A DNA stretch of 64,000 nt from Paraglaciecola sp. MB-3u-78 (GTDB taxonomy: Bacteria > Pseudomonadota > Gammaproteobacteria > Enterobacterales > Alteromonadaceae), in NCBI RefSeq assembly GCF_002835935.1, contig NZ_PJCF01000005.1:372001-436000 (forward strand). Direction: 5' to 3'. Both the position numbers and the translations under genes were made by a program. The notes under the pieces were generated by a model. That model was not told where the DNA came from. It worked only from the letters and a program-made list of their open reading frames with translations, and did not search any database. Positions 1 through 64,000 of this stretch are shown one piece after another (positions within the stretch are counted from its first letter, which is position 1; the number at the start of each line of letters is the position of its first letter).

Positions 1-669
1 GCCACCAAAACCAATAACACGTCCACGTTTGTCACGGATTGGAAACATAATACGGTCGCGGAAAAAGTCAAAGCGTCTTCTGTTGTCATTTTCGGTGATG
101 AGTTTTAAATCAAGCAATTGTTCCTGATACACCGGGCTTAGGCCGAAAGTTTTAAGCACTGAATCCCATTCTGGAGGGGCATACCCCATATCAAAGGCTT
201 TTACTATTTCGCCACTGAGGCCACGATTTTTTAAGTAATTGACCGCTTTATCTTTGTCGGGATGCACTCTGAGTTGTTGGGCAAAGTATTTAGCTACTTT
301 TTCCATTAAATCGTAATCGCTTTGTTTTTGTTGTTTTTGTTCAGCCGATGGGGGAGGGGCACCGCCTTTTTCTCGTGGCACCTCGATACTATGATATTGC
401 GCCAGTTCTTCAATGGCTTCTGGAAACTCTAGGCGGTCAAATTCCATTAAAAATGAAATGACGTTGCCATGAGCACCACAACCAAAGCAGTGATAAAACT
501 GTTTGTCTTGACTGACAGTGAATGAGGGGCTTTTTTCGTCGTGAAAAGGACAGCAAGCTTGATGATTTCGACCCGCTTTTTTAAGGCGTACACGACTGTC
601 AATTAATTCAACTATGTCTGTACGAGCAATAATGTCATCAATAAACTCGCGGGGGATACGACCAGACAT
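1..669 (-). CDS. dnaG: DNA primase DnaG (N-terminal part, cut by window edge)
   Basis: This is the N-terminal 223 codons of the replicative primase, which makes RNA primers for DNA replication. The frame runs open to base 1, so the C-terminus lies outside the window. The protein starts MSGRIPREFIDDIIART. It carries a CHC2 zinc finger with ligands C40, H43, C61 and C64, in the contexts CCPFHDEKSPSF and FYHCFGCGAHGN. The last visible residues contain RDRIMFPIRDKRGRVIGFGG, the start of the conserved RNA-polymerase domain. A strong GAGAAGG ribosome site precedes the ATG. The usual rpsU-dnaG order is kept, but yqeY, a terminator and a MITE separate the two genes here. Confidence 0.97.
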   Translation of the reverse strand, partial: MSGRIPREFIDDIIARTDIVELIDSRVRLKKAGRNHQACCPFHDEKSPSFTVSQDKQFYHCFGCGAHGNVISFLMEFDRLEFPEAIEELAQYHSIEVPREKGGAPPPSAEQKQQKQSDYDLMEKVAKYFAQQLRVHPDKDKAVNYLKNRGLSGEIVKAFDMGYAPPEWDSVLKTFGLSPVYQEQLLDLKLITENDNRRRFDFFRDRIMFPIRDKRGRVIGFGG

Positions 670-702
670 TATACCTTCTCAATTAACAAAAACGGCTGAA
701 TT

Positions 703-968
703 TATACCCATGCCGCCTCAAGATGACGGATTCAGCGGGAGTTTAAAGCGATTTAGGCAAGGCGGATATTTGCTGGCTTAGTAATCTAAGTCAAAAATAG
801 CTAACGCAGCATACATCGCTTTAAAACCCGCCCTAAAGGGAACGACTGGGGCACCCCACTTCTTCGTTGCGCCAATTCAGAAGGTGGTCGACATTCAGTC
901 ATTGACACGCCTTGAATTGGAGCGCCCCAGTCGTTCTGAAACGCGCATCTTGAGGGAGTATGGGTATA
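703..968. repeat. MITE-like palindromic element with terminal inverted repeats
   Basis: The ends are inverted copies: 703-725 begins TATACCCAT and runs to CCTCAAGATG, and 946-968 is its near-perfect reverse complement ending ATGGGTATA. Two more nested inverted repeats lie inside. GCGGGAGTTTAAAGCGAT (about 738-755) pairs with a copy near 816-833, and GAACGACTGGGGC (840-852) pairs with 922-936. The whole element can fold into a long branched hairpin and has no credible coding content. It sits in the leader of dnaG. I infer a non-autonomous mobile repeat, but its family is not identified. Confidence 0.75.
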
Positions 969-1004
969 GTGCCATAAAATTTGGCACATTTAAGTTTTAT
1001 ACAT

Positions 1005-1041
1005 CGACTAAAACAAACAAACCGCATCGAAGTGCGGTTTG
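1005..1041 (-). terminator. Rho-independent terminator after yqeY
   Basis: Read on the minus strand, a 9-bp stem CAAACCGCA/TGCGGTTTG with a 6-nt loop is followed by the T-rich run TTTGTTTTAG. It lies just downstream of the yqeY stop, so it probably ends the rpsU-yqeY transcript before dnaG. Confidence 0.75.
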
Positions 1042-1069
1042 TAAAATATTGAACTATACGTGGGGTTTA

Positions 1070-1531
1070 CTATGAATTAAGTTTGGCTTTTATTTTGCCA
1101 CTTAATTGCCCCATATCAGCACGGCCCTGGATTTTAGGTTTCAGCCAAGACATGACTTTACCCATATCCTGCATACTCAACGCACCTGATTCCGCCATCG
1201 CTTGCACAATCAAAACATCAAGTTCTTCTTCGCTAAGAGCTTTGGGCATGAAATCGTTTAAAATAACGATTTCTGCTAGTTCGATATCAAGTAAATCTTG
1301 ACGACCCGCAGTCTCATATTGACTTGCTGCATCTTTTCGTTGCTTTACCATCTTGATTAATATCGCAAGCACACCATCGTCATTCAAAGCAATATAATCG
1401 GGATCAATACGCCCATCGATTTCATGTTGCTTTACGGCAGATAAAGCCATGCGAATAGTACCAAGACGTATTTTGTCTTTTGCACGCATAGCATCTTTTT
1501 GTGCATTTTTTAAATCATCTAATAAGGACAT
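1070..1531 (-). CDS. yqeY: GatB/YqeY domain protein
   Basis: This 153-residue cytoplasmic protein belongs to the YqeY family, which is related to the tail domain of the amidotransferase subunit GatB and is thought to bind tRNA. It begins MSLLDDLKNAQKDAMRAKDK. The family is short and all-helical, and the full usual length is present. It lies between rpsU and dnaG, its standard place in gammaproteobacteria. A hairpin in the gap to rpsU may attenuate read-through, and a terminator follows the gene. The precise cellular role of the family is not settled. Confidence 0.92.
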   Translation of the reverse strand: MSLLDDLKNAQKDAMRAKDKIRLGTIRMALSAVKQHEIDGRIDPDYIALNDDGVLAILIKMVKQRKDAASQYETAGRQDLLDIELAEIVILNDFMPKALSEEELDVLIVQAMAESGALSMQDMGKVMSWLKPKIQGRADMGQLSGKIKAKLNS

Positions 1532-1579
1532 GGAATGACTCGGTAAAAACGGAAAAAGGATGTGTGATAAAACGACTTA

Positions 1580-1613
1580 AAGCGCGTGGTTCTTAACTAC
1601 AAACAACGCGCTT
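1580..1613 (-). terminator. Hairpin between rpsU and yqeY
   Basis: AAGCGCGT (1580-1587) pairs with ACGCGCTT (1606-1613), with partial pairing further in. There is no clear T-tract after it on the minus strand. It may therefore be an attenuator or mRNA-end stabiliser in the rpsU operon rather than a strong terminator. Confidence 0.45.
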
Positions 1614-1623
1614 CAGAAGAGAT

Positions 1624-1839
1624 TTAGTATAATCTGATGCGACGAGCGTTTTCGCGAGACAACTTCTTTAAAAGACGTTTCTTAGCGGCAGCTTTCTTAC
1701 GCTTACGTTCCCAAGTAGGTTTTTCAAAAAATTCGCGACGACGAACTTCAGAAAGTACACCTGCTTTTTCACATGAACGTTTAAAACGACGCAATGCAAC
1801 ATCAAAAGGTTCGTTTTCTCTTACTTTAACGATTGGCAT
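1624..1839 (-). CDS. rpsU: 30S ribosomal protein S21
   Basis: This is the 71-residue small-subunit protein S21, which helps base-pairing between mRNA and the 3' end of 16S rRNA. The sequence [20 protein letters not shown] and the Arg/Lys-rich C-terminus ending RRIRLY are characteristic. The ribosome site GAGGTAAGAG lies just upstream of the ATG. It heads the rpsU-yqeY-dnaG block and is divergent from tsaD, so the promoters of both directions lie in 1840-2058. Confidence 0.98.
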
Positions 1840-2058
1840 TAAACTCTTACCTCAAAAATAAAAACTATATCGTGCCGGTACAATGAATAGCCAGCTCGGT
1901 TAAAAATGGTGCGGAATTCTAATCATATCCTCAAAGGATGTAAAGTCTTGATAGCCTAAATACCAGATTAATTCCAACAAATGTCATATTAAATTGGAGG
2001 TTTGACTGCTAATCAGTAGAATACCGTTAGTTTAAAGTATTTTTGTTAGAAATTAAAT

Positions 2059-3072
2059 ATGCGTGTATTAGGTATTGAGACCTCTTGTGATGAGACAGGT
2101 GTGGCAATTTATGATGACCAACAAGGGTTATTGTCTCACCAATTATATAGCCAAGTGAAATTACATGCTGATTATGGTGGTGTTGTTCCCGAACTTGCTT
2201 CTAGAGATCATGTTCGAAAGTTGGTTCCTTTAATTAAAAAATCTTTGCAAGAGGCGAATTGTATCGCTAAAGATATAGATGGAATCGCTTTCACCAAAGG
2301 CCCCGGTTTGGTTGGGGCTTTGTTAGTGGGCTCATCAGTGGCGCGCAGTTTGGCTTATGCGTGGAACAAACCAGCTGTTGGTGTGCACCATATGGAAGGG
2401 CACTTGCTTGCTCCTATGTTAGACGAGCCTGCACCTGAATTTCCTTTTGTGGCACTTTTGGTTTCAGGCGGTCATTCGATGATGGTGAAAGTTGCAGGCA
2501 TTGGTCAATACCAAGTCTTGGGTGAATCGGTAGACGATGCAGCTGGTGAGGCCTTCGACAAAACGGCAAAGTTACTCGGTTTAGATTACCCCGGAGGGCC
2601 TTTACTGGCTAAATTAGCCGAAAAAGGTGAGGCAGGTCACTATAAATTTCCACGGCCCATGACCCTCAAACCAGGCTTAGATTTCAGTTTTAGTGGCTTA
2701 AAAACCTTCGCTGCGAATACCATTCGAGCTTCCGATGGTTCAGATCAAACACGGGCAAATATCGCTTACGCCTTTCAAGAAGCAGTAGTCGATACCTTAG
2801 CCATTAAATGCAAACGTGCTTTAAAACACACTAATTTAAAACGTTTAGTTATTGCAGGTGGCGTGAGCGCCAATAAACAATTACGTGAAGACCTTGCCAC
2901 TATGATGAAAAGTATCAAAGGTGAAGTGTTTTACCCTCGTCTGGAGTTTTGTACCGACAACGGTGCCATGATTGCCTACGCGGGTTTACAACGACTAAAA
3001 GCTGGCGAAATTGAAGGTTTGTCTACCAAGGCTAGACCTCGTTGGTCGTTGGAGGAGTTAGCGCGGATTTAA
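2059..3072 (+). CDS. tsaD: tRNA N6-adenosine threonylcarbamoyltransferase
   Basis: TsaD transfers the threonylcarbamoyl group to A37 of tRNAs that read ANN codons, in complex with TsaB and TsaE. The 337-residue length is standard. [19 protein letters not shown] is the ASKHA nucleotide-binding start. The iron-binding histidines H111 and H115 sit in HHMEGH. The phosphate loop LLVSGGHS and the late [12 protein letters not shown] motif are present. It is divergent from rpsU and convergent with plsY, from which only four bases separate it. Confidence 0.98.
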
Positions 3073-3076
3073 CGCT

Positions 3077-3679
3077 TCATATTTTAACATCACTCTTCTT
3101 GGATATTTTACTTTCTTGTCCACGTAGCAGCCGAATCATATTATCTTTGTGACGCAGCACAATTAACACGCTTAATATGCCGACTGGTAAGGTGTATTCT
3201 GGTTTTAACAACCAGGTAAATAACGGCGCTAGGCTTACAGATACAATGGCAGCCAGAGAAGAATAGCCAGTTAATCGAACCATTATTCCCCAAACAACAA
3301 TTAATATTGCTGCCAAGTCTAAACCCAGAGGTAAAATTGCGCCAAATGCTGTGGCTACGGCTTTGCCTCCAGAAAACCCGAAGAACAAAGGGTACATATG
3401 GCCTAAACATGCCATCACAGCCACAAAGGCCAAATTAATAGGCTCTAATCCTAAGTAATAACTAGCCCAAACCGGCACTGTGCCTTTTAGTACATCAAAC
3501 ACTAACACTAAAGCCGCTGGAAGTTTTCCGCCTATGCGCAAAACATTAGTGGCACCTGGGTTACCAGAACCCTGTTCTCTGGGGTCGCCTAAGCTAAATA
3601 ATCGGCACACCAAAATGGCACTGGAAATAGAACCCAGTAAATAGGCCGAAGCAAAAATTAATATTGTTAGTGCTGTCAT
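3077..3679 (-). CDS. plsY: Glycerol-3-phosphate acyltransferase PlsY
   Basis: PlsY is an inner-membrane enzyme that acylates glycerol-3-phosphate from acyl-phosphate, the first step of phospholipid synthesis. The 200-residue protein shows about five hydrophobic segments and the family motifs [19 protein letters not shown] and [14 protein letters not shown], which bind the phosphate groups. It is transcribed towards tsaD and is divergent from folB, the usual arrangement in this bacterial group. Confidence 0.96.
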
Positions 3680-3752
3680 GTACTTGTTTTAAGAATGAGT
3701 TACAATTTGGCAGAATATACCAAACACCAATAAAATGCAGCGCGGATCACCA

Positions 3753-4112
3753 ATGAATAAAATTCATATTGAAGGACTTGAGGTCTTAGCGTTGATTGGC
3801 GTTTATGACTGGGAGAGAGAACATCAACAACGATTAATCGTTGATGTTGAACTCAGTGCCGACCTTTCTGAGGCGGCTGAAACAGATGATGTAAACAATA
3901 CGCTGAATTATGCCCAAATAGCTCAAGGCATTAGCGACTTTGCTGCAACAAGCCAATTTAAACTGATTGAGGCCTTAGCAAGCCATATGGTGGACTGGTT
4001 GCTGCAATCTTTTCCAAAGCTTAAAACAGTGCGCCTAAAGTTGAGTAAGCCTGATATTCTTGCGAATGCTAAAAATGTTGCGGTTGAATTTACTAAGGAA
4101 CAAACTTTTTGA
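3753..4112 (+). CDS. folB: Dihydroneopterin aldolase
   Basis: FolB converts 7,8-dihydroneopterin to the hydroxymethyl-pterin used by FolK in folate synthesis. The family start MNKIHIEGLEVLALIGVYDW is clear, followed by the conserved NTLNYAQIAQ segment and the late KLSKPDILANAKNVAVEF. I place the start at 3753, which gives 119 residues, the normal size. An in-frame ATG at 3735 would only add six unconserved residues. The stop overlaps the TTG start of folK, so the two are translationally coupled. Confidence 0.95.
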   Translation: MNKIHIEGLEVLALIGVYDWEREHQQRLIVDVELSADLSEAAETDDVNNTLNYAQIAQGISDFAATSQFKLIEALASHMVDWLLQSFPKLKTVRLKLSKPDILANAKNVAVEFTKEQTF

Positions 4113-4630
4113 GTCTTGACATCAAACAATCACATATTATCTATATCAGTGTTGGTAGCAATGTCGATAAAGAAAAACACACTAAAGCTGGATTACAGGG
4201 CATGTATCATGCATTTGGTGAGTTGACACTTTCCTCTGTTTTTGAAAGTGAATCAGTGGGATTTGAAGGCAATAATTTTTATAATTTAGTGATTAAAACC
4301 AGCACTACGTTATCCATTGCACAGGTATGCTCGGTTCTTAAACGAATCGAACAAGACAACAAGCGTCAGCGTGGTGAGCAAAAGTTTGCTCCCAGAACTC
4401 TCGATTTAGATTTGTTACTATACGATTACCAGGTGACGTCTCAGCCCATAGAATTGCCTCGTCCAGAGGTGCTTTATAATGCATTTGTGTTAAAACCTTT
4501 AGCTGAGATTGCCGCTGATGAAGTGCATCCAATAGTCAATAAAAACTACGCTAACCTTTGGCAAGCATATGACAAAAGCCAACAAAAACTGTGGGCGATT
4601 AATTTTAACTGGAGTCCAACGGTCACATGA
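4109..4630 (+). CDS. folK: HPPK, hydroxymethyl-dihydropterin pyrophosphokinase
   Basis: FolK pyrophosphorylates 6-hydroxymethyl-dihydropterin, the step after FolB. The 173-residue protein has the start [19 protein letters not shown] and the catalytic signature [14 protein letters not shown]. The start is a TTG at 4109 that overlaps the folB stop. AAGGA at 4095-4099 is correctly spaced for it. The gene ends in an ATGA overlap with uppP, so folB, folK and uppP form one tight operon. Confidence 0.95.
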
Positions 4631-5427
4631 CATTATTTGAAATTATTATCTTGGCGATTATTCAAGGGTTGACTGAATTTTTACCTATATCCAGCTCGGC
4701 TCACTTGATTTTACCTTCCGAGGTATTGGGCTGGAACGATCAAGGTCTAGCTTACGACGTAGCTGTGCATGTGGGTAGCCTACTAGCGGTTATGATCTAC
4801 TTTCGTGAAGATATCTGGCGTTTAACTGGCGCTTGGTTTAGCCATGGCCTTAGTGCAAGTCAAACCCAAGATAGTCGTTTGGCTTGGTGGGTTATTATTG
4901 GCACTATTCCCGCAGTAATGTTTGGATTTGCTTTTAAAGACCTGATAGAAATATACGCTCGGTCAGCCTTAGTCATTGCTATTACCACCATCGGTTTTGG
5001 TTTATTACTCTGGTATGCGGATAGCAAGGCCACCCAAGTTAAAACAGTGCATCAAATCACCTGGAAAAATGCAGTTTTTATTGGTCTTGCACAAGCAATC
5101 GCAATTATCCCCGGTACTTCACGATCGGGTATCACCATGACAGCTGGCTTGATGATTGGTTTAGATAGAGAAAGTGCTGCGCGTTTTTCATTTTTATTAT
5201 CTATACCAGTAATACTGGGTGCAGGATTACTGGCAACTCTAGACCTGTTGGAAACTCCCAACGCAGTGGATTGGCACGCTTTGTTGTTTGGAGCTGTATT
5301 CTCATTTGTTAGTGCCTATGCGTGTATTTACTTATTTCTAGCGTGGATTTCCAAAATTGGTATGTTGCCATTTGTGATCTATAGGTTGATTTTAGGTACA
5401 GCACTATTATTATTCGTCTTTATTTAA
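4627..5427 (+). CDS. uppP: Undecaprenyl-diphosphatase UppP (BacA)
   Basis: UppP is an integral membrane phosphatase that recycles undecaprenyl diphosphate to the carrier lipid for peptidoglycan and surface polysaccharides. The 266-residue protein has the conserved [17 protein letters not shown] near its N-terminus and the second motif [10 protein letters not shown] in mid-protein, plus about eight hydrophobic segments. It overlaps folK by four bases. The carrier lipid it regenerates is the one the EPS machinery downstream needs. Confidence 0.97.
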
Positions 5428-5440
5428 TAAGGAAAAAGGT

Positions 5441-5818
5441 ATGAGCGAAACCGTTAGCGAAACTATTTTTACAAAAATTATTAATAAAGAAATTCCAGCT
5501 GACATTCTTTATGAAGATGAATTAGCTTTGGCATTTAGTGATATTAATCCCCAAGCTCCAATTCACTTTTTGGTGATCCCTAAAAAGCCGATCACCACTA
5601 TTAATGATATTGAAGAAGACGATAAAGTGTTAGTTGGGCATTTGTATTGGGTGGCGGCACAATTAGCTGAAAAACATGGCTTTGCCCAAGAGGGTTATAG
5701 AGCTGTGATGAACTGTAACGAAAACGGTGGGCAAACTGTGTATCACCTTCATTTACACGTATTGGCAGGTAAAGCTATGGGTTGGCCGCCCTATCAAGAC
5801 AAGCTTAAAACACTTTGA
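5441..5818 (+). CDS. HIT family nucleotide hydrolase (HinT-like)
   Basis: This is a 125-residue histidine-triad protein. The triad H102-x-H104-x-H106 sits in VYHLHLHVLAGKAMGWPP, and the N-terminal part TIFTKIINKEIPADILYEDE is the HinT signature. The family hydrolyses phosphoramidates such as adenosine 5'-monophosphoramidate. It follows uppP by 13 bases with AAGGAAAAAGG as ribosome site, so it probably belongs to the folB-folK-uppP transcript. A strong hairpin lies between it and the convergent peptidase gene. Confidence 0.95.
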   Translation: MSETVSETIFTKIINKEIPADILYEDELALAFSDINPQAPIHFLVIPKKPITTINDIEEDDKVLVGHLYWVAAQLAEKHGFAQEGYRAVMNCNENGGQTVYHLHLHVLAGKAMGWPPYQDKLKTL

Positions 5819-5824
5819 TACATC

Positions 5825-5855
5825 ACGTATTGAGCTGCTAATAAGCTCAATACGT
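5825..5855. terminator. Bidirectional hairpin between convergent genes
   Basis: A perfect 12-bp stem, ACGTATTGAGCT against AGCTCAATACGT with a 7-nt loop, lies between the stop codons of the HIT gene and the convergent metallopeptidase gene. No long T-tract follows. The position suggests a shared transcription-end or mRNA-end structure. Confidence 0.6.
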
Positions 5856-5873
5856 AGCAGATATCGTGTGTGA

Positions 5874-7577
5874 CTAAAGTCCTAGTACCTTAATCCCTTG
5901 TTTAAAATCTATATCTACTGGAATATCAGCAGCCGTTAACTTATCGAGGTCTTGTTGTAATTGTGCTTTGATGATGCCCTTGTCTACCACTAACTTCGCA
6001 ACACCGTCATAATCCCCATCACCTTGTAGTGTCAGTATCTTATTTGACAGCGCATCAATAGCTTCAGCCATATTCAACATATCGACTTGATACAAACCGT
6101 CTTCATTTCTACTAAATGCTTGGTATTCCTGAAAAAAGTTAAATCTGATCATGTTGGCTTTGCCATGGGCACTGGATGCGCCAAAACGCACAGAACGGAA
6201 GATACCCGCCATAAAAGTCACATAATAGTCTTCTAACATACCCTCATCAATTACACCTTTGGCTAATAACTGTTGAACCATATACACCCCTAAAATATCA
6301 GCTTTACCTTCTTCTAGTGCTGATGCATATTCTTTTAAAGCCTGCCTGACCGTTTGATCACTGTCTAATACTGTTTTGATACCCAGTCCATGGGCGACTT
6401 CATGAAACATGGTATTAGCGAAAAAAGCATTGAAGGTAATGTGTTGACGCTGCTGGGGCACAATTAATTGCTTCGAAATAGGCAACAAGATGTTGTCGAA
6501 TTTAGCTTGCATAGCATTCTTGAGTTGTAACCTGCGAGTGCCTTTTTTAAGTTGTACTTCTTCGTCGTTAGGTAAATTGATGGCAATTGTTTTACTACCA
6601 GCGTTGGAATGACCAGCGTAATAAATCACATCATAGGCATTTAAATCAGCATTTGCGCCGGGCATTTGGGCTTTATATTTAGCCTCAACGGGTAAGCCTT
6701 GTTGTAGCTCAGGTAAGAAAGAGGCATATTTACTGAGTCGTTCGCTCCACGCTAAATCCTTCAACAATACATAAGACTCAAATGCTGCTCGATAACCAAA
6801 CAGCTGATCCTCATAGGTTTCAATTGGACCATAAACCAACTCGATAGGATTGGTTTTCATATCCATCCAAGCATAATCAGAAGCTTGGTAATTATCGGTT
6901 AACAACGCTTCGGCCCGTAACCTTAGGTAATCAGCAAATTTATTATCTTCTGCTAAAGTGGCCGCCTTTGTTAACAGTTGTGAAGCGCTTTTTAATTCTT
7001 TTGCGAAGTAAATAGAGTATGGAATAGCCGTTAACTTCCCGTTTTCATCTCTGCGTACCATAGAATACAAACCATCTTTGTCTGCAAAGTCACTGGTTTC
7101 AAATTCTTCCTTGGTCATGTCTGTGGGATAAAACTGTGCGCCTAATTTTTTTTCATGTGTATCTGAAATAAAAGCCAGATCTCCGTTCAATCTGTCCCAG
7201 GGGCCATAGTTAATTTCAACGAAATTTTGCACTTTGGAGTCATCAATCTGAGATAAAAATGTCTGCTTATCTTGGTCAAATGCCTGTTGCCAGAATAAGT
7301 CGTCCATAATGACTGATGCTTCAATCAAAACAGCTAACATTTGTTTCTGGTTAGCACTTAGATGACTTAAGTCTGCAGACAAGGTCACAGGGAAATAAAT
7401 ATTGAGCCTGTTTTCGTCGACCCCAATCAGAGATAACTTTGCTTTTTTATCAATGGATATGTCTGAGGCTTGCTGTATCTGAGTATTCTCATTTACTGGC
7501 TTATTACAAGATGAAACCATAGTCGTACAAACAACTAATGCAATTGCTGAGATGTATGATTTTGAAAGAATTTTCAT
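5874..7577 (-). CDS. Dipeptidyl-peptidase III-like (M49 type) zinc metallopeptidase, lipoprotein
   Basis: This 567-residue protein has a lipoprotein-type signal peptide ending VSSC at C24, so it is probably anchored in the envelope. The zinc motif is HEVAHG (H392, E393, H396), and the third ligand is likely in ALEEGKAD near E422/E423. This pattern and length resemble the DPP III/M49-like hydrolases common in Alteromonadales. True M49 enzymes have a longer HExxxH spacing, so the exact family and substrate are uncertain. It is monocistronic and convergent with the HIT gene. Confidence 0.8.
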   Translation of the reverse strand: MKILSKSYISAIALVVCTTMVSSCNKPVNENTQIQQASDISIDKKAKLSLIGVDENRLNIYFPVTLSADLSHLSANQKQMLAVLIEASVIMDDLFWQQAFDQDKQTFLSQIDDSKVQNFVEINYGPWDRLNGDLAFISDTHEKKLGAQFYPTDMTKEEFETSDFADKDGLYSMVRRDENGKLTAIPYSIYFAKELKSASQLLTKAATLAEDNKFADYLRLRAEALLTDNYQASDYAWMDMKTNPIELVYGPIETYEDQLFGYRAAFESYVLLKDLAWSERLSKYASFLPELQQGLPVEAKYKAQMPGANADLNAYDVIYYAGHSNAGSKTIAINLPNDEEVQLKKGTRRLQLKNAMQAKFDNILLPISKQLIVPQQRQHITFNAFFANTMFHEVAHGLGIKTVLDSDQTVRQALKEYASALEEGKADILGVYMVQQLLAKGVIDEGMLEDYYVTFMAGIFRSVRFGASSAHGKANMIRFNFFQEYQAFSRNEDGLYQVDMLNMAEAIDALSNKILTLQGDGDYDGVAKLVVDKGIIKAQLQQDLDKLTAADIPVDIDFKQGIKVLGL

Positions 7578-7786
7578 TACGTCTTCCTTTTTATTGTGGT
7601 ATTGCGCTATTTACCTTTATTCAATAGAAATATAACAAATTTTTAGCTTGAAATGCGTTTATCATCTCTAGAAACCATAAAAAAGTGTGCTAGCATTTAT
7701 CATTATTTTTTTTCAGCTGTTTCATTGCTGAAATGCTTAGACTCACCCCAGATCTCGATTTGTTTTGACAGGATATAGGTAAAAAT

Positions 7787-8623
7787 ATGGCTACAGAAAA
7801 CGCGCTTCTCACTATTTTGGTAGAAAAAATTAATAACGACACCTTGGTTCTACCAACATTACCTGCCGTTGCATTGAAGGTTAGGAGAGCGGCTGACGAT
7901 CCAGACATCAATTTAAGTGCAATGGCTGATGTTGTTAGCCAAGATCCATCTTTAAGTGCACGTATGGTAAAAATATCTAATAGTGCATATTTAGGCAGAG
8001 CTGTAAAAGTGACCTCGATACAGCAGGCTGTGACTCGTATTGGATTACGCCAAATTAAAAATATTGCAACTGCTTTGGCGATGGAACAGTTGTTTGTTTC
8101 CAAAAATGAAATTGTAAAAGAATATATGTCGCGTATTTGGGTCGATACTATTGAAATTGTGGCAAGCTCTATGGCGGTATTGCAAATACATACTAAGCAA
8201 ACCAAAAACCGCACCCTTAATCTTGACTCCATGATGTTGGCTGCGTTGGTGCATAATATTGGGGTGTTACCAATCTTAACCGAGGCTGAGCGCCATGCGG
8301 ATGTATTTGCTAATCCCACATTCTTAGATGTGGTATTAGAAAAATTAGCGGGTAAAATTGGCACCAGTATCATGACTGAGTGGGGCTTTGAGCCAGAGTT
8401 TGTGGATGTTACCCAAAACTGGAAAGATTTGTCTGTGACTTCTGATGCTGTTTCTTACTTAGACTTGGTTAGACTGGGTTCTGCGCTTTGTGGAAAGTTT
8501 GAAAGTCATAAAGAAGACATTTTTAACGCGGCTGTAGAGAAAGGTATTATTGATGATTTGTCTGCGGTACTGTCTGATGAATTTGACGAACTACGTAATA
8601 ATGCCAAGCAAATTTTCCAATAA
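7787..8623 (+). CDS. HDOD domain signalling protein
   Basis: The 278-residue protein carries one HDOD domain, an HD-like fold without hydrolase activity found in bacterial signalling proteins. It has the typical start LPTLPAVALKVRRAADDPD, then VVSQDPSLSARMVKISNSAYLG and IGLRQIKNIATALAM. No receiver, EAL or GGDEF domain is attached. It stands alone, preceded by a roughly 210-bp AT-rich gap shared with the divergent peptidase gene and followed by a hairpin. The biological output is unknown. Confidence 0.9.
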   Translation: MATENALLTILVEKINNDTLVLPTLPAVALKVRRAADDPDINLSAMADVVSQDPSLSARMVKISNSAYLGRAVKVTSIQQAVTRIGLRQIKNIATALAMEQLFVSKNEIVKEYMSRIWVDTIEIVASSMAVLQIHTKQTKNRTLNLDSMMLAALVHNIGVLPILTEAERHADVFANPTFLDVVLEKLAGKIGTSIMTEWGFEPEFVDVTQNWKDLSVTSDAVSYLDLVRLGSALCGKFESHKEDIFNAAVEKGIIDDLSAVLSDEFDELRNNAKQIFQ

Positions 8624-8686
8624 GGTTAAAAAAAGCTTCGAGTTACTAGCTTCGAGCCCGCGAGCTTAAAGAACAAAAGTTTAAAG

Positions 8687-8714
8687 ATAAGGAAAAGTAT
8701 TTGCTTTTCCTTAT
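8687..8714. terminator. Hairpin between HDOD gene and rdgC
   Basis: ATAAGGAAAAG (8687-8697) pairs perfectly with CTTTTCCTTAT (8704-8714) around a 6-nt loop, between two convergent genes. The flanking copies of CTTCGAG also form an outer inverted repeat. It is a probable bidirectional terminator, although the T-tract is weak. Confidence 0.6.
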
Positions 8715-8752
8715 TAATCTAGAATTATTATGCTCGAAGCTCGCTTATTCCG

Positions 8753-9661
8753 TTAACTCACTTTTTCATCGTCTAAGTTAAATATTTCTTTCAGACGTTT
8801 AGCGAAACGCACCACTTCTCCCGACATTAGCGCAAAGTTTGCATCTAATCGAGCTAACATCTGATCCTTAGGTATGTCGTCGTTCTGTTCTCTTATCACA
8901 TCGGTGAACTTTAAGCGTTTGATGCTTAAGTCTTCCTGAATAATGGCCGTGAGGGTTTCATTCCACTCAACAGCAATTTTTTGGACTGACTTTCCTGCTT
9001 CCAAATGATGTTTGATTTCTTCGCTGTATAAATCTTGGTTTTTGCAACGAATAATGGCACCGTCTTCTTCCAATGCTTTTAATTCTGCTTCTTCTAATAC
9101 ACTAATATCTGTTGGCGCTGAGTCATCTTTTAACCATGAGGTTAAATCAGCCTGCACCGTATGTCTTGCTAAAGGCACAACAGGTAACGAGCCAATGGCT
9201 TTTCGTAACATGGCTAAGAAAGCTTCAGCTTTGCCGTCTGCAGAAGAATCTACTACGACTAAATTATCTTTGGTAGAGATGAAGCCGTGCGTATAGCTAT
9301 TTTTGGTGAACGCTTGGGGCAACAAACGATGAATTATTTCTTGCTTCATATCCTGCTGGGCTTTTTTGCCTACAGGAGAGCCTGTTTCGGTTTCAATTAA
9401 CGCAACTTTGTCTGCGAGTTCTGCATTCACAACCACAGCTGGCAAAATACGTTCTTGTTTCTTTAGCGTTAACCAAATCCTACCCGCTGTTGCGTGGATT
9501 AACGTTTCTCCTTGATTAAAGGGAGAAGCCCAACCCATAGTGGCTAATTCTTGGCTACCACACGGGCGAAATTTGAATTCAGCAAGTTTGTCCTCAAAGT
9601 CTTGTTCTTTGAAATCCATGTCTTGGGTAATTGCATAAAGCTTTAGGTTTTTAAACCACAT
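8753..9661 (-). CDS. rdgC: Recombination-associated protein RdgC
   Basis: RdgC is a nucleoid-associated, ring-forming DNA-binding protein that restrains RecA. The 302-residue length and the start MWFKNLKLYAITQDMDF match the family, as do the CGSQELATMGWASPF motif and the middle RKAIGSLPVVPL. The gene is alone, convergent with the HDOD gene. The 200-bp upstream gap (9662-9864) has short inverted repeats such as GCGCCTTGGCGC and no gene that I can see. Confidence 0.96.
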   Translation of the reverse strand: MWFKNLKLYAITQDMDFKEQDFEDKLAEFKFRPCGSQELATMGWASPFNQGETLIHATAGRIWLTLKKQERILPAVVVNAELADKVALIETETGSPVGKKAQQDMKQEIIHRLLPQAFTKNSYTHGFISTKDNLVVVDSSADGKAEAFLAMLRKAIGSLPVVPLARHTVQADLTSWLKDDSAPTDISVLEEAELKALEEDGAIIRCKNQDLYSEEIKHHLEAGKSVQKIAVEWNETLTAIIQEDLSIKRLKFTDVIREQNDDIPKDQMLARLDANFALMSGEVVRFAKRLKEIFNLDDEKVS

Positions 9662-9864
9662 AAAATAATCCGCTAAGAGTTAGGGGCTGTTTATCTTTCG
9701 AATTTAAGTGTTGCTCAATCTAAAGCAATACTGCTGCTTGGATTGCGAAAAATATAAAGCGCCTTGGCGCACAACTGCGCTATTAAAAATGGCCGTAGAG
9801 ACTATCAGGAAACAACCTTGGCTACTATGTGAAAAGGACATAAATATGCCTAAATAGTTTTTGT

Positions 9865-11589
9865 CTAAACGGGGATAGTAATTTTGTATTGTAGACCTTG
9901 GCCAGGTTGGCTAAATGCTTCTATATGACCCCCAAGTGTTTGGGTCACTAAGTTGTACATAATATGAGTCCCTAAGCCGCTTCCTCCTTGACCCCTTCGA
10001 GTAGTAAAAAATGCGTCGAAATGGCGTGTAAGTGTTGCCTCATCAAGACCTCTTCCATCGTCAGAATAGTTAATGATAAGGTTGTTGTCATGCTCCGAGA
10101 TCTCGAGTTTAATCGCTCCTTTGAGTTTATCTTCGAAGCCATGGATCAGAGAATTCATAATCATATTGGTTAATATTTGTGCCAACACCCCAGGTGCACA
10201 TTTGATCGATAAATCGTCTGGACAATGAATATCAATAGTATGCTGAGTCTTTTTGAAGTTAGGTGCTAAAGATTGTACGACTTCCGTTAAATACTCACTG
10301 ACATTGATTTCTCTTTCTGCTTCACTCGTTTGGTCCACAGCTACTTGTTTAAAACTTGAAATAAGATCAGAAGCACGATTTAAATTGTTGGTGAGTAACG
10401 TGATAGTTTGTTGGGCTTCAGACAAAAACGACGTCATGGTATTGCCTGTTAGCTTTTTATCATCGTAGGCGCTTTGAAGTTTTTGTACTCTGTCTTGCAA
10501 AAAACTGGTTGCTGTAACACTGACACCTAAAGGTGTATTAACGTCATGGGCTATGCCCGCTACTAAGCCACCCAGTGAAGCCATTCTTTCTGATTCAACC
10601 AATTGATCTTTCGCCATTTGAATGGTTTCCATCGATGTGGCTAACTCTGTATTTCGTTTGCGAAGTTCATCTTCGATAAATTGACGATTTTCGTTTTCTT
10701 GGCGAAGTTCACGTTGATTAATTAATAACTCATCCTTTTGTTGTTCCAAGTCCAACATAATTCTGCTCAGTGTGGCTGTTTTTTTAGCCACCTCTTCTTC
10801 TAAGGAGATATTCTGATCATCTAATCTCAGATTGGCTTGTTGTAACTCATTTTGGGTGCCTGCAAGCTTGGATTGAAATTCAATCATTTCATCGATTAAT
10901 TTATTGTAAGACGTTTCCAGCACTTTTAATTCATTGTCTTCATCAATGCTCAAATCCAGCTTAGAGGATTCAGGGTCGTCTAAGTTGAAATCGGTAATTT
11001 GTTGGGTTAATTCATTCAGCGGATTTGTCAGCATAGTGCGAAATGCACTCATAAATAAAAATACTAAAAACGCCGTTTTAACGATGGCATTGCCAATCAA
11101 GAAAAATATTCCGACTTCTATTCTACTAAAGATAATGGCTGAGCTTGAATATAACGTGACATCACCGACCAATGAAGTTCGACCGGAGAATTCGAATATC
11201 AAAGGAAAACTATAGCCAAAAGTTCCCCCTGGGTGATCCCTCACAACACCTTTAGTAATAGATTCACCGACTAATTTAGACGTACGTCCCAAATCGGCAA
11301 TATAATGACTGTTTTCATCTCGAATTTGCACGCCTTCAACTATGGGTAATTCCATCAAACCTACCGCAATAGATTTTGCTTGAGGGGTATTGAGCTCCCA
11401 AATAGCGCGAGTCAAACTGGTGCTAAAGGTGTTTTTTAAGGTTTTAAGCTCACCTTCAATATGACTTTTAGCGTTTAAATATTCGGTGAAAATCTGACCT
11501 GCAGTCACTATTAGAGTTAGAACGAAATAAACTGACAGCACTCTGGCTAGAAGCTTTCTGGATAACCCTTGTTTGACTTTTGACATCAA
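9865..11589 (-). CDS. Membrane sensor histidine kinase (orphan)
   Basis: The 574-residue protein has transmembrane segments at about 16-34 and 161-182 around a periplasmic sensor of about 125 residues. A HAMP-like linker follows, then a coiled coil at about 240-340. The phospho-acceptor region is MASLGGLVAGIAHDVNTPLG with H348. The C-terminal ATPase domain carries NMIMNSLIHGFED, DDGRGLD and GQGGSGLGTHI. No response regulator is attached or adjacent in the same direction, since phoB lies divergently across a 390-bp gap. The signal it senses is unknown. Confidence 0.9.
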   Translation of the reverse strand: MMSKVKQGLSRKLLARVLSVYFVLTLIVTAGQIFTEYLNAKSHIEGELKTLKNTFSTSLTRAIWELNTPQAKSIAVGLMELPIVEGVQIRDENSHYIADLGRTSKLVGESITKGVVRDHPGGTFGYSFPLIFEFSGRTSLVGDVTLYSSSAIIFSRIEVGIFFLIGNAIVKTAFLVFLFMSAFRTMLTNPLNELTQQITDFNLDDPESSKLDLSIDEDNELKVLETSYNKLIDEMIEFQSKLAGTQNELQQANLRLDDQNISLEEEVAKKTATLSRIMLDLEQQKDELLINQRELRQENENRQFIEDELRKRNTELATSMETIQMAKDQLVESERMASLGGLVAGIAHDVNTPLGVSVTATSFLQDRVQKLQSAYDDKKLTGNTMTSFLSEAQQTITLLTNNLNRASDLISSFKQVAVDQTSEAEREINVSEYLTEVVQSLAPNFKKTQHTIDIHCPDDLSIKCAPGVLAQILTNMIMNSLIHGFEDKLKGAIKLEISEHDNNLIINYSDDGRGLDEATLTRHFDAFFTTRRGQGGSGLGTHIMYNLVTQTLGGHIEAFSQPGQGLQYKITIPV

Positions 11590-11979
11590 AATTCATATTT
11601 CCTTAAATTTAAACAGCTCAAAGAGAGTATGCGGAATAAAAAAAATAAACAAGATGTCTAGGGAGCTGTTTACCTGACAAGTTCAAAATTTGTTTACCTT
11701 CAGTTCGCCCCGGGGCGACCGTTTTGATCTATAAGGGAGATGCGAAGCATGGTCATCTATGCAAATGCCGAGTGACATAGACCAGAACGGTTGCCGCCAT
11801 GGCTAAACCGCTTTACACTTCGCTGTATCCTATATTCTTCGGTGGAATGGGTAGATATCTGATTGAGTAACAAAGTGTTTTAGAAGTATAAATGCAGACT
11901 AAAATGCTTATCGTAATAAAAATGTCACACAAAATATGAATAATCTAGCGAGTTGTTGCTCTAGCAAGGAATATAAAAA
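11590..11979. other. Intergenic region with imperfect palindrome, upstream of phoB
   Basis: There is no gene here. ACCGTTTTGATCTAT (11718-11732) is mirrored by ATAGACCAGAACGGT (11777-11791) with two mismatches, flanked by GC-rich bases (CCCCGGGGCG), so about 75 bases can fold into one hairpin. The segment just before phoB is AT-rich and contains a single TGTCA half-site near 11929. I could not find a convincing tandem Pho box. The palindrome looks like a small repeat inserted in the region. Confidence 0.45.
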
Positions 11980-12669
11980 ATGGTAAAACGTATTTTACTG
12001 GTGGAAGACGAAGCTCCCATCCGCGACATGTTGAAGTTTGTACTTGAACAATCAGGTTATGAAACCGTTGAGGCTGAAGATTATCAAATAGCGTTAGACA
12101 AAATAGTAGAGCCTTTTCCAGATTTGATTTTATTAGACTGGATGTTGCCAGGTGGCACGGGTGTACAACTAGCAAAAAAACTCAAGCAACATGAATACGC
12201 TCGAGACATTCCAATCATTATGTTAACTGCCAGAGGCGAAGAAGAAGACAAAATAAGAGGTTTGGAAGCCGGTGCGGATGATTATGTGACTAAACCTTTT
12301 TCACCAAAAGAATTGGTGGCAAGAGTCAAGGCCGTGATCAGACGTGTATCACCCACATCCAGCGAAGATGCCATTGATTATCAAGGTTTGAAACTCGATC
12401 CTCTTTCTCATCGCGTGACATCTAACGAGACGCCCATTGATATGGGGCCAACTGAGTTCAAACTTTTACACTTTTTTATGACACATTCTGAGAGAGTCTA
12501 TAGCCGGGAACAGCTGTTGGACAATGTTTGGGGTACTAACGTTTATGTGGAAGATAGAACGGTAGATGTGCATATTAGAAGGCTACGTAAAGCCTTGGCT
12601 GAGTTTTCACACGATAATATGATCCAAACCGTACGTGGTGCAGGTTATCGTTTTTCCAGCAAAATTTAA
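11980..12669 (+). CDS. phoB: Phosphate regulon response regulator PhoB
   Basis: PhoB is the OmpR-type regulator of phosphate-starvation genes. The receiver domain starts [18 protein letters not shown], with acidic residues E9 and D10, phospho-acceptor D53 in LLDWMLPGG and the switch lysine in [14 protein letters not shown]. The C-terminal winged helix ends with [12 protein letters not shown] and VRGAGYRFS. It is followed after 91 bases by phoR in the same direction, the standard pair. PhoB often also affects surface polysaccharide genes, but no direct link is visible here. Confidence 0.95.
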
Positions 12670-12760
12670 TAAATGCAGCCAACTCCTAGTTTTCAGACAA
12701 AGCATAGTTCTCAGAAGTAGCAATATTTTTAATCCATTAAAATAGGAATATAGCACCCAG

Positions 12761-14092
12761 ATGTATCACCCATTTCCTTGGTTGCGAAGCATTGCAAGAG
12801 TCATTGTTTTTCTGGCATCTTGTACGTTACTTGGCTTATATATTAATCAGTTAGTGCTAACTTTGTTGGTGGGGACTTTTGGGCTGCTTGGATTGCATTA
12901 CTGGCGACTTTATAGGCTTAACTATTGGTTATGGCACAGTAAAAAGATTTCTCCTCCTACTGCCCGTGGTATTTGGTCCCACATTTACCAAGGGATTTAT
13001 GGCGCTAATTTAAAAAATCGTAATAAGCGTAAGTCTTTAGGTGAGATTATTCGTCGTTTTCGGCAAGGATCAGAAGCACTGCCCGACGCAGCACTCGTAG
13101 TTGATAATTCTTCTGAGATAATCTGGTGTAATCGCTTGGCAAGAATCGAATTGGGTTTACGTTGGCCCGAAGATATGGGGCGGAAAGTATATGACTGCAT
13201 TAATGATGAGCAGTTTATTACGTTCTATCAGGCTAATCGTTTTCAGCAACCGATAGAAATTATTTCGCCGATTAATCCCAATAAAGTATTAGAATTTAGA
13301 GTCGTGCCTTACGAAGATGATCATTTGATGTTCCTAATTCGTGATGTCACGCGTCTGACCCAAATTGAAAAAATGCGCAAAGATTTTGTAGCCAATGTTT
13401 CCCATGAGTTGAAAACACCTTTAACGGTGATCAATGGGTATTTGGAGATGTTGCCAGAAAATGGCGATCTACCTGCGCCAATGATGCAAAAAGCTATATC
13501 TGAAATGCGCTCTCAATCTATTCGTATGCAAAGCTTAATTGAAGAGTTGTTGGTGTTGTCACGCATTGAAGCAAGCACTGAAAGAGCCTTCGAAAAACGG
13601 GTGAATGTACCTCAATTGTTGTGGCAAATTCATGCTGAAGCAGAAGCACTGAATCGTAAAAGATTGCATAAAATATTTTTTGATATATCGCCAATTTTAT
13701 ACGTCTACGGTATCGAATCTGAATTGCGTAGCGCGTTTTCTAATCTCATTTTCAACGCCATCAAATACACACCTAATAATGGTGTGATTGAAGTACGATG
13801 GTCCCTAGAAGGTGATCAGGCCAAGTTTAGTGTTAGAGATAATGGAGATGGTATCGCAGCAGAGCATATCGACCGTCTTACAGAACGTTTCTATCGTGTA
13901 GACAAAGCAAGATCGCGAACAACTGGAGGCTCTGGTCTAGGGTTGGCTATCGTCAAACATGTTTTATCCCACCACAACTCCCGATTGGCAATTAAAAGCG
14001 ATATCGGTAAGGGAAGCGAGTTCTCCTGTCGCTTTTCCACCGAACTGACACTCTTAATGGATCAAAAAACCACAAAAAGCGCTGTGTTATAA
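12761..14092 (+). CDS. phoR: Phosphate regulon sensor kinase PhoR
   Basis: PhoR is the membrane histidine kinase partner of PhoB. The 443-residue protein starts with one or two hydrophobic segments and a basic stretch. A PAS-like region follows (about 105-195). The phospho-acceptor H215 is in ANVSHELKTPLTVINGYLEML. The ATPase motifs NLIFNAIKYTP, DNGDGIA and GGSGLGLAIVKHVL complete it. It has the standard PhoR size and order. No pst-phoU genes follow; a terminator comes next. Confidence 0.95.
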   Translation: MYHPFPWLRSIARVIVFLASCTLLGLYINQLVLTLLVGTFGLLGLHYWRLYRLNYWLWHSKKISPPTARGIWSHIYQGIYGANLKNRNKRKSLGEIIRRFRQGSEALPDAALVVDNSSEIIWCNRLARIELGLRWPEDMGRKVYDCINDEQFITFYQANRFQQPIEIISPINPNKVLEFRVVPYEDDHLMFLIRDVTRLTQIEKMRKDFVANVSHELKTPLTVINGYLEMLPENGDLPAPMMQKAISEMRSQSIRMQSLIEELLVLSRIEASTERAFEKRVNVPQLLWQIHAEAEALNRKRLHKIFFDISPILYVYGIESELRSAFSNLIFNAIKYTPNNGVIEVRWSLEGDQAKFSVRDNGDGIAAEHIDRLTERFYRVDKARSRTTGGSGLGLAIVKHVLSHHNSRLAIKSDIGKGSEFSCRFSTELTLLMDQKTTKSAVL

Positions 14093-14278
14093 ATTACTAT
14101 CCATATACCCACCTAACGTTTGCTCTAATCTAGTGTTTTTCTAGTCATTAATGACTTTTGTCATATGCATCTTGTGACTTTCAGCCTATTTGTTTTTTCT
14201 GAATATATGTAATGATCCGTCCTATTACATATGCACTTTTTACTAAATGGCTTTTGTCTACTATGTCATTGATTTATC

Positions 14279-14310
14279 AAAAGCCGAGCTGATTATTCTC
14301 GGCTTTTTCT
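14279..14310 (+). terminator. Rho-independent terminator after phoBR
   Basis: AAAAGCCGAG pairs with CTCGGCTTTT around a short loop, and the stem runs into TTTTTCTTG. This is a classical intrinsic terminator about 190 bases after phoR. Confidence 0.85.
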
Positions 14311-14650
14311 TGTTTGTAAGTGTACTGCCACTTGGCGCTGAAGACGAATTTGCTGCTCAAGGTATTTATGCCCAATATAGCTACATCGATCCGGATCAAA
14401 GTTAAAAACAGCCAACTACCGTTTCACCGATATAAGTCTGTACTTCAGAGCCAAACACTATGCTATGTTTCGCACCATCAGCATCCACATTTCTAAAGAG
14501 CGGTAAAAACAAAAGATAAGAGATATTTAACCACCGAGGAAAATGAGGACACAGAGGTAAAGAAACATTAAGTTTTTTGGGCACAAAGGACACACCGTTT
14601 ACCACAAATAGAGGGTAAGGCGCCTCAGGCAATCGCAAAAAGCTATCAAG
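14311..14650. other. Non-coding remnant region after phoR
   Basis: I see no intact gene. A short open stretch at about 14323-14405 (ending SYIDPDQS) could be the tail of a lost gene. 14500-14600 contains diverged copies of the motifs CACCGAGG, GGACACAGAGG and GGGCACAAAGGACAC. These resemble the repeat family between the rml genes further on, so part of this region may be another, older copy of that repeat. Confidence 0.35.
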
Positions 14651-14654
14651 CTGA

Positions 14655-15227
14655 ATATCACGGGCTGACTTAACAGATGATTATCATTGGCTTAGAGACG
14701 AGGGGTATCCAGAAGTAAACGATAAACCAGTGCAGGATATGTCGCCAAAGGTAACATATCCATTGAAGGTGGCAGTGCCGGTGGTGAACTAATGGGCGCC
14801 GTGGTTTTAATCAAGCTCCCGAGTTATGGCGTTCAGTTAACCTAGCAGTACCTTTGTGGACGTACTCAATACTATGCTCGATGCTACCCTACCTTTAACA
14901 CAGCCCGAGTGGGGGGAGTGGGGTAATCCTTTAATCAGCAAAGAAATATTTGAGTTCATTCAAAGCTATTCACCATACGACAATATTCAAGCCAAAGAAT
15001 ACCCTCCAATGTTGGTAACCGGCGGGCTAAATGATCCACGAGTCTCCTATTGGGAGCCAGCAAAATGGACAGCAAAAATGCGAGCCACCAAAACAGACAA
15101 TAATTTATTGGTGATGCGGATCAATATGGGGGCAGGGCATTTCTCGAATACTGGCAGGTATGGACGTTTAAAAGATTATGCTGAGGAGTATGCCTTTACT
15201 CTGATTGCCCATGGCATAGAGCAGTAA
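14655..15227 (+). pseudogene. Oligopeptidase B / prolyl oligopeptidase remnant
   Basis: This is a decayed S9A serine peptidase. Near 14673 the N-terminal family motif DDYHWLRDEGYPEVN is readable. After a large internal deletion the catalytic-serine region GNISIEGGSAGGELMGAV follows, then NQAPELWRSVNLAVP in another frame. The C-terminal part FVDVLNTMLDATLPLTQPEW runs on to the catalytic aspartate region GLNDPR and the histidine region NMGAGH. So one end, the serine, aspartate and histidine regions survive, but several frameshifts and the loss of most of the protein make it inactive. It marks the boundary between core genes and the EPS locus. Confidence 0.85.
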
Positions 15228-15320
15228 AAGTAAAAGTAAAAGATAAAAAGATTTTGAACCGCAGAGGAAAAGCAAAAGGCAGGAGTGGCTTGGCCGAAAA
15301 TGACCTGCTCTCATTTAAAA

Positions 15321-16745
15321 TTAATAGGCGTTTTTATTTCGAAAACCGTTAAAAACGGTTTTTAAAATAATTTTGATATCAAGCCATACTGTCCAACGGT
15401 GAATATACTCTAGGTCATATTCAACACGTTTAACCATCTTGTTTATCGTTTCAGTTTCACCACGCAAACCGTTAACTTGAGCTAACCCAGTAATTCCTGG
15501 GCGCACCTTATGGCGTAGCATATAGCCTTCAACTAATTTTCGATATTGTTCATTATGCGCAACTGCATGGGGTCTGGGCCCGACAATTGACATATTTCCA
15601 TGCATCACATTAATAAATTGTGGAAGTTCATCGAGTGATGTTTTTCTAAGAAACGCGCCTAGAGGGGTTATTCTTGCATCATTTTTAGTCGCTTGTTTTA
15701 CTACATCGCCATTGTCCATTGAAGTCATGGAGCGAAATTTGTAAATGGTGATTTTTTTACCGTCCAATCCGTAACGGTTTTGTTTGAAAATAACCGGCCC
15801 AGGTGAAGTAAATTTAACTGCTGCACTAATAATGAGCATAGGTATGGCAATCAACGTTAGGATTAAAATTGACAAAACTACGTCTTCTAGTCGTTTAAGC
15901 AGCTCACTACCGCCCTGAAAAGGCGTGTCATAAACACTTAGAGTTTGAATAGACCCAACATTCTGCCAACGTGCATTAATCAAGTTATACATAAAGAAAT
16001 TGGGAATAAGATAAACACTTGCAGTAGTATCACTACATAAATGTAAAATATGTGATATGCGTTTTTCTGCGCTCATAGGTAGCGCAATATAAACATAATC
16101 AATCTCGCCATTTTTGGCTTTATTGATTGCGTCTTCAATGTTACCGGCAATTTGATTAGAAAATTCATGGGGTATTCTATCGATGGTTCGATCATCATAG
16201 ATCCCAGAAAATATAATGCCTAGTCTTTCATTATCAATAATTTGGTTTGACAGGCTATAGCCTGATGCTGTGGCCCCAATAACGATGGCTTTTCGGGAAT
16301 TGTGACCCTGACGTCGATGATGAAAAAGTATTTGCCTGAATACTATTCGCCAACTTGTTAAAGCAACGACCGAGATAATCAACCAACTAATTACAATAAA
16401 ATTATCTAAGTGAACTAAGCCGGGAAATAAATAAGCAAAGGTGCTAGTAACAAAAGTAGAAATCATCCAGCCAATTGTTACGCTTTTAATCATTAGAGTG
16501 GTCGAGGCAGTTCGCCATGAACGATACAAGTCTAGAGCTTCTGCACAAAGATTGTAAGAAACGATATTAACAAAAAGTAGTACCATGACTTCTGAGTCAA
16601 TTTTTTTATCTAAAATAATTAACAAAGTAAATAATACCGCAGTGATTAATAGCATATCTACCAATCGGTAAAGGGTGGAAAAACTGCTCTTGTTGCTTTG
16701 AATGATACCTTTATTGCTCATACTTAATAACTTTTCAGTACCCAT
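15321..16745 (-). CDS. Undecaprenyl-phosphate sugar phosphotransferase (WcaJ/PssY type)
   Basis: This is the initiating enzyme of EPS repeat-unit synthesis. It moves a sugar-1-phosphate, typically glucose, from a UDP-sugar to undecaprenyl phosphate at the inner membrane. It has four N-terminal membrane segments, a CoA-binding-like middle domain (AIVIGATASGY), a fifth hydrophobic segment and the catalytic domain KRLEDVVLSIL, FKQNRYGLDGKKITIYKFRSM, LRKTSLDELPQFINV and GPRPHAVAHNEQYR. I choose the start at 16745 because AAGGAG (16760-16755) is ideally spaced for it. The ATG at 16766 lies upstream of that site. It is divergent from the export operon. Confidence 0.93.
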   Translation of the reverse strand: MGTEKLLSMSNKGIIQSNKSSFSTLYRLVDMLLITAVLFTLLIILDKKIDSEVMVLLFVNIVSYNLCAEALDLYRSWRTASTTLMIKSVTIGWMISTFVTSTFAYLFPGLVHLDNFIVISWLIISVVALTSWRIVFRQILFHHRRQGHNSRKAIVIGATASGYSLSNQIIDNERLGIIFSGIYDDRTIDRIPHEFSNQIAGNIEDAINKAKNGEIDYVYIALPMSAEKRISHILHLCSDTTASVYLIPNFFMYNLINARWQNVGSIQTLSVYDTPFQGGSELLKRLEDVVLSILILTLIAIPMLIISAAVKFTSPGPVIFKQNRYGLDGKKITIYKFRSMTSMDNGDVVKQATKNDARITPLGAFLRKTSLDELPQFINVMHGNMSIVGPRPHAVAHNEQYRKLVEGYMLRHKVRPGITGLAQVNGLRGETETINKMVKRVEYDLEYIHRWTVWLDIKIILKTVFNGFRNKNAY

Positions 16746-17352
16746 TACAACTAAACTCCTTATCAATACTACGCAATTAATGCTCCAAAAACTACGATAT
16801 TTCTTTAATCCAAAAACTTATTATAAAAGTTCATATAATTCACAAATGCAAAAGTAGCAATCAGAGTCTTAAGCAAATTTTATTCCAGATATTATTGTGT
16901 GCGTATTTATGATATATAGAGTGTGAGTAGATGAGTATTTCCATATTTTATCAAAGGTTAACATGCTAATTTTTGAGCAATTCTAAACTTATTAATTGTT
17001 TTAAAAATGAAGTTTTAATGAATTCGCTCAACACAAGAATGATAAAAGCGTTTCGATAAGATATGATAAGCACCGAAATTGCACTACTTTAGGGCGTAAG
17101 ATTATTAATTGCAGTTTAAAGAATTTCAATTCAAGGTGGAATACTTTATGACAACTGCAACACCTTGATTGAATAAGATAAATTGTTTGACAGGATGGAT
17201 GGCTAAATTAAATTAGTGGCATGAAAATAGCTGTGTCACAATCGAATGCACCAAAAATAAAGAACCATGAAAATTGTGCCCTAAAGGTAATCGATTTTTT
17301 AATTCAGAATTATTTAAAATATATAACCGAATAGTAATGTCGAGGCAATGGA
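16746..17352. promoter_or_regulatory. Divergent EPS control region
   Basis: About 600 AT-rich bases separate the initiating transferase from the export operon. No gene is visible. A sigma-54-like element lies at 17217-17232 for the forward direction. The size of the gap and its divergent genes suggest the main regulatory region of the locus. No JUMPstart/ops sequence was found. Confidence 0.5.
17217..17232 (+). promoter_or_regulatory. Sigma-54-like -24/-12 element
   Basis: TGGCATGAAAATAGCT has GG and GC exactly 12 bases apart, as in the consensus TGGCACN5TTGCW. It differs at the T after TGGCA and in TAGC for TTGC. It lies about 120 bases before the first export-operon gene. A second such element heads the next forward operon at 28712. 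Syp EPS genes of Vibrio fischeri are known to depend on sigma-54, which makes this plausible but unproven. Confidence 0.4.
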
Positions 17353-18564
17353 ATGGGTAGGTTAAGAAATACAATTTTGATCTGCGCAAGTGTAAGCACT
17401 TTTATAGGTGTTTCAGCACAGGCTCAAGAAAAAGCAAGTATGCCTGTTGGCACATTTGAGTTGACACCGACATTAAATGTGTCGCTTTCTAAAGACAGTA
17501 ACGTGACGCGTGTAAGCGACAACAAGGTTGACAGCTGGGTAACAGTTTTAAATCCAAAGCTTGAATTAGGTAAGCAAATTGGTAATAACAGTCTTGGCTT
17601 TGGAGTCAGTGCTACTAAAGGTATTTATAATTCAAGCGACACCGACAACTATGACGATTATCGCATATTTACCAATGGTGAAGTAGAGTTTGATCGCCGT
17701 AACCGTCTTTCAGGTTCAATTGTTCATTTATCAGGCCATGACGCCAGAGGAACATCTTACACTCTCGGTGCTGGTGAATTGTTGGATGGCCCAGACAAAT
17801 TCACTACCAATACATTGGACGCAACATACTCATATGGCGCCTTAACAGCAAATGCTAATATCGATGTAGATATGCGATTAATAGACATCGACTATGACAA
17901 TGATGTGGTTGTCTCAAATCCGAATAGACTGAGAGACCGAAAGGAGAACTCCTTAGGTTCAACTTTTTATTACAGCATTTCACCCATAACCGATTTATTG
18001 CTAGAAGGTAATTATTTAATTACTGACTATTCAGGCAACATTGAAAACATCGCGTCACTAGATAGTAAAACAAAATCATTACTGGCCGGTGCTAGATGGG
18101 AGACAACCGCTGTTACATCCGGGTTTGCAAAGATAGGTTATCAAAAACGCGACTTCGACGTGGCAAGTCGTGCTGGTTTCTCCGGGCTAAAGTGGGATTT
18201 GGGGGTTGCTTGGAGTCCAATTGAACGCGCCATATTCGACTTTTCAACCGCAAGTGACACACGAGAAACCAATGGTCAGGGCAATTATATTCGCCGAAAA
18301 GATTATGTAGCCAATTGGCGACATGAGTGGCTTGATCGTTTTAACACAGTCGCTAGCTTTAGTTATTCAGATGATAGCTATGAAGGTGATACGGTTCCCA
18401 GGAACGATAAAATCAAAGAATTCAAAGTTGCGGCTGATTACCGATTTAGACGTTGGTTAACCCTGGTTACAGCAGTCAGTTACTTCGATAGAAATAGTGA
18501 TAGCACAACTGTTTTCGATTACAATCGAAGCTTGGTGAGTTTTACTGTAAAAATTTCGTTATAA
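17353..18564 (+). CDS. Outer-membrane beta-barrel protein of EPS locus
   Basis: The 403-residue protein has a cleavable signal peptide (about residues 1-25, ending VSAQAQ). The rest is rich in alternating polar/hydrophobic strands and ends SLVSFTVKISL, with a terminal hydrophobic pattern typical of outer-membrane barrels. Proteins of this kind open many EPS operons in Alteromonadales and resemble the EpsL/putative barrel family linked to EPS and PEP-CTERM loci. It is followed after 16 bases by the exporter gene. A role in passage through or anchoring at the outer membrane is inferred. Confidence 0.75.
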   Translation: MGRLRNTILICASVSTFIGVSAQAQEKASMPVGTFELTPTLNVSLSKDSNVTRVSDNKVDSWVTVLNPKLELGKQIGNNSLGFGVSATKGIYNSSDTDNYDDYRIFTNGEVEFDRRNRLSGSIVHLSGHDARGTSYTLGAGELLDGPDKFTTNTLDATYSYGALTANANIDVDMRLIDIDYDNDVVVSNPNRLRDRKENSLGSTFYYSISPITDLLLEGNYLITDYSGNIENIASLDSKTKSLLAGARWETTAVTSGFAKIGYQKRDFDVASRAGFSGLKWDLGVAWSPIERAIFDFSTASDTRETNGQGNYIRRKDYVANWRHEWLDRFNTVASFSYSDDSYEGDTVPRNDKIKEFKVAADYRFRRWLTLVTAVSYFDRNSDSTTVFDYNRSLVSFTVKISL

Positions 18565-18580
18565 AAAGGTGTTGAATTAA

Positions 18581-19114
18581 GTGAAATTGAAAATTTGGAG
18601 TCTAATGCTTTGCTGTGTATTCAGCTCAGCTATTTTTTCGCAAACAATTAGTTTAAGTCAATATCGTTTGGGCTTAGGTGACGTAATTAAAATCTCTGTT
18701 TTTGGTCAAATCGATTTATCTCTTACAACAAGAGTACCGGCCATGGGAGTGATAAATTATCCGTTTTTGGGTGATATTCAAGTTGTTGGCATAACAGCTT
18801 CTGAGCTTGAATCTAATATTTATAAAGGCTTAAAAGGCGATTATTTAGTTGAACCGTCTATTTCAGTCACAATAGAAGAATATCGTCCCTTCTTTATTGA
18901 TGGTGAAGTTAAAAAATCTGGGGGCTATCCTTATCAGCCAGGTTTATCAGTGGACAAGGCTGCTGCGCTCGCTGGAGGTTATACAGAAAGAGCCTCGCGC
19001 ACTAAAATTATGATCAGACGTGATATCTCAGGTGTGCAAAAGCTGATTGAAGCTCTGCCAACCGATACCGTTTTACCCGGTGACATCATCACAATCAAAC
19101 AAAGCTTCTTTTAG
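18581..19114 (+). CDS. Polysaccharide export protein (short Wza-like)
   Basis: The 177-residue periplasmic/outer-membrane protein has a signal peptide (about 1-20, ending AIFSQ). A poly-export domain follows, from YRLGLGDVIKISVFGQIDLS to FLGDIQVVGITASELE. Then come one SLBB-like segment, FIDGEVKKSGGYPYQPGLSV, and AAALAGGYTERASR. It is shorter than Wza of E. coli (about 380 residues) and lacks the C-terminal helix that crosses the outer membrane. The neighbouring barrel protein may therefore supply the pore, as in the VpsM-like and PelB-like systems. The start is a GTG. Confidence 0.9.
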   Translation: MKLKIWSLMLCCVFSSAIFSQTISLSQYRLGLGDVIKISVFGQIDLSLTTRVPAMGVINYPFLGDIQVVGITASELESNIYKGLKGDYLVEPSISVTIEEYRPFFIDGEVKKSGGYPYQPGLSVDKAAALAGGYTERASRTKIMIRRDISGVQKLIEALPTDTVLPGDIITIKQSFF

Positions 19115-19132
19115 GCAGGGATGTAACATTTA

Positions 19133-21379
19133 GTGAATACTCAAAACAATGTTGGACAAATAGAAGCTAAGTTGCTTGAAAATGAAACCATCGATATAGG
19201 TCAGTACTGGAATATCGTCATGCAGTTCAAATGGCGAATCATCAGTTTGTCGGTTTTTATAACGATCCTTGTAGCTTTAATCGTTATGTCAATTACCCCA
19301 AGGTATATCGCCACAGCAAAACTATTAATTGAATCAAATGAAGCGAAAGTGTTATCGATTCAAGAAGTTTATGGTCTTGATGCAAGTCGTAAAGAGTATT
19401 TTCAAACCCAATACGAAATTCTACGATCTCGTAAAGTAGCTGAAAATGTGGTTAAAAAATTAAATCTTGTTGAACAGCCGAGCTTTAATTCTGAATTGGC
19501 TGATGTCAGTCCATTAGATAAGTTGAAAGCAAGTATAAGAGACCAACTTACGAGTCGTTTGCCCTTTTTACCTCAAAAAACTCCGGTAGTTTATACCCCC
19601 GAACAGTTGCAGGTATCTAAGCAAAATTATGCGGTGGCAAAAGTAGCGAAAAATTTAGTAATTTCACCTATTACGAATACCCAGATTGTTAACATCTCTT
19701 TCGAAAATGAAGACCCAGAGTTAGCAGCACTAATTGCAAATACTGTTGGTGATGTATACATCGAAAGCTATCTGCAAGCGCGCTTTGATATGACCGAGAA
19801 AGCTACGACCTGGTTAAATGAAAGTATAGATGGTCTGCGTGTTAAATTAACGACTTCTGAAAAGCAACTGTCTGATTTTTACGAAGCTGAGCAATTAGTT
19901 AATATCGACGGTGTAGTAGGTTTAGCAAAAGATGAATTACAAAAGCTGAGTCAGCAATTATTAGAGGCGCAAGCTAGTCTTAAACAAAATGAATTTATTT
20001 ATAAACAAGTTGTAGAAAGCGGTGCCAATCTTGCTGAACTTTCTGCGCTAAACGAAGTGATCAATCATCCTTCGGTAGTATCTGTTAAACGAGCAGAAGT
20101 ATCGTCTCAAAGCCGTACGTTTGAATTAAGTAAAGTTTACGGCCCAAAACACCCTAAAATGATTGCCGCTTTGGCAGAATTAGAGTCTATACAGGCCAGT
20201 TTAGCAAACCAGATAAAAGTGTTGATTTCGGGCATAACGGTAGACTTTAGCAATGCCGGTGAAAATGTTGCGGTTTTAAAAAATGACGTTGAACAGGCAA
20301 AACAACGTTTCCGTGAATTAACTATCCTAGATAATCGTAGCAAAACCCTGCAGCGAGAAGTGCTTATCAATCAACAGTTGTATAGTTCGTTTTTTACGCG
20401 TTTAAAAGAGACAAACGAGTTAGGTGGTTTTGAATCGGCTAACGCAAGGTTAATGGATGTTGCTAAAAAACCAGGCAATCCAGCCAAACCTGAAAAGGGT
20501 TTGATTATTGCTGCTGCTTTCATTCTCAGTATTGGCTTAGGGGTGTTTTTGGCCATTGCCATGGATGCGTTAAATAGCGGCATTCGTTCTTTAGATGATG
20601 TTGAACGTAAATTATCACAACGCATGTTAGGTCTTATTCCGTGGGAAGCTCATAAGAAAAAACAGAACATTCCATTACGTCACTTCTATGATTCTAAACA
20701 TCACACTTTTAGTGAATCAGTGCGAACCTTAAGAACAAGTTTACAGTTATTGAATATTGATAAACCATCAAAAACTATTTTAGTCGCATCCAGTGTACCC
20801 AAAGAGGGTAAAACTATCGTTACTATTAATTTAGGTTTTGCTTTAGGCCAATTACATAAAGTACTGATTGTTGATACTGACTTACGCAGACCAACCTTGG
20901 GCAAACTATTTGACTTACCTGGTTTTCAACCTGGTATAGCCAACTTGATTGCAGGAACTCACAAGTTAGATGAATGTATAGTGCATGATGAATATTCTGG
21001 CGTTGATCTTATCTGCGCAGGCACGGTACCAAATAACCCTCAAGAGCTATTGGCTTCAGAACAGTTTAAGAAAATCATGAAGGGTTTTACCACAATGTAT
21101 GATTACATTATTGTGGATAGTGCACCTATTCAAGCCGTCAGCGATGCCGTTGTGGTATCTAATGTCTGTGATTCTATTATTTATGTAGTGAAGTCTGATA
21201 GTACAAGCCATAAAATGATAAAAAGTGGTTTAAGCCGCTTCATCAGCTTAGGCCACAGAGTCGACGGTATTATTTTGAATCAAGTTGATTTGAAAAAAGC
21301 GAAAAAGCAGGGTGAATATGCCGGCTTTTATGACCAATATGGTTACAACAACTACCAAAGTGACACTAAAAAAGCTTGA
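19133..21379 (+). CDS. Wzc-like polysaccharide co-polymerase and tyrosine kinase
   Basis: This 748-residue inner-membrane protein controls chain length and export. It has a Wzz domain (about 15-110, first membrane helix near 35-57), a long periplasmic coiled-coil region, a GNVR-like segment and a second membrane helix near 460-480. The cytoplasmic BY-kinase domain follows: Walker A SSVPKEGKT with K560, Walker A' LIVDTDLRRP and Walker B YIIVDSAP. The tail GEYAGFYDQYGYNNYQSD is a tyrosine cluster for autophosphorylation. It overlaps the phosphatase gene by four bases, and that enzyme presumably reverses the modification. Confidence 0.95.
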   Translation: MNTQNNVGQIEAKLLENETIDIGQYWNIVMQFKWRIISLSVFITILVALIVMSITPRYIATAKLLIESNEAKVLSIQEVYGLDASRKEYFQTQYEILRSRKVAENVVKKLNLVEQPSFNSELADVSPLDKLKASIRDQLTSRLPFLPQKTPVVYTPEQLQVSKQNYAVAKVAKNLVISPITNTQIVNISFENEDPELAALIANTVGDVYIESYLQARFDMTEKATTWLNESIDGLRVKLTTSEKQLSDFYEAEQLVNIDGVVGLAKDELQKLSQQLLEAQASLKQNEFIYKQVVESGANLAELSALNEVINHPSVVSVKRAEVSSQSRTFELSKVYGPKHPKMIAALAELESIQASLANQIKVLISGITVDFSNAGENVAVLKNDVEQAKQRFRELTILDNRSKTLQREVLINQQLYSSFFTRLKETNELGGFESANARLMDVAKKPGNPAKPEKGLIIAAAFILSIGLGVFLAIAMDALNSGIRSLDDVERKLSQRMLGLIPWEAHKKKQNIPLRHFYDSKHHTFSESVRTLRTSLQLLNIDKPSKTILVASSVPKEGKTIVTINLGFALGQLHKVLIVDTDLRRPTLGKLFDLPGFQPGIANLIAGTHKLDECIVHDEYSGVDLICAGTVPNNPQELLASEQFKKIMKGFTTMYDYIIVDSAPIQAVSDAVVVSNVCDSIIYVVKSDSTSHKMIKSGLSRFISLGHRVDGIILNQVDLKKAKKQGEYAGFYDQYGYNNYQSDTKKA

Positions 21380-22104
21380 TAGACCTACACAATCATATAC
21401 TGCCAGGTATTGATGACGGCTCTAAATCCCTTGCAACATCCCTGCAAATGGCCGAGCAAGCTTTAGAGTGTGGTGTAACACATATAGTGTGTACACCACA
21501 TATACATCAGGGCTATTTTGATAATACTCAAGATAAAATAGTTGAAGCTACCAAAGCCTTCTCACAGCATTTAATCGCAGCAGGTTGCCAACTTAAAGTA
21601 GCCAGTGCTGCAGAGCTGCGGATCTGCCCTGAAATAATGTCGTGGTATAGCAACAATACGCTGCCATATATTGGAATGTGGCAAAGTAAGCATGTGATTT
21701 TACTTGAGCTGCCTCATAGCCATGTACCTGCAGGCACCGATAACCTTATTCGCTGGTTGTTAAATAATAATGTACAACCGCTAATAGCTCACCCTGAGCG
21801 CAATAGGGATATATTGGCCGACTATCGTAAATTTGAAATGTTAAAGCGTTGCGGCTGTATATTTCAATTAACGGCAGGTTCAGTCATTGGCCGTTTTTCA
21901 GCGCCAATTAAAACATTATCTCTGAAAATGTTGAGTGAAAAATCAATTTGTGTCATCGCCTCAGATTCACATGGCTTGGAACGAAGGCCCAATGATATGG
22001 GGCAGTGCCGTGAGTTTTTGCAAAATGAAATCGATGACCAATATGTAACAACGTTAGTTGAGACAAATCCAACAAAAATAACCCAAACCTTAAGCTGGAT
22101 GTAA
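21376..22104 (+). CDS. CpsB/YwqE-type tyrosine-protein phosphatase (PHP domain)
   Basis: The 242-residue manganese-dependent phosphatase removes phosphate from BY-kinase tyrosine tails. Metal ligands are in MIDLHNHILPGIDDGS at the N-terminus, THIVCTPHIHQG, the middle PLIAHPERN and the late VIASDSHGLERRP, all typical of the PHP family. The start is TTG, overlapping the kinase stop (TTGA), so kinase and phosphatase are translationally coupled. The pairing supports cyclic phosphorylation control of EPS polymerisation. Confidence 0.94.
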   Translation: MIDLHNHILPGIDDGSKSLATSLQMAEQALECGVTHIVCTPHIHQGYFDNTQDKIVEATKAFSQHLIAAGCQLKVASAAELRICPEIMSWYSNNTLPYIGMWQSKHVILLELPHSHVPAGTDNLIRWLLNNNVQPLIAHPERNRDILADYRKFEMLKRCGCIFQLTAGSVIGRFSAPIKTLSLKMLSEKSICVIASDSHGLERRPNDMGQCREFLQNEIDDQYVTTLVETNPTKITQTLSWM

Positions 22105-22105
22105 C

Positions 22106-22792
22106 TTGAGTCGCTATCATTACTTACTAGCCTTATTGCTTGTCATTATTTGTGTGTGTGGAATTTCCACAGCCTATGATTATGGTGTTGCTAGCGTCAA
22201 TTATTACAACGTCAAAAACACAGTTGCAAAGTGGCATCTCGATCCGCAAAATAATGACCTAGCGGCATATAAAAGGGCTAAAAATAACAGTCTTGTTGCT
22301 ATTCAATATCACCCAGATAACGCCCTTTATTTAGATCTTAAAGCTCAGGTAGACGAGTGGGGCGTCATATTCGAGTTTGAGAACAGCACAGCAGGATTAA
22401 ACTCAGCAAAGACATACTATTTGCAAGCTACTCAGTTGCGTCCTTTATGGCCCGTTACATGGGCTTCTTTAGCAAAACTTAAATGGCGTTTGCAAGAATT
22501 TGACGATGAGATGCTGTATTTCCTAGAAAGAGCCAATACACTTGGCCCTAAAAAAGCAGAGGTTAACATACTCATTGCTGATCTAGGTCTAGCTCTTTAT
22601 GTAAATAATCATCCAATGTTACTCAAAATAAGGTCTATGTTTTATCAGCGATTAGCGCAAGGCGTTATTAATCCTTATAGTCGTAAACCAGTTAAACAAG
22701 TCATTAAAAGTTATGACGCAGAACGATTAGTTTGCCGGTGGTTGCGAAATGAGCCGAATGCTACAAAGTGGTTAGTATCAAAATGTGAATAA
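22106..22792 (+). CDS. VpsP-like EPS accessory protein
   Basis: The 228-residue protein has one N-terminal membrane helix (YLLALLLVIICVCGISTAY). The rest is a periplasmic helical domain with a TPR-like pattern (YYLQATQLRPLWPVTWASLAKLKW). Its size, topology and place after the kinase/phosphatase match VpsP of the Vibrio cholerae vps-II cluster as I remember it. No function is known for that protein. The TTG start lies one base after the previous stop. It is the last gene of this operon. Confidence 0.6.
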   Translation: MSRYHYLLALLLVIICVCGISTAYDYGVASVNYYNVKNTVAKWHLDPQNNDLAAYKRAKNNSLVAIQYHPDNALYLDLKAQVDEWGVIFEFENSTAGLNSAKTYYLQATQLRPLWPVTWASLAKLKWRLQEFDDEMLYFLERANTLGPKKAEVNILIADLGLALYVNNHPMLLKIRSMFYQRLAQGVINPYSRKPVKQVIKSYDAERLVCRWLRNEPNATKWLVSKCE

Positions 22793-22819
22793 CTGGTTTT
22801 CACCTGACTAATTTCAATT

Positions 22820-23227
22820 TTATAATTTTTTAAACCAATCCCAAATCCCCAGTGAAAAGTTGTCAAACAGATTAATGCCCAGTGCGGACTTAAGTAAATA
22901 TAAAGCCAGTAAACCGAAAGTTATTGAAACACAAAGAAAACCAACAAGAAAAACTGCGATAATTATTCTTGAAGCTTTTTGTTCTGCGCGACTTAATTCA
23001 CGATTATTTTTACCCGCGATAAATACGTAATAATAGCGGTATTTAAACCAAGGTATTGTGCCTCTTAAATCAACTGAGTGATTACGCCACTGACGATTAA
23101 TACTGGCGTTTCTGAGGTAGGATAATTGTTCTTCGGTAAAGGTTTCCTTTACTCGGTCTGGCACCTTAGCGAGTAAATTTTGTAACGCAGGATCCTCATA
23201 TACCGAAGCAGGGCGGTTAATGGCCAT
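22820..23227 (-). CDS. Conserved small membrane protein of EPS locus
   Basis: This is a 135-residue protein of unknown function. It starts MAINRPASVYEDPALQNLLA, which recurs in homologues I remember beside O-antigen ligases in Alteromonadales. The C-terminal third has one or two membrane helices (IIIAVFLVGFLCVSITFGLLALYLL). It overlaps the 3' end of the ligase gene by 11 bases on the same strand, so the two are co-translated and probably act together. Some databases give this family an implausible shikimate-pathway name, and nothing in the sequence supports that. Confidence 0.7.
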   Translation of the reverse strand: MAINRPASVYEDPALQNLLAKVPDRVKETFTEEQLSYLRNASINRQWRNHSVDLRGTIPWFKYRYYYVFIAGKNNRELSRAEQKASRIIIAVFLVGFLCVSITFGLLALYLLKSALGINLFDNFSLGIWDWFKKL

Positions 23228-24614
23228 TTTGTATCCTTGTACTAGTTCTCGAACGCGACTTTTTACTTACATTGGCTTTGCTAATTAGCGCCAGAGCTAG
23301 AAAAACAATAAAATAACTGGCGTTAGCTGGCGCTTGCAGTGGAAAGTCCACACTCATATGGATCAACATGCCAAGTATCGCCATTAAACTCGCAAATGCC
23401 GCACCTTTGTACATAGCATTTTTACGTTTTTTGATAACACTTAGTGCACTAGTAAAACAAAGTAGCACTATGGCAACTAAACATAAAAAACTGATAAAAC
23501 CGTATTCGATTAAGGTTTGCAGATAGTCGTTATGTGCTTGGTCATAAAACGGATATACATCGGCTTTTTTATAGGACGGGAAAACGCTATAAAAACTACC
23601 ACTACCGCTACCCATTAAAGGATAATCAGCAATAATAACCGAGGCATCTATAACCACTTCGTCTCTGCCTTCTTGACTCAAACTTGTTTCAACTAATCGT
23701 TCTTGCACTTTATCTAATCCAAACCAAGAACTCACTATTAATAAATCGATAATGATCATACTGATCACCAAGATACTTAATCCCTTTGAACGTTGTTTAT
23801 CTGCAAACAACGCATAAATCCCCACTATCGTTAAAGCTGCAAAAAAAGCAGTGTTACCCATCCTTGAACGTGACATAACCAGTGCGATAACCATGATGGC
23901 TAAACAAATTCTTACTAATGCTTTATTTCCTAGCAAACTTGAAATAATCACCCTAGACCAATCTCGGCCAGACATGGATTGGTTGTTATTTAAGCTTGCT
24001 ATAATCAAACCCGTACCAGCAGACAAGCAAAGCATAATGAAATTAGCAAAATGGTTTTTATACACAAAACTGCCAGTGGCCACTTCTGAAATGGGAAGGT
24101 TGAAAATCAAACTGAATTTTGTGTCTAGCAATATTTCTAAAATCCCATACAGGCCCTGCAACGACCCAACAATTAACATCAGGGTAAGTACTTTTTTTAC
24201 CCTTTGCTCATTATTAATTAATATTAAGCTACACAAAAATAAACAGAAGTAGGCAAAGCTTTTTAATAAACTAACCTTGCTTTGGCCAACGTCTGTACTG
24301 AGAAACATGCTCTGGACATCGCTGGAAAAATTGGCTTTTGGTGAAAGTATGTCAATTATAAACTCAGGCAATGGAATTACCTGCAAAGTGGCAAATATTA
24401 AAAACACCAGCCAAATTGAAATGACTGTTTTAAATTTCTTTAAACCTAAAAAAATTTCATCTTTTTTTAAGAATATACAGCCAAGCATCAATATGAAAAT
24501 TGAAATTTGTAAAAGACTCCAAGCCCAAGGTCTATTCGAACCTAAAGGTAATGGCGCCCAAAACAATGTCGCTAAGAGGAAAGTAAATAAGATGGAATGC
24601 AGTGAATATTTCAA
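23217..24614 (-). CDS. O-antigen ligase / polymerase family membrane protein
   Basis: The 465-residue protein has about 12 membrane segments and a large periplasmic loop holding the Wzy_C/WaaL hallmark GSGSGSFYSVFP and FYDQAHNDYLQTLIEYG. The conserved arginine/histidine loop binds undecaprenyl-linked sugars in this superfamily. Polymerase (Wzy) and ligase (WaaL) functions cannot be told apart by eye. A second family member lies at 29771. It overlaps the small membrane protein gene downstream and follows the repeat protein gene by 90 bases. Confidence 0.9.
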   Translation of the reverse strand: MKYSLHSILFTFLLATLFWAPLPLGSNRPWAWSLLQISIFILMLGCIFLKKDEIFLGLKKFKTVISIWLVFLIFATLQVIPLPEFIIDILSPKANFSSDVQSMFLSTDVGQSKVSLLKSFAYFCLFLCSLILINNEQRVKKVLTLMLIVGSLQGLYGILEILLDTKFSLIFNLPISEVATGSFVYKNHFANFIMLCLSAGTGLIIASLNNNQSMSGRDWSRVIISSLLGNKALVRICLAIMVIALVMSRSRMGNTAFFAALTIVGIYALFADKQRSKGLSILVISMIIIDLLIVSSWFGLDKVQERLVETSLSQEGRDEVVIDASVIIADYPLMGSGSGSFYSVFPSYKKADVYPFYDQAHNDYLQTLIEYGFISFLCLVAIVLLCFTSALSVIKKRKNAMYKGAAFASLMAILGMLIHMSVDFPLQAPANASYFIVFLALALISKANVSKKSRSRTSTRIQNGH

Positions 24615-24704
24615 AGTAAAAAAGTAACTCGATTTTTGATATTTTTAACAATTCTACCTGTTTGTTCTACAAAAAGACCAGACTATTCAACACTAGTTTA
24701 AATA

Positions 24705-25769
24705 CTAGTTAGTCGACGCGGTGAGATCACCACCACCAGTTCCGCCTGCACCAATACCAACACCAACAGGAGCAGCCAATGCTAGCGCCACTGGACCACC
24801 GGCAGCTGTTGCTTCTCCAACTGTTGTAGGATCTGCTCCAGCACTTAGTGCTGCTAGCAACGCTTGCTCTGAATCTATCTCGCCACTCATTACGGCGGCA
24901 TTGATGACTACTTGTGCAAAATCTGGATAAAGTACAACACCCGCATTAATGATGTTGAGAACATCCTCTGGCTTATTTTCTATCGATAATTTAGTGGCTG
25001 GAAATAAATCATTAGCCGCTACCATATTAGCCATTAACGCTAAAACAGTCGGCTTATTATTTCTGGTAGATTTTAGAGCTGCTGAGGATAGTAAATTAGC
25101 ACCTTCATTGGTGATTGCATTATCAATTACTTTCAAGATAGATGCTTTAACGGGGTTACCCTGAAGAACCAAGTCATTGATGGCCTGATGGACTCTTGTA
25201 CCTGGTTGATCTTTATTGCCGTAAAGAGAAACTGACACTATTGCGTTATCAATAACATTCAAGGTAGACGTGTTTACAGGAGTATCCTGAAGAACCAAAT
25301 CATTAATGGTCTTTTGAGCACTTGTAACTGGCTGCTCTTGATTATCGGATAGAGGTACTACATCACTTGTAGACGGAGCGACTGCCGCTTGCGCTTGATT
25401 ATCGGATAGAGACACTACACCACTAGTAGACGGAACAACTGCTGCTTGCGCTTGATTATCGGATAGAGTCACGATACCACTGGTAGACGGAACAACTGCT
25501 GCTTGCGCTTGATTATCGGATAGAGACACTACACCACTTGTAGACGGAACGACTGCTGCTTGCGCTTGATTATCGGATTGAGACACGATACCACTAGTAG
25601 ACGGAACGACTGCTGCTTGTTCTTGATTATCGGATTGAGACACGATACCACTTGTAGACGGAACAACTGCTGCTTGCTCTGTAACATCTTCTTGCATTAA
25701 ACCAATCGTTAATAAACCGACTACTACTATACCAACAGTTAATAAACCGCCTACTACTAAAAGCTTCAT
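24705..25769 (-). CDS. Membrane-anchored tandem-repeat protein with TAAG site
   Basis: The 354-residue protein begins with one hydrophobic segment (about 1-25), a signal anchor. Residues 31-144 are six copies of a 19-residue unit like QAAVVPSTSGIVSQSDNQ. Residues 155-177 and 197-219 are two copies of another unit (INDLVLQ-PV-S-L-VIDNAI). The C-terminal region is helical and ends in an Ala/Gly-rich tail with TAAG at 321-324. No known domain is recognised. It lies directly downstream of lapG and lapD on the same strand. LapG proteases cut adhesins at (T/P)AAG, so a substrate relation is possible. A structural EPS-matrix protein is the alternative. Confidence 0.65.
   Translation of the reverse strand: MKLLVVGGLLTVGIVVVGLLTIGLMQEDVTEQAAVVPSTSGIVSQSDNQEQAAVVPSTSGIVSQSDNQAQAAVVPSTSGVVSLSDNQAQAAVVPSTSGIVTLSDNQAQAAVVPSTSGVVSLSDNQAQAAVAPSTSDVVPLSDNQEQPVTSAQKTINDLVLQDTPVNTSTLNVIDNAIVSVSLYGNKDQPGTRVHQAINDLVLQGNPVKASILKVIDNAITNEGANLLSSAALKSTRNNKPTVLALMANMVAANDLFPATKLSIENKPEDVLNIINAGVVLYPDFAQVVINAAVMSGEIDSEQALLAALSAGADPTTVGEATAAGGPVALALAAPVGVGIGAGGTGGGDLTASTN
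25338..25679 (-). repeat. Six tandem 57-bp coding repeats
   Basis: Six in-frame copies of a 57-bp unit encode the 19-residue repeats of the anchored protein. Copies 1 and 2 are nearly identical at the protein level, while copy 6 is the most diverged. Such arrays easily gain or lose units by slippage, so length variation between strains is likely. Confidence 0.9.
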
Positions 25770-25909
25770 GGTATCTACCTTTTATTTGTCGATGCCTAAT
25801 ACTGCTGATATTAGTGTTGTAAATGATGCATATCATACAGCCAACTTAGTTCATTGTTTAGTCTTTTAAGCAATTTAGTCGACTGGTTAAGTGTTTATTT
25901 CTGAAACTG

Positions 25910-27841
25910 TCAACATTCTAAGGCTATTGGGGCTCCCACAAAAAATCCCTGTACAAAGTCAACTTGCATATCTTTAAGTGTTTGAGCTTCTTGCGCTGTT
26001 TCCACTTGCACAGCAATGACTTTTATATTGAGTCCATGGGCAATATCCACTAAAGAATGGACAAAAAGTTGATTGTCTTTTTCGGTGTGAATATTTTTGG
26101 TAAACCGTCCATCTAGTTTTAAGTAGTCAGGTTTTATAGCTCGTAAATGGGTCACCGAAGCAATTTGTGCACCAAATCGCTCGATTGTTATTTTTACCCC
26201 TAAGTTTTGCACGTTGACGATAAAGCTTAAAAAGTTGTTGGTATCACTAAAAAGACAACGCTCGGGAATTTCTAGCACCAAATGAGAGCACTGTGCACCT
26301 AATTGGGTAAGTTGAGTGACAAACCAATGCTGAAAAGAAGGTTTGAGTAATGACAATCGTGAAATATTTAAACCTACTGTGCCACTTTGACTTGAAAGTT
26401 TTGTGAACGCACAGCGTACTAATAACTCATCTAGTTTTTGAGAAAAATCGAGCCGAATGGTTGCCGGGATTAACTCCGCCATTGGGATATGTTGTTTGCT
26501 ATCTGGTTCAGGAAAACGAGCAAACCATTCCTGATAAATCTCATCCCCTGAAAATGACTTAATGGGTTGGGCTATAAAATCCGCTGTATCTTTATCTAAC
26601 AACGCTTTTATCTTTTCGCGCCAAGTATCGTTACTTTGAACGGTTTGAAGTTTGTCTACAGCCTGCCATTTTAAAGGGTTAAAATTTGCTTGAGTGAGCG
26701 CACTATCAACTTGTTCCAAAATGGCTTTTTTACGGTCGCCATAATTAAAACTACCCGCAGCAATCTGAGCAGTACCCGATTCATATTCTGACTTCTCAAT
26801 AGCGTTACATTTATCGATAAGCTGTTGGCACAAATCTAAGCAAGTCACCTCGTCAATACCTTCAATAATTAACGCAAAATCGCCACCGTTTAAACGGTAA
26901 AGCGTAAAGTCTATATCCTGCTTATTTAAGTGCTCACTTAATAAATCACTCACCGTTTTAATGTAAGCATCGCCTTCTAAAAACCCAATATTACAGTTCA
27001 CTTGATTTAAACTACTTAATCGTACAAACATCAAAAAGCTACTGGTTTGGTGCTCAGCATCACTTAAAATCTGCTCAAAGGCTAAGTCAAAAGCGCGTCT
27101 ATTACCCACTTTGGTTAATTCATCAGAATAAGCAAAGTCGCGGTAGCGTTCAGCTTGATTGGTTAATCTACCAAATAAGTCACTAAGGCGTTCTGACATT
27201 AGATTAATCGCATCCACAATAATCCTAAGCTCTAAGGTTTTTGGTTTTAACTCTACTCGGTCAAACTTTTGCTGACTAATGGCCTCAGACTGTTTTACCA
27301 AAGCCATAATGGGTATGGTTATCATGCGAACTAAAAACCACACAAGCACCAATCCAACCAAAAACATTAACAATATCAGCTGAAATGAATCGGAGGCATT
27401 ATCCCATAACTGCCCATAACCAATCCCTGGATCACTCTGTACCGACAACTGTCCGGCGATAGTCCACCCATCGTTTAATTCTGTTACGCGAACCGGGGGA
27501 GAAAGAGGGAACATATTAATAAACCAACTAGGCACCTGTTCCAGCGAAACAGGGTTGCGCCTTTCTAAAATCACTTTGCCATCTGCATCTTTTAACACAA
27601 TCGCACTGTAGTAGCCTCGGTCAAAAATGGCGTTTACCATGGTTTCAATCAAAGGCATATCTTTATCACCAATATAGGATGTAATCGACATACCTAGTGA
27701 AGTGGCCGTATCTTGCGCATGAGATGAGAGTTGCTGTTCGATAAAGTTTTTTGTATTGCTAACACTTATCCATACTGCACCAATAAAAAGTGCCAAAAAT
27801 ATAGAAAATAAGCTGAGAACAAGTTGTCTCGACAAGGGCAT
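25910..27841 (-). CDS. lapD: LapD-like c-di-GMP receptor (degenerate GGDEF-EAL)
   Basis: The 643-residue inner-membrane protein has a LapD/MoxY-type periplasmic domain between two membrane helices (about 8-28 and 152-172), a HAMP linker, a GGDEF-like domain and an EAL-like domain. Both catalytic motifs are degenerate. The GGDEF site reads NGGDF, the EAL site reads FIAQPIK, and the later DDFG motif reads ERFG. That is the LapD pattern, a receptor that binds c-di-GMP in the EAL domain and holds LapG in the periplasm. One base separates it from lapG, so the pair is co-expressed. Confidence 0.9.
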   Translation of the reverse strand: MPLSRQLVLSLFSIFLALFIGAVWISVSNTKNFIEQQLSSHAQDTATSLGMSITSYIGDKDMPLIETMVNAIFDRGYYSAIVLKDADGKVILERRNPVSLEQVPSWFINMFPLSPPVRVTELNDGWTIAGQLSVQSDPGIGYGQLWDNASDSFQLILLMFLVGLVLVWFLVRMITIPIMALVKQSEAISQQKFDRVELKPKTLELRIIVDAINLMSERLSDLFGRLTNQAERYRDFAYSDELTKVGNRRAFDLAFEQILSDAEHQTSSFLMFVRLSSLNQVNCNIGFLEGDAYIKTVSDLLSEHLNKQDIDFTLYRLNGGDFALIIEGIDEVTCLDLCQQLIDKCNAIEKSEYESGTAQIAAGSFNYGDRKKAILEQVDSALTQANFNPLKWQAVDKLQTVQSNDTWREKIKALLDKDTADFIAQPIKSFSGDEIYQEWFARFPEPDSKQHIPMAELIPATIRLDFSQKLDELLVRCAFTKLSSQSGTVGLNISRLSLLKPSFQHWFVTQLTQLGAQCSHLVLEIPERCLFSDTNNFLSFIVNVQNLGVKITIERFGAQIASVTHLRAIKPDYLKLDGRFTKNIHTEKDNQLFVHSLVDIAHGLNIKVIAVQVETAQEAQTLKDMQVDFVQGFFVGAPIALEC

Positions 27842-27842
27842 A

Positions 27843-28508
27843 TTATTTATCCTCTTTATTGTTTGATTCTTGCATCATACGTTTGTTTAAATCTTCCCAC
27901 AGTTCATTATTGCCGCCCTCTTGAACTTGTTTGCCTCGGCCTTGCTCTTTGGCCATCCATAAACCATCACCGTTAAAGCTATATACGGGGCGAAGATCCC
28001 GGCGTTTATTCGCGGATAAAATATCTTTATTGAGATTATCGAGTACCAAAGGAATAGATTTAGGCGTTTCGTAATAAGCCAGTACCATATGCGCCATATT
28101 GTAATTTAAGGCCTTTACGTACATGAGTCGCAGCTTTTCTGTTGGTACGCCCAACGCCCGTAAACTGAAGTATTTGGCAATACTAAAGTCTTCACAGTCG
28201 CCACCATTTGTGGATAAAAATTCAACCGGCGTTGCCCAATAATCATTTTTGTTCCAATGCTTTAAATCATCCACAAACTCTAAACGATTAAAAAAGCGGT
28301 TTACCTCATAAAGCTGGTCAGCAGTGCTTGAATTTTTGTTATCAGCAATCACTTCTTGCCAATCTCTCACTCGCTTTGATGCTTCAACGCCAAAGCGCAC
28401 TTGCACTTTTTGAAATAGCGCCTCGTTTAACTGAAACGTAGCCTGAGCACTTAGATGAAAAACAATCCAACATAAAAAAAGTACACGAGCAACTAAGTCA
28501 ATTCGCAT
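27843..28508 (-). CDS. lapG: LapG-like periplasmic cysteine protease
   Basis: The 221-residue protein is a bacterial transglutaminase-like cysteine proteinase (BTLCP, DUF920). It has a signal peptide (about 1-23) and the triad C105 (NGGDCEDF), H140 (NMAHMVLAYY) and D157 (PLVLDNLN). LapG releases large LapA-type adhesins from the cell surface when c-di-GMP is low, by cutting after a di-alanine site. No giant adhesin gene lies in this window; the only nearby candidate substrate is the repeat protein downstream. It is the first gene of a minus-strand operon. Confidence 0.92.
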   Translation of the reverse strand: MRIDLVARVLFLCWIVFHLSAQATFQLNEALFQKVQVRFGVEASKRVRDWQEVIADNKNSSTADQLYEVNRFFNRLEFVDDLKHWNKNDYWATPVEFLSTNGGDCEDFSIAKYFSLRALGVPTEKLRLMYVKALNYNMAHMVLAYYETPKSIPLVLDNLNKDILSANKRRDLRPVYSFNGDGLWMAKEQGRGKQVQEGGNNELWEDLNKRMMQESNNKEDK

Positions 28509-28840
28509 TTAAGCTTCTACTTTTGAAATGAAAATCATGGGTACTCGCGTAAGTCGATTGTTTGGGTAATATAAAATAAATATTATTTGAGTTCATCTAA
28601 TATAACAATTCAATCTATAAAATGTGTTTTTTAATAATTAATAAATATTTTGCCAATGCCCGCCTTACCAAATTGAGTACAAAACGGATGATTTTCACAA
28701 CATATATTCACTGGTATCGATTTTGCTTATATTTTGCTTAATATGTTGTTATGTTGGCGTGATATAATTACTCAATTAAAGATTTATCTGGCATATTCCA
28801 ATTTGTAGTGAAAAGCCATTTTGTTGTAAAGGAATAATAA
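28509..28840. promoter_or_regulatory. Divergent control region, lapG side and second EPS operon
   Basis: About 330 strongly AT-rich bases lie between divergent operons. No gene is visible. A sigma-54-like element lies at 28712-28727 for the forward operon. The lapG promoter on the other strand is not recognisable by eye. Confidence 0.5.
28712..28727 (+). promoter_or_regulatory. Sigma-54-like -24/-12 element
   Basis: TGGTATCGATTTTGCT keeps GG and GC with the required 12-base spacing and has a perfect TTGCT downstream half. It lies about 114 bases before the GT26 gene. This is almost the same distance as the element before the export operon, which suggests shared control of both. Confidence 0.4.
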
Positions 28841-29623
28841 ATGGATCTAAGTGAAGTACGAAAGACTAATGTCGGAGGTTTGATCACTGCATGTATTAGT
28901 CGGCTTGATCTCGTCAATCTGATGGTCACCAAAGTAAAACAAGCTCAGCATTTAAAAACGCCTCACACTGTAAAGCCATTAGTCATATTTTCCGCAAATG
29001 GGCAGAGCATTTCTATAGCCAATAATGATCCTGTGATGGGCGATATGCTCAATCAAGCTGATATTTTGCATGCTGATGGACAAAGTGTGGTGACTTTTTC
29101 AAAGCATTTTAGTGAATACCCAATTCCTGAGCGCACTGCAACCACCGATACTATTCATGATGTACCGAAAATGTCGAGTGAAGTGCTACATCATTTTTTA
29201 TTAGGCGCAAGTAAACAAACGATTGAAAAATGTGCTGATGTAATGAGTACCGCATATAATAATTTCAAAATAGCAGGTACCCAGCACGGATATTTTTCAG
29301 AGCAAGACGAGCAAGCTATCGTTGATAAAATAAACCAGTCTGGCACAGATGTTTTATGGGTTGGTTTAGGTAAACCCAAAGAGCAAGTTTTTATTATTCG
29401 TAATCGAGAAAAGCTCAATGTCCCAGTGATTATATCTTGTGGTGGCTGCTATAATTTTGTGACTGGTGATTATAAAAGGGCGCCTGAAATATTTCAGACC
29501 TTAGGCTTAGAGTGGTTACATCGTGCTTTTACTGAGCCTCGTAAATTATTATGGCGCTACATTACGACCAACCCACATGCTATTTATTGTGTGATTAAAC
29601 ATAGACATAAAAAAATTGGATAG
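28841..29623 (+). CDS. WecG/TagA/CpsF family glycosyltransferase (GT26)
   Basis: The 260-residue peripheral enzyme adds a sugar to the lipid-linked EPS precursor. It has the family pattern ILHADGQSVVTFSK near the N-terminus, FLLGASKQTIEKCADVM, then DVLWVGLGKPKEQVFIIRN and the end VPVIISCGGCYNFVTGDYKRAPE. WecG-type enzymes usually add the second sugar after the initiating phosphotransferase. It opens the second forward EPS operon. The 147-base gap after it contains only a 42-codon GTG frame (29640-29768) without recognisable features. Confidence 0.92.
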   Translation: MDLSEVRKTNVGGLITACISRLDLVNLMVTKVKQAQHLKTPHTVKPLVIFSANGQSISIANNDPVMGDMLNQADILHADGQSVVTFSKHFSEYPIPERTATTDTIHDVPKMSSEVLHHFLLGASKQTIEKCADVMSTAYNNFKIAGTQHGYFSEQDEQAIVDKINQSGTDVLWVGLGKPKEQVFIIRNREKLNVPVIISCGGCYNFVTGDYKRAPEIFQTLGLEWLHRAFTEPRKLLWRYITTNPHAIYCVIKHRHKKIG

Positions 29624-29770
29624 AGCAAGGGGCTAGCCGTGTCGGTAAAGATTCTATTTTTTCACAAGTGGTTTACTATATCTCATTTCCAATTGAGGGA
29701 GATGACAGTCAAGTTTTCAGCAAATTTGCAGTGGCTAATTCAGTCAAAATATATAGGCAGCGTCTATTAG

Positions 29771-31024
29771 ATGAAAATTAGTTCTGTTCACAAGTTTATT
29801 TTATTTTTAAGTGTTGCTTACTATGTAGGTTTTGTTAGCTTTTTTGAGCGCCTTGCCAAAGGCGGAGGTAAAGGTGGTGGTTTTGAGAGTGCAGCAGCTG
29901 GCAATATTATTAATCAGCTTGTAGGTATTCTTTTATTGGGTTTATGTTTATTTATTTTATACCGGCAGTTAAATAATTATATAAAACAACATTTTTTAGA
30001 GAACTGGCCATGGTTTATTTTATTGGGCATATTAGCTTGTTCGGTTTTATGGTCATATTCACCGTCAATTTCATTTCGACGATTAATTGCATTTATGACC
30101 TTAGTTGTTGTTGCCTACTATCTAGCAATAACTTATTCACCAAAATCGTTATTTAACTTTCTGGCAAATGCAATTCTATTAGCGATTTTTGTAGGCCTAG
30201 TCTATGAGGTTGCAACCGGTAAATCATTAGCTATTGGACTTGGTGATAGGAGTAGCGCTTTTAGAGGAATAATACCGGATAAGAACGCCGCTGCCCGAAT
30301 TTATGCTTATGGTTTAATTGTATTCGTTGCTATTAGCGATAAATTCACAAAATTTCATTACATAAAGATAATTGTTTTTTTACTTGCACTTTCATTATCA
30401 CAATCGGCTTCTGCGATTATAATGGCAATAATGGGTATTGCTATTATTACACTTATTCGTATATCCCGAGGAAGTGGTAAGCAGCAAAGTTTTAATCGAC
30501 TAGCAATGCTCATTATTTTATCAGTAATTGGGATAGGTTTGCTTAGTGTTATTTATGAGTATTTGCTGGGCTTAATGGGACGAGATGCAAGTTTAACTGA
30601 TCGGACTGTTATTTGGCAGTTACTTGAGCAGTCGTTAGAAGATGAGTATTGGTATGGCTTTGGATTTGGCGCCTTTTGGGCTAGTGATGCTTCGAGCGGA
30701 TTTTTGGAAGGCTGGAAATTTATAGGAAATGCGCATAGTGGTTATATAGAAACCAGACTAAATGCTGGTATGTTAGGCCTATCAGCTTTGTTTTTGTTGC
30801 TGATTTCGTTTTTTCATAAAAGCTTACAACTGTTTTTTAATACAAATACCTCGAAAATATCAGCCTTGTTTATTTCTATATTAGTTGTGCAAACGATAAC
30901 GAATTATGTTGGTTACGTTATATTAAACCACAATTCATTCGATATGTTTTTATTCACAGTTTGCTACTTCAGTGCAACCTCTTTAACGACGCAATTAAGA
31001 ATGAACGAGATGAGAAATATATGA
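29771..31024 (+). CDS. O-antigen ligase/Wzy-type membrane protein
   Basis: The 417-residue protein has about ten to eleven membrane segments and a periplasmic loop with GFGFGAFWASDAS and NAHSGYIETRLNAGMLG, the superfamily motif around a conserved histidine. With the homologue at 23217 the locus has two such proteins, probably one polymerase and one ligase or modifying transferase. Its end overlaps the following GT2 gene by four bases (ATGA). Confidence 0.87.
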   Translation: MKISSVHKFILFLSVAYYVGFVSFFERLAKGGGKGGGFESAAAGNIINQLVGILLLGLCLFILYRQLNNYIKQHFLENWPWFILLGILACSVLWSYSPSISFRRLIAFMTLVVVAYYLAITYSPKSLFNFLANAILLAIFVGLVYEVATGKSLAIGLGDRSSAFRGIIPDKNAAARIYAYGLIVFVAISDKFTKFHYIKIIVFLLALSLSQSASAIIMAIMGIAIITLIRISRGSGKQQSFNRLAMLIILSVIGIGLLSVIYEYLLGLMGRDASLTDRTVIWQLLEQSLEDEYWYGFGFGAFWASDASSGFLEGWKFIGNAHSGYIETRLNAGMLGLSALFLLLISFFHKSLQLFFNTNTSKISALFISILVVQTITNYVGYVILNHNSFDMFLFTVCYFSATSLTTQLRMNEMRNI

Positions 31025-31881
31025 ATAACACCCGAGATAAAATCAAGTTTTCGGTGGTAATTACTACCTTCGATAGGCCTGATTATTTGGCGGAGTCTTT
31101 GGCAAGCGTCTTGAAGCAAAGGATACCGCCTTTTGAAATTATTGTTATCAACGACCATTCAACAACAAGATACGAGCCTATTCTCGATAAATTAAATGCT
31201 GCTAATGTTCGGTATCACGTTAATGATAAGTCCTATGGGGCTAATTATTCTAGAAATAAAGGTATTGAACTAGCGCGAGGTGATGTTATAGCGTTTTTAG
31301 ACGATGACGATATTTGGTTTCCCGAGTACTTAGCAAGCGTGGAGCAAACCTACTTGAATAACAGTCAGGCAGCAGGCACAACCTGTGGTAAACGTCTAAT
31401 GCACGACCATTCAATTGATGTGGTTAATAAATTGAATGAAGTACAAGAAGATGAGCTAAGGCTTGGCAATACGTATTGTGGCATGAGTGGGGTGACAGTC
31501 TTAACATCTGTAGCAGAAGAAACGCTTTTTGATGAGCAATTAGAAAACGGTCAAGATTGGGATTTTTTTGTAAGAATTGTACAAGCTGGCAGAAAAATAA
31601 TTAATATTACAGCGCCTTTATTTTTCTATCGCGTTAATCTTTATTCAGGTATTTCTGCAAGAGTCAAAACTATTCGCCCGTCTGCAGCTGAAAGTAGATT
31701 AGCATCTTCTGTTAAACATAAAACATGGCTGGGTGAAAAGGCATTTAATGACAGGGTTGCGAAACAGCTTTTAGAGGGGGTTTCTAAACGTTCCCATAAG
31801 TTTGGATGGATAGCTTTATGCATAAAATTTATCGGTTTAAAACCCACTTTGATTTTCTTATTCAGTCGATTTAGTAAGTAG
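31021..31881 (+). CDS. Glycosyltransferase family 2
   Basis: The 286-residue GT-A enzyme starts MNNTRDKIKFSVVITTFDRP and has the nucleotide-sugar metal site AFLDDDDIWFPEYL. NGQDWDFFVRIVQAG contains the acceptor-side ED-like motif. The open frame extends 20 codons further upstream, but ATG at 31021 overlaps the previous stop and has GAGATGAG as ribosome site, so I use it. The sugar it transfers is not predictable. The broken glycosyltransferase gene follows 6 bases later. Confidence 0.92.
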   Translation: MNNTRDKIKFSVVITTFDRPDYLAESLASVLKQRIPPFEIIVINDHSTTRYEPILDKLNAANVRYHVNDKSYGANYSRNKGIELARGDVIAFLDDDDIWFPEYLASVEQTYLNNSQAAGTTCGKRLMHDHSIDVVNKLNEVQEDELRLGNTYCGMSGVTVLTSVAEETLFDEQLENGQDWDFFVRIVQAGRKIINITAPLFFYRVNLYSGISARVKTIRPSAAESRLASSVKHKTWLGEKAFNDRVAKQLLEGVSKRSHKFGWIALCIKFIGLKPTLIFLFSRFSK

Positions 31882-31887
31882 ATACAG

Positions 31888-32866
31888 ATGAGAGCTTATT
31901 TTCAACCAAAAAGTCATGCAAATAAATTTATTTCAATAAACCAAAATGTATTGAAAAAAATGGGTTATGAAATTTTTAAGCTGAACGCTATGCTTTCAGT
32001 CAAAACCGAATGGAAGAACAGAAATAAAGCGCTTGTGGTTATGAATTGGGTCGAGGATCAAATGTATCGAAAAGATGCAACCATGTTAAGTACAATGCGT
32101 TCATTTATTCGTTACCAGTTTTTTCTATTTTTGAGCCTTATTTTTTGTAAAAATAAAATTTGGATTAGGCACAACTTTGTGCCTCACAATGCTAGTGGCA
32201 ATTTGGTGTTTTTTTAGACCATGGTCTGGAGTTTAAAGCTTTATAATTATCGGAATGTTTATTTAGAAGATTATATTAGATCGCAACATTTGTTACATCC
32301 TCTTTATGAGTCCGATGAAGATCTACTTGAAAAAACGACTAATGCAAAAATGGTAGATTTAAAAGGTGAAATAACAACGGTTTTATTCGGCTCTATAAAA
32401 CCTTACAAAGGTGTAGATAAACTTTTAGAATCTTGGTCAAAAGATCTAAAACTGACGATATTGGGTCGTTGTTCAGACGAGTCTTACACTAATTCTTTAA
32501 TGCCATTATTAAGACTAGAAATCTTAAAGTAAATTGGTTAAATGAATTTATATCAGATAAATTATTAGACGAATCGTTGTCAGCTGCTCACTGTGTTGTA
32601 ATGGCTCATAAAGACAAATCTATGGTCACTTCAGGGTCTTTTTATCATGCACTTACTTTTGGATGCAACGTACTAGCAAGTGAGTCAGCATTTACCAGTC
32701 ATAAAGCTAAGCAGCATGACTTTATACATTTGGTAAACTTTGTTGGCTTAGATGAGCAAACATTAGCCAATATTTGGATAGAGAAAAAAATTTTTTATCT
32801 AGTATCCTGCCCATTTATGGTCGTAAATCTTTGGAATATAGCTGGAAATCTCTATTAAATAATTAA
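31888..32866 (+). pseudogene. Broken glycosyltransferase (WxRHNF-HPLY family), copy 1 of 3
   Basis: The reading frame starts at 31888 and shows ALVVMNWVEDQMY and KIWIRHNFVPHN. It is stopped at 32215-32217 beside a T7 run. It continues as LLHPLYESDEDLL and VLFGSIKPYKGVDKLLESW, shifts frame near 32505, then reads AAHCVVMAHKDKSM and FYHALTFGCNVLASES. It shifts again at an A7T6 tract (32784-32796); in the other frame the natural end YGRKSLEYSWKSLLNN appears. Homologues are at 47815 and 63137. Two of the breaks sit at homopolymers, so sequencing errors are possible. Otherwise it is a recent pseudogene. Confidence 0.8.
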
Positions 32867-33038
32867 CCATCGAATCGGCTTAAATGAACGTTACGGATAG
32901 AGCATACAATGGCAACAGAACATAAAATCGCTTTTAGCGTTATTTGACCACAACTTCACATTCAAACCGGTGTGACATTAAATATCGTGAATTTGTAAAC
33001 TGTAGAAGAAACCAAAGCCCAGAGGATACATTAAGAAA

Positions 33039-34133
33039 ATGGCTATAATTGTAATTGTAATGCACGACCTTAGAGGCGGTGGGGCCGAAAAAATGATGGT
33101 CAGGCTTGCCAATCAGCTATCTGCCAATGGTGATAGCGTGCATTTGGTGCTTACTGCTGAAGGAGGGGTTAACAAAAAATTTGTTAACGAAAACGTCAAT
33201 TTAGTCGAACTTGGTTGCGAAAGAACGCTGTCATCTTTTGGTAAGTTACGCAAAACGTTAAAAGCTATTGAACCCGACGCAATCCTGTCTGTACTCACTC
33301 ATATTAATGTCATTGCTGGCATCACTTGCTTTAGTCTTGGTTGGCAAAGCAAACTCTCTGTAAGCGAGCGAAATGCCTTTTCTCTAGACAGGGCGTTGAA
33401 AACCGATAGGGTAATGAAGTTGGTGTATTTTATTGCTCCATTTATTTACCAATTACTACCTAAGCCAGTTATTGCAGTTTCCAAAGGTGTTGCTGATGAT
33501 CTCGTAGAACATACCATGGTCAAACGCAAAAATGTTACAACAGCAAGCAACCCTGTTATCACCGTTGAAACAATAGAAGCCTCGAAATCTGCGCCACAGC
33601 ACGAATGGATAATAAACAGCGATATACCAGTGTTATTGAGTATCGGGCGGTTATCTCATCAAAAGGGTTTTGACCTACTTTTGAAAGCCTTTAGCCTTGT
33701 GCAAAGTGAAATTAAGTGCCGGTTAATAATCTACGGTGAAGGCGAACTAAGAGAAGATTTAGTTGAGCAGGTTAATGAATTATCGCTCAGCGAAGTCGTT
33801 AGCTTCCCGGGCTACATAGCAAACCCGATAGCAGAGATGAAAGCGGCAGACTTATACATACTGTCTTCTCGGTTTGAGGGTAGCCCAAACGCTATCGTCG
33901 AAGCCATGTCAGTTAACACACCCGTGATTGCTTTTGATTGCCCCCATGGCCCTAAAGAAATACTCAGAGATGGCACTGTGGCACCATTAGTTGAGTACTT
34001 GGATGTAGATGCTTTAGCTAAGGCAATTGTGTCGACGTTAAAAGCAAAGAAGCCGGTGGACTATACCCAGGATGTTGCTAGGTTCAGCTCAGCAAATTCA
34101 GCTAATGAATACCGCCGACTTCTTTTAGAATAA
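33039..34133 (+). CDS. Glycosyltransferase family 4
   Basis: The 364-residue GT-B enzyme begins with a glycine-rich acceptor site, MHDLRGGGAEKMMVRLANQL. Its C-terminal nucleotide-sugar domain has LLSIGRLSHQKGFDLLLKAF, then SSRFEGSPNAIVEAMSVNTP with the conserved E-x7-E type motif and FDCPHGPKEIL. This is the GalNAc/WbnH-like group. It is followed by a convergent gene 34 bases later. The 172-base gap upstream (32867-33038) holds only a 34-codon frame ending RKWL that overlaps this start. Confidence 0.93.
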   Translation: MAIIVIVMHDLRGGGAEKMMVRLANQLSANGDSVHLVLTAEGGVNKKFVNENVNLVELGCERTLSSFGKLRKTLKAIEPDAILSVLTHINVIAGITCFSLGWQSKLSVSERNAFSLDRALKTDRVMKLVYFIAPFIYQLLPKPVIAVSKGVADDLVEHTMVKRKNVTTASNPVITVETIEASKSAPQHEWIINSDIPVLLSIGRLSHQKGFDLLLKAFSLVQSEIKCRLIIYGEGELREDLVEQVNELSLSEVVSFPGYIANPIAEMKAADLYILSSRFEGSPNAIVEAMSVNTPVIAFDCPHGPKEILRDGTVAPLVEYLDVDALAKAIVSTLKAKKPVDYTQDVARFSSANSANEYRRLLLE

Positions 34134-34167
34134 AAATTTATATTGATACCAACATATTAATGTTGAT

Positions 34168-35307
34168 TTATAACCAACAAACACTATCAAATGGGTGGTG
34201 AACCATTTCGTCCTCGCTGCCCACACCAAACTTTTGAGCCTCTGCAAGTGTGCATAAAGCACCGGGGAAACCATGAGAATTATCATATTGAGCGAGATTC
34301 TCTCTATGCTCAAAAAACGTGGTTACCGACTTGTAGTTACGCCCAATAAACTCATTAACGTCTGCAAACACCTCTTTTTTTTGTTCTTCTGGCAAGTCAA
34401 AGTATGCTCTGCAAAGGATATTGACAAAATCAAAGTCAATACAATAAGGTTTCTCTTTTAATAGGCCTGAATCGGTTTGATGGCCCAGACAACTGTTAAT
34501 GAGTGCCATTTTGGATTGTTTTTCGGCGTTAAGTGCATCATAAATCCACAAGAAATGCGCAGCGCCACCAACATCTCTAACGGTAGCATCTTTAATAAAC
34601 ACATCGTGAAAACCCTTTTTCCACAAACCGGTTTTAGCGTCAACGCGTTGATTCAATTCAGACACTGCATTTTCAAAAAAAACACTCATTTGCTCTTTTG
34701 ATACTAAGCCAGCCTCTATATAAAGATCTTGAGACATTTGAATAGCTGCTAGTGCACCACCACCTATATGTGACGCAGGCCAAATATTATGCCAACCTAA
34801 ATGCCAAGAACTCTTCTTTAGACTTCCGTAAAGTCCTTTGCCTTTATAGAGCTGTGGAAAACGAAGACCCATTTTATCTATAAATTTTGTTAGCTTCGCT
34901 TTGGATTTTATAAGCTCAACATATTCGCCACAAGGGCGTAAGGCTTGAATATAATTGGTATCTTTAGAAAGAAGAATTAAGCCAGAAATCGCATAGGCTG
35001 TAGCATGTTCTTTACCATGAGCCGTGGCATTTTTTTTGGTGAAATAGCCGTTTTCATCTTGGCATGACAAGATTTTTTCTGCCCATTGTGCACGACTGTT
35101 TTCATCAGTGTATTGGTACAATAATCCCATGACATAAAGGGTGAATATGATATCAACAGATCCATAAAAGTCCCAATCCGTATAGCTGTCTTTATAAGCA
35201 AAGTCACCGGCTAAGGTGCTTTTAGAAATACACTCAGTTAAGGGAACATCACCACAATAAAAACGATTTAGGTAATCCATTACTATTACATTAGATACAA
35301 TTTGCAT
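34168..35307 (-). CDS. Predicted alpha/alpha-toroid protein of unknown function
   Basis: The 379-residue cytoplasmic protein has no signal peptide. It shows repeated helical hairpins with aromatic and glycine motifs such as DWDFYGSVDIIFTLYVMGLL, HATAYAISGLILLSKD, WHLGWHNIWPASHIGGGALA and HFLWIYDALNAE. This recalls six-hairpin glycosidase or terpene-cyclase-like alpha/alpha barrels, but no catalytic signature is certain. It starts three bases after the stop of the GT4 gene 35311-36408 in the same direction, so it is co-translated with a glycosyltransferase and may modify the polysaccharide or its precursor. Confidence 0.6.
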   Translation of the reverse strand: MQIVSNVIVMDYLNRFYCGDVPLTECISKSTLAGDFAYKDSYTDWDFYGSVDIIFTLYVMGLLYQYTDENSRAQWAEKILSCQDENGYFTKKNATAHGKEHATAYAISGLILLSKDTNYIQALRPCGEYVELIKSKAKLTKFIDKMGLRFPQLYKGKGLYGSLKKSSWHLGWHNIWPASHIGGGALAAIQMSQDLYIEAGLVSKEQMSVFFENAVSELNQRVDAKTGLWKKGFHDVFIKDATVRDVGGAAHFLWIYDALNAEKQSKMALINSCLGHQTDSGLLKEKPYCIDFDFVNILCRAYFDLPEEQKKEVFADVNEFIGRNYKSVTTFFEHRENLAQYDNSHGFPGALCTLAEAQKFGVGSEDEMVHHPFDSVCWL

Positions 35308-35310
35308 AAT

Positions 35311-36408
35311 TTACTCTTGGGTAAGTTTAAGGTAAGAGCGGGCAGCGTTCGTAAACTCATATCCTTCAACAGCCTTTTTATCAATGGCTTGAGGGTTGGC
35401 AAGTTTGGCCAAAATCACAGCAGCAAGTGCCTCGTGATCACCCACTTTTACTAAGTTAACGCCGTCAATATGACCGATTAACTCAGAAGGGCCGGTTGGA
35501 CAATCGGTTGAAACAATCGGAACACCAAGCGCAATAGCTTCAACTAAAACGGTAGGCATGCCTTCAAAGCGTGAAGAAAGCACAAACAGCTTTGAATTTT
35601 TCATATATTTGTAAGGGTTGTTAGTATAACCAGCGAACACCACACTGTTTTCGAGCTTTAGTTCGGATCTTAGTTTGATTAAAGCATCATGATCGGGGCC
35701 GTCGCCTACTAACACTAATTTAGGCATATCCTCTTTTGCTTCAATACATATAGAGTAGGCTTTCATCAATATATCAAAGCCTTTTTGATGCTTCAGTCGT
35801 CCGACGCCACATATGTAATCGCCTTGGAGATTATCGTCGTTTAACGGCGCTAAACCTTGCTCGATGACTGCTTGGTTAAATACTGCATTTTCTACAAAAC
35901 TGACTTTCTTCTGCTGAACAAATGGCATGGCCTTTACTTCATTTGCCAGGTCTTTCGACACACAAACAATACTAAGTTTGGCCATTGAATATAGCGCATA
36001 CATAATTTTTAATGTTAGAGCGCCTAATTTTTGACCGCTGCCCTTAAAGTCGACATGCCTAGTCAAAATGAACGAAGTCTTAGATTTGCTGAGGGCTGTC
36101 AAAAATGCCACTATATTTGCTGTTTCCTTGGCAGAAATAACAATGTCGATGTCTTTATCCGACAGAAAATGTTTAAACTTACTAAGCGCTGCAGATGTTT
36201 TTTTAAATTTATTATCTGAGTTGCGAGGTTCGACGAATACGTTGTCTCCGTATAATCCCTTAACTACTGCTTCGTCTTCCCAAAGTACGTAATAATAAAC
36301 GTCAAAACCAAAACCTTCGAAAGCCTTGCCTAAGTTCGCTGTTACTCTCTCCACACCACCATCCAGGATTAATTCCTTGAGCAAAAAAACAACCTTTTTC
36401 TTTTCCAA
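35311..36408 (-). CDS. Glycosyltransferase family 4
   Basis: The 365-residue GT-B enzyme has the N-terminal acceptor motif LLKELILDGGVERVTANLGKAF. Its C-terminal domain has CGVGRLKHQKGFDILMKAYS, FAGYTNNPYKYM and LSSRFEGMPTVLVEAIALGVP, followed by STDCPTGPSELI. It is a paralogue of the GT4 at 33039 and of the same subgroup. The start is TTG, with AGGGG upstream. It heads a two-gene minus-strand unit with the alpha/alpha-toroid protein. Confidence 0.92.
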   Translation of the reverse strand: MEKKKVVFLLKELILDGGVERVTANLGKAFEGFGFDVYYYVLWEDEAVVKGLYGDNVFVEPRNSDNKFKKTSAALSKFKHFLSDKDIDIVISAKETANIVAFLTALSKSKTSFILTRHVDFKGSGQKLGALTLKIMYALYSMAKLSIVCVSKDLANEVKAMPFVQQKKVSFVENAVFNQAVIEQGLAPLNDDNLQGDYICGVGRLKHQKGFDILMKAYSICIEAKEDMPKLVLVGDGPDHDALIKLRSELKLENSVVFAGYTNNPYKYMKNSKLFVLSSRFEGMPTVLVEAIALGVPIVSTDCPTGPSELIGHIDGVNLVKVGDHEALAAVILAKLANPQAIDKKAVEGYEFTNAARSYLKLTQE

Positions 36409-37123
36409 AACCTAGCCCCTGAATACAAAAAGTCAAATAGTGTTTAAAGATAGCACTTATTTTTGTCCAAGGTTACGAAAAAACATGCTTAGTAGGTAGC
36501 CAAAAAAACAACGGGTATAGATTAACAGCAAGGTGCAAGCTCTCTACAAATTGTTAACTTAAAACCATGAAATTTAACTTGATTTTTACGTTTGCTAATA
36601 TTTAATTAGTCAAGATAATATTGTTGGAGTGTCTCTAATACCTAAGCCGGTGACAAAGTAAATTACTTTGGGTGCGTCTTTCATTTTCGAACCAGTAAAG
36701 CAGGAATAGTTATCGATATATGTAGTATAAAACTTTTTTTTACAACTAACTTCATCTGAAGTGATATAATTAATTTAGTCAGTACAGAGGAATATCGATA
36801 TTTTAATATCGGACTGTTCACCATAATTTGACACACACTATTGACAACATTTGAGTTATAGGTAACTCTTTGATTTTTATTACTCACCACTTTGCGGGTG
36901 AGGGTAATTTATAGTAACGATTTTTTTAAAGGGAGCTTTGGCGATGCTAAATGTAAAATTAAATGACCTTTCGATTTATTATAAGGGCTGAAGCAGTTAT
37001 TAGTATATTAGCTTGTTATTTGTTAATGAATAGCAATGCAACTTTAGCAGTTAGCTGCTTTTTTTGAACAAAAAAAGATATCAAGATATTTAAAAAATAA
37101 TAAGAGGATGATTAGTCTTAATT
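36409..37123. other. AT-rich intergenic region
   Basis: About 715 bases lie between a minus-strand glycosyltransferase and a plus-strand sulfotransferase. I see no gene. A short inverted repeat (ATCGATATTTTAATATCGG, near 36794-36812) and many A/T runs are present. It probably holds promoters for both directions and possibly degraded DNA. Confidence 0.4.
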
Positions 37124-37915
37124 ATGGAACCTAACTGGAAATATAAACGTCCTATCAACGTAATACTTTCGAGAATCAAAGCCTTTCCTTTCTTGTTGAG
37201 GGCTATTGTATGGATGATTTGGTTACTTAGGTTTGTTTTTAGACGTTTTCGTAACCCATCACCAGACAATGCAACCGGAGTTATGGTTAATGATGAATTA
37301 AAGTTGCTTTACATAGCCAACCCAAAAGTTGCATCTAGTACTATCAAGAGCTTATTTCTTAATTCCATACCGAATAGTGAATTTCTGCTAACCACTTCTT
37401 ATACACAATTTGCTAAACAATATTCAGATAAATATGGTTATTGTAAATTTTCTTTTGTTCGCGATCCTGTTGAAAGACTTTATAGCTGTTGGCAAGATAA
37501 AATTAGCAATAACAAACGATTTGCAGATATATTTATTATCACTCGCTTTAAGGGGCTATATCCCGATATGCCTTTTGAATCTTTTGTGAAGTGGCTGTGC
37601 TCTGATAATGGTAAAGATGAATGTGCAGATAGGCACTGGAAATCTCAATCTAAACTTTTAAGCTCAGGAAATCCCACTTTTGATGATGCCAAATTTTATA
37701 ACTTAAATAAATTAAGCGAGATTGTTACCGATTATGCTCAAACAAATAATTTATCCATCACTCAAAACTTGTGGAGGAATAGACTAGGGGGTGACAGCAA
37801 AGGAATTGAGGCAATATCGAAAGATACGCTTCAACTTATTTTTCTACGGTACGAAAAGGACTATGAAGCTTTTGGCCCCTTGTTTAAGACTTCTCGATCG
37901 GTTTTAGGTGGGTAA
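37124..37915 (+). CDS. Carbohydrate sulfotransferase (Sulfotransferase_2 type)
   Basis: The 263-residue enzyme transfers sulfate from PAPS to a sugar. The 5'-phosphosulfate loop is YIANPKVASSTIKSLFLN (about residue 63-80), and the 3'-phosphate site is FSFVRDPVERLYSCWQDKI (about 107-125). The N-terminus has a hydrophobic stretch (FLLRAIVWMIWLLRFVF) that may anchor it to the membrane. It is one of five sulfotransferase genes or remnants in this locus. Its last 55 bases overlap the convergent acetyltransferase-like gene. Confidence 0.9.
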   Translation: MEPNWKYKRPINVILSRIKAFPFLLRAIVWMIWLLRFVFRRFRNPSPDNATGVMVNDELKLLYIANPKVASSTIKSLFLNSIPNSEFLLTTSYTQFAKQYSDKYGYCKFSFVRDPVERLYSCWQDKISNNKRFADIFIITRFKGLYPDMPFESFVKWLCSDNGKDECADRHWKSQSKLLSSGNPTFDDAKFYNLNKLSEIVTDYAQTNNLSITQNLWRNRLGGDSKGIEAISKDTLQLIFLRYEKDYEAFGPLFKTSRSVLGG

Positions 37916-38292
37916 ACCTTTGCAGGTACGCCAAGCAAAGTAGCGTTTTCAATTAGACAAGACTTGTTGACAACAGCATTTGCGCCGATTCTTACTCTTC
38001 TATTTATTATAATGTTCCCGTAGTGAGGTAGCGACAATCCCGGACCAAAAACGTTTGGAGGAATACTAAAGCCAAGTTTCTTACTGTTTGACTTGAACAA
38101 TAATTTTACTAAATAGCCGAATGACGACCAAAGTACCCCAGTCTTTGTGTTTGTTACATATTCTAGTAGACGTAATCGACGCAAAAACTTCCAAGTGTCA
38201 TTAAGTAAATATGCTAGAAACGATTTTTGAAAAGTGCCATTTTCTTTGTCTTTGGCAAGGTAAAGGTTGTAAACTTTTTTAGAGTTTATCAT
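37861..38292 (-). CDS. Serine acetyltransferase-like protein, internally shortened
   Basis: The 143-residue protein has an N-terminal helical part and a left-handed beta-helix (hexapeptide) part of the CysE/SAT type used for sugar O-acetylation. FSIPPNVFGPGLSLPHYGNIIINRRVRIG leads directly into GANAVVNKS and LLGVPAKVYPPK. In normal family members about 40-50 residues of hexapeptide repeats, including the catalytic histidine region, lie between these blocks. The shortening is in frame, so the gene may be a deletion derivative without activity. It overlaps the sulfotransferase tail to tail. Confidence 0.65.
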   Translation of the reverse strand: MINSKKVYNLYLAKDKENGTFQKSFLAYLLNDTWKFLRRLRLLEYVTNTKTGVLWSSFGYLVKLLFKSNSKKLGFSIPPNVFGPGLSLPHYGNIIINRRVRIGANAVVNKSCLIENATLLGVPAKVYPPKTDREVLNKGPKAS

Positions 38293-38422
38293 TTAATTTA
38301 AGACTTGTTTGCTTACGGTACAACAGCCATAGACTTCATTCGTACTTGGATTACCAAAGTCCTAATGACTTTGAACAAAACCATGAATTACAAAAAGTAG
38401 CTTAACTTATGTGGACTCCCCC

Positions 38423-38628
38423 GTGTCAACAACAAAAATAATGTTAAGCAAAGAAATAAATGCGTACTTATGTACGAGCTCTAATTGAGTTGCATACTCA
38501 GGCTCTATGATATTTACGCGAACAGGTCGACAAATCTGGGGTGCGAGCTTTAAGCTCATTGTTAAGCACTGTCTTGACCTGCTGATTTTTATCTTTGTTT
38601 ATGCATTTTTTGTTGTATGAACTCGTTT
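38423..38628 (-). ncRNA. Candidate guide RNA region of IS110 copy A
   Basis: The roughly 205-base noncoding segment 3' of the transposase is conserved with copy B, e.g. ATGTACGAGCTCTA and GGCTCTATGATATTTACGCG. IS110 elements encode a bridge/seek RNA in a noncoding end, and in the IS1111 subgroup this is the 3' side. The RNA itself is inferred from position and conservation only. Confidence 0.4.
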
Positions 38629-39674
38629 TTAAGCTGCGAGTAATTCAGCTTTATACTCGGTGCCTTGTGTCAGCATGGCAAAGGAAGTTCGCACGGTTTT
38701 GTTGGCCAGGGCCACGGCCGCACATTTATTGCCTCGTCGTTCGGCCAGGGCTTTAAGCCACATTTCTTTTTTGGTTTTAGCTTCTCTTTTGACAACCTGT
38801 CTCACGACTGACATTGCGCCGCTAATAAGTTGGCTTCTGAGCATACTGTTTTTGCATTTTTTGCCTATCGTACCCAGTTTCACCTTGCCGCCAGTGCTAT
38901 GCTGAATGGGTGTTAAACCTATACAGGCAGATGCATTCTTTCCTTTGTCAAATGTCCCCAATTCCGCACATCCAAGTGAAATATAAAGATTCACCGCGTT
39001 AATAGGGCCAACACCTTCAAGTTTGAGCAGTTTTTTACAGTCCGGATGTATTTGTATAGATTTCTCCAAACTCGTATCATAGGTTGCGATGGTTTGAACC
39101 ACTAACTCAAATTGATTTTTTGCTGCATTTATTGCTTGTCTGAACTCCATGGATAATCCATTCTCAGCGTCTTCCAAAATATCTTCTATCTTCTATTTTA
39201 CGTATCATGCCCGCACCATTATTGGGCGAACGAAAATTCAATTCTAGTAATAATGCGATAATTTGTTTTCTAGAGGCATCCCGTTGTTTTATGGCTAATT
39301 CCCTTAAGCGCTGTATCGATTGTAATTGCTGCTGCTCGACACTTTTACCCGATATAAAGGTGATATCTGGCAACAACGCGGCTTGAATCATCGCCAACGC
39401 ATCGTTTTTATCCGTTTTTTGATTTTGTCTGACGATTGATACCAATTTAGCTGAAATGAGACGCGCATCATGCCCTGCTTCTATTGCCCGCTGTAGCCAA
39501 TAGTTGGATGTGCCACATGCCTCAAATATAATCGTCGCGGGTTTAGCGTTAATCAGCCAACAAAGAAACTCGTCCGGTGTCATTTCTTCATTAGAAAGCA
39601 CCTTTTTATCTCTATAGATACAAACTTGAATCACTTTTTTTTGCTAAATCAACGCCAACTTTAGTACGATACAT
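38629..39674 (-). pseudogene. IS110 transposase, two frameshifts
   Basis: Starting at 39674 the protein reads MYRTKVGVDLAKK, with the first RuvC-type aspartate. The frame is then lost at a run of eight A (39635-39642), where copy B has seven. The middle part (39164-39634, IIFEACGTSNYWLQRAIEAG) is lost again at a tandem 7-bp duplication (ATCTTCT twice, 39181-39194). The C-terminal Transposase_20 domain (LLKLEGVGPINAVNLY, ACIGLTPIQHSTGGK) follows in the third frame. All catalytic regions are present, so the inactivation is recent. Confidence 0.85.
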
Positions 39675-39789
39675 ATTGCGGACTCTCTATAATATATTTG
39701 TGTGGTAACGATTATATTACTCCACACTCAAGGATGTGGGGGAGTCCAATTATCTGGGGTAGTAGTCTTAGGTTGACCAGGTCAAAATT

Positions 39790-40077
39790 ATGCAGCAGAT
39801 TGCCCGTCGGAATAAGGACGTAGGTTTATTAAGCGCTTACGGTTATTTCAAAGGGGTGACAATAAGGGATAGTGATAATCATTTTATTGACAGCAATACT
39901 AATATGAGTGCTGTGATAGAGGTTCACGTTTGGATTGGTATAAACACCACTATACTTAAAGGTGCAACTATAGGTAAAGATGCCGTTATTGCTACGGGAG
40001 CGGTTTTCACTAAAGATGTTCCTTCAAAGTGTCTTGCTGGTGGTGTCCCAGCAAAAGTAATAAGAAAAAGTGTGTAA
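39790..40077 (+). pseudogene. Hexapeptide acyltransferase, 5'-truncated by IS110
   Basis: Only the C-terminal part of a left-handed beta-helix acetyltransferase is left, about 95 codons. It reads HVWIGINTTILKGATIGKDAVIATGAVFTKDV and ends LAGGVPAKVIRKS, the usual end of sugar O-acetyltransferases. The upstream half, including the catalytic histidine, is missing and IS110 copy A abuts it. An ATG at 39790 exists but has no good ribosome site. Confidence 0.75.
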
Positions 40078-40136
40078 TGGAGTTAGGTATTATAATAATT
40101 AATAGAGAGTAGTTACTTAATTTGCCAAGCTATCAG

Positions 40137-41003
40137 CTACCCATTATTATCTCGGTAATGCTTCCCTTTTATATAGGCTTTTAAAAAATCCACTAATAAA
40201 ATAGATTGTTTTTTCTTACTTACTTTTTTAACTAAATGAACGACTAAAATGCGAATTACACGATATGAGGATCGCATCCAAGAATTATAATATCTTAATC
40301 GAAGAGCTTGATCATAACTTCGTTCTTTCAATCTAAATTGTGTAACTAAATCCTCTTCATCTATAAACCTTGAAAGGGAGTGCTCAAAGCCTTGTATAAT
40401 CCTTATATCAATAGAACTTATCTGGTTCACACGATGACAAAACGTATAATCGACACCATATAAATAAAACCTCTCATCAAATGTAGAACCATATATAGCA
40501 GCAACATCACTGACAACCTTATTACCGATAACCATTCCGCTACCTATTGTCATTAATTTATCATCAACATCCAATTTTTTTATCTGGCTAACTATTATAC
40601 CATTACATTTTGGTCCTGCGATTTTGTTTTTATAAGTAATCATTGGAACACATAATTCACACTCTGTAGCATTTAAGGTCAACTCCAAATAATTTTTATT
40701 TAAATGCGAATCATCATCTAAAATGACATATTTATGGCTTTTAACTAACTTAATAAATTTGTTATATATTTTTGCCAACGATTCATTATTTATTGTTTCC
40801 TGAATGTTGACATTTAACCCCATAGCTCTAAAAGGCATTGTATCTTTACAATTTAAACTACTGGGTCCATTATTCCATATAATTAGTTTACAATTATGAT
40901 ATTCAATTTCTGAATTTAATAATGTATTTAACGTCGTTGATGTTGAAATTTCATTGTTATACAGAAGAACCAAAAAAGTAACATTATAAACTCCATCAAT
41001 CAT
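40137..41003 (-). CDS. Glycosyltransferase family 2-like protein
   Basis: The 288-residue protein starts with the GT-A fold strand VYNVTFLVLLYNNEISTSTTL. It has the metal/nucleotide site KYVILDDDSHLNKNYLELT and a later FDERFYLYGVDYTFCHRV, which fits the acceptor motif of GT2 rhamnosyl- and related transferases. No membrane segment is seen. It is AT-richer than its neighbours. It ends 60 bases from the truncated acyltransferase and is transcribed towards it. Confidence 0.75.
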   Translation of the reverse strand: MIDGVYNVTFLVLLYNNEISTSTTLNTLLNSEIEYHNCKLIIWNNGPSSLNCKDTMPFRAMGLNVNIQETINNESLAKIYNKFIKLVKSHKYVILDDDSHLNKNYLELTLNATECELCVPMITYKNKIAGPKCNGIIVSQIKKLDVDDKLMTIGSGMVIGNKVVSDVAAIYGSTFDERFYLYGVDYTFCHRVNQISSIDIRIIQGFEHSLSRFIDEEDLVTQFRLKERSYDQALRLRYYNSWMRSSYRVIRILVVHLVKKVSKKKQSILLVDFLKAYIKGKHYRDNNG

Positions 41004-41619
41004 TTAGATTTCCTTAATATAGTCTCAGAAAAAGATTTTAATCCGCGCGGCGAAACCATGGCGTGCTCTAAATGGGCATTAAAAATAACCAAAAGCTAAT
41101 TTTTATTCCATTAACTTTTTTATACGGGCGATATAACCTAGGTTTTCAAGTTAAAACTGGCTTCTAATAGCTAAATTCATGTGGAGTCACTTTGGCTAGC
41201 GCATCATAAGAATTCAATTTCGATTATGGTTAAATAAGATTTATTGTGCAAGTTAAATTGCCAACAGCGCCGCTGGTGGCTTATTAAGTGAAGTCCAAAA
41301 AGGGCTAAAGTAAGCGTCAAAGTCGTATTAAATAGCAAACTTTAGCTGATCTCTGACAACGTCATTCTTTTCTTGATTTATGATAGTGACGTTTATTCTA
41401 CCTATACACCTTAAATTGGTTGGGTTGAACCGTATAAACGGTGATTTGATATCGATACCAGTGCAAATGGATTACCGTCTGTGCGAGTAATAATTTGAGC
41501 CATTATCAATCACTTTCTCAATAAGAAATAATCTTATCTTTAGTGCCCGACCTACCCGAAAACGCGATTGCCGTAATGCAAAATTTTTAGGTTACAGGAC
41601 ACCAAGAGAAGGGCGTTTG
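41004..41619. other. Intergenic region with scrambled remnants
   Basis: There are about 615 bases without an intact gene. On the minus strand a short open stretch near 41410-41505 reads MAQIITRTDGNPFALVSIS, which I do not recognise. The right edge (41620-41642) is a 23-base match to part of the IS91 transposase relic at 46985-47007, so an IS91-related rearrangement passed through here. Confidence 0.4.
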
Positions 41620-41634
41620 GTAAGACTATTCAGT

Positions 41635-41957
41635 TCACTTTTGCTTTTTTACACCCCAAATGCCATTTTTATTGTCAACATACACCTGATAGCGACGCAC
41701 TATATCCTGTTCTATGTTCGTTATTTTCTTTATGGTTGGTGGATTGACCCACGATGAATTCAAAGATGAGAGTATAGATTTATTGATTTTTAATATTTCA
41801 TAATCTTCGTTGTGAACTTCAACGTTTGAAAGATCACCAATGGAATGCCCCTCCCCCATATTTATACCTAAGTTAATCAATATCTTACTTAGTATTATTG
41901 ACGTACCACTTCGATGCACCTTAAAACAACTATTTGTCTAAATAAATCATTTCCCAT
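41635..41957 (-). pseudogene. Sulfotransferase remnant, frameshifted and truncated
   Basis: The N-terminus of a PAPS-dependent sulfotransferase is readable. From ATG at 41957 it reads MGNDLFRQIVVL, then after a one-base shift MHRSGTSIILSKILINLGINMG, the 5'-phosphosulfate motif. The frame ends after about 94 residues at IWGVKKQK, where intact proteins continue with the conserved catalytic core. The break coincides with the 23-base segment shared with the IS91 relic. It lies 6 bases after the next sulfotransferase gene and was probably coupled to it. Confidence 0.75.
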
Positions 41958-41963
41958 AATATG

Positions 41964-43019
41964 TCACATTGATTTTCTTAAGATTTGCTTAATAAATATT
42001 TTCAACCTAAAGAGAAGAAAAGCTTTGACTGGTATTTTATCTAAAGATGTAATCACATTAATTATGGCTTGATTTGCACTATCCTCATCCCACAGATCTG
42101 TTCTATTCTCGCCGTAATTTGAAAAATCATTGTTAAAGATATCATTGTCAGAATGAGACAAATGATAACGCTTATTTAATTCAATATTAGACTTTACATA
42201 ACGGGCATAAAACTGCTGGGCATCTAGTCTTGATGGTAATGCTTTTTTTCCATTTGAAAGATTAAGTCGAATTTTATTTCCAAAAAACTTATCAACTCCA
42301 GATTTATTTATCAAATGTCCAACTTTTGTTTTTTCAAACCCATGACTTTCATTCACTCTTATAGAATCGACAGTAAGACCTGGAGCTATGATATTAAAAA
42401 AATCAAGAACCACATCTGATTTATACAATAGCCTCTTATCCATTATCCTTATAGTGATGTTTTCCTTACCAAATGCAGATTCCCACAGGAGTGTTTTTTT
42501 ATTAAAATCCAAATAATCATCATAATATGATTTATATTTAGGTAGTGCTTCTCCGCTACAGGAATAAAAATTAAATGCTGGATTAATATTTTTTGAGCCC
42601 TGTTGGACATGAGATATTACTAATTGATCCTGCCGCCGTATATATAAAATAATATTCACATCAAAATACTGAGCTAATGCTAGTTTCAATTCAGATATAT
42701 GATCTCCGCCAAATATCCAAGAAAAGGCTTCAGCAGACATAACAACTGTGTTGCAAGACGTCTTATTTAATTCATTCGCTAGTTTTTTAGCCTTATGTAC
42801 AGTGAAACCATTCCCATTTATTAAATTATCATACTGATCAATAGACCTGTTTATCCAAAAACCCGCATTACCATTTAAAATAATGTTTCCTTTAGGCGTT
42901 TTATTAAAAAAAGATATGCCGTTTTCTTTTAGTTTTTCTTTATGGTTTACTAACGCAACTTGTATAGAAGAAGTACCTGTTTTATGGCTACCTATATGTA
43001 GATGTAATTTTTTTTTCAT
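41964..43019 (-). CDS. Sulfotransferase-like protein (HIGSHKTGTS type)
   Basis: The 351-residue protein starts MKKKLHLHIGSHKTGTSSIQ, the PAPS 5'-phosphosulfate loop. It has VVMSAEAFSWIFGG and NIILYIRRQDQLVISHVQQG, which fits the 3'-phosphate (Arg/Ser) site. A paralogue with the same layout lies at 61478. It probably sulfates a polysaccharide residue. The start ATG follows a poly-A stretch. The IS66 element is inserted just upstream, 33 bases from the start, and may have separated it from the flippase transcript. Confidence 0.8.
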   Translation of the reverse strand: MKKKLHLHIGSHKTGTSSIQVALVNHKEKLKENGISFFNKTPKGNIILNGNAGFWINRSIDQYDNLINGNGFTVHKAKKLANELNKTSCNTVVMSAEAFSWIFGGDHISELKLALAQYFDVNIILYIRRQDQLVISHVQQGSKNINPAFNFYSCSGEALPKYKSYYDDYLDFNKKTLLWESAFGKENITIRIMDKRLLYKSDVVLDFFNIIAPGLTVDSIRVNESHGFEKTKVGHLINKSGVDKFFGNKIRLNLSNGKKALPSRLDAQQFYARYVKSNIELNKRYHLSHSDNDIFNNDFSNYGENRTDLWDEDSANQAIINVITSLDKIPVKAFLLFRLKIFIKQILRKSM

Positions 43020-43052
43020 AAACCTTCATCTTTATATTGTGTTTATTTATTT

Positions 43053-44597
43053 GTAACTACTCAGCGGGTATAAAGATATTAGGCAGCATGCCATTTAATA
43101 ATAACGTTAATGCCGTGGACCCACTGATCCCTTGTTTTTTGCAGCTCGACAGATAGCTACGTAATCCAAAAAACATTTTGGCTCCGTTAGCACTTCTAAA
43201 ACATCCCGATATCTTTTGTTGAACCTTTGCCATCCTCAAATCATTTTCGCCCTGATTATTAGTGAATGGCACTGCCTCATCCGTCATGAATCTAAGTACA
43301 TCGCTTTCATAGTTTTGTAATCGCTCAAGTAGGTTACGTGATTGAGTTCTTTTAGGCCGTCCTCGCTTACCTTTCACTGGTATCGGCGCAGGACTTTCTT
43401 TTTCTCCTGCCTTTAAAATCGCTTGATAGTGACGTCGCAAGGTGTCTTGTCTTTCAACACTGAGTAACCCGCCAGCCTTATCTACCTCTTGATTGAGCTT
43501 AACTAAAAACACCCGTATTTCCTCAGCCCAAGCTTGATTATCTTGCTCATACGCTCGAGTTAATTCTCGCAGGTGATGCGCATTGCATAATGAATGTAGG
43601 CACTCATAACGATAATAAGGTTTCCAATGGTCATGGCACATCACACCGTTGAACTGGGGTAATATGTCAATCTCATCCATGGCATCATGGCCTCGTTTTT
43701 CATGGGCTGATAAATACGTCCAATCCAGAGACGAAGCGTTATGTAGCCATTGTCTTTTTCCGTTGATATTGATGCCAGTTTCATCGGTATGTAATGTCTT
43801 TTCTTTTCTCAAGTTCGCTTTGATAATATCTAATGCTTGCGTCTCTTCCAGTTTGGTAAAAGCGGTATTGATAAAGTTGAAAAGACTGCCGCTGCTCAAA
43901 GGTATATTAAGCTGGTCAGTGAAATACTCACGAATGCGCTCATAAGGCAGTAATTGATATTGGGACAGGTAAACCGCATGAGCTTTTAACCCAATACCAT
44001 ATTGAATACGGCTATTAACGTCTTGGGGAAATGGGGCAACGAAGCGTTGACCTAACTCATTCTCAAGTATTTGTGCGCGATATTCAGTGACGACACGCTT
44101 AAACTCAATATCGACCACTTGCCGCACCTCTTCACCCATATCAGTATAGTTACCGGGCGGTAAAAGTGTGCTATCAACGATTAATTTATGTGTGATGTCA
44201 GGGTTGTCATCAAGTGGTAGCGTTGTGCCTTTATGCCCCTTTTGTCCACCTGATTTTTTAGTACTGTTGCCTTTTGAATTTTTCTTTCTATTTTGATCGG
44301 ACGAGGGCGGTATACTGCTGTTATTACTGTTAAGCCCAAGCCGTTGACAGAGTAACGTGACAATAAGAAGCAATAAATCCATAGCAGTACGCATTGAAGG
44401 TGACAATGTATTGTCCGCTTCAATTTGTGCTTTAATGTTATTGATATTCGACTCAATATCAATGCCGCTTACTTTCATTTAGCCACGTAATTATCGAAAT
44501 AAAACAGTATGATAACGCTTAGAAATGATCAAGCAAGTCGATCATTTTTTAATTTTTGATCGTTAAAAATAAACTAGATTATGTGCTGAGTAGTTAC
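43053..44597 (-). mobile_element. IS66-family element (transposase-only type) with intact ends
   Basis: The element is 1545 bp with a perfect 13-bp terminal inverted repeat, GTAACTACTCAGC (43053-43065) against GCTGAGTAGTTAC (44585-44597). It is flanked by a perfect 8-bp direct repeat ATTTATTT (43045-43052 and 44598-44605), the size expected for IS66 elements. Only the large transposase is present; tnpA and tnpB accessory genes are absent, as in the ISBst12-like subgroup. It inserted at the very end of the flippase gene and preserved its stop codon. Confidence 0.93.
43057..44478 (-). CDS. IS66-family transposase
   Basis: The 473-residue DDE transposase has the N-terminal linker SNNSSIPPSSDQNRKKNS and the zinc-finger-like region after it. 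The catalytic domain has LHTDETGININGKRQWLH, GVMCHDHWKPYYRYECLHSLCNAHHLREL and the final GENDLRMAKVQQKISGCFRS. It is full length and unbroken. Its stop codon lies inside the left inverted repeat of the element. Confidence 0.95.
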   Translation of the reverse strand: MKVSGIDIESNINNIKAQIEADNTLSPSMRTAMDLLLLIVTLLCQRLGLNSNNSSIPPSSDQNRKKNSKGNSTKKSGGQKGHKGTTLPLDDNPDITHKLIVDSTLLPPGNYTDMGEEVRQVVDIEFKRVVTEYRAQILENELGQRFVAPFPQDVNSRIQYGIGLKAHAVYLSQYQLLPYERIREYFTDQLNIPLSSGSLFNFINTAFTKLEETQALDIIKANLRKEKTLHTDETGININGKRQWLHNASSLDWTYLSAHEKRGHDAMDEIDILPQFNGVMCHDHWKPYYRYECLHSLCNAHHLRELTRAYEQDNQAWAEEIRVFLVKLNQEVDKAGGLLSVERQDTLRRHYQAILKAGEKESPAPIPVKGKRGRPKRTQSRNLLERLQNYESDVLRFMTDEAVPFTNNQGENDLRMAKVQQKISGCFRSANGAKMFFGLRSYLSSCKKQGISGSTALTLLLNGMLPNIFIPAE

Positions 44598-44599
44598 AT

Positions 44600-45877
44600 T
44601 TATTTTAACCAAGTTTTCAAACCTAATAGCCTAAAAACATAAATTCCCATCAACAAATTCGAAAAAACCAAACTCACTGAAACAGTAATTGCAGCGCCGA
44701 TAGCACCGTACATAGGCACAAGAGTAGCAAGCAATATTAAATTTAGTATCAATGTCATAGACAGTAATTTCAACGTTCTTTTTTCATTACCCGTCATATT
44801 CAACACTAAACCAACCGACCCCATCAGCACATTAACGGCTTGCCCTACACATAAAATAACCAGTAACGGATAAGCTGATAAATATTCTTTACCAAATAAG
44901 ACTTCTATCGCAAACTGCCCAAAGAAAATGAGCGCCAATATAATTGGCAATGATACTAAACAACTTATTCGGACACTTTTCGTTAATATTTCCTGAGTTT
45001 GCTTTAAATCACCTTGCCTATAAAGTCTGGCCACTTGTGGCATAATGACGGAATTAATTGATCTTAATCCCAACGCAATTAACAACACACCTTGCATTGC
45101 AACTTTAAAAAATGCCACTGATTCAGTGTTAGCAAGCCAGCCTAAAAAGACACTGGCTAATACGGTACTTGATGTTCCTATAATTACCATCAATGTAAAA
45201 GGAGTCAAACTTACATGCCACTGCTTAATTAAATATTTTGGTTTTTCAATTTTAGACTCTTGTTTGATTATTTTATTTAAATACCAGGCACTCAAAAAAA
45301 ATGCTAATAAAGAGGCTACAGCAGATATTTTTATTAACACCTCGCCAGTTAATTCGTTGTTATTAAAAATCAAAAAAGATAATAAGCTTAAAGTGATGAC
45401 GGGCGCTAAAATTTGATTCGGGATTTGGGCTAATATGGGTTTTCTAAAGCCATTTAATATTGCCCCTTGCTGCACTAACAAACCGCGAAAGGGAATAATC
45501 ATTAATGCAATAACCAATAATGATGCGACAGATGGTTTAAAAAAGTCATAATAAATAGCCAGAATAGAAATAACTGCCGTTATAAAAGAAATAATCAGGA
45601 CATACCAACGTGACCAGCTAATGAGACCCTGCAAATGCTGCCACTTTTCATCGAGTTGGAGATTAGCTACCTCACGTATAATAAGGTTAGGTAACCCGGC
45701 AATAACTGGTAGTATTAATAGCGCAGCAATTGACATTACATAAGCGTATAATCCATATTGCTCTGGGCCTAAAAAACGAGCATAAATAACTCCAGTGATG
45801 ACAGAAAGCCCGCGAGCAAACAAATTAACACTTGCTGTTCCCATAAATAATTTCAACAATGACTTTTCTTTGTTCAT
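44600..45877 (-). CDS. Wzx-type polysaccharide flippase
   Basis: The 425-residue membrane protein of the MOP/MATE-like superfamily has about 12 helices. The N-terminus TASVNLFARGLSVITGVIYARFLGPEQYGLYAYVM is the family signature for lipid-linked oligosaccharide flippases. It would move the undecaprenyl-linked repeat unit to the periplasm. Its stop codon falls in the IS66 target duplication, so the protein ends at its normal ETWLK-like tail (LLGLKTWLK). The start is at 45877. Confidence 0.93.
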   Translation of the reverse strand: MNKEKSLLKLFMGTASVNLFARGLSVITGVIYARFLGPEQYGLYAYVMSIAALLILPVIAGLPNLIIREVANLQLDEKWQHLQGLISWSRWYVLIISFITAVISILAIYYDFFKPSVASLLVIALMIIPFRGLLVQQGAILNGFRKPILAQIPNQILAPVITLSLLSFLIFNNNELTGEVLIKISAVASLLAFFLSAWYLNKIIKQESKIEKPKYLIKQWHVSLTPFTLMVIIGTSSTVLASVFLGWLANTESVAFFKVAMQGVLLIALGLRSINSVIMPQVARLYRQGDLKQTQEILTKSVRISCLVSLPIILALIFFGQFAIEVLFGKEYLSAYPLLVILCVGQAVNVLMGSVGLVLNMTGNEKRTLKLLSMTLILNLILLATLVPMYGAIGAAITVSVSLVFSNLLMGIYVFRLLGLKTWLK

Positions 45878-46046
45878 TTAATTATAAAAACCTTTGTAAA
45901 AAAGATAACAACTTAGTTTAAATACGCTTACATCCCCATTCTGGGAAATTTTTGCAAATATAAGCATTCAACTCTTTTTTGCTTTTGTATAAACACCAAC
46001 ATGCTCAGTTTCAGCTTCTACTCGCTCGCTGACCATTATTGCACTT

Positions 46047-46137
46047 AGTATAGGTAAAATAAAACGTCATTTTCCTAAAATCAAAATACATGATGCCTCA
46101 TATTTTCCATATTGACATCTATTTTATATTCTTAAGG
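46047..46137. repeat. ~90-bp segment also found at 62422-62514
   Basis: AGTATAGGTAAAATAAAACG begins a stretch that matches 62422-62514 almost base for base, through GATGCCTCATATTTTCCAT and ATTGACATCT. Here it lies about 170 bases upstream of the flippase on the minus strand. In the other place it lies 18 bases upstream of a sulfotransferase on the minus strand. It may be a duplicated leader/promoter or a recombination junction. A possible gene start, MKVGYFSLINQSF, begins at 46140 on the plus strand but is soon lost. Confidence 0.7.
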
Positions 46138-46261
46138 GAATGAAAGTCGGCTATTTTTCGCTTATTAATCAATCGTTTTCACATAATTCAGAATTTAGAA
46201 CAAGCGCTTCCCGCTGTTGTGCAAACCAGCTCTGAATATTGCTTATGATGATGAACGGCTT

Positions 46262-47035
46262 TTATTCAAACAGACTTATCTGAGGCGGTGCTCGACTTTG
46301 TGGGGGCAATAATTCAACGACTTCGTCATTTTTTGTATTCAGGTGACTGAGTATCTTTTGGATCACCAATGGATGTTCATTAGACACATCCCTGTGTCTA
46401 ACCCTACGGGCAGCATTCGCTGTGCAAATCGGCTTTCCTGCCGATTTGTCAATGCTCTCTATAACCTCCCACCACCGCATTGCTCACAGGTTTCAATGTC
46501 GATGTTAAAAACCCGTTTAAGTCTTTGCGCCCAGGTCATCGACTGGTGCTTTTGTGTCCGTATTTTTTCCTGCCCTGTCGGCAATGCTTGTTTAGCCTTA
46601 TTTCTTAAGGCTGGTGTTATTGCCAACCTTTTTTCTGATACCCCAGAGCGGGACTCTCTTCAAAATAAGTAATGGCACAGTCTTTCGAGTTTACCCCTAT
46701 CCTGTGCATTGCTCATGACACCTGCATTGAGACTGAAGCCTGCCATATTTGATGCACAGCCTGACGCAAGCCCCTGCTCTTCCATAGGTGCAATGGTTTG
46801 CAAGGTAAAGACCTTTCGTCCTTGCTGTTTGCCTGTAGCGATGCGATAAGTAATGGAATACCCGTGAATTTGCAACATCGGATCGTCTTCCAGCCCATCC
46901 AAAGCCAGGTAGTCATTGTCATCATCCCTCACTAATAAGCCCTCGCGCTCAAGAAAACCAGCCACACGTTGGCTAATGTGGTGAGTAAGACTATTCAGTT
47001 CACTTTTTGTCGGGGTTTTTATCGGGTGACCAATT
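46262..47035 (-). pseudogene. IS91-family transposase remnant
   Basis: From 47035 downward the minus strand reads TKSELNSLTHHISQRVAGFLERE, then YLALDGLEDDPMLQIHGYSI, GRKVFTLQTIAP and AGFSLNAGVMSNAQDRGKLE. A deletion and frameshifts follow, then MTWAQRLKRVFNIDIETCEQCGGG and finally LVIQKILSHLN to RAPPQISLFE. These are C-terminal segments of the Y2-type IS91/IS801 transposase. The N-terminal zinc finger and catalytic tyrosines are missing. A short hairpin repeat is inserted inside it. Confidence 0.8.
46376..46452. repeat. Modular hairpin repeat, copy 1 (inside IS91 relic)
   Basis: TTAGACAC-ATCCCT-GTGTCTAA (46380-46401) is followed by CCCTACGGGC and then CAAATCGG-CTTTCCTG-CCGATTTG (46425-46448). 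It interrupts the IS91 reading frame with an insert of about 26 codons, which shows it arrived as a unit. The loops and the CCCTACGGGC linker also occur in the element at 47056-47168, but with different stems. Confidence 0.65.
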
Positions 47036-47040
47036 CATCG

Positions 47041-47170
47041 GGAATGAATTTATTCATTACATCCATGTAATTCACCCTACGGGCCAGCAGAGCTGTTGCT
47101 GTTTATTCCAGATAAACAGGCTGGACAACCAAAGGTTGCCCGTAGGGTGAGAAATAGGGATGTTTCTCAT
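47041..47170. repeat. Modular hairpin repeat, copy 2 (double, inverted)
   Basis: ATTAC-ATCCAT-GTAAT (47056-47071) is followed by CACCCTACGGGC (47073-47084) and the hairpin TGTTTAT-TCCAG-ATAAACA (47100-47118). Then come the inverted linker GCCCGTAGGGTG (47138-47149) and GAGAAA-TAGGGATG-TTTCTC (47149-47168). The same loop types as copy 1 are present with new stem sequences. It lies between the IS91 relic and a truncated glycosyltransferase. Confidence 0.65.
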
Positions 47171-47235
47171 CTAAACGCGTTTTGCCATAGTTATCTTCGG
47201 CATATACACCATCTGGGTAGACCTAAGTTGTTTCT

Positions 47236-47807
47236 CACCTTGCGGCGATAAATTTGATTTCAAACTCAACGGCAAATTAGTTTTGTGTGTAGGCACGCTT
47301 AATAGAAAAAACCATAAACGTATCGAACTAGTTATTAGGTCAATGGTAAAGGTGCCACAGGCCAGTTTAATACTGTGCGGCGATGGTATTGATAAAGAAT
47401 ATTTTATCGCTTTAGCACATGAATTGTTGGGTAAAGACCATTTTTTTCAAATGTCTTTATCCTTTGATGAAATGCCAAAGTTATACCGGAGTGTTGACTT
47501 ATTTACTTTGCCTTCCGCAAATGAACCTTTCGGGCGCGTCTATCTTGAAGCTTTAGCAAGCGGCACTCCGGTAGTCGCGCCTGATGATGATATGCGCCGC
47601 ACTATTATAGGAGATGCTGGATTGGTTTGTGATGTAGAAAATACCGAGGAATATGCGCAGGTTTTAGAAAAAGCGCTTGATACCGAATGGGGCACTAAGC
47701 CTCTTGAGCAAGCAAATAAATTTAGTTGGGTAGAGATAGCTTTAAAATATAAGGCTGTAATTAATTCAATGCTTGTCGATAAAACAGAAAAAAACACCTT
47801 GGTTTAA
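47236..47807 (+). pseudogene. Glycosyltransferase family 4, 5'-truncated
   Basis: Only the C-terminal, nucleotide-sugar-binding half of a GT4 enzyme is left. It reads KLVLCVGTLNRKNHKRIELVI, then ASLILCGDGIDKEYF and LYRSVDLFTLPSANEPFGRVYLEALASGTPVVAP. It ends NKFSWVEIALKYKAVINSML. The N-terminal half is replaced by hairpin repeats and the IS91 relic. MKVGYFSLINQSF at 46140 could be its lost start. A TTG at 47283 is the only start candidate and would give a useless half-protein. Confidence 0.8.
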
Positions 47808-47814
47808 TCAATAT

Positions 47815-48423
47815 ATGGCTAATAAAAAAGCGTTCTATTTTCCCTTTATACACGTTAATGAATATGTGGAAATATCTAAAGAAAGTATCTCGGAAAGTGG
47901 TTTTGAAGTACTAGATTTTAAAAAATTATTTCACATCAAAAACATATTTGATAGAAAGAATAATGTTGCCGTGCTTAATTGGTATGAAGATCGATTGTAT
48001 CAAAAAAGATTCGGCAAGCTCAGGGCGTTCATTGAGCATTTTATTGTTTTCTTTCAATTGATTTTAATGCGGCTGTTTGCCAGCCATATTATTTGGGTTA
48101 GGCACAATTTTAAACCACATAATAGGGCGCAGCGACCTTTTACCCACAAACTTACCTGCGGGGCATTGAACCTGCTTGCTACTAAAATCGTTACTCTTGA
48201 AAAAACAGAGTCTTTCAACTCAACTGTTATTCCGCACCCTCTTTACCGCAATGACGATGAAATGTTGCATGATATTAACCGATTAGAACCTGTGAGCTTT
48301 GAAGTCGAATGCCTTTTTTTTGGCACCATAAAACCTTATAAACGACTAGATGAATTACTAACGCTATGTGCGGCGCTTAGTATGTTTGTGGCTGTTAATC
48401 CTTTACAACCGGTATTTCTCTAA
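47815..48423 (+). pseudogene. Glycosyltransferase (WxRHNF-HPLY family), copy 2 of 3, 3'-truncated
   Basis: The protein begins MANKKAFYFPFIHVNEYVEI and shows the family blocks VAVLNWYEDRLYQKRFGKLR, IIWVRHNFKPHNRAQ, STVIPHPLYRNDDEM and FFGTIKPYKRLDELL. Then the sequence becomes unrelated (MFVAVNPLQPVFL) and stops at 203 residues, where homologues have about 290. The C-terminal donor domain end is thus lost by deletion. It follows the truncated GT4 gene closely. The upstream TTG at 47773 is in frame, but the ATG at 47815 matches the homologues better. Confidence 0.75.
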
Positions 48424-48750
48424 GTATCTCTAAATATATCTTGAACAGCTAAATCAACAATGGCATATTATTATTTATGAGCTCGGGTACAGTTTTTATT
48501 TGTTGGGCTATGTCTTGATAAGCATGAAAATCAAATCGACTAATTTGAGAATTTATGTTTTCTTTCGTCTTATTTCACGTTCGTCAAATTATTGATTAAT
48601 AATCAAATGGTTAGTTGATTTATTGTAACAAAGCTAGCGGAACACCCTATTGCTTTTTGCATATTATTTATAAATTATTTGTATTCCATTATAGATACTC
48701 ATTTGCTCGATTAAATTTGTCTTTTGTTATTAAATTAGAGGGTTTCTTAT
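48424..48750. other. AT-rich gap
   Basis: About 325 AT-rich bases follow the truncated glycosyltransferase. A 69-codon frame overlaps the start of the next gene in another phase and has no recognisable content. AGAGGG just before 48751 is the ribosome site of the sulfotransferase gene. Confidence 0.4.
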
Positions 48751-49383
48751 ATGCCAATTATGCTGAAAGGCGATACAAGTGTTTTATTTATTCATATCCC
48801 GAAATGTGGTGGTTCAACTTTTGAACGTTGTATGGCAGATAGAGGGTGGCAGGAGCTTCTAAGTATTAGAGGGGTTAACGCAAAAAACCTTAGATTTATG
48901 CATTGTACTCCTCAGCATATGCATGTTGAACTTTTGAGTAGAATCGTTCGGCCAGAGTATTTTGATAAAATTGTAACGTTAGTTCGAGAGCCTGTATCCA
49001 GATTAAAATCTGAATACGCATGGCAGAGGGCACAATCAATTACCAATCTAGCGCCTGCAGACTGGGTTGAACATGCATTCTCAGCATTTAAACAAGATCC
49101 TTTTGTCTACGACAATCATATTCGTCCTCAAAATGATTTTATACTTAACGAAAGTCTAATTTATAAGCTAGAACAGGATGGTATTAATCAAGCTCTAAAT
49201 GCGGTCTCTCCTTTACAAATAAAGCGCAACCCGTTTAAAAAAATATTTCGTAGCACTCAAGTTTCACAATTGAAGAAAACGATAAAACCTATCGAGATAC
49301 ATGAAGCTTTCGATAAAAAATTGACCCAGATTCAAGATTTTTATGGGAAAGATTACGAAGTTATCGGCTATGAGACAACCTGA
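48751..49383 (+). CDS. Sulfotransferase family protein (Sulfotransferase_2 type)
   Basis: The 210-residue protein has the PAPS 5'-phosphosulfate motif FIHIPKCGGSTFERCMADRG (about 13-32). The 3'-phosphate motif DKIVTLVREPVSRLKSEYAW lies at about 73-92. The remainder is helical, and the length is near the lower limit of the family. The start ATG has AGAGGG at good distance. It is flanked by broken genes and an ISAs1 element, so it may be one of few functional genes left in this part. It is expected to sulfate a sugar of the EPS or its precursor. Confidence 0.88.
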   Translation: MPIMLKGDTSVLFIHIPKCGGSTFERCMADRGWQELLSIRGVNAKNLRFMHCTPQHMHVELLSRIVRPEYFDKIVTLVREPVSRLKSEYAWQRAQSITNLAPADWVEHAFSAFKQDPFVYDNHIRPQNDFILNESLIYKLEQDGINQALNAVSPLQIKRNPFKKIFRSTQVSQLKKTIKPIEIHEAFDKKLTQIQDFYGKDYEVIGYETT

Positions 49384-49601
49384 AATTATATTTTTTCAGC
49401 GCGGTAACATGCGCTAACTCGCGACCAAATAATGTACAGTACACCCAGTGCGCTAAGATATAACTGTAGAAGGACGGATCAGAGGCCGCCCAATATTGCG
49501 CTGGGGTTTCCTCACTTAAGCGTGCTGACCTTGTTGGCTGAAGGGAAAAGTAATATGCACCATCAATGAAATGCCATAAACTGTAGTGGCAGTGATTGCT
49601 T

Positions 49602-50814
49602 CAGGGCAATCGCATTAAAATATTTGTAGCAGTTTCAGCAAGTAATCATTATCCCAACCTGCCATTTGCCGCTTAATCTTAATACCTACCTTATTATCAT
49701 TATCTGACGTTAATAAATTCAAAGATATGTGGCGTAATATTGCCATGTTTTGATCTGCATATCCTTGACGAATTCGACAATGATCTTCGTCAAATGCCAT
49801 ATCTAATCTCCAGTGAAGATTATTCTCTACACCCCAATGAGCACGTACATAGTGAGCAAATTTCTCTGCATCGTTATGCTTAACGCTACTAATAAAGTAT
49901 CGCGTTTCTTCTGACCATTCGTTCGCAAGAAATCTTCTTGATTTGACGCTAACAATACTGGCAAGGTGTGGGTGAGTATGATGCTCAGTAAGCCAGTCAA
50001 TTCGGTTGCAGGAAGTCACTGTTCTTTCTTCAATACGGCCATGCCCTGAATCAATACTCTTATAAGTATTTAACGTGCCCTCATAACTTTTAGGGGTATT
50101 TTCAAAGAATAAAATCACATCATCATGTAGGGTGCTTTGATTTCCTTTCAGTGCGGTTAAATAATCAGCGCCTTTACTCACGATCAGTTCAGCCGATTTC
50201 TTTTGTGTGTTTAATGCATCGGTTGTGATGATACTGCCTGTGATGTCTAAGTTTTTGAGTAGGGAAGGTAAGGCGGTTATTTCATTCGATTTTTCATCAA
50301 CTTTCACTTGTCCAAGTGCCAGCTGATTATCATGTGACCATGCGCTAACCATATAAATAGCTGATTTATTAGATGACTTATCATGAGTGCGTCGAAGGCA
50401 TTTACCGTCAATAGCGATCACATCGCCCGTGACATTTTTTACTATCTCTTTGATCCAGCTAGAAAAACAGGTTTGAAATTGCTCAGGATCAATTAAGGAA
50501 AAAATACGTCCCAAAGTATCATGAGACGGAATACCATTTTCTAGGGATAAATATTGTTCAAACCAAGTGCGTTTAATGTTGGCAAATTTTTCAATGGCAA
50601 CCCAGCCATCACAGCCACAGATAACGGCACATAGGGTAATAAAAAAGATGTCATCTAATTTATGTAATTGTTTTCTTAGAAGACGAGGATCTTCAATGTC
50701 TTTGAAATGTTCGATAAGTGTGGGCTTGTATTTGGTCATATTACGTCGCGTAAAGCGAAGTAATAGATCAAATTAGGGGATCTGTGTCAAGCCATTTTTA
50801 ATGCGATTGCCCTG
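49602..50814 (-). mobile_element. ISAs1-family element with intact ends and target duplication
   Basis: The 1213-bp element is bounded by perfect 19-bp inverted repeats (CAGGGCAATCGCATTAAAA at the left, its reverse complement at 50796-50814). It is flanked by a perfect 10-bp direct repeat GTGATTGCTT (49592-49601 and 50815-50824). The single transposase frame is intact. This is a recent insertion and may still be active. Confidence 0.95.
49615..50739 (-). CDS. ISAs1-family transposase
   Basis: The 374-residue DDE transposase starts MTKYKPTLIEHFKDIEDPR. It has the family blocks FFITLCAVICGCDGWVAIEKF, ENGIPSHDTLGRIFSLIDP, VIAIDGKCLRRTHDKSS, SIITTDALNTQKKSAELIV and the late HYVRAHWGVENNLHWRLDMAFDEDHCRIR. 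It is full length and unbroken, and lies inside perfect terminal repeats. Confidence 0.96.
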   Translation of the reverse strand: MTKYKPTLIEHFKDIEDPRLLRKQLHKLDDIFFITLCAVICGCDGWVAIEKFANIKRTWFEQYLSLENGIPSHDTLGRIFSLIDPEQFQTCFSSWIKEIVKNVTGDVIAIDGKCLRRTHDKSSNKSAIYMVSAWSHDNQLALGQVKVDEKSNEITALPSLLKNLDITGSIITTDALNTQKKSAELIVSKGADYLTALKGNQSTLHDDVILFFENTPKSYEGTLNTYKSIDSGHGRIEERTVTSCNRIDWLTEHHTHPHLASIVSVKSRRFLANEWSEETRYFISSVKHNDAEKFAHYVRAHWGVENNLHWRLDMAFDEDHCRIRQGYADQNMAILRHISLNLLTSDNDNKVGIKIKRQMAGWDNDYLLKLLQIF

Positions 50815-51154
50815 GTGATTGCTTGGCTCTTCGTAGTCATAAACCTTTTGCATGTGGTACTATCTTTTATGCACAACTCGGGAGAGTCAGTGACTTGGTG
50901 TTACACAACTAGGGCCGCATCCACTGCTAGTACTTTTAGCTTGGTTACCACTGGCCATTTTTAACGCCGCACAATTTATTGCTAGGATTAAGATCGTAAA
51001 ATAGTTGTCAGGAATTTTTACAAGTTCTCATTTTGTTTTTTTTAAAATATTTCAAGTGTTTGATTAAAATGATAATTTATTTTTTGGCCTGATATTTGCT
51101 AGAAGTAATTAAGTAAGTAAGTAAGTAAAACTAATTTAAATTTTGGAGTTATTA

Positions 51155-51853
51155 ATGAATATTCAAGCTGGTATTAAATATATTGCACTTGGTGCTATTT
51201 TTCTTGCGTCCGCTAGCAGTTACGCGACAATTATTGCCTTCACCGATTTTAACGATAAGACTGCAAGTGGTGCGACTGCGTCAAATCTTAATTGGACAAT
51301 AAATGGTATTAGCGACCCTCTTAGTCTTACCGCCACCAAAAATCTTAATCTAAATTCAGCAGCCGAAGACATGTTCGCTGTAGATTATAATTTGTTTACT
51401 GAAGGTTCTTGGTCAGTGGATATCGCTCTCAATGTATTGGCTGTGAACAATATTGCACTGTCTACCGTTAGTTTGAATGCATACATTTTTTCTAATTCTG
51501 ATATATTGCAATCGGTAAGTCGTGACCTAGATCTTAATCTTTCTTTGTTTTCTGGTGCAAGTTTATTGGCTGATGTAAATGAGTTAAACATCTATGCCAG
51601 TGGCGGCCCAGTGGTACAAGGTCAAGCTGTTTCTTTTGACTTGTCCGGTAACACCTTATTAGCCGGCAATGATTATTTTTTACGGTTAACTGCAAGCACT
51701 AATATTGCTAGAGGCAATAATGCTGGTTTCGACAATTTAAACATAGAAGGCTTAATCCAGGCGGTCAGTGTTCCTATCCCTGTCCCTGAGCCTTCTTTAT
51801 TAGCTATCTTTGGGCTGGGCATCATGCTGATCGGTGCTCGTCGCTACAAATAG
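51155..51853 (+). CDS. PEP-CTERM sorting-domain protein
   Basis: The 232-residue exported protein has a signal peptide (about 1-26, ending ASSYAT). Its middle is beta-rich and Asn/Asp/Ser-rich, of unknown fold. The C-terminal sorting signal PVPEPSLLAIFGLGIMLIGARRYK has the VPEP motif, a hydrophobic helix and basic end residues. PEP-CTERM proteins are processed by an exosortase and occur in EPS-producing bacteria. No exosortase gene is in this window. I choose ATG 51155 because GGAG lies at the right distance; a TTG at 51143 is in frame but overlaps that site. Confidence 0.9.
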   Translation: MNIQAGIKYIALGAIFLASASSYATIIAFTDFNDKTASGATASNLNWTINGISDPLSLTATKNLNLNSAAEDMFAVDYNLFTEGSWSVDIALNVLAVNNIALSTVSLNAYIFSNSDILQSVSRDLDLNLSLFSGASLLADVNELNIYASGGPVVQGQAVSFDLSGNTLLAGNDYFLRLTASTNIARGNNAGFDNLNIEGLIQAVSVPIPVPEPSLLAIFGLGIMLIGARRYK

Positions 51854-52138
51854 TAAACCCATATAATTATTAAGTTTGCTGAACTAGTCGTAAAATGTAG
51901 TTGATTTTTTTGGCGCCCTAATACACAAGTGTTGGGTGTCTTATTGCAAAAGCATCATTTGATATTACCTATCTTGATTCTCTATCTTAAATTTTCAACC
52001 TGTTTTCTATTAGTACATTATTAGATTTCAATTAACTTCGTCAAAAAACATGAATTGAGTTTTTTTGAACAAAGTTTTCACAAGAAATAAATACTTTTTT
52101 CAAGTACATAATGGCAGTAACACTACTTGTTGCAACAG
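51854..52138. other. Gap after PEP-CTERM gene
   Basis: No gene is visible in these 285 bases. A weak inverted repeat around CCCTAATACAC and GTGTTGGG follows a TTTTTTT run near 51907-51940. Confidence 0.3.
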
Positions 52139-52400
52139 CTAGTGCTCACTTGGGTTATGTTTGTTATTACTGGTGTCGGGATTTCTTACACTTAGTAAAT
52201 GTGGATTGATTGAGTGTGAATTTAAAGATGCAGTATCTTGGCAAATGGCTGATTGCATTGGCATAAAATTCTTTTTAGCCGCTTTTTTAATGGCTTCTAT
52301 AAAGGTCATTAATGCAATGGGTTCGTTATTACCGATATAAAACACTTTCTGAGGGCCCTGAGCATGATCACACTTGTAGTTATAAGAAGTCTAATAATGA
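52139..52400 (-). pseudogene. Nucleotide-sugar epimerase remnant (UDP-glucuronate 4-epimerase type)
   Basis: The minus strand reads QKVFYIGNNEPIALMTFIEA and KKAAKKNFMPMQSA. This is the conserved C-terminal region of the extended SDR family of UDP-glucuronate 4-epimerases (capsule protein CapI type), where intact enzymes have VYNIGN-PVELMDFIE and NFLPMQPGDV. The rest of the gene is missing and the frame after FMPMQ is unrelated. It suggests that an earlier version of the EPS contained galacturonic acid. Confidence 0.7.
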
Positions 52401-52575
52401 TCTCATAATGATATAAAAACAATGGTAAATTATACCCGATGACAGTTCAGATCGCCTAAGTTCACTTATCTACAGACCGTTTTATGTCATTTTTAGAATT
52501 ATGTGAATACATCGTAGATAACTGTACCGTTATCAACAAATATTATGATTTGTAACATAGAATTTTCCTTACCCA

Positions 52576-52668
52576 TGTCCACTGTTTTATCTGGTGCCAA
52601 AGGCTGGAAAGCCATTCATATTTTCGGAGACGTCATCGCCGCGATGTTATGCACTGTCAGTCCGTAAC
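52576..52668 (+). pseudogene. Possible ISAs1-type transposase N-terminal scrap
   Basis: The short frame MSTVLSGAKGWKAIHIFGD resembles the early block of ISAs1 transposases (CAVISGADGW--IEEFG). About 30 codons are open and nothing else of the element is seen. The match is short, so it is only a suggestion. Confidence 0.3.
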
Positions 52669-52770
52669 CACAGAGATGTATGCCCCGTGGTTCAGAGGAT
52701 CTTATCTTTTGCTCTTGCTCTTGTCCTATTCTATCAACTAGCCACTATTTACTGCCTTATCTACTATCCT
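52657..52770. repeat. rml intergenic repeat, partial copy downstream of rmlD
   Basis: The segment contains ACCACAGAGATG, GGTTCAGAGG and CTTTTGCTCTTGCTCTTG, and ends CACTATTTACTGCCTTATCT. These are the same motifs that end the repeats between rmlC, rmlA and rmlB. It looks like a rearranged or shortened copy. Confidence 0.5.
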
Positions 52771-52782
52771 TAGTCGCGATTA

Positions 52783-53646
52783 TCAGCCCATTAACTCATC
52801 CATCATGGTTGAAAGTTGTTTGCGCCAATGGATGGTTTTTACATCTGCTGCTACTTCTGCGCTAGTTTTATCTATTACCGAAAAGCTTGGGCGTATAGCT
52901 GGGGTAGGGTATTGGCTTGCTGGAATAGGTGATATTGGGATGGAATGTTTTAGTAGCCCTTTTTCAATAGCAAGCTCTTGAATAGCTACCGCAAAGTCAT
53001 ACCAAGAGGCAACACCGGCATCTGTCCAATGATATACACCACAGACTTGTGGTTTTTCAACAACCGCCCATAACCACTTTGCTAATCCTGCTGCCCAAGT
53101 TGGCGAGCCTATTTGGTCATAAACAATACCCAGTGTTGGCTTTTCGGCCATGAGTCGTAACATCGACTTTACAAAGTTATTGCCGTGTGCTGAATACACC
53201 CAAGCAGTTCTGACTATGACTGAGCTGGGTAATATTTCCATCACATCTAGGTCACCGGCCAATTTTGAAGCGCCGTAGACGTTGATGGGGTTGGGGATAT
53301 CGTCAGTTTGATAAGGCGTGCTTTTGGTACCATCAAACACAAAGTCGGTGGAAACGTGCAATAAGCGAATATTCTGTTGTTTGCATGCCAGCGCCAGGTT
53401 TTTTGCACCTGTTTGGTTAACCGCGCAGGCCAGTTCTTTGTCGGTTTCGGCTTTATCAACAGCCGTATAAGCGGCAGCATTTATCACAATGTCTGGTTGC
53501 TGTGCATTAATGGTTTGATTAACTAATTCACTATTGGTTATGTCAAGTTCTTTAGATCCCAGTGAAACTAATTGATGCCCTTGAGGCACGCTATTCCCAA
53601 GTTCATGGGCCAATTGACCGCCTTTCCCTGTGACTAGTATTTTCAC
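52783..53646 (-). CDS. rmlD: dTDP-4-dehydrorhamnose reductase
   Basis: RmlD makes dTDP-L-rhamnose from dTDP-4-dehydrorhamnose with NAD(P)H, the last step of the pathway. The protein begins KILVTGKGGQLAHELG (Rossmann site). It has VINAAAYTAVDKAETDKELA, STDFVFDGTKSTPYQTDD, the catalytic YGASKLAGD (Y-x3-K) and VIVRTAWVYSAHGNNFVKSM. I prefer GTG at 53646, because AAGGA lies 10 bases before it and homologues start MKILVTG. TTG at 53652 is the alternative. It is the last gene of rmlB-A-C-D. Confidence 0.96.
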   Translation of the reverse strand: MKILVTGKGGQLAHELGNSVPQGHQLVSLGSKELDITNSELVNQTINAQQPDIVINAAAYTAVDKAETDKELACAVNQTGAKNLALACKQQNIRLLHVSTDFVFDGTKSTPYQTDDIPNPINVYGASKLAGDLDVMEILPSSVIVRTAWVYSAHGNNFVKSMLRLMAEKPTLGIVYDQIGSPTWAAGLAKWLWAVVEKPQVCGVYHWTDAGVASWYDFAVAIQELAIEKGLLKHSIPISPIPASQYPTPAIRPSFSVIDKTSAEVAADVKTIHWRKQLSTMMDELMG

Positions 53647-53661
53647 GAACAAATATTCCTT

Positions 53662-54210
53662 TTAGGCAAATTTGGGTGCGCTTAAAAAGCTTTCACCCAC
53701 AACATCTTTGGCAGACAATGAAGGCTGTTCGCCATTCACCAGCGGCCAATTTATAGCAAGACTCGGATCATCCCATTTTATAGACACTTCTGATTGAGGA
53801 TGATAATAATCGGTGCATTTATACACAAATTCAGCTGTTTCACCGGTCACATAAAAACCATGAGCAAAACCCGCAGGTACCCATAGTTGTTTATTATTTC
53901 GTGCCGAAAGTTCTAACCCAAACCATTGCCCATAAGTAGATGATGATTGGCGTAAATCGACCGCCACATCAAACACACTACCCTGAGTGACTCGTACCAA
54001 TTTACCTTGAGTATGTTCTAGCTGGTAATGTAGTCCACGTAAAATACCTTGGGCTGATTTACTGTGGTTATCTTGAACAAGTTCTTTAATACCGGTCTGC
54101 TCAGTAAAAATATCTTTGCGGAATGTCTCCATAAAAAAGCCACGTTCGTCACCGAAAATCTTAGGCTCAAATATCAACACATCATTAAGTTTTGTTTTAG
54201 TTACTCGCAT
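53662..54210 (-). CDS. rmlC: dTDP-4-dehydrorhamnose 3,5-epimerase
   Basis: RmlC epimerises dTDP-4-keto-6-deoxyglucose at C3 and C5. The 182-residue cupin has VLIFEPKIFGDERGFFMETF, the catalytic QDNHSKSAQGILRGLHYQ (His) and VFDVAVDLRQSSSTYGQW. WVPAGFAHGFYV and the substrate tyrosine region VYKCTDYYHP complete it. It lies 15 bases before rmlD on the minus strand. A repeat element separates it from rmlA. Confidence 0.97.
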   Translation of the reverse strand: MRVTKTKLNDVLIFEPKIFGDERGFFMETFRKDIFTEQTGIKELVQDNHSKSAQGILRGLHYQLEHTQGKLVRVTQGSVFDVAVDLRQSSSTYGQWFGLELSARNNKQLWVPAGFAHGFYVTGETAEFVYKCTDYYHPQSEVSIKWDDPSLAINWPLVNGEQPSLSAKDVVGESFLSAPKFA

Positions 54211-54254
54211 TTGAATACCTTAAATTATGAAGCAGTAAATTAAATAGAGAATTG

Positions 54255-54452
54255 CAGTAAAGAGTAAAAACCAAAGAATATTCACCACAAAGGGCCGCGC
54301 ACAGAGTACACAGCGTAAAACAAAAATAATGATGATTTAAAAGACTCTATTCGTATCAGCGTATCCCGTTACTAGTCTTAAGCATTATTGAGCTTTGTTC
54401 CTTTTCCTCTGGGGTTCAAACGCTCTTAATCCTTTGCTCTTACTATCTACTG
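54255..54452. repeat. rml intergenic repeat between rmlC and rmlA
   Basis: The element begins CAGTAAAGAGTAAAAACCAA, contains TTCACCACAAAGGG, CACAGAGTACACAG and CGTATCAGCG, and ends TTGCTCTTACTATCTACTG. The ends are imperfect inverted repeats of each other. It aligns along its length with the copy at 55393-55605. There is no coding content. Confidence 0.75.
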
Positions 54453-54467
54453 TTGTTACTTGCTCTT

Positions 54468-55349
54468 TTAACTATAGCCTCCTGCTACTTTTAGCAGATA
54501 TTGGCCGTAGCCGGTTTTTTTCAAATTATTACCTTGTTCAAGCAATTGCTCGACGTTAATCCATTTGTTTCGATAGGCTATCTCTTCAAGACAAGCAACT
54601 TTTAAACCTTGGCGGTGTTCAACGGTTTGCACAAATTGCCCTGCTTCTAATAACGAGTCATGGGTACCTGTATCGAGCCATGCGAAGCCACGGCCCAACA
54701 GCGAAACATTCAGCTTATTTTGTTGCATATAGGCAATATTTAAATCAGTAATTTCAAGCTCACCACGGGGCGAAGGTTTGATTTGTTTAGCCATATCCAC
54801 AACGTGGTTATCATAAAAATATAAACCGGTTACTGCGTAACTTGATTTAGGCACGCTGGGTTTTTCTTCAATACTGATAGCCTTACCCTGTTCATTAAAT
54901 TCCACGACACCAAAACGTTCAGGGTCATTCACGTGGTAACCAAAAACCGTAGCGCCGCTTTCTAATTGTGTGGCAATTTTTAGTTTGTCAGAAAAATGTT
55001 GTCCATAAAAAATATTATCGCCTAAAACCAAGCTAACATTGTCGTTGCCAATAAAAGACTCGCCAAGCAGAAAGGCTTGAGCTAACCCATCAGGACTAGG
55101 TTGAATGGTGTAGCTGATATTGACACCAAAAGCACTGCCATCGCCTAACAAAGACTGAAAATTCGATTGATCTTCAGGTGTAGTAATGATCAATATATCC
55201 TGTATACCCGCCAGCATAAGTACAGACAACGGGTAATAAATCATAGGCTTATCATAAATCGGTAACAGCTGTTTGGACGTACCTTGAGTAATCGGATGCA
55301 ACCTAGAGCCCGAACCGCCCGCTAAAATAATACCTTTATACTTCGCCAT
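54468..55349 (-). CDS. rmlA: Glucose-1-phosphate thymidylyltransferase
   Basis: RmlA makes dTDP-glucose from glucose-1-phosphate and dTTP. The 293-residue enzyme begins [20 protein letters not shown] with the catalytic signature. It follows with [53 protein letters not shown] and [19 protein letters not shown], and is of full length. It is the second gene of the rml group and is flanked on both sides by copies of the intergenic repeat. Confidence 0.97.
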
Positions 55350-55392
55350 ATCCCTTCCTTAATTAAATTTAACACCAGTGAATAGATAGAAA

Positions 55393-55605
55393 CAGTAGAT
55401 AGTAAAAAACAAAAACTATTCACCACAGAGGTTAACGGGTTTCGCGCACAGTGAACACAGAGAAAACAACAATGATCTGATGATTAACTAAGTGCTATCC
55501 GTATCAGCGAATACAATTGCTATTCTTAACAATCATCCTCACTTCCTCCTACTCTTTGCCCCTGTGGTCCAATATCTTTTGTACTTACCTTTTTCTATCT
55601 ACTAG
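55393..55605. repeat. rml intergenic repeat between rmlA and rmlB
   Basis: The element starts CAGTAGATAGTAAAAAACAA, has CTATTCACCACAGAGG, GCGCACAGTGAACACAGAG and CCGTATCAGCG, and ends CTTTTTCTATCTACTAG. It is the best-preserved copy, with terminal inverted repeats CAGTAGATAG/CTATCTACTAG. Motif order is the same as in 54255-54452. Confidence 0.78.
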
Positions 55606-55623
55606 TCACTTCTTTATCTGCCC

Positions 55624-56706
55624 CTATCCACCCAAGCGGTCAAGTTTATAAGCGCCGCTTAGCACCCGTTCCCACCATTGTTTATTATTCAAATACCACT
55701 CTACAGTTTTGCGAATGCCTGATGCAAAGGTTTCTTGTGGTGTCCAATCAAGCTCTTTTTGAATTTTACTTGCATCTATCGCATAGCGGGCATCATGGCC
55801 GGGGCGGTCTTTTACAAAAGTAATTAATTCGCGATAATTTTTTATGTTATTGGGTTTGTTAGGAGCCAACTCATCCAATAAATCACAAATAGTCTCAACT
55901 ACCTCTAAATTACGTTTTTCGTTGTGACCACCAATATTATAGGTTTCAGATACTTTGCCAGACTTAGCTACTAGGTATAAAGCACGTGCATGATCTTCAA
56001 CGTATAACCAGTCTCTTATCTGACTACCATCGCCATATACAGGCAGCGATTTACCTGCAAGTGCATTTAAAATCACATGGGGAACAAGTTTTTCAGGAAA
56101 ATGGTAAGGGCCGTAATTGTTCGAGCAGTTAGTAACAACAGTAGGTAAACCATAAGTGCGCTGCCATGCCCTAACTAAGTGGTCAGAACTGGCTTTACTG
56201 GCAGAATAAGGTGAGCTGGGCTCATAGGCGGTGTCTTCTGCGAACAAAGGCAACTCAGTGCCAGCAGGTAATTCGTTAGGGTGAGGCAAATCGCCATACA
56301 CTTCATCCGTTGAAATATGATGAAAAATAAAACCCTGTTTTTTGTCAGCCGCTAAGTTTGTCCAATACGCACGAGCTGCCTCTAGCAAGGTGTAAGTGCC
56401 CACTACGTTAGTTTGAATAAACTCACCAGGTCCATCAATCGAACGGTCAACATGAGATTCAGCCGCTAAATGCATTACTGCATCAGGTTGGTGCTGCTCA
56501 AAAACCCGCTTTAGCTCAGCGCCATCGCATATATCTACTTGCTCAAAAATATAGCGGTCACCCTGTAATTCTTTAGGTATCGATTCTTCGTTGCCCGCGT
56601 AGGTAAGCTTATCTAAATTAATGACGACATCATCAGAAGAAGCCAATATATGCCTAACTACGGCACTCCCAATAAACCCGGCTCCACCAGTCACCAATAA
56701 CTTCAT
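55624..56706 (-). CDS. rmlB: dTDP-glucose 4,6-dehydratase
   Basis: RmlB converts dTDP-glucose to the 4-keto-6-deoxy sugar. The 360-residue SDR enzyme begins [20 protein letters not shown] and has [31 protein letters not shown] and [16 protein letters not shown] with the catalytic Tyr-Lys pair. [30 protein letters not shown] and [15 protein letters not shown] follow. It is the first gene of the minus-strand group rmlB-A-C-D. The tail includes [17 protein letters not shown]. Confidence 0.97.
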
Positions 56707-56792
56707 CTAGATTTTCTCCCTAAATTAAAAGATCATAATATTACATTAATACAGTAGATAGTTAACCGCTAACTGCGATAAATAGTTAACAG

Positions 56793-56920
56793 CAGTAGAT
56801 AGTAAAAAGTAGATTGTAAGAGCCAAAGACTATTCACCATCATAGAGGGTAACGGGTGCAGCGTAGCCTCCTTTTCCCTGTGATGAGATCGCTTTGACTT
56901 TGTCTATCTACCATTTACTG
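56793..56920. repeat. rml intergenic repeat upstream of rmlB
   Basis: The element starts CAGTAGATAGTAAAAAGTAG, has GACTATTCACCATCATAGAGG and GTAACGGGT, and ends GTCTATCTACCATTTACTG. It is shorter than the other copies because the middle is missing. The adjacent bases carry an extra half-copy (CAGTAGATAGTTAACCGC, 56754-56771). Confidence 0.65.
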
Positions 56921-57015
56921 CTTTTATCTATCCATAGCTCTTAGCATCCTCTGAATCAGGCATGATATGCGTACATAACCCAGCAGTATAGGTTTAAATT
57001 TGCCAGATGTACGTG

Positions 57016-57377
57016 AATTACGTACGGTTGTTTTTATGAAAAAACTTTCATCGAATCAAATTTATTTGAAAAGCACCGCGGTGAATATTTGGCTAATGAT
57101 GATTACAATTCTTTCCAAAATGAATTACTTACACAACCTGAAAAGGCGTTGTGATTTAAGGAACTGTGTTATTAGAAGAACTCGGGTAGCAGCAAAAGGA
57201 AAAGGAAAAGGAAAAGGTAAGCGTGGTGGTGCAAAGGTAATCTACTATTACTTCGATAATTTTGAGCGTTTTTATTTATTGTCCATATAAGTAAAAAATG
57301 TAATGTCTGATTTAAAAGCAGAACAAAAGCATCAACTTAAAGAATTCTTGGAGCTATGGCGTAATGAACAAACGTGA
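57016..57377 (+). pseudogene. HigB/RelE-like toxin, frameshifted
   Basis: Pieces of a RelE/HigB2-type mRNA-interferase toxin appear in changing frames. They are RTVVF, then FEKHRGEYLANDDYNSFQNE and LLTQPEK, then RRTRVAAKGKGKGKGKRGGA and VIYYYFDNFERFYLLSI. After an in-frame TAA comes MSDLKAEQKHQLKEFLELWR, ending NEQT. At least three indels (one at a T run near 57031) and a nonsense codon make it inactive. It overlaps the start of an antitoxin remnant. Confidence 0.75.
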
Positions 57378-57675
57378 CTTATTTACAGTATTATCAACAA
57401 GCTTAATTGAAGTAAAACAGCATTCACAGGTAAGTTAACCCTAAAACCTATGTGATTGAAACTGCTGATGTATTAGTAATTACACCGAACGAAATATTAA
57501 ACATTCATCAGACATTTAATCTGTCTCGGGGGTATTTGCAAAGTATTTACATACATCAGTAAGAACATTAGAACGTTGGTAGCAAGGTCGTAGTGCCCCA
57601 AATGGACAAGCAATCACGCTGCTTAAATTGGTAAAGTCACACCCAGAAACACTCTCATATATTGCTGAACTGTAA
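57364..57675 (+). pseudogene. HigA/Xre-like antitoxin remnant
   Basis: Starting MNKRDLFTVLSTSLIEVKQH, the frame breaks after about 25 codons. Later parts of a helix-turn-helix antitoxin are readable: VFAKYLHTSVRTLERW, then QGRSAPNGQAITLLKLVKSH and PETLSYIAEL. The order toxin-antitoxin with a 14-base overlap is that of HigBA-type modules. Both partners are dead, so the module is a fossil. Confidence 0.7.
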
Positions 57676-57767
57676 TAAAAATATTGAGCCACAGAGATGT
57701 ATCCGTCATTCTGCCCCAATTCCTGACAAATTAATTATTTATCTCAGAAACCTCTAAGCAAACTTTA

Positions 57768-57829
57768 ATGGTCAATAGATCACGGTGGCCATGGTCAATA
57801 GATCACGGTGTCTATGGCCAATAGATCAC
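57768..57829. repeat. 23-bp tandem direct repeat, 2.7 units
   Basis: The unit starts ATGGTCAATAGATCACGG. It occurs at 57768-57790 and 57791-57813 with two or three differences, and as a partial copy at 57814-57829. It lies about 90 bases before the IS1634-type transposase and may mark the end of that element or of a neighbouring lost element. Confidence 0.6.
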
Positions 57830-57915
57830 AACAAATAAGCCGATAGCTTACATATTTTCTAATTTTATTGTGAAAAATGGCGGCTAATAATTTCTCATAA
57901 TCAGGGATTTCCCTT

Positions 57916-59586
57916 TTGTTACAAGCTGAATTCATTAAGCAAAAAGAAAAAAATGAAGTTGTTCAGGTTGAAACTCTCGATCATTTAGGGATCGTAGCCG
58001 GACTGGTCGATAAGCTGAAGCTAGTAGAGAGAATAGACGCAAGAGTCCCAATTTCTACAAAGCACGGTGCAGTAGTCACCCATGGCCAGAGCATCAAAGC
58101 CATGATCATTAATGGACTCGGCTTTACTCAAAATCCTATTTATTTGTCACCGACCTTCTTTGAAGGGAAATATGTTTGTGCACTGATGGGGGAAGGGATT
58201 GAGGCGCAACATTTGAATGATGATGTACATGGGCGTACGTTGGACGCCATCTATAAATACGGGACTACAGCACTGTTGGCGGAGATTGCTAATGAGATTT
58301 CACAGGAATTCATTCCGGCGACAGGCAGACAAAACGGGCACCTAGACACATCCAGTTTAAAAGTGTGTGGAGACTACGCCGTTGAGCATCTTTACCCTGA
58401 CGATACAAACAGGCCCCCCTTGCCATGCCATGGTCATTCTAAAGATCACCGGCCTGATTTAAAACAATTAGTCATTTCTTTAACCACCAGTGGGCCTGCT
58501 CAGCTGCCCATTTGGTATGAAGGATTAGATGGCAATAGCAGCGATAAAGCCAATTTCCACCAAACACTGGCGCGCATAAAAAGCTTTCAGGGATAAACTG
58601 GAAAACACGCCTGAGTTCCTCTGGGTCTATGACTCAGCACTTTATTCTCAAGATAAATTACGCCACTCAGCGCTGTTATGGCTAACCCGAGCACCCGAAA
58701 ATCTTGGCTTGGTAAAGCAACTGGTGCGGGCCGATGAAAATGAGTATGCCTGGCAAAACTTGCAGGACGGCTATAAAGGCGTATTCATCGGGCAAAATGA
58801 TCGGGGATTGAAACAACGCTGGCTGCTGGTTCATTCAGCGCAAGCTGAAAAACGGGAAAGCATCACGCTGGAAAAACGCATTGAAAAAAGCCTGAAGAAA
58901 GCGGAAAAGTCAGCCACCCAACTCTCCAGGCAAGCATTTGGCTGTGAGCAGGATGCCTTACGAACAGCCAAAACATTTGAAAAAACATTGTCGTATCACC
59001 GGATGAATTATCACATCACAAAGGTACTTAAATATAAAGGGCGCGGAAGGCCAAAAAGTACAGATGAACCCGTTTTTTCTCACTATAAACTGGAGGCAGA
59101 ATTTGAAGCATGTTTTGATAAAATCCGCCCACAGCGAAATAAACTGGGTCGTTTTATATTAGCAAGCAATGATCTGGACAACCCTGATATGAATGAAGCT
59201 AATATGCTATCAACCTATAAAGAGCAGCAAGGTGTTGAGCGTGGCTTTCGTTTCATCAAAGATCCGCTGTTTCATCTCAGCGGTGTTTTTTTGAAAAAGC
59301 CGGAGAGAATAGACGCTCTGATGATGGTGATGACATTGTGTCTGATGGTATATAACGCAGGACAATATCAGGTAAGAAAAGAACTGGAGGTGCAGGATGA
59401 AAGCATACTCAGTCAAGTTGGAAAGCCAACAAAGCAGCCTACATTACGATGGATATTTCAGAAAATGAGTGGTATCCATCGGGTTCACATACCGGGCCGG
59501 GATAGCTGTATTAGCGGGTTGAATGAAGAAAAAGAAAAGATCATTCGGTTATTTGGCCCGGAAGTTTGTCGAGTGTATAAACTTAT
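57916..59586 (+). pseudogene. IS1634-family transposase, frameshifted and 3'-interrupted
   Basis: The N-terminal part shows ETLDHLGIVAGLVDKLKLVE, IKAMIINGLGFTQNPIYLSP and HLNDDVHGRTLDAIYKYG, with DTSSLKVCGDYAV in the DDE core. A frameshift occurs near 58586, where KSFQG ends. The other frame continues with DKLENTPEFLWVYDSALYS, then QQGVERGFRFIKDPLFHLS and VMTLCLMVYNAGQYQ. The end FGPEVCRVYKL is followed directly by IS110 copy B sequence. The start is a TTG. The element is inactive. Confidence 0.85.
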
Positions 59587-59598
59587 GTGGACTCCCCC

Positions 59599-59809
59599 TT
59601 TGTCAACAGCAAAACTTTAAATAATGAAAGAAATAAATGCGAACTTATGTACGAGCTCTATTTGAGTAGCGAACCCAGGCTCTATGATATTTACGCGAAC
59701 AAACTGTCAAATCTGGTTTACGAGCTATTAGGCTCTTCGTTTTTAGCTGACTTAGCTTGCTGATTTTAATCTTTGCTTTATTTTTGCATTTTGTTGTTAG
59801 AACTCTTTT
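59599..59809 (-). ncRNA. Candidate guide RNA region of IS110 copy B
   Basis: The roughly 210-base noncoding stretch 3' of the transposase is partly conserved with copy A (ACTTATGTACGAGCTCTA, GGCTCTATGATATTTACGCG). It varies between those blocks and after them, as expected for target- and donor-binding loops of a bridge/seek RNA. No transcript evidence exists. Confidence 0.4.
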
Positions 59810-60850
59810 CTAAGCTGCTATTAAGGCAGCTTTGTATTCGGTACTGTTTTTAATCATTGCAAAAGCCGTTCTTACCGTTTTATTGGCTAACGCTACAGCT
59901 GCACACTTATTACCTCGTCGCTCTGCTAGCGCTTTAAGCCAAACCTCCTTAGTGGTTTTCGGCTCTCTTTTTACTACCTGCCTTACGAACGCCATTGAAC
60001 CTGTGATCAATTGACTTCTTAGTAAACTATTTTTTGTTTTACCTATCGTGCCTATTTTTATCTTACTACCAGAAGAATACTGAATAGGGGTAACACCAAT
60101 GCATGCTGAGGCATCTTTACCTTTATTGAATCTCGTTGATTCAGAACAACCAAGCTCTATATATAAATTGGCTGCATTAACGGAGCCTACTCCTTCGAGT
60201 TTAAGGAACTTTTTACAATCATTATCTGCTTGAATAACATTATTCATGCAATCATCATAAGCAAAAACAGCTTCAATCAGTGTGGTTAACGTTATTTTTG
60301 CTGTTTCCAACGCTTGTCTGAATTCGAATAATAGGTTGTTTTCCCCGTCTTCTAAAACATCTGATATGAGCTTCAGCAGGCTAGCGCTTTTATTGGGACA
60401 TCGTATATTTAACTCCAACAATAGAGCGATAACTTGTTTTTGAATAGCATCTCGCTGCTTAACTGCTAGCTCTCGTAATCGCTTGATTGACTGCAGTTGC
60501 TGTTGTTTAATATTCTTACCATCAATGAAATTAACTTCTGGTAATAACGATGCTTGTATAATTGTCAGTGCATCATTTTTATCTGTTTTTTGATTTTGTC
60601 TAACAGCTGACACTAATTTTGCTGATATTAAGCGAGCATCATGCCCTGCTTCTAAAGCTTTTTGCTTCCAGTAGTTCGTCGTACCACACGCCTCAAAAAT
60701 GATAATAAAAGGTTTTTGATTAACAAGCCAATTAAGGAATTCATTCGGTGTCATTTCTGTATTAGATTGCACCTTTGTATTTTTATAAACACAAACTTGA
60801 ATAACTTTTTTTGCTAAATCAACACCAACTCTAGTAATATTTATTTTCAG
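59810..60850 (-). CDS. IS110-family transposase
   Basis: The DEDD recombinase has ITRVGVDLAKKVIQVCVY at the start (first Asp), then IIIFEACGTTNYWKQKALEA (Glu region) and VSAVRQNQKTDKNDALTI (Asp-x2-Asp region). The Transposase_20 domain has FLKLEGVGSVNAANLYIELG and ASACIGVTPIQYSSGSK, with the conserved serine in it. The first ATG/GTG/TTG-type codon (GTG at 60772) would remove the essential first aspartate. I therefore extend to a CTG at 60850, giving about 346 residues, the usual size. The true start codon is uncertain. Confidence 0.85.
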   Translation of the reverse strand: MKINITRVGVDLAKKVIQVCVYKNTKVQSNTEMTPNEFLNWLVNQKPFIIIFEACGTTNYWKQKALEAGHDARLISAKLVSAVRQNQKTDKNDALTIIQASLLPEVNFIDGKNIKQQQLQSIKRLRELAVKQRDAIQKQVIALLLELNIRCPNKSASLLKLISDVLEDGENNLLFEFRQALETAKITLTTLIEAVFAYDDCMNNVIQADNDCKKFLKLEGVGSVNAANLYIELGCSESTRFNKGKDASACIGVTPIQYSSGSKIKIGTIGKTKNSLLRSQLITGSMAFVRQVVKREPKTTKEVWLKALAERRGNKCAAVALANKTVRTAFAMIKNSTEYKAALIAA

Positions 60851-60916
60851 GACTCTTTTAATATATTTGTGTGGTAACAGTATATTACCCTACCTCTTCG
60901 GGGTAGGGGGAGTCCA

Positions 60917-61477
60917 ATTATCTGGTTTTGACGATCTCGTTTGCCACCGTTCAGGAACCTGCTGTATTAAAATCAAATGAGGGCGAAGGCGGCCGCTTAG
61001 TTGAGTTGCTGAAATCCACTATTTTGATAGATGCTCCTCTGTGCAATAAATTGATTTTGCTACGGCCCCAGCTATTACCAATAGCAGTAAGTGCACCCGC
61101 GAAGAAAGCCGGTTTAGGACGCGAGTTGAGGGATTGAACAAGAGTATTGTGAAGCAAGCAACTTGACCCTTTTTCATCTGGCCCTTTTTCATCGGCGAGA
61201 AGGTTCCCCGGCATGAGGTCCGGATCATCAAGGATCACTCGCAGCTAGGCGGCAACTGATGCAGGGTCAGGCTTTCCCGTCTCGCCATGCCAGCGCGCAT
61301 TCCGTGCAGCGGCAGACTTACCGGCTGCCGTTCTCGGGTCGGTACTCTTCTGCATGTTTGCCCGGTTAATCAATGTGATGTCACCGCTTGGCGCTCTAGA
61401 TAAAAATTCACCCGAATTAATTACTTCTAATAGTCAAAGTTCAACAGCCCATCGCATGCCGGGACGGGACGGAAGAT
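60917..61477. other. GC-richer foreign fragment without intact gene
   Basis: About 560 bases have clearly higher GC than the surroundings. The minus strand has an open stretch of 95 codons (60951-61238) and, in a nearby phase, TDPRTAAGKSAAARNARWHG followed by ETGKPDPASVAA and a stop. This resembles small proteins with repeated Ala/Arg and NA--HG motifs carried by mobile DNA. I cannot name it. A tandem CCTTTTTCATC repeat lies near 61167-61191. Confidence 0.35.
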
Positions 61478-62404
61478 TTAGTTAATTTCTGGTAACTTGA
61501 CGGCAAGGTCAGAAAAAAAAACCTCATTAAGCCATTTATTACCTTCTGAGACCTTGGACAGCAAAAGGTCATCGTATTCTTTGGGAAATTCTTTATCGGG
61601 TAAAGTGCTCGTTATTGCACGTCGAGCTAGCGATGTTATTGCACGTACAGCTAGCCCTTTATGCTTCCTCAATGTTAGGCGATTCAAATACCGAAACGCT
61701 ACTAGATGGCTGTAGCTTGGAGATATATTTGATTCTTGTCGATGAATGGCAAAGCGTTCGTTGTCGTATTCAATGCCAGTACGAGAACAAAAATCCTCGA
61801 TTAGATTGCCATTTGGAAAGTTTTTTCGGTCAAAAACGACCGCCTCGACATTCTCCCATCCGAATACTTCTCCCCACAATTTCAACCTTTCCGCGTAATT
61901 GATCGGGACCTGAATTTTTTTTAGATTTTTAATGTATACGTCGTACGACAAGATCTCTCGTGTTGGCCCTTTGACGGCTTGCGCATAAAAACTTTTGACG
62001 AAATCGATCTGGTTCCGAAAATACACCAACAGCTTTACCTCGCCGAATATTTCGGTAAGCTGCACTTGCAGTCGTGCCATGGCCTCCTGGTCGCAAGCTA
62101 CCTGCCCAAAAATAAATTCGCTAGAAGCGACAAAATCTGAGTGTTCCAGACTTGCTACTTCACTTTTGACCTCCGTCCAGAACCTAGAGCAAAGTCTTTG
62201 ATATTCGTCGGCGTCAAGTCGCTTTATATGCTCTACCCAATACCACCGGCTCCTCTCAGTGCCCGTGGAGGCGGCGATCTTCCAGCTATTGCCTAACCCA
62301 AAGGATTCCAGCTGCGAGTAAGGCAGTTCAGCTCCACAGCTTTTCAGGAACGTCTGAATTGTTGTGCTCCCTGCCTTTCCAGTTCCGATGTGTAAATATA
62401 ACAA
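61478..62404 (-). CDS. Sulfotransferase-like protein (HIGTGKAGST type)
   Basis: The 308-residue protein starts MLYLHIGTGKAGSTTIQTFL, the PAPS phosphate loop. The later VKLLVYFRNQIDFVKSFYAQ fits the 3'-phosphate Arg/Ser site. It has the same layout as the protein at 41964 but higher GC, indicating separate acquisition. The start is TTG at 62404. A short internal duplication encodes RAITSLARRAITS near the C-terminus. The roughly 90-bp segment shared with 46047-46137 lies 18 bases upstream of the start. Confidence 0.8.
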   Translation of the reverse strand: MLYLHIGTGKAGSTTIQTFLKSCGAELPYSQLESFGLGNSWKIAASTGTERSRWYWVEHIKRLDADEYQRLCSRFWTEVKSEVASLEHSDFVASSEFIFGQVACDQEAMARLQVQLTEIFGEVKLLVYFRNQIDFVKSFYAQAVKGPTREILSYDVYIKNLKKIQVPINYAERLKLWGEVFGWENVEAVVFDRKNFPNGNLIEDFCSRTGIEYDNERFAIHRQESNISPSYSHLVAFRYLNRLTLRKHKGLAVRAITSLARRAITSTLPDKEFPKEYDDLLLSKVSEGNKWLNEVFFSDLAVKLPEIN

Positions 62405-62421
62405 TTTGTGCCTCTCTCAGG

Positions 62422-62514
62422 AGTATAGGTAAAATAAAACGTCATTTTTCACAAAATACAAAATGCATGATGCCTCATATTTTCCATATTGACATCTCTT
62501 TTATATACTTGAGG
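62422..62514. repeat. ~90-bp segment also found at 46047-46137
   Basis: This copy begins AGTATAGGTAAAATAAAACG and runs through CATGATGCCTCATATTTTCC to GACATCTCTTTTATA. It differs from the other copy by a few substitutions and short indels. It forms the immediate upstream region of the minus-strand sulfotransferase gene. Confidence 0.7.
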
Positions 62515-62719
62515 ATGGGTGTCCAAACCGACTTGACAATAACGTCTCAATTTTAGTATCGAAATATGATTTGAATGATAAAATCAGTGAAATGAAAATA
62601 AAGCCGTTGTATCATTATTCAAGAGTTGTGGTTTATTTACCATATATTAAACAATAACATAGGGGTGATATACCGGTATTCATAAGGAAAACCATGTAAA
62701 TAATCTTACATAGAAAGGT

Positions 62720-62998
62720 ATGAGTAATTTAAAGCATAAAGTAGAGTTGGTTGAGGAACTCTTCACTCTCACTAATCTGACCGAAAATGAGAGAAAACGG
62801 TTATGGTTTGTTAATTTAGAAGATTTAGCGATAGAAGCAGTTCGCTTGAAGAGTTGTAGTTATTTCATCGCTGTATGCAATATTGCAATTGACAAAACTC
62901 GAAAATTTTTTTTTTCTCTAAGTACTCGACTATTTATGTTGCGTGTTTATTGTGTTCGAAGATATCTTGTATACTACAAAAAGTCGTTCAGTCGGTAA
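62720..62998 (+). CDS. Hypothetical small protein
   Basis: This 92-codon frame has a good ribosome site (AGAAAGGT) directly before ATG. It encodes MSNLKHKVELVEELFTLTNL and continues with an acidic/charged helical part, then a basic hydrophobic C-terminus with many Tyr, Phe and Arg. I do not recognise any family. It may be the start of a longer degraded gene. It precedes a glycosyltransferase gene by about 140 AT-rich bases. Confidence 0.4.
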   Translation: MSNLKHKVELVEELFTLTNLTENERKRLWFVNLEDLAIEAVRLKSCSYFIAVCNIAIDKTRKFFFSLSTRLFMLRVYCVRRYLVYYKKSFSR

Positions 62999-63136
62999 CA
63001 TTATGTGTAATTTGTAAATCAATGTATCGGGTAACCGCGTATTTTCCAAAGTGGTAACGCAACTTTATTTTACAATGTTATTAACAACAAAAATCGATAA
63101 TCTCATAAAGCTATCAATCAGAGAAAATATCAAATA

Positions 63137-63994
63137 ATGCAAAAGTGTAAAATTGCCAAAGATATATGTATTTTCCCAAGATACCGAGGTGATAACGAAT
63201 ACTTATTAAATCTGTCATTCATACTAAAAAATAATTTTTCTAGCGTCGAATTTGTTGGGTTTTCACCCAAAAGCATGTTGAAAATGTTGTTAAATAGGCG
63301 AAAGTCAGATGTTCTGATATTAAATTGGCTAGAAGACTATCCCTGTTTGAAAAAAGGCGTTTTGGCAGAGGGATTTGAGACCTTGCGATTTGTTTTAGGT
63401 ATGGTAATTACTGGTTTCTGTTATAAAAAAATTATCTGGATACGGCATAGTTACAAGCCGCATCTGGAATATAGTAAATTATGTTATCGCACAATATGTG
63501 GCGTAATTGGATTTTTCAGTGACAGTATTGTTACTCATCGAAGAGTTCAAGAATTCAAATCTCAGGTTATATCTCACCCTCTTTATAAAAAAACCAAGGC
63601 TAATACGTTAGCTCCTTTGTATGATTTGATATTTGGTAATATTAAATCATACAAAAAAATTCCGTTAATTCTTCAGAATTGGGAACCTAAACGTGAGCAT
63701 AAAATAATTGGTAAGTGCAAAAGTGCAGACCTTAATAGTGAGATTACAACTTTAATAAAAGATAGGCTCCCTAAGGTCATTTATGAAAATCGATTTATGG
63801 AGGTCGAAGAGTTAAATGGCCTCTTATCATCTGTTACTTTTGTAATTCTCGATCATGAAGAAGCTTCAATGATTGCGTGTGAAACATTTTATCATGCAAT
63901 TTCTTACGGTGCGAATGTAGTTTTAAAAGACTCTGAGTTTGGCAGGACTGTTAAAAGCGAGTTTCCTCTGGTTCATTTAGTAGAAAACTTTTGA
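63137..63994 (+). CDS. Glycosyltransferase (WxRHNF-HPLY family), copy 3 of 3
   Basis: The 285-residue GT-B-like enzyme shows SDVLILNWLEDYPCLKKG, KKIIWIRHSYKPHLEYSK and SQVISHPLYKKTKANTLAP. LIFGNIKSYKKIPLILQNWE and ETFYHAISYGANVVLKDSEF follow. It is the best-preserved of three homologues in this locus (others at 31888 and 47815). It ends LVHLVENF, about 35 residues before the end reconstructed for copy 1. It may thus be slightly truncated or continue in another frame past the window. The sugar specificity is unknown. Confidence 0.75.
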   Translation: MQKCKIAKDICIFPRYRGDNEYLLNLSFILKNNFSSVEFVGFSPKSMLKMLLNRRKSDVLILNWLEDYPCLKKGVLAEGFETLRFVLGMVITGFCYKKIIWIRHSYKPHLEYSKLCYRTICGVIGFFSDSIVTHRRVQEFKSQVISHPLYKKTKANTLAPLYDLIFGNIKSYKKIPLILQNWEPKREHKIIGKCKSADLNSEITTLIKDRLPKVIYENRFMEVEELNGLLSSVTFVILDHEEASMIACETFYHAISYGANVVLKDSEFGRTVKSEFPLVHLVENF

Positions 63995-64000
63995 GGCGAC

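Follow-up and report, generated by a model that had tools for sequence, protein, structure and literature searches.

A short protein with a LapG-type cleavage site in a conserved lapG-lapD-X-wzyC unit: a candidate non-adhesin substrate of LapG among polysaccharide genes

The window, a stretch of 64,000 nucleotides from the genome of Paraglaciecola sp. MB-3u-78, contains on its minus strand lapG (27843..28508), lapD (25910..27841), a gene for a 354-residue protein that we call X (24705..25769) and wzyC (23217..24614). X, a candidate short LapG substrate, is directly downstream of lapD and lapG on the same strand. A small membrane protein, also encoded in some relatives, ends the unit (22820..23227, minus strand). 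On the plus strand, an exopolysaccharide export cluster (17353..22792) encodes a BBP2 barrel, a Poly_export/SLBB protein, VpsP and two proteins that we take to be Wzc and a CapC-like PHP protein from family features of their translations; a second Wzy_C-family protein, possibly a polymerase, is encoded at 29771..31024. The polymer may be sulfated, since a sulfotransferase-family gene (PF03567) lies among the glycosyltransferase genes at 37124-37915. IS66-type and DDE_Tnp_1 transposase genes are found within the polysaccharide region (43057-44478 and 49615-50739). In a promoter scan, promoter-like sites were fewer than in shuffled sequences.

The lapD gene encodes a c-di-GMP receptor with LapD_MoxY_N (E 4.5e-45), GGDEF and EAL domains; PF16448, PF00990 and PF00563 all scored over cut-off, and NF045673 was matched at E 1.2e-128 with 430 of 1020 bits, below its equivalog cut-off. 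The lapG product is a periplasmic cysteine protease (BTLCP, C93), matched by PF06035 over cut-off (E 3.2e-14) and by NF045674 below the equivalog cut-off (E 6.3e-70, 234.8 of 320 bits). Its triad (C105, H140, D157) was invariant in all 25 aligned LapGs, and a PDB sequence search matched it to solved C93 structures. The wzyC product, a Wzy_C-family membrane protein, matched PF04932 alone in Pfam, without PglL_A/PglL_B or any other PglL-specific match. A PDB sequence search with wzyC gave no informative match, and the best PDB fold match was the O-antigen ligase WaaL (7tpg, E 3.8e-6). The Wzy_C family also includes polymerases; judging from the fold match, wzyC may encode a ligase rather than a polymerase.

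The N-terminal 25 residues of X (25695..25769, minus strand as for all X features) are strongly hydrophobic and, by a crude scan and inspection, show no clear cleavage site; they would be an uncleaved anchor or a signal peptide, and look anchor-like in this copy. Six 19-residue repeats containing Ser, Thr, Pro and Ala occupy residues 32-145 (25335..25676), starting at residues 32, 51, 70, 89, 108 and 127. Alignment and modelling point to a conserved helical core at residues ~186-299 (24873..25214). The core model (mean pLDDT 71, six sequences) is helical; it places a helix at residues 300-309 (24843..24872), followed by a DP turn at 313-314 (24828..24833), and the low-confidence tail begins at TAAG. 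This motif, at residues 321-324 (24798..24809), is the sole [T/P]AAG of X and the predicted LapG scissile site (A322/A323). The Gly-rich tail (residues 325-354, 24708..24797) ends GGTGGGDLTASTN, and its sequence occurs once in the window's genome. The published LapG site consists of a targeting helix, a DP motif and [T/A/P]AAG (PMC13090378), and X of the window has all three parts, the helix lying where the targeting helix would sit. The original prediction from the sequence had placed a protein with TAAG at residues 321-324 just after lapG and lapD, and both the position of the gene and that of the motif were borne out.

The same prediction described a membrane anchor and six repeats. The window copy has the repeats and an anchor-like N-terminus, but neither is a general feature of X: the 19-residue repeats were not seen in the aligned relatives, and most relatives have a cleavable-looking signal peptide. 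Anchored-looking N-termini were found in the window copy, L046, L051 and L052, and a lipobox in the X of L044; these calls are readings of the N-termini by eye. With cleavable-looking signal peptides in most relatives and no repeats in the aligned ones, the conserved design is not that of a substrate anchored in the membrane and freed by cutting. X seems soluble in most relatives; a membrane anchor is therefore no general means of retention, and the body of X is probably free in the periplasm.

X ranges from 146 to 372 residues among 48 complete gene models. As judged from the alignments, the stretch of helix, DP and TAAG and the Gly-rich C-terminal tail are conserved across X, and the helical core is conserved in nearer relatives. 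Among these nearer relatives the tail is the most conserved part of the protein and outranks TAAG, which argues that the function of X does not rest on cutting alone. Distant members keep little beyond A..AG.D....S.ATAAG and a Gly-rich tail with Ser/Thr-containing residues at its end. One X (L049:8975-10093) has a long, acidic Thr/Asp/Gly/Ser repeat insert between TAAG and the conserved C-terminus. A PDB fold search with the X core gave nothing at E 0.001 or better, and Pfam gave scattered weak matches only for the X cores and none for that of the window. An assignment of X to DUF4097, a Toastrack beta domain, was rejected, as the Pfam match covers residues 49-131, that is, the repeats only, and the core is modelled as helical. 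We also considered whether X is an N-terminal remnant of a giant adhesin that has been lost, and dropped this reading because the tail is kept to its last residues in nearer relatives and wzyC is directly next to it. In the same genome, about 3.5 kb to the right of the window's end, a 720-residue lipoprotein-like protein (L148:4012-6174) resembles the X core in its N-terminal part (E 8.7e-9); the place of TAAG reads TATS, and the X-like part is followed by a stretch that by eye looks like a beta-helix.

Our analysis revealed that X is part of a conserved lapG-lapD-X-wzyC unit. Searching 196 genomes of the family for X yielded matches at E 0.01 in 43 of them, roughly half being weak. The order lapG-lapD-X-wzyC was found in 26 of the 27 neighbourhoods fetched for X. 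The exception, L052 in genome G118, keeps X (with AAAG) and wzyC, but different genes occupy the places of lapD and lapG, and the genome gave no PF06035 match. LapG was examined at 67 places, 27 with X (the window included) and 40 in the same genomes that were reached independently of the X search; the 40 are a choice from the listed LapG places that omits many beside retention-module ORFs. In 20 of these 40 loci wzyC is beside lapD, and all 20 have X between lapD and wzyC. The other 20 (18 with lapD; L104 and L108 without a lapD match) have no X-like protein after lapD, and a scan for D-x(2,14)-[TAP]AAG in all their ORFs of at least 60 residues gave two matches, both in ORFs longer than 800 residues. 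With the window, the total is 47 loci and 49 X proteins (two each in L035 and L044); L052 is left out of these counts as it has no lapGD, and the X of L093, missed by the ORF filter, was read by hand. The co-occurrence with lapDG that had been proposed as a check was found both in the loci fetched for X and in the lapD-wzyC loci reached through LapG.

A profile search with the X alignment in the genome contigs found no relative, and a class-wide search gave matches in 8 of 274 genomes. Among the class-wide loci inspected (the window's own, G327, G001, G424, G197, G405 and G458), only G327 had an X-like protein besides the window's own X. In G327, which belongs to another family (L147, L171), this protein carries SAAG, lies about 26 kb from lapG-lapD-wzyC and directly before the barrel gene of an export cluster; none lies between lapD and wzyC. 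Of 20 LapG loci from other families of the class, that of G327 alone had wzyC beside lapDG, by similarity to the window wzyC. Six of 80 named LapG loci had a wzyC match, five of them with X (L173, L175, L178, L179, L220); in the sixth, L227, the order is wzyC-lapG-lapD and X was not seen. The unit also occurs in Alteromonas lipotrueae (L178), in Agaribacterium haliotis of the Cellvibrionaceae (L220) and in a MAG with TASG at the site (L179).

The original prediction had cautioned that TAAG can occur by chance in an Ala/Gly-rich tail. This caution holds for the bare motif, but not for the relatives taken together. Shuffling the last 40 residues of X gave TAAG in 7.9% of cases and [T/P]AAG in 10.6%, so that about one in ten to thirteen Ala/Gly-rich tails would have it by chance, and TAAG alone proves little. 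In contrast, 24 of 34 representatives (60% identity) had TAAG within the last 90 residues, whereas 2000 rounds of shuffling gave 1.7 on average and never more than 7; the 24 include L100, where TAAG is off the homologous place, and in L049 TAAG precedes the insert. The pattern D[PAV]-x(3,12)-[TAP]AAG occurred in 33 of 46 X proteins, counting L100. Among 899 other ORFs of at least 150 residues from the same loci, many of which are surely not genes, it had a single match, which proved to be the X of L093. The 34-representative and 46-X counts leave out the L093 X and the second L044 X.

A lack of conservation of TAAG in homologues had been named as a result that would refute the prediction; most homologues have the site. 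At the homologous place, [T/A/P]AAG is present in 35 of 49 X proteins, of which 34 have exact TAAG and one AAAG (L046), and the rest of X diverges strongly; this count is a reading of the sequences corrected for L100, L049, L044 and L096, the last two of which have a neighbouring AAAG. The site is lost in the other 14, though lapG is kept, and five of these still have the Ala-Ala pair. The variants are TAVG (L034), PARG (L037, L039), TAAA (L045), PSAG (L113), TAGG (L118), TASG (both copies of L044, the first with AAAG just after; L099; L100) and TAAP or TAAL (L055, L094, L095, L102). The PARG variants should escape cutting, if the di-arginine variant reported for DvhA (PMC13090378) is a guide. 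In genome G004 of the Paraglaciecola sample the site reads TAVG, an argument against TAAG being strictly required. Our main reservation about this interpretation is that 14 of 49 relatives have lost the site.

X shows some likeness to the retention module of LapA. Ten of 19 X cores matched the retention-module model NF033682 and no other NCBIfam model, with a best E of 1.1e-5 and below the cut-off where scores were shown; the window X reached 24.0 bits against a curated cut-off of 50, from profile position 88 or 89 to 120 of 145 only. Conversely, the X profile picked up a protein of another family in G424 that resembles a retention module (E 1.2e-4). In the LapG locus of Marinobacterium mangrovicola, a large ORF contains AIQAAILAGQDPTAVGEATAAG, compared with ALLAALSAGADPTTVGEATAAG in X. 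Retention-module ORFs of the same family show the same layout, for example AIQELIESGDDIELPD-TAAG in L070. Of 30 such ORFs inspected, 28 had xAAG at the place, with TSAG-like and TTAG-like sites in L085 and L086, so even accepted LapG-type adhesins vary somewhat at the site.

The window's genome has one LapG. The original prediction had noted that no LapA-like giant adhesin is in the window, where the largest closed ORF is 748 residues, and the proposed search of the genome for a LapA-type adhesin agreed: no match to NF033682 was above cut-off in the whole genome. Nor was a LapB-type transporter over cut-off (TIGR03375, best 308 of 693 bits), while each of the seven genomes whose retention module exceeded the cut-off in that search also had TIGR03375 over cut-off. 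By the curated criteria X is not a LapA-type retention-module adhesin, as it is 354 residues long, scores below the cut-off and comes from a genome with no LapB over cut-off.

The LapGs of the X/wzyC loci make up a separate clade. A tree was built from 166 LapG-like proteins, and 51 of its 54 wzyC-linked rows, among them the window LapG, fell in one set of 53 (SH-aLRT 98). Two further rows complete this set: L174, on a contig that stops shortly after lapD, and L212, whose lapGD is without X or wzyC in a locus of 14.6 kb. L171, L179 and L227, labelled as wzyC-linked, fall outside the set, which may reflect repeated origin or movement of the arrangement. The tree came from a quick search, has several long branches and contains identical row pairs from the same genomes (L038/L175, L045/L173). 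Eight genomes of the genus were compared. Three of them (G000, the window's own, G004 and G161) carry X with a single LapG and show no LapB or retention module over cut-off. Four (G054, G089, G117, G141) combine X with LapB, a retention module and a second LapG. The last, G180, has LapB, a retention module and one LapG, with no X match. Within this sample, the two Lap systems are therefore inherited separately.

The polysaccharide surroundings of the unit vary. Of the 26 loci fetched for X, 22 had at least two window-type export genes within the stretch retrieved, as did 4 of the 20 fetched for LapG. With these genes in 26 of 46 relatives' loci, the window's kind of export cluster is not a fixed companion. 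The fixed companion of the X loci is wzyC. Neighbours were scanned in two of the 20 loci without the window-type set. L098 has glycosyltransferases, a flippase-type protein, a nucleotidyl transferase, a second Wzy_C protein and an alginate-export-type barrel, and L056 has glycosyltransferases on one side and unrelated genes with an EAL response regulator on the other.

Taken together, these sequence comparisons argue that X, a short protein and no adhesin, is a substrate of the neighbouring LapG, with a probability of roughly 0.8. Of the short, anchored LapG substrate originally predicted, the small size and the LapG-type site stand, but the anchoring is not conserved. With somewhat less assurance, X is probably both a LapG substrate and a participant of some kind in the control of polysaccharide. 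Polymer control is the most likely purpose, given that the unit includes a Wzy_C enzyme and is surrounded by polysaccharide genes. That this purpose is the retention of exopolysaccharide is a tentative proposal.

In known systems, LapD sequesters LapG at high c-di-GMP. By analogy, LapD of the window would hold LapG at high c-di-GMP and X would stay whole; when c-di-GMP falls, LapG would cut X between A322 and A323 and part the folded body from the 30-residue tail. The body would stay in the periplasm as a stopper, and the Gly/Ser/Thr tail would be joined to, or would hold, the exopolysaccharide or its exporter, so that cutting would change the retention or release of the polymer. A folded body unable to leave, combined with a flexible polymer-engaging tail, would amount to a stopper layout as in LapA. 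In the most specific version, which we regard as doubtful, the Wzy_C enzyme would join the polymer to the Ser/Thr tail of X, the body of X would serve as a periplasmic retention module, and the LapG cut at TAAG would free the polymer. The idea that X may carry the polymer on its tail comes from the best fit of wzyC to the WaaL fold and from PglL enzymes, which often adjoin their targets and modify flexible, low-complexity ends (PMC3643930). Computation shows the gene order, the conservation and shape of the site, the separate LapG clade and the lack of a detectable LapA or LapB in this genome; we infer the cleavage of X, the c-di-GMP step, taken over from known LapD and LapG, and the whole polysaccharide role.

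Other explanations share part of this evidence. X could act on the Wzy_C enzyme or the exporter as a regulator or an assembly partner, with the LapG cut switching polymerisation or export and not the release of finished polymer. This would fit the position of X, which lies between lapD and wzyC both in the window and in the 46 family lapG-lapD-wzyC loci examined (26 of them fetched for X), and the X-like protein of G327 directly before the barrel gene of an export cluster. However, no fold or domain match points to a regulator, and sequence cannot separate this explanation from the main one; we consider it rather unlikely. An improbable alternative is that X is a decoy or gauge that binds LapG, perhaps being slowly cut, and sets the amount of free protease, with the real substrate elsewhere. 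The tight linkage to lapDG would agree with this, and so would the fact that the residues preceding the site can persist where the scissile pair is poor (PARG, TAVG, TASG), as a binder would allow. However, the window's genome has a single LapG and no protein over the retention-module cut-off; the C-terminal tail, most conserved in nearer relatives, would be needless for a decoy, and the linkage to wzyC would be left unexplained.

Finally, TAAG could be a by-product of an Ala/Gly-rich boundary in a protein of a polysaccharide cluster and never be cut by LapG. The chance of about 8-10% in a shuffled tail, the missing site in 14 of 49 relatives and the presence of X in G118 without any PF06035 match would all fit this reading. 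Against this, 24 of 34 representatives have the motif where shuffling gives a mean of 1.7, the site pattern is almost absent from the 899 other ORFs, the site is common to retention-module proteins and the LapGs form their own clade. We therefore judge an accidental TAAG to be very improbable, and favor X as a LapG substrate.

The LapG/LapD switch is known for cutting giant adhesins, and LapA itself is not known to have a signal peptide and has a beta-rich retention module. The X locus shares relatives of LapG and LapD with the LapA/LapG/LapD system and with the NF033682 adhesins. From N- to C-terminus, X and LapA have a similar order: a folded part, a targeting helix, DP, [T/A/P]AAG and a flexible stretch. 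In contrast to LapA, X ends about 30 residues after the site, has a signal peptide or anchor and a predicted helical core, and has no adhesin part. X also differs from the Lap system in that it adjoins wzyC among polysaccharide genes, in a genome with no LapB over cut-off.

Two further LapG-family systems are comparable. CdrA of Pseudomonas aeruginosa is released by LapG, and its proposed site (A2105/A2106), called speculative by the authors, is near the C-terminus (PMC4694147). X is likewise a non-LapA target candidate with a site near the C-terminus; CdrA is a large secreted adhesin, whereas X is small and polysaccharide-linked. HvyA of Caulobacter is a BTLCP protease in a capsule export locus, controls encapsulation and is confined by its abundance in the cell cycle (PMC4241560). 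Like HvyA, the window LapG is a LapG-family protease in a polysaccharide locus; the accessible text of that paper names no target of HvyA and describes no X.

For the enzyme next to X, PglL and PilO offer a parallel, as 21 of 31 PglL homologues are located at pilin genes, and PilO also lacks PglL_A/PglL_B (PMC3643930). In both cases a Wzy_C-family enzyme is beside a secreted protein with flexible, Ser/Thr-containing ends; in contrast to PglL, the window wzyC has no PglL-specific Pfam match, and its ligase role is putative.

The LapG targets described so far, in the accessible parts of the literature, are large adhesins, and finding LapG targets where LapA is absent was called interesting (PMC4694147). 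No short LapG substrate was found in the open-licence PMC literature, preprints excluded, which is no proof of absence in print; the accessible text of PMC12844025 has nothing on LapG. A LapG clade with a short partner among the polysaccharide genes of marine bacteria is a concrete candidate for such a target, and suggests that the LapG/LapD switch acts on more than adhesins. If this is true, c-di-GMP-controlled periplasmic proteolysis extends from adhesins to polysaccharide, with the logic of the Lap system applied to a sugar polymer in place of an adhesin.
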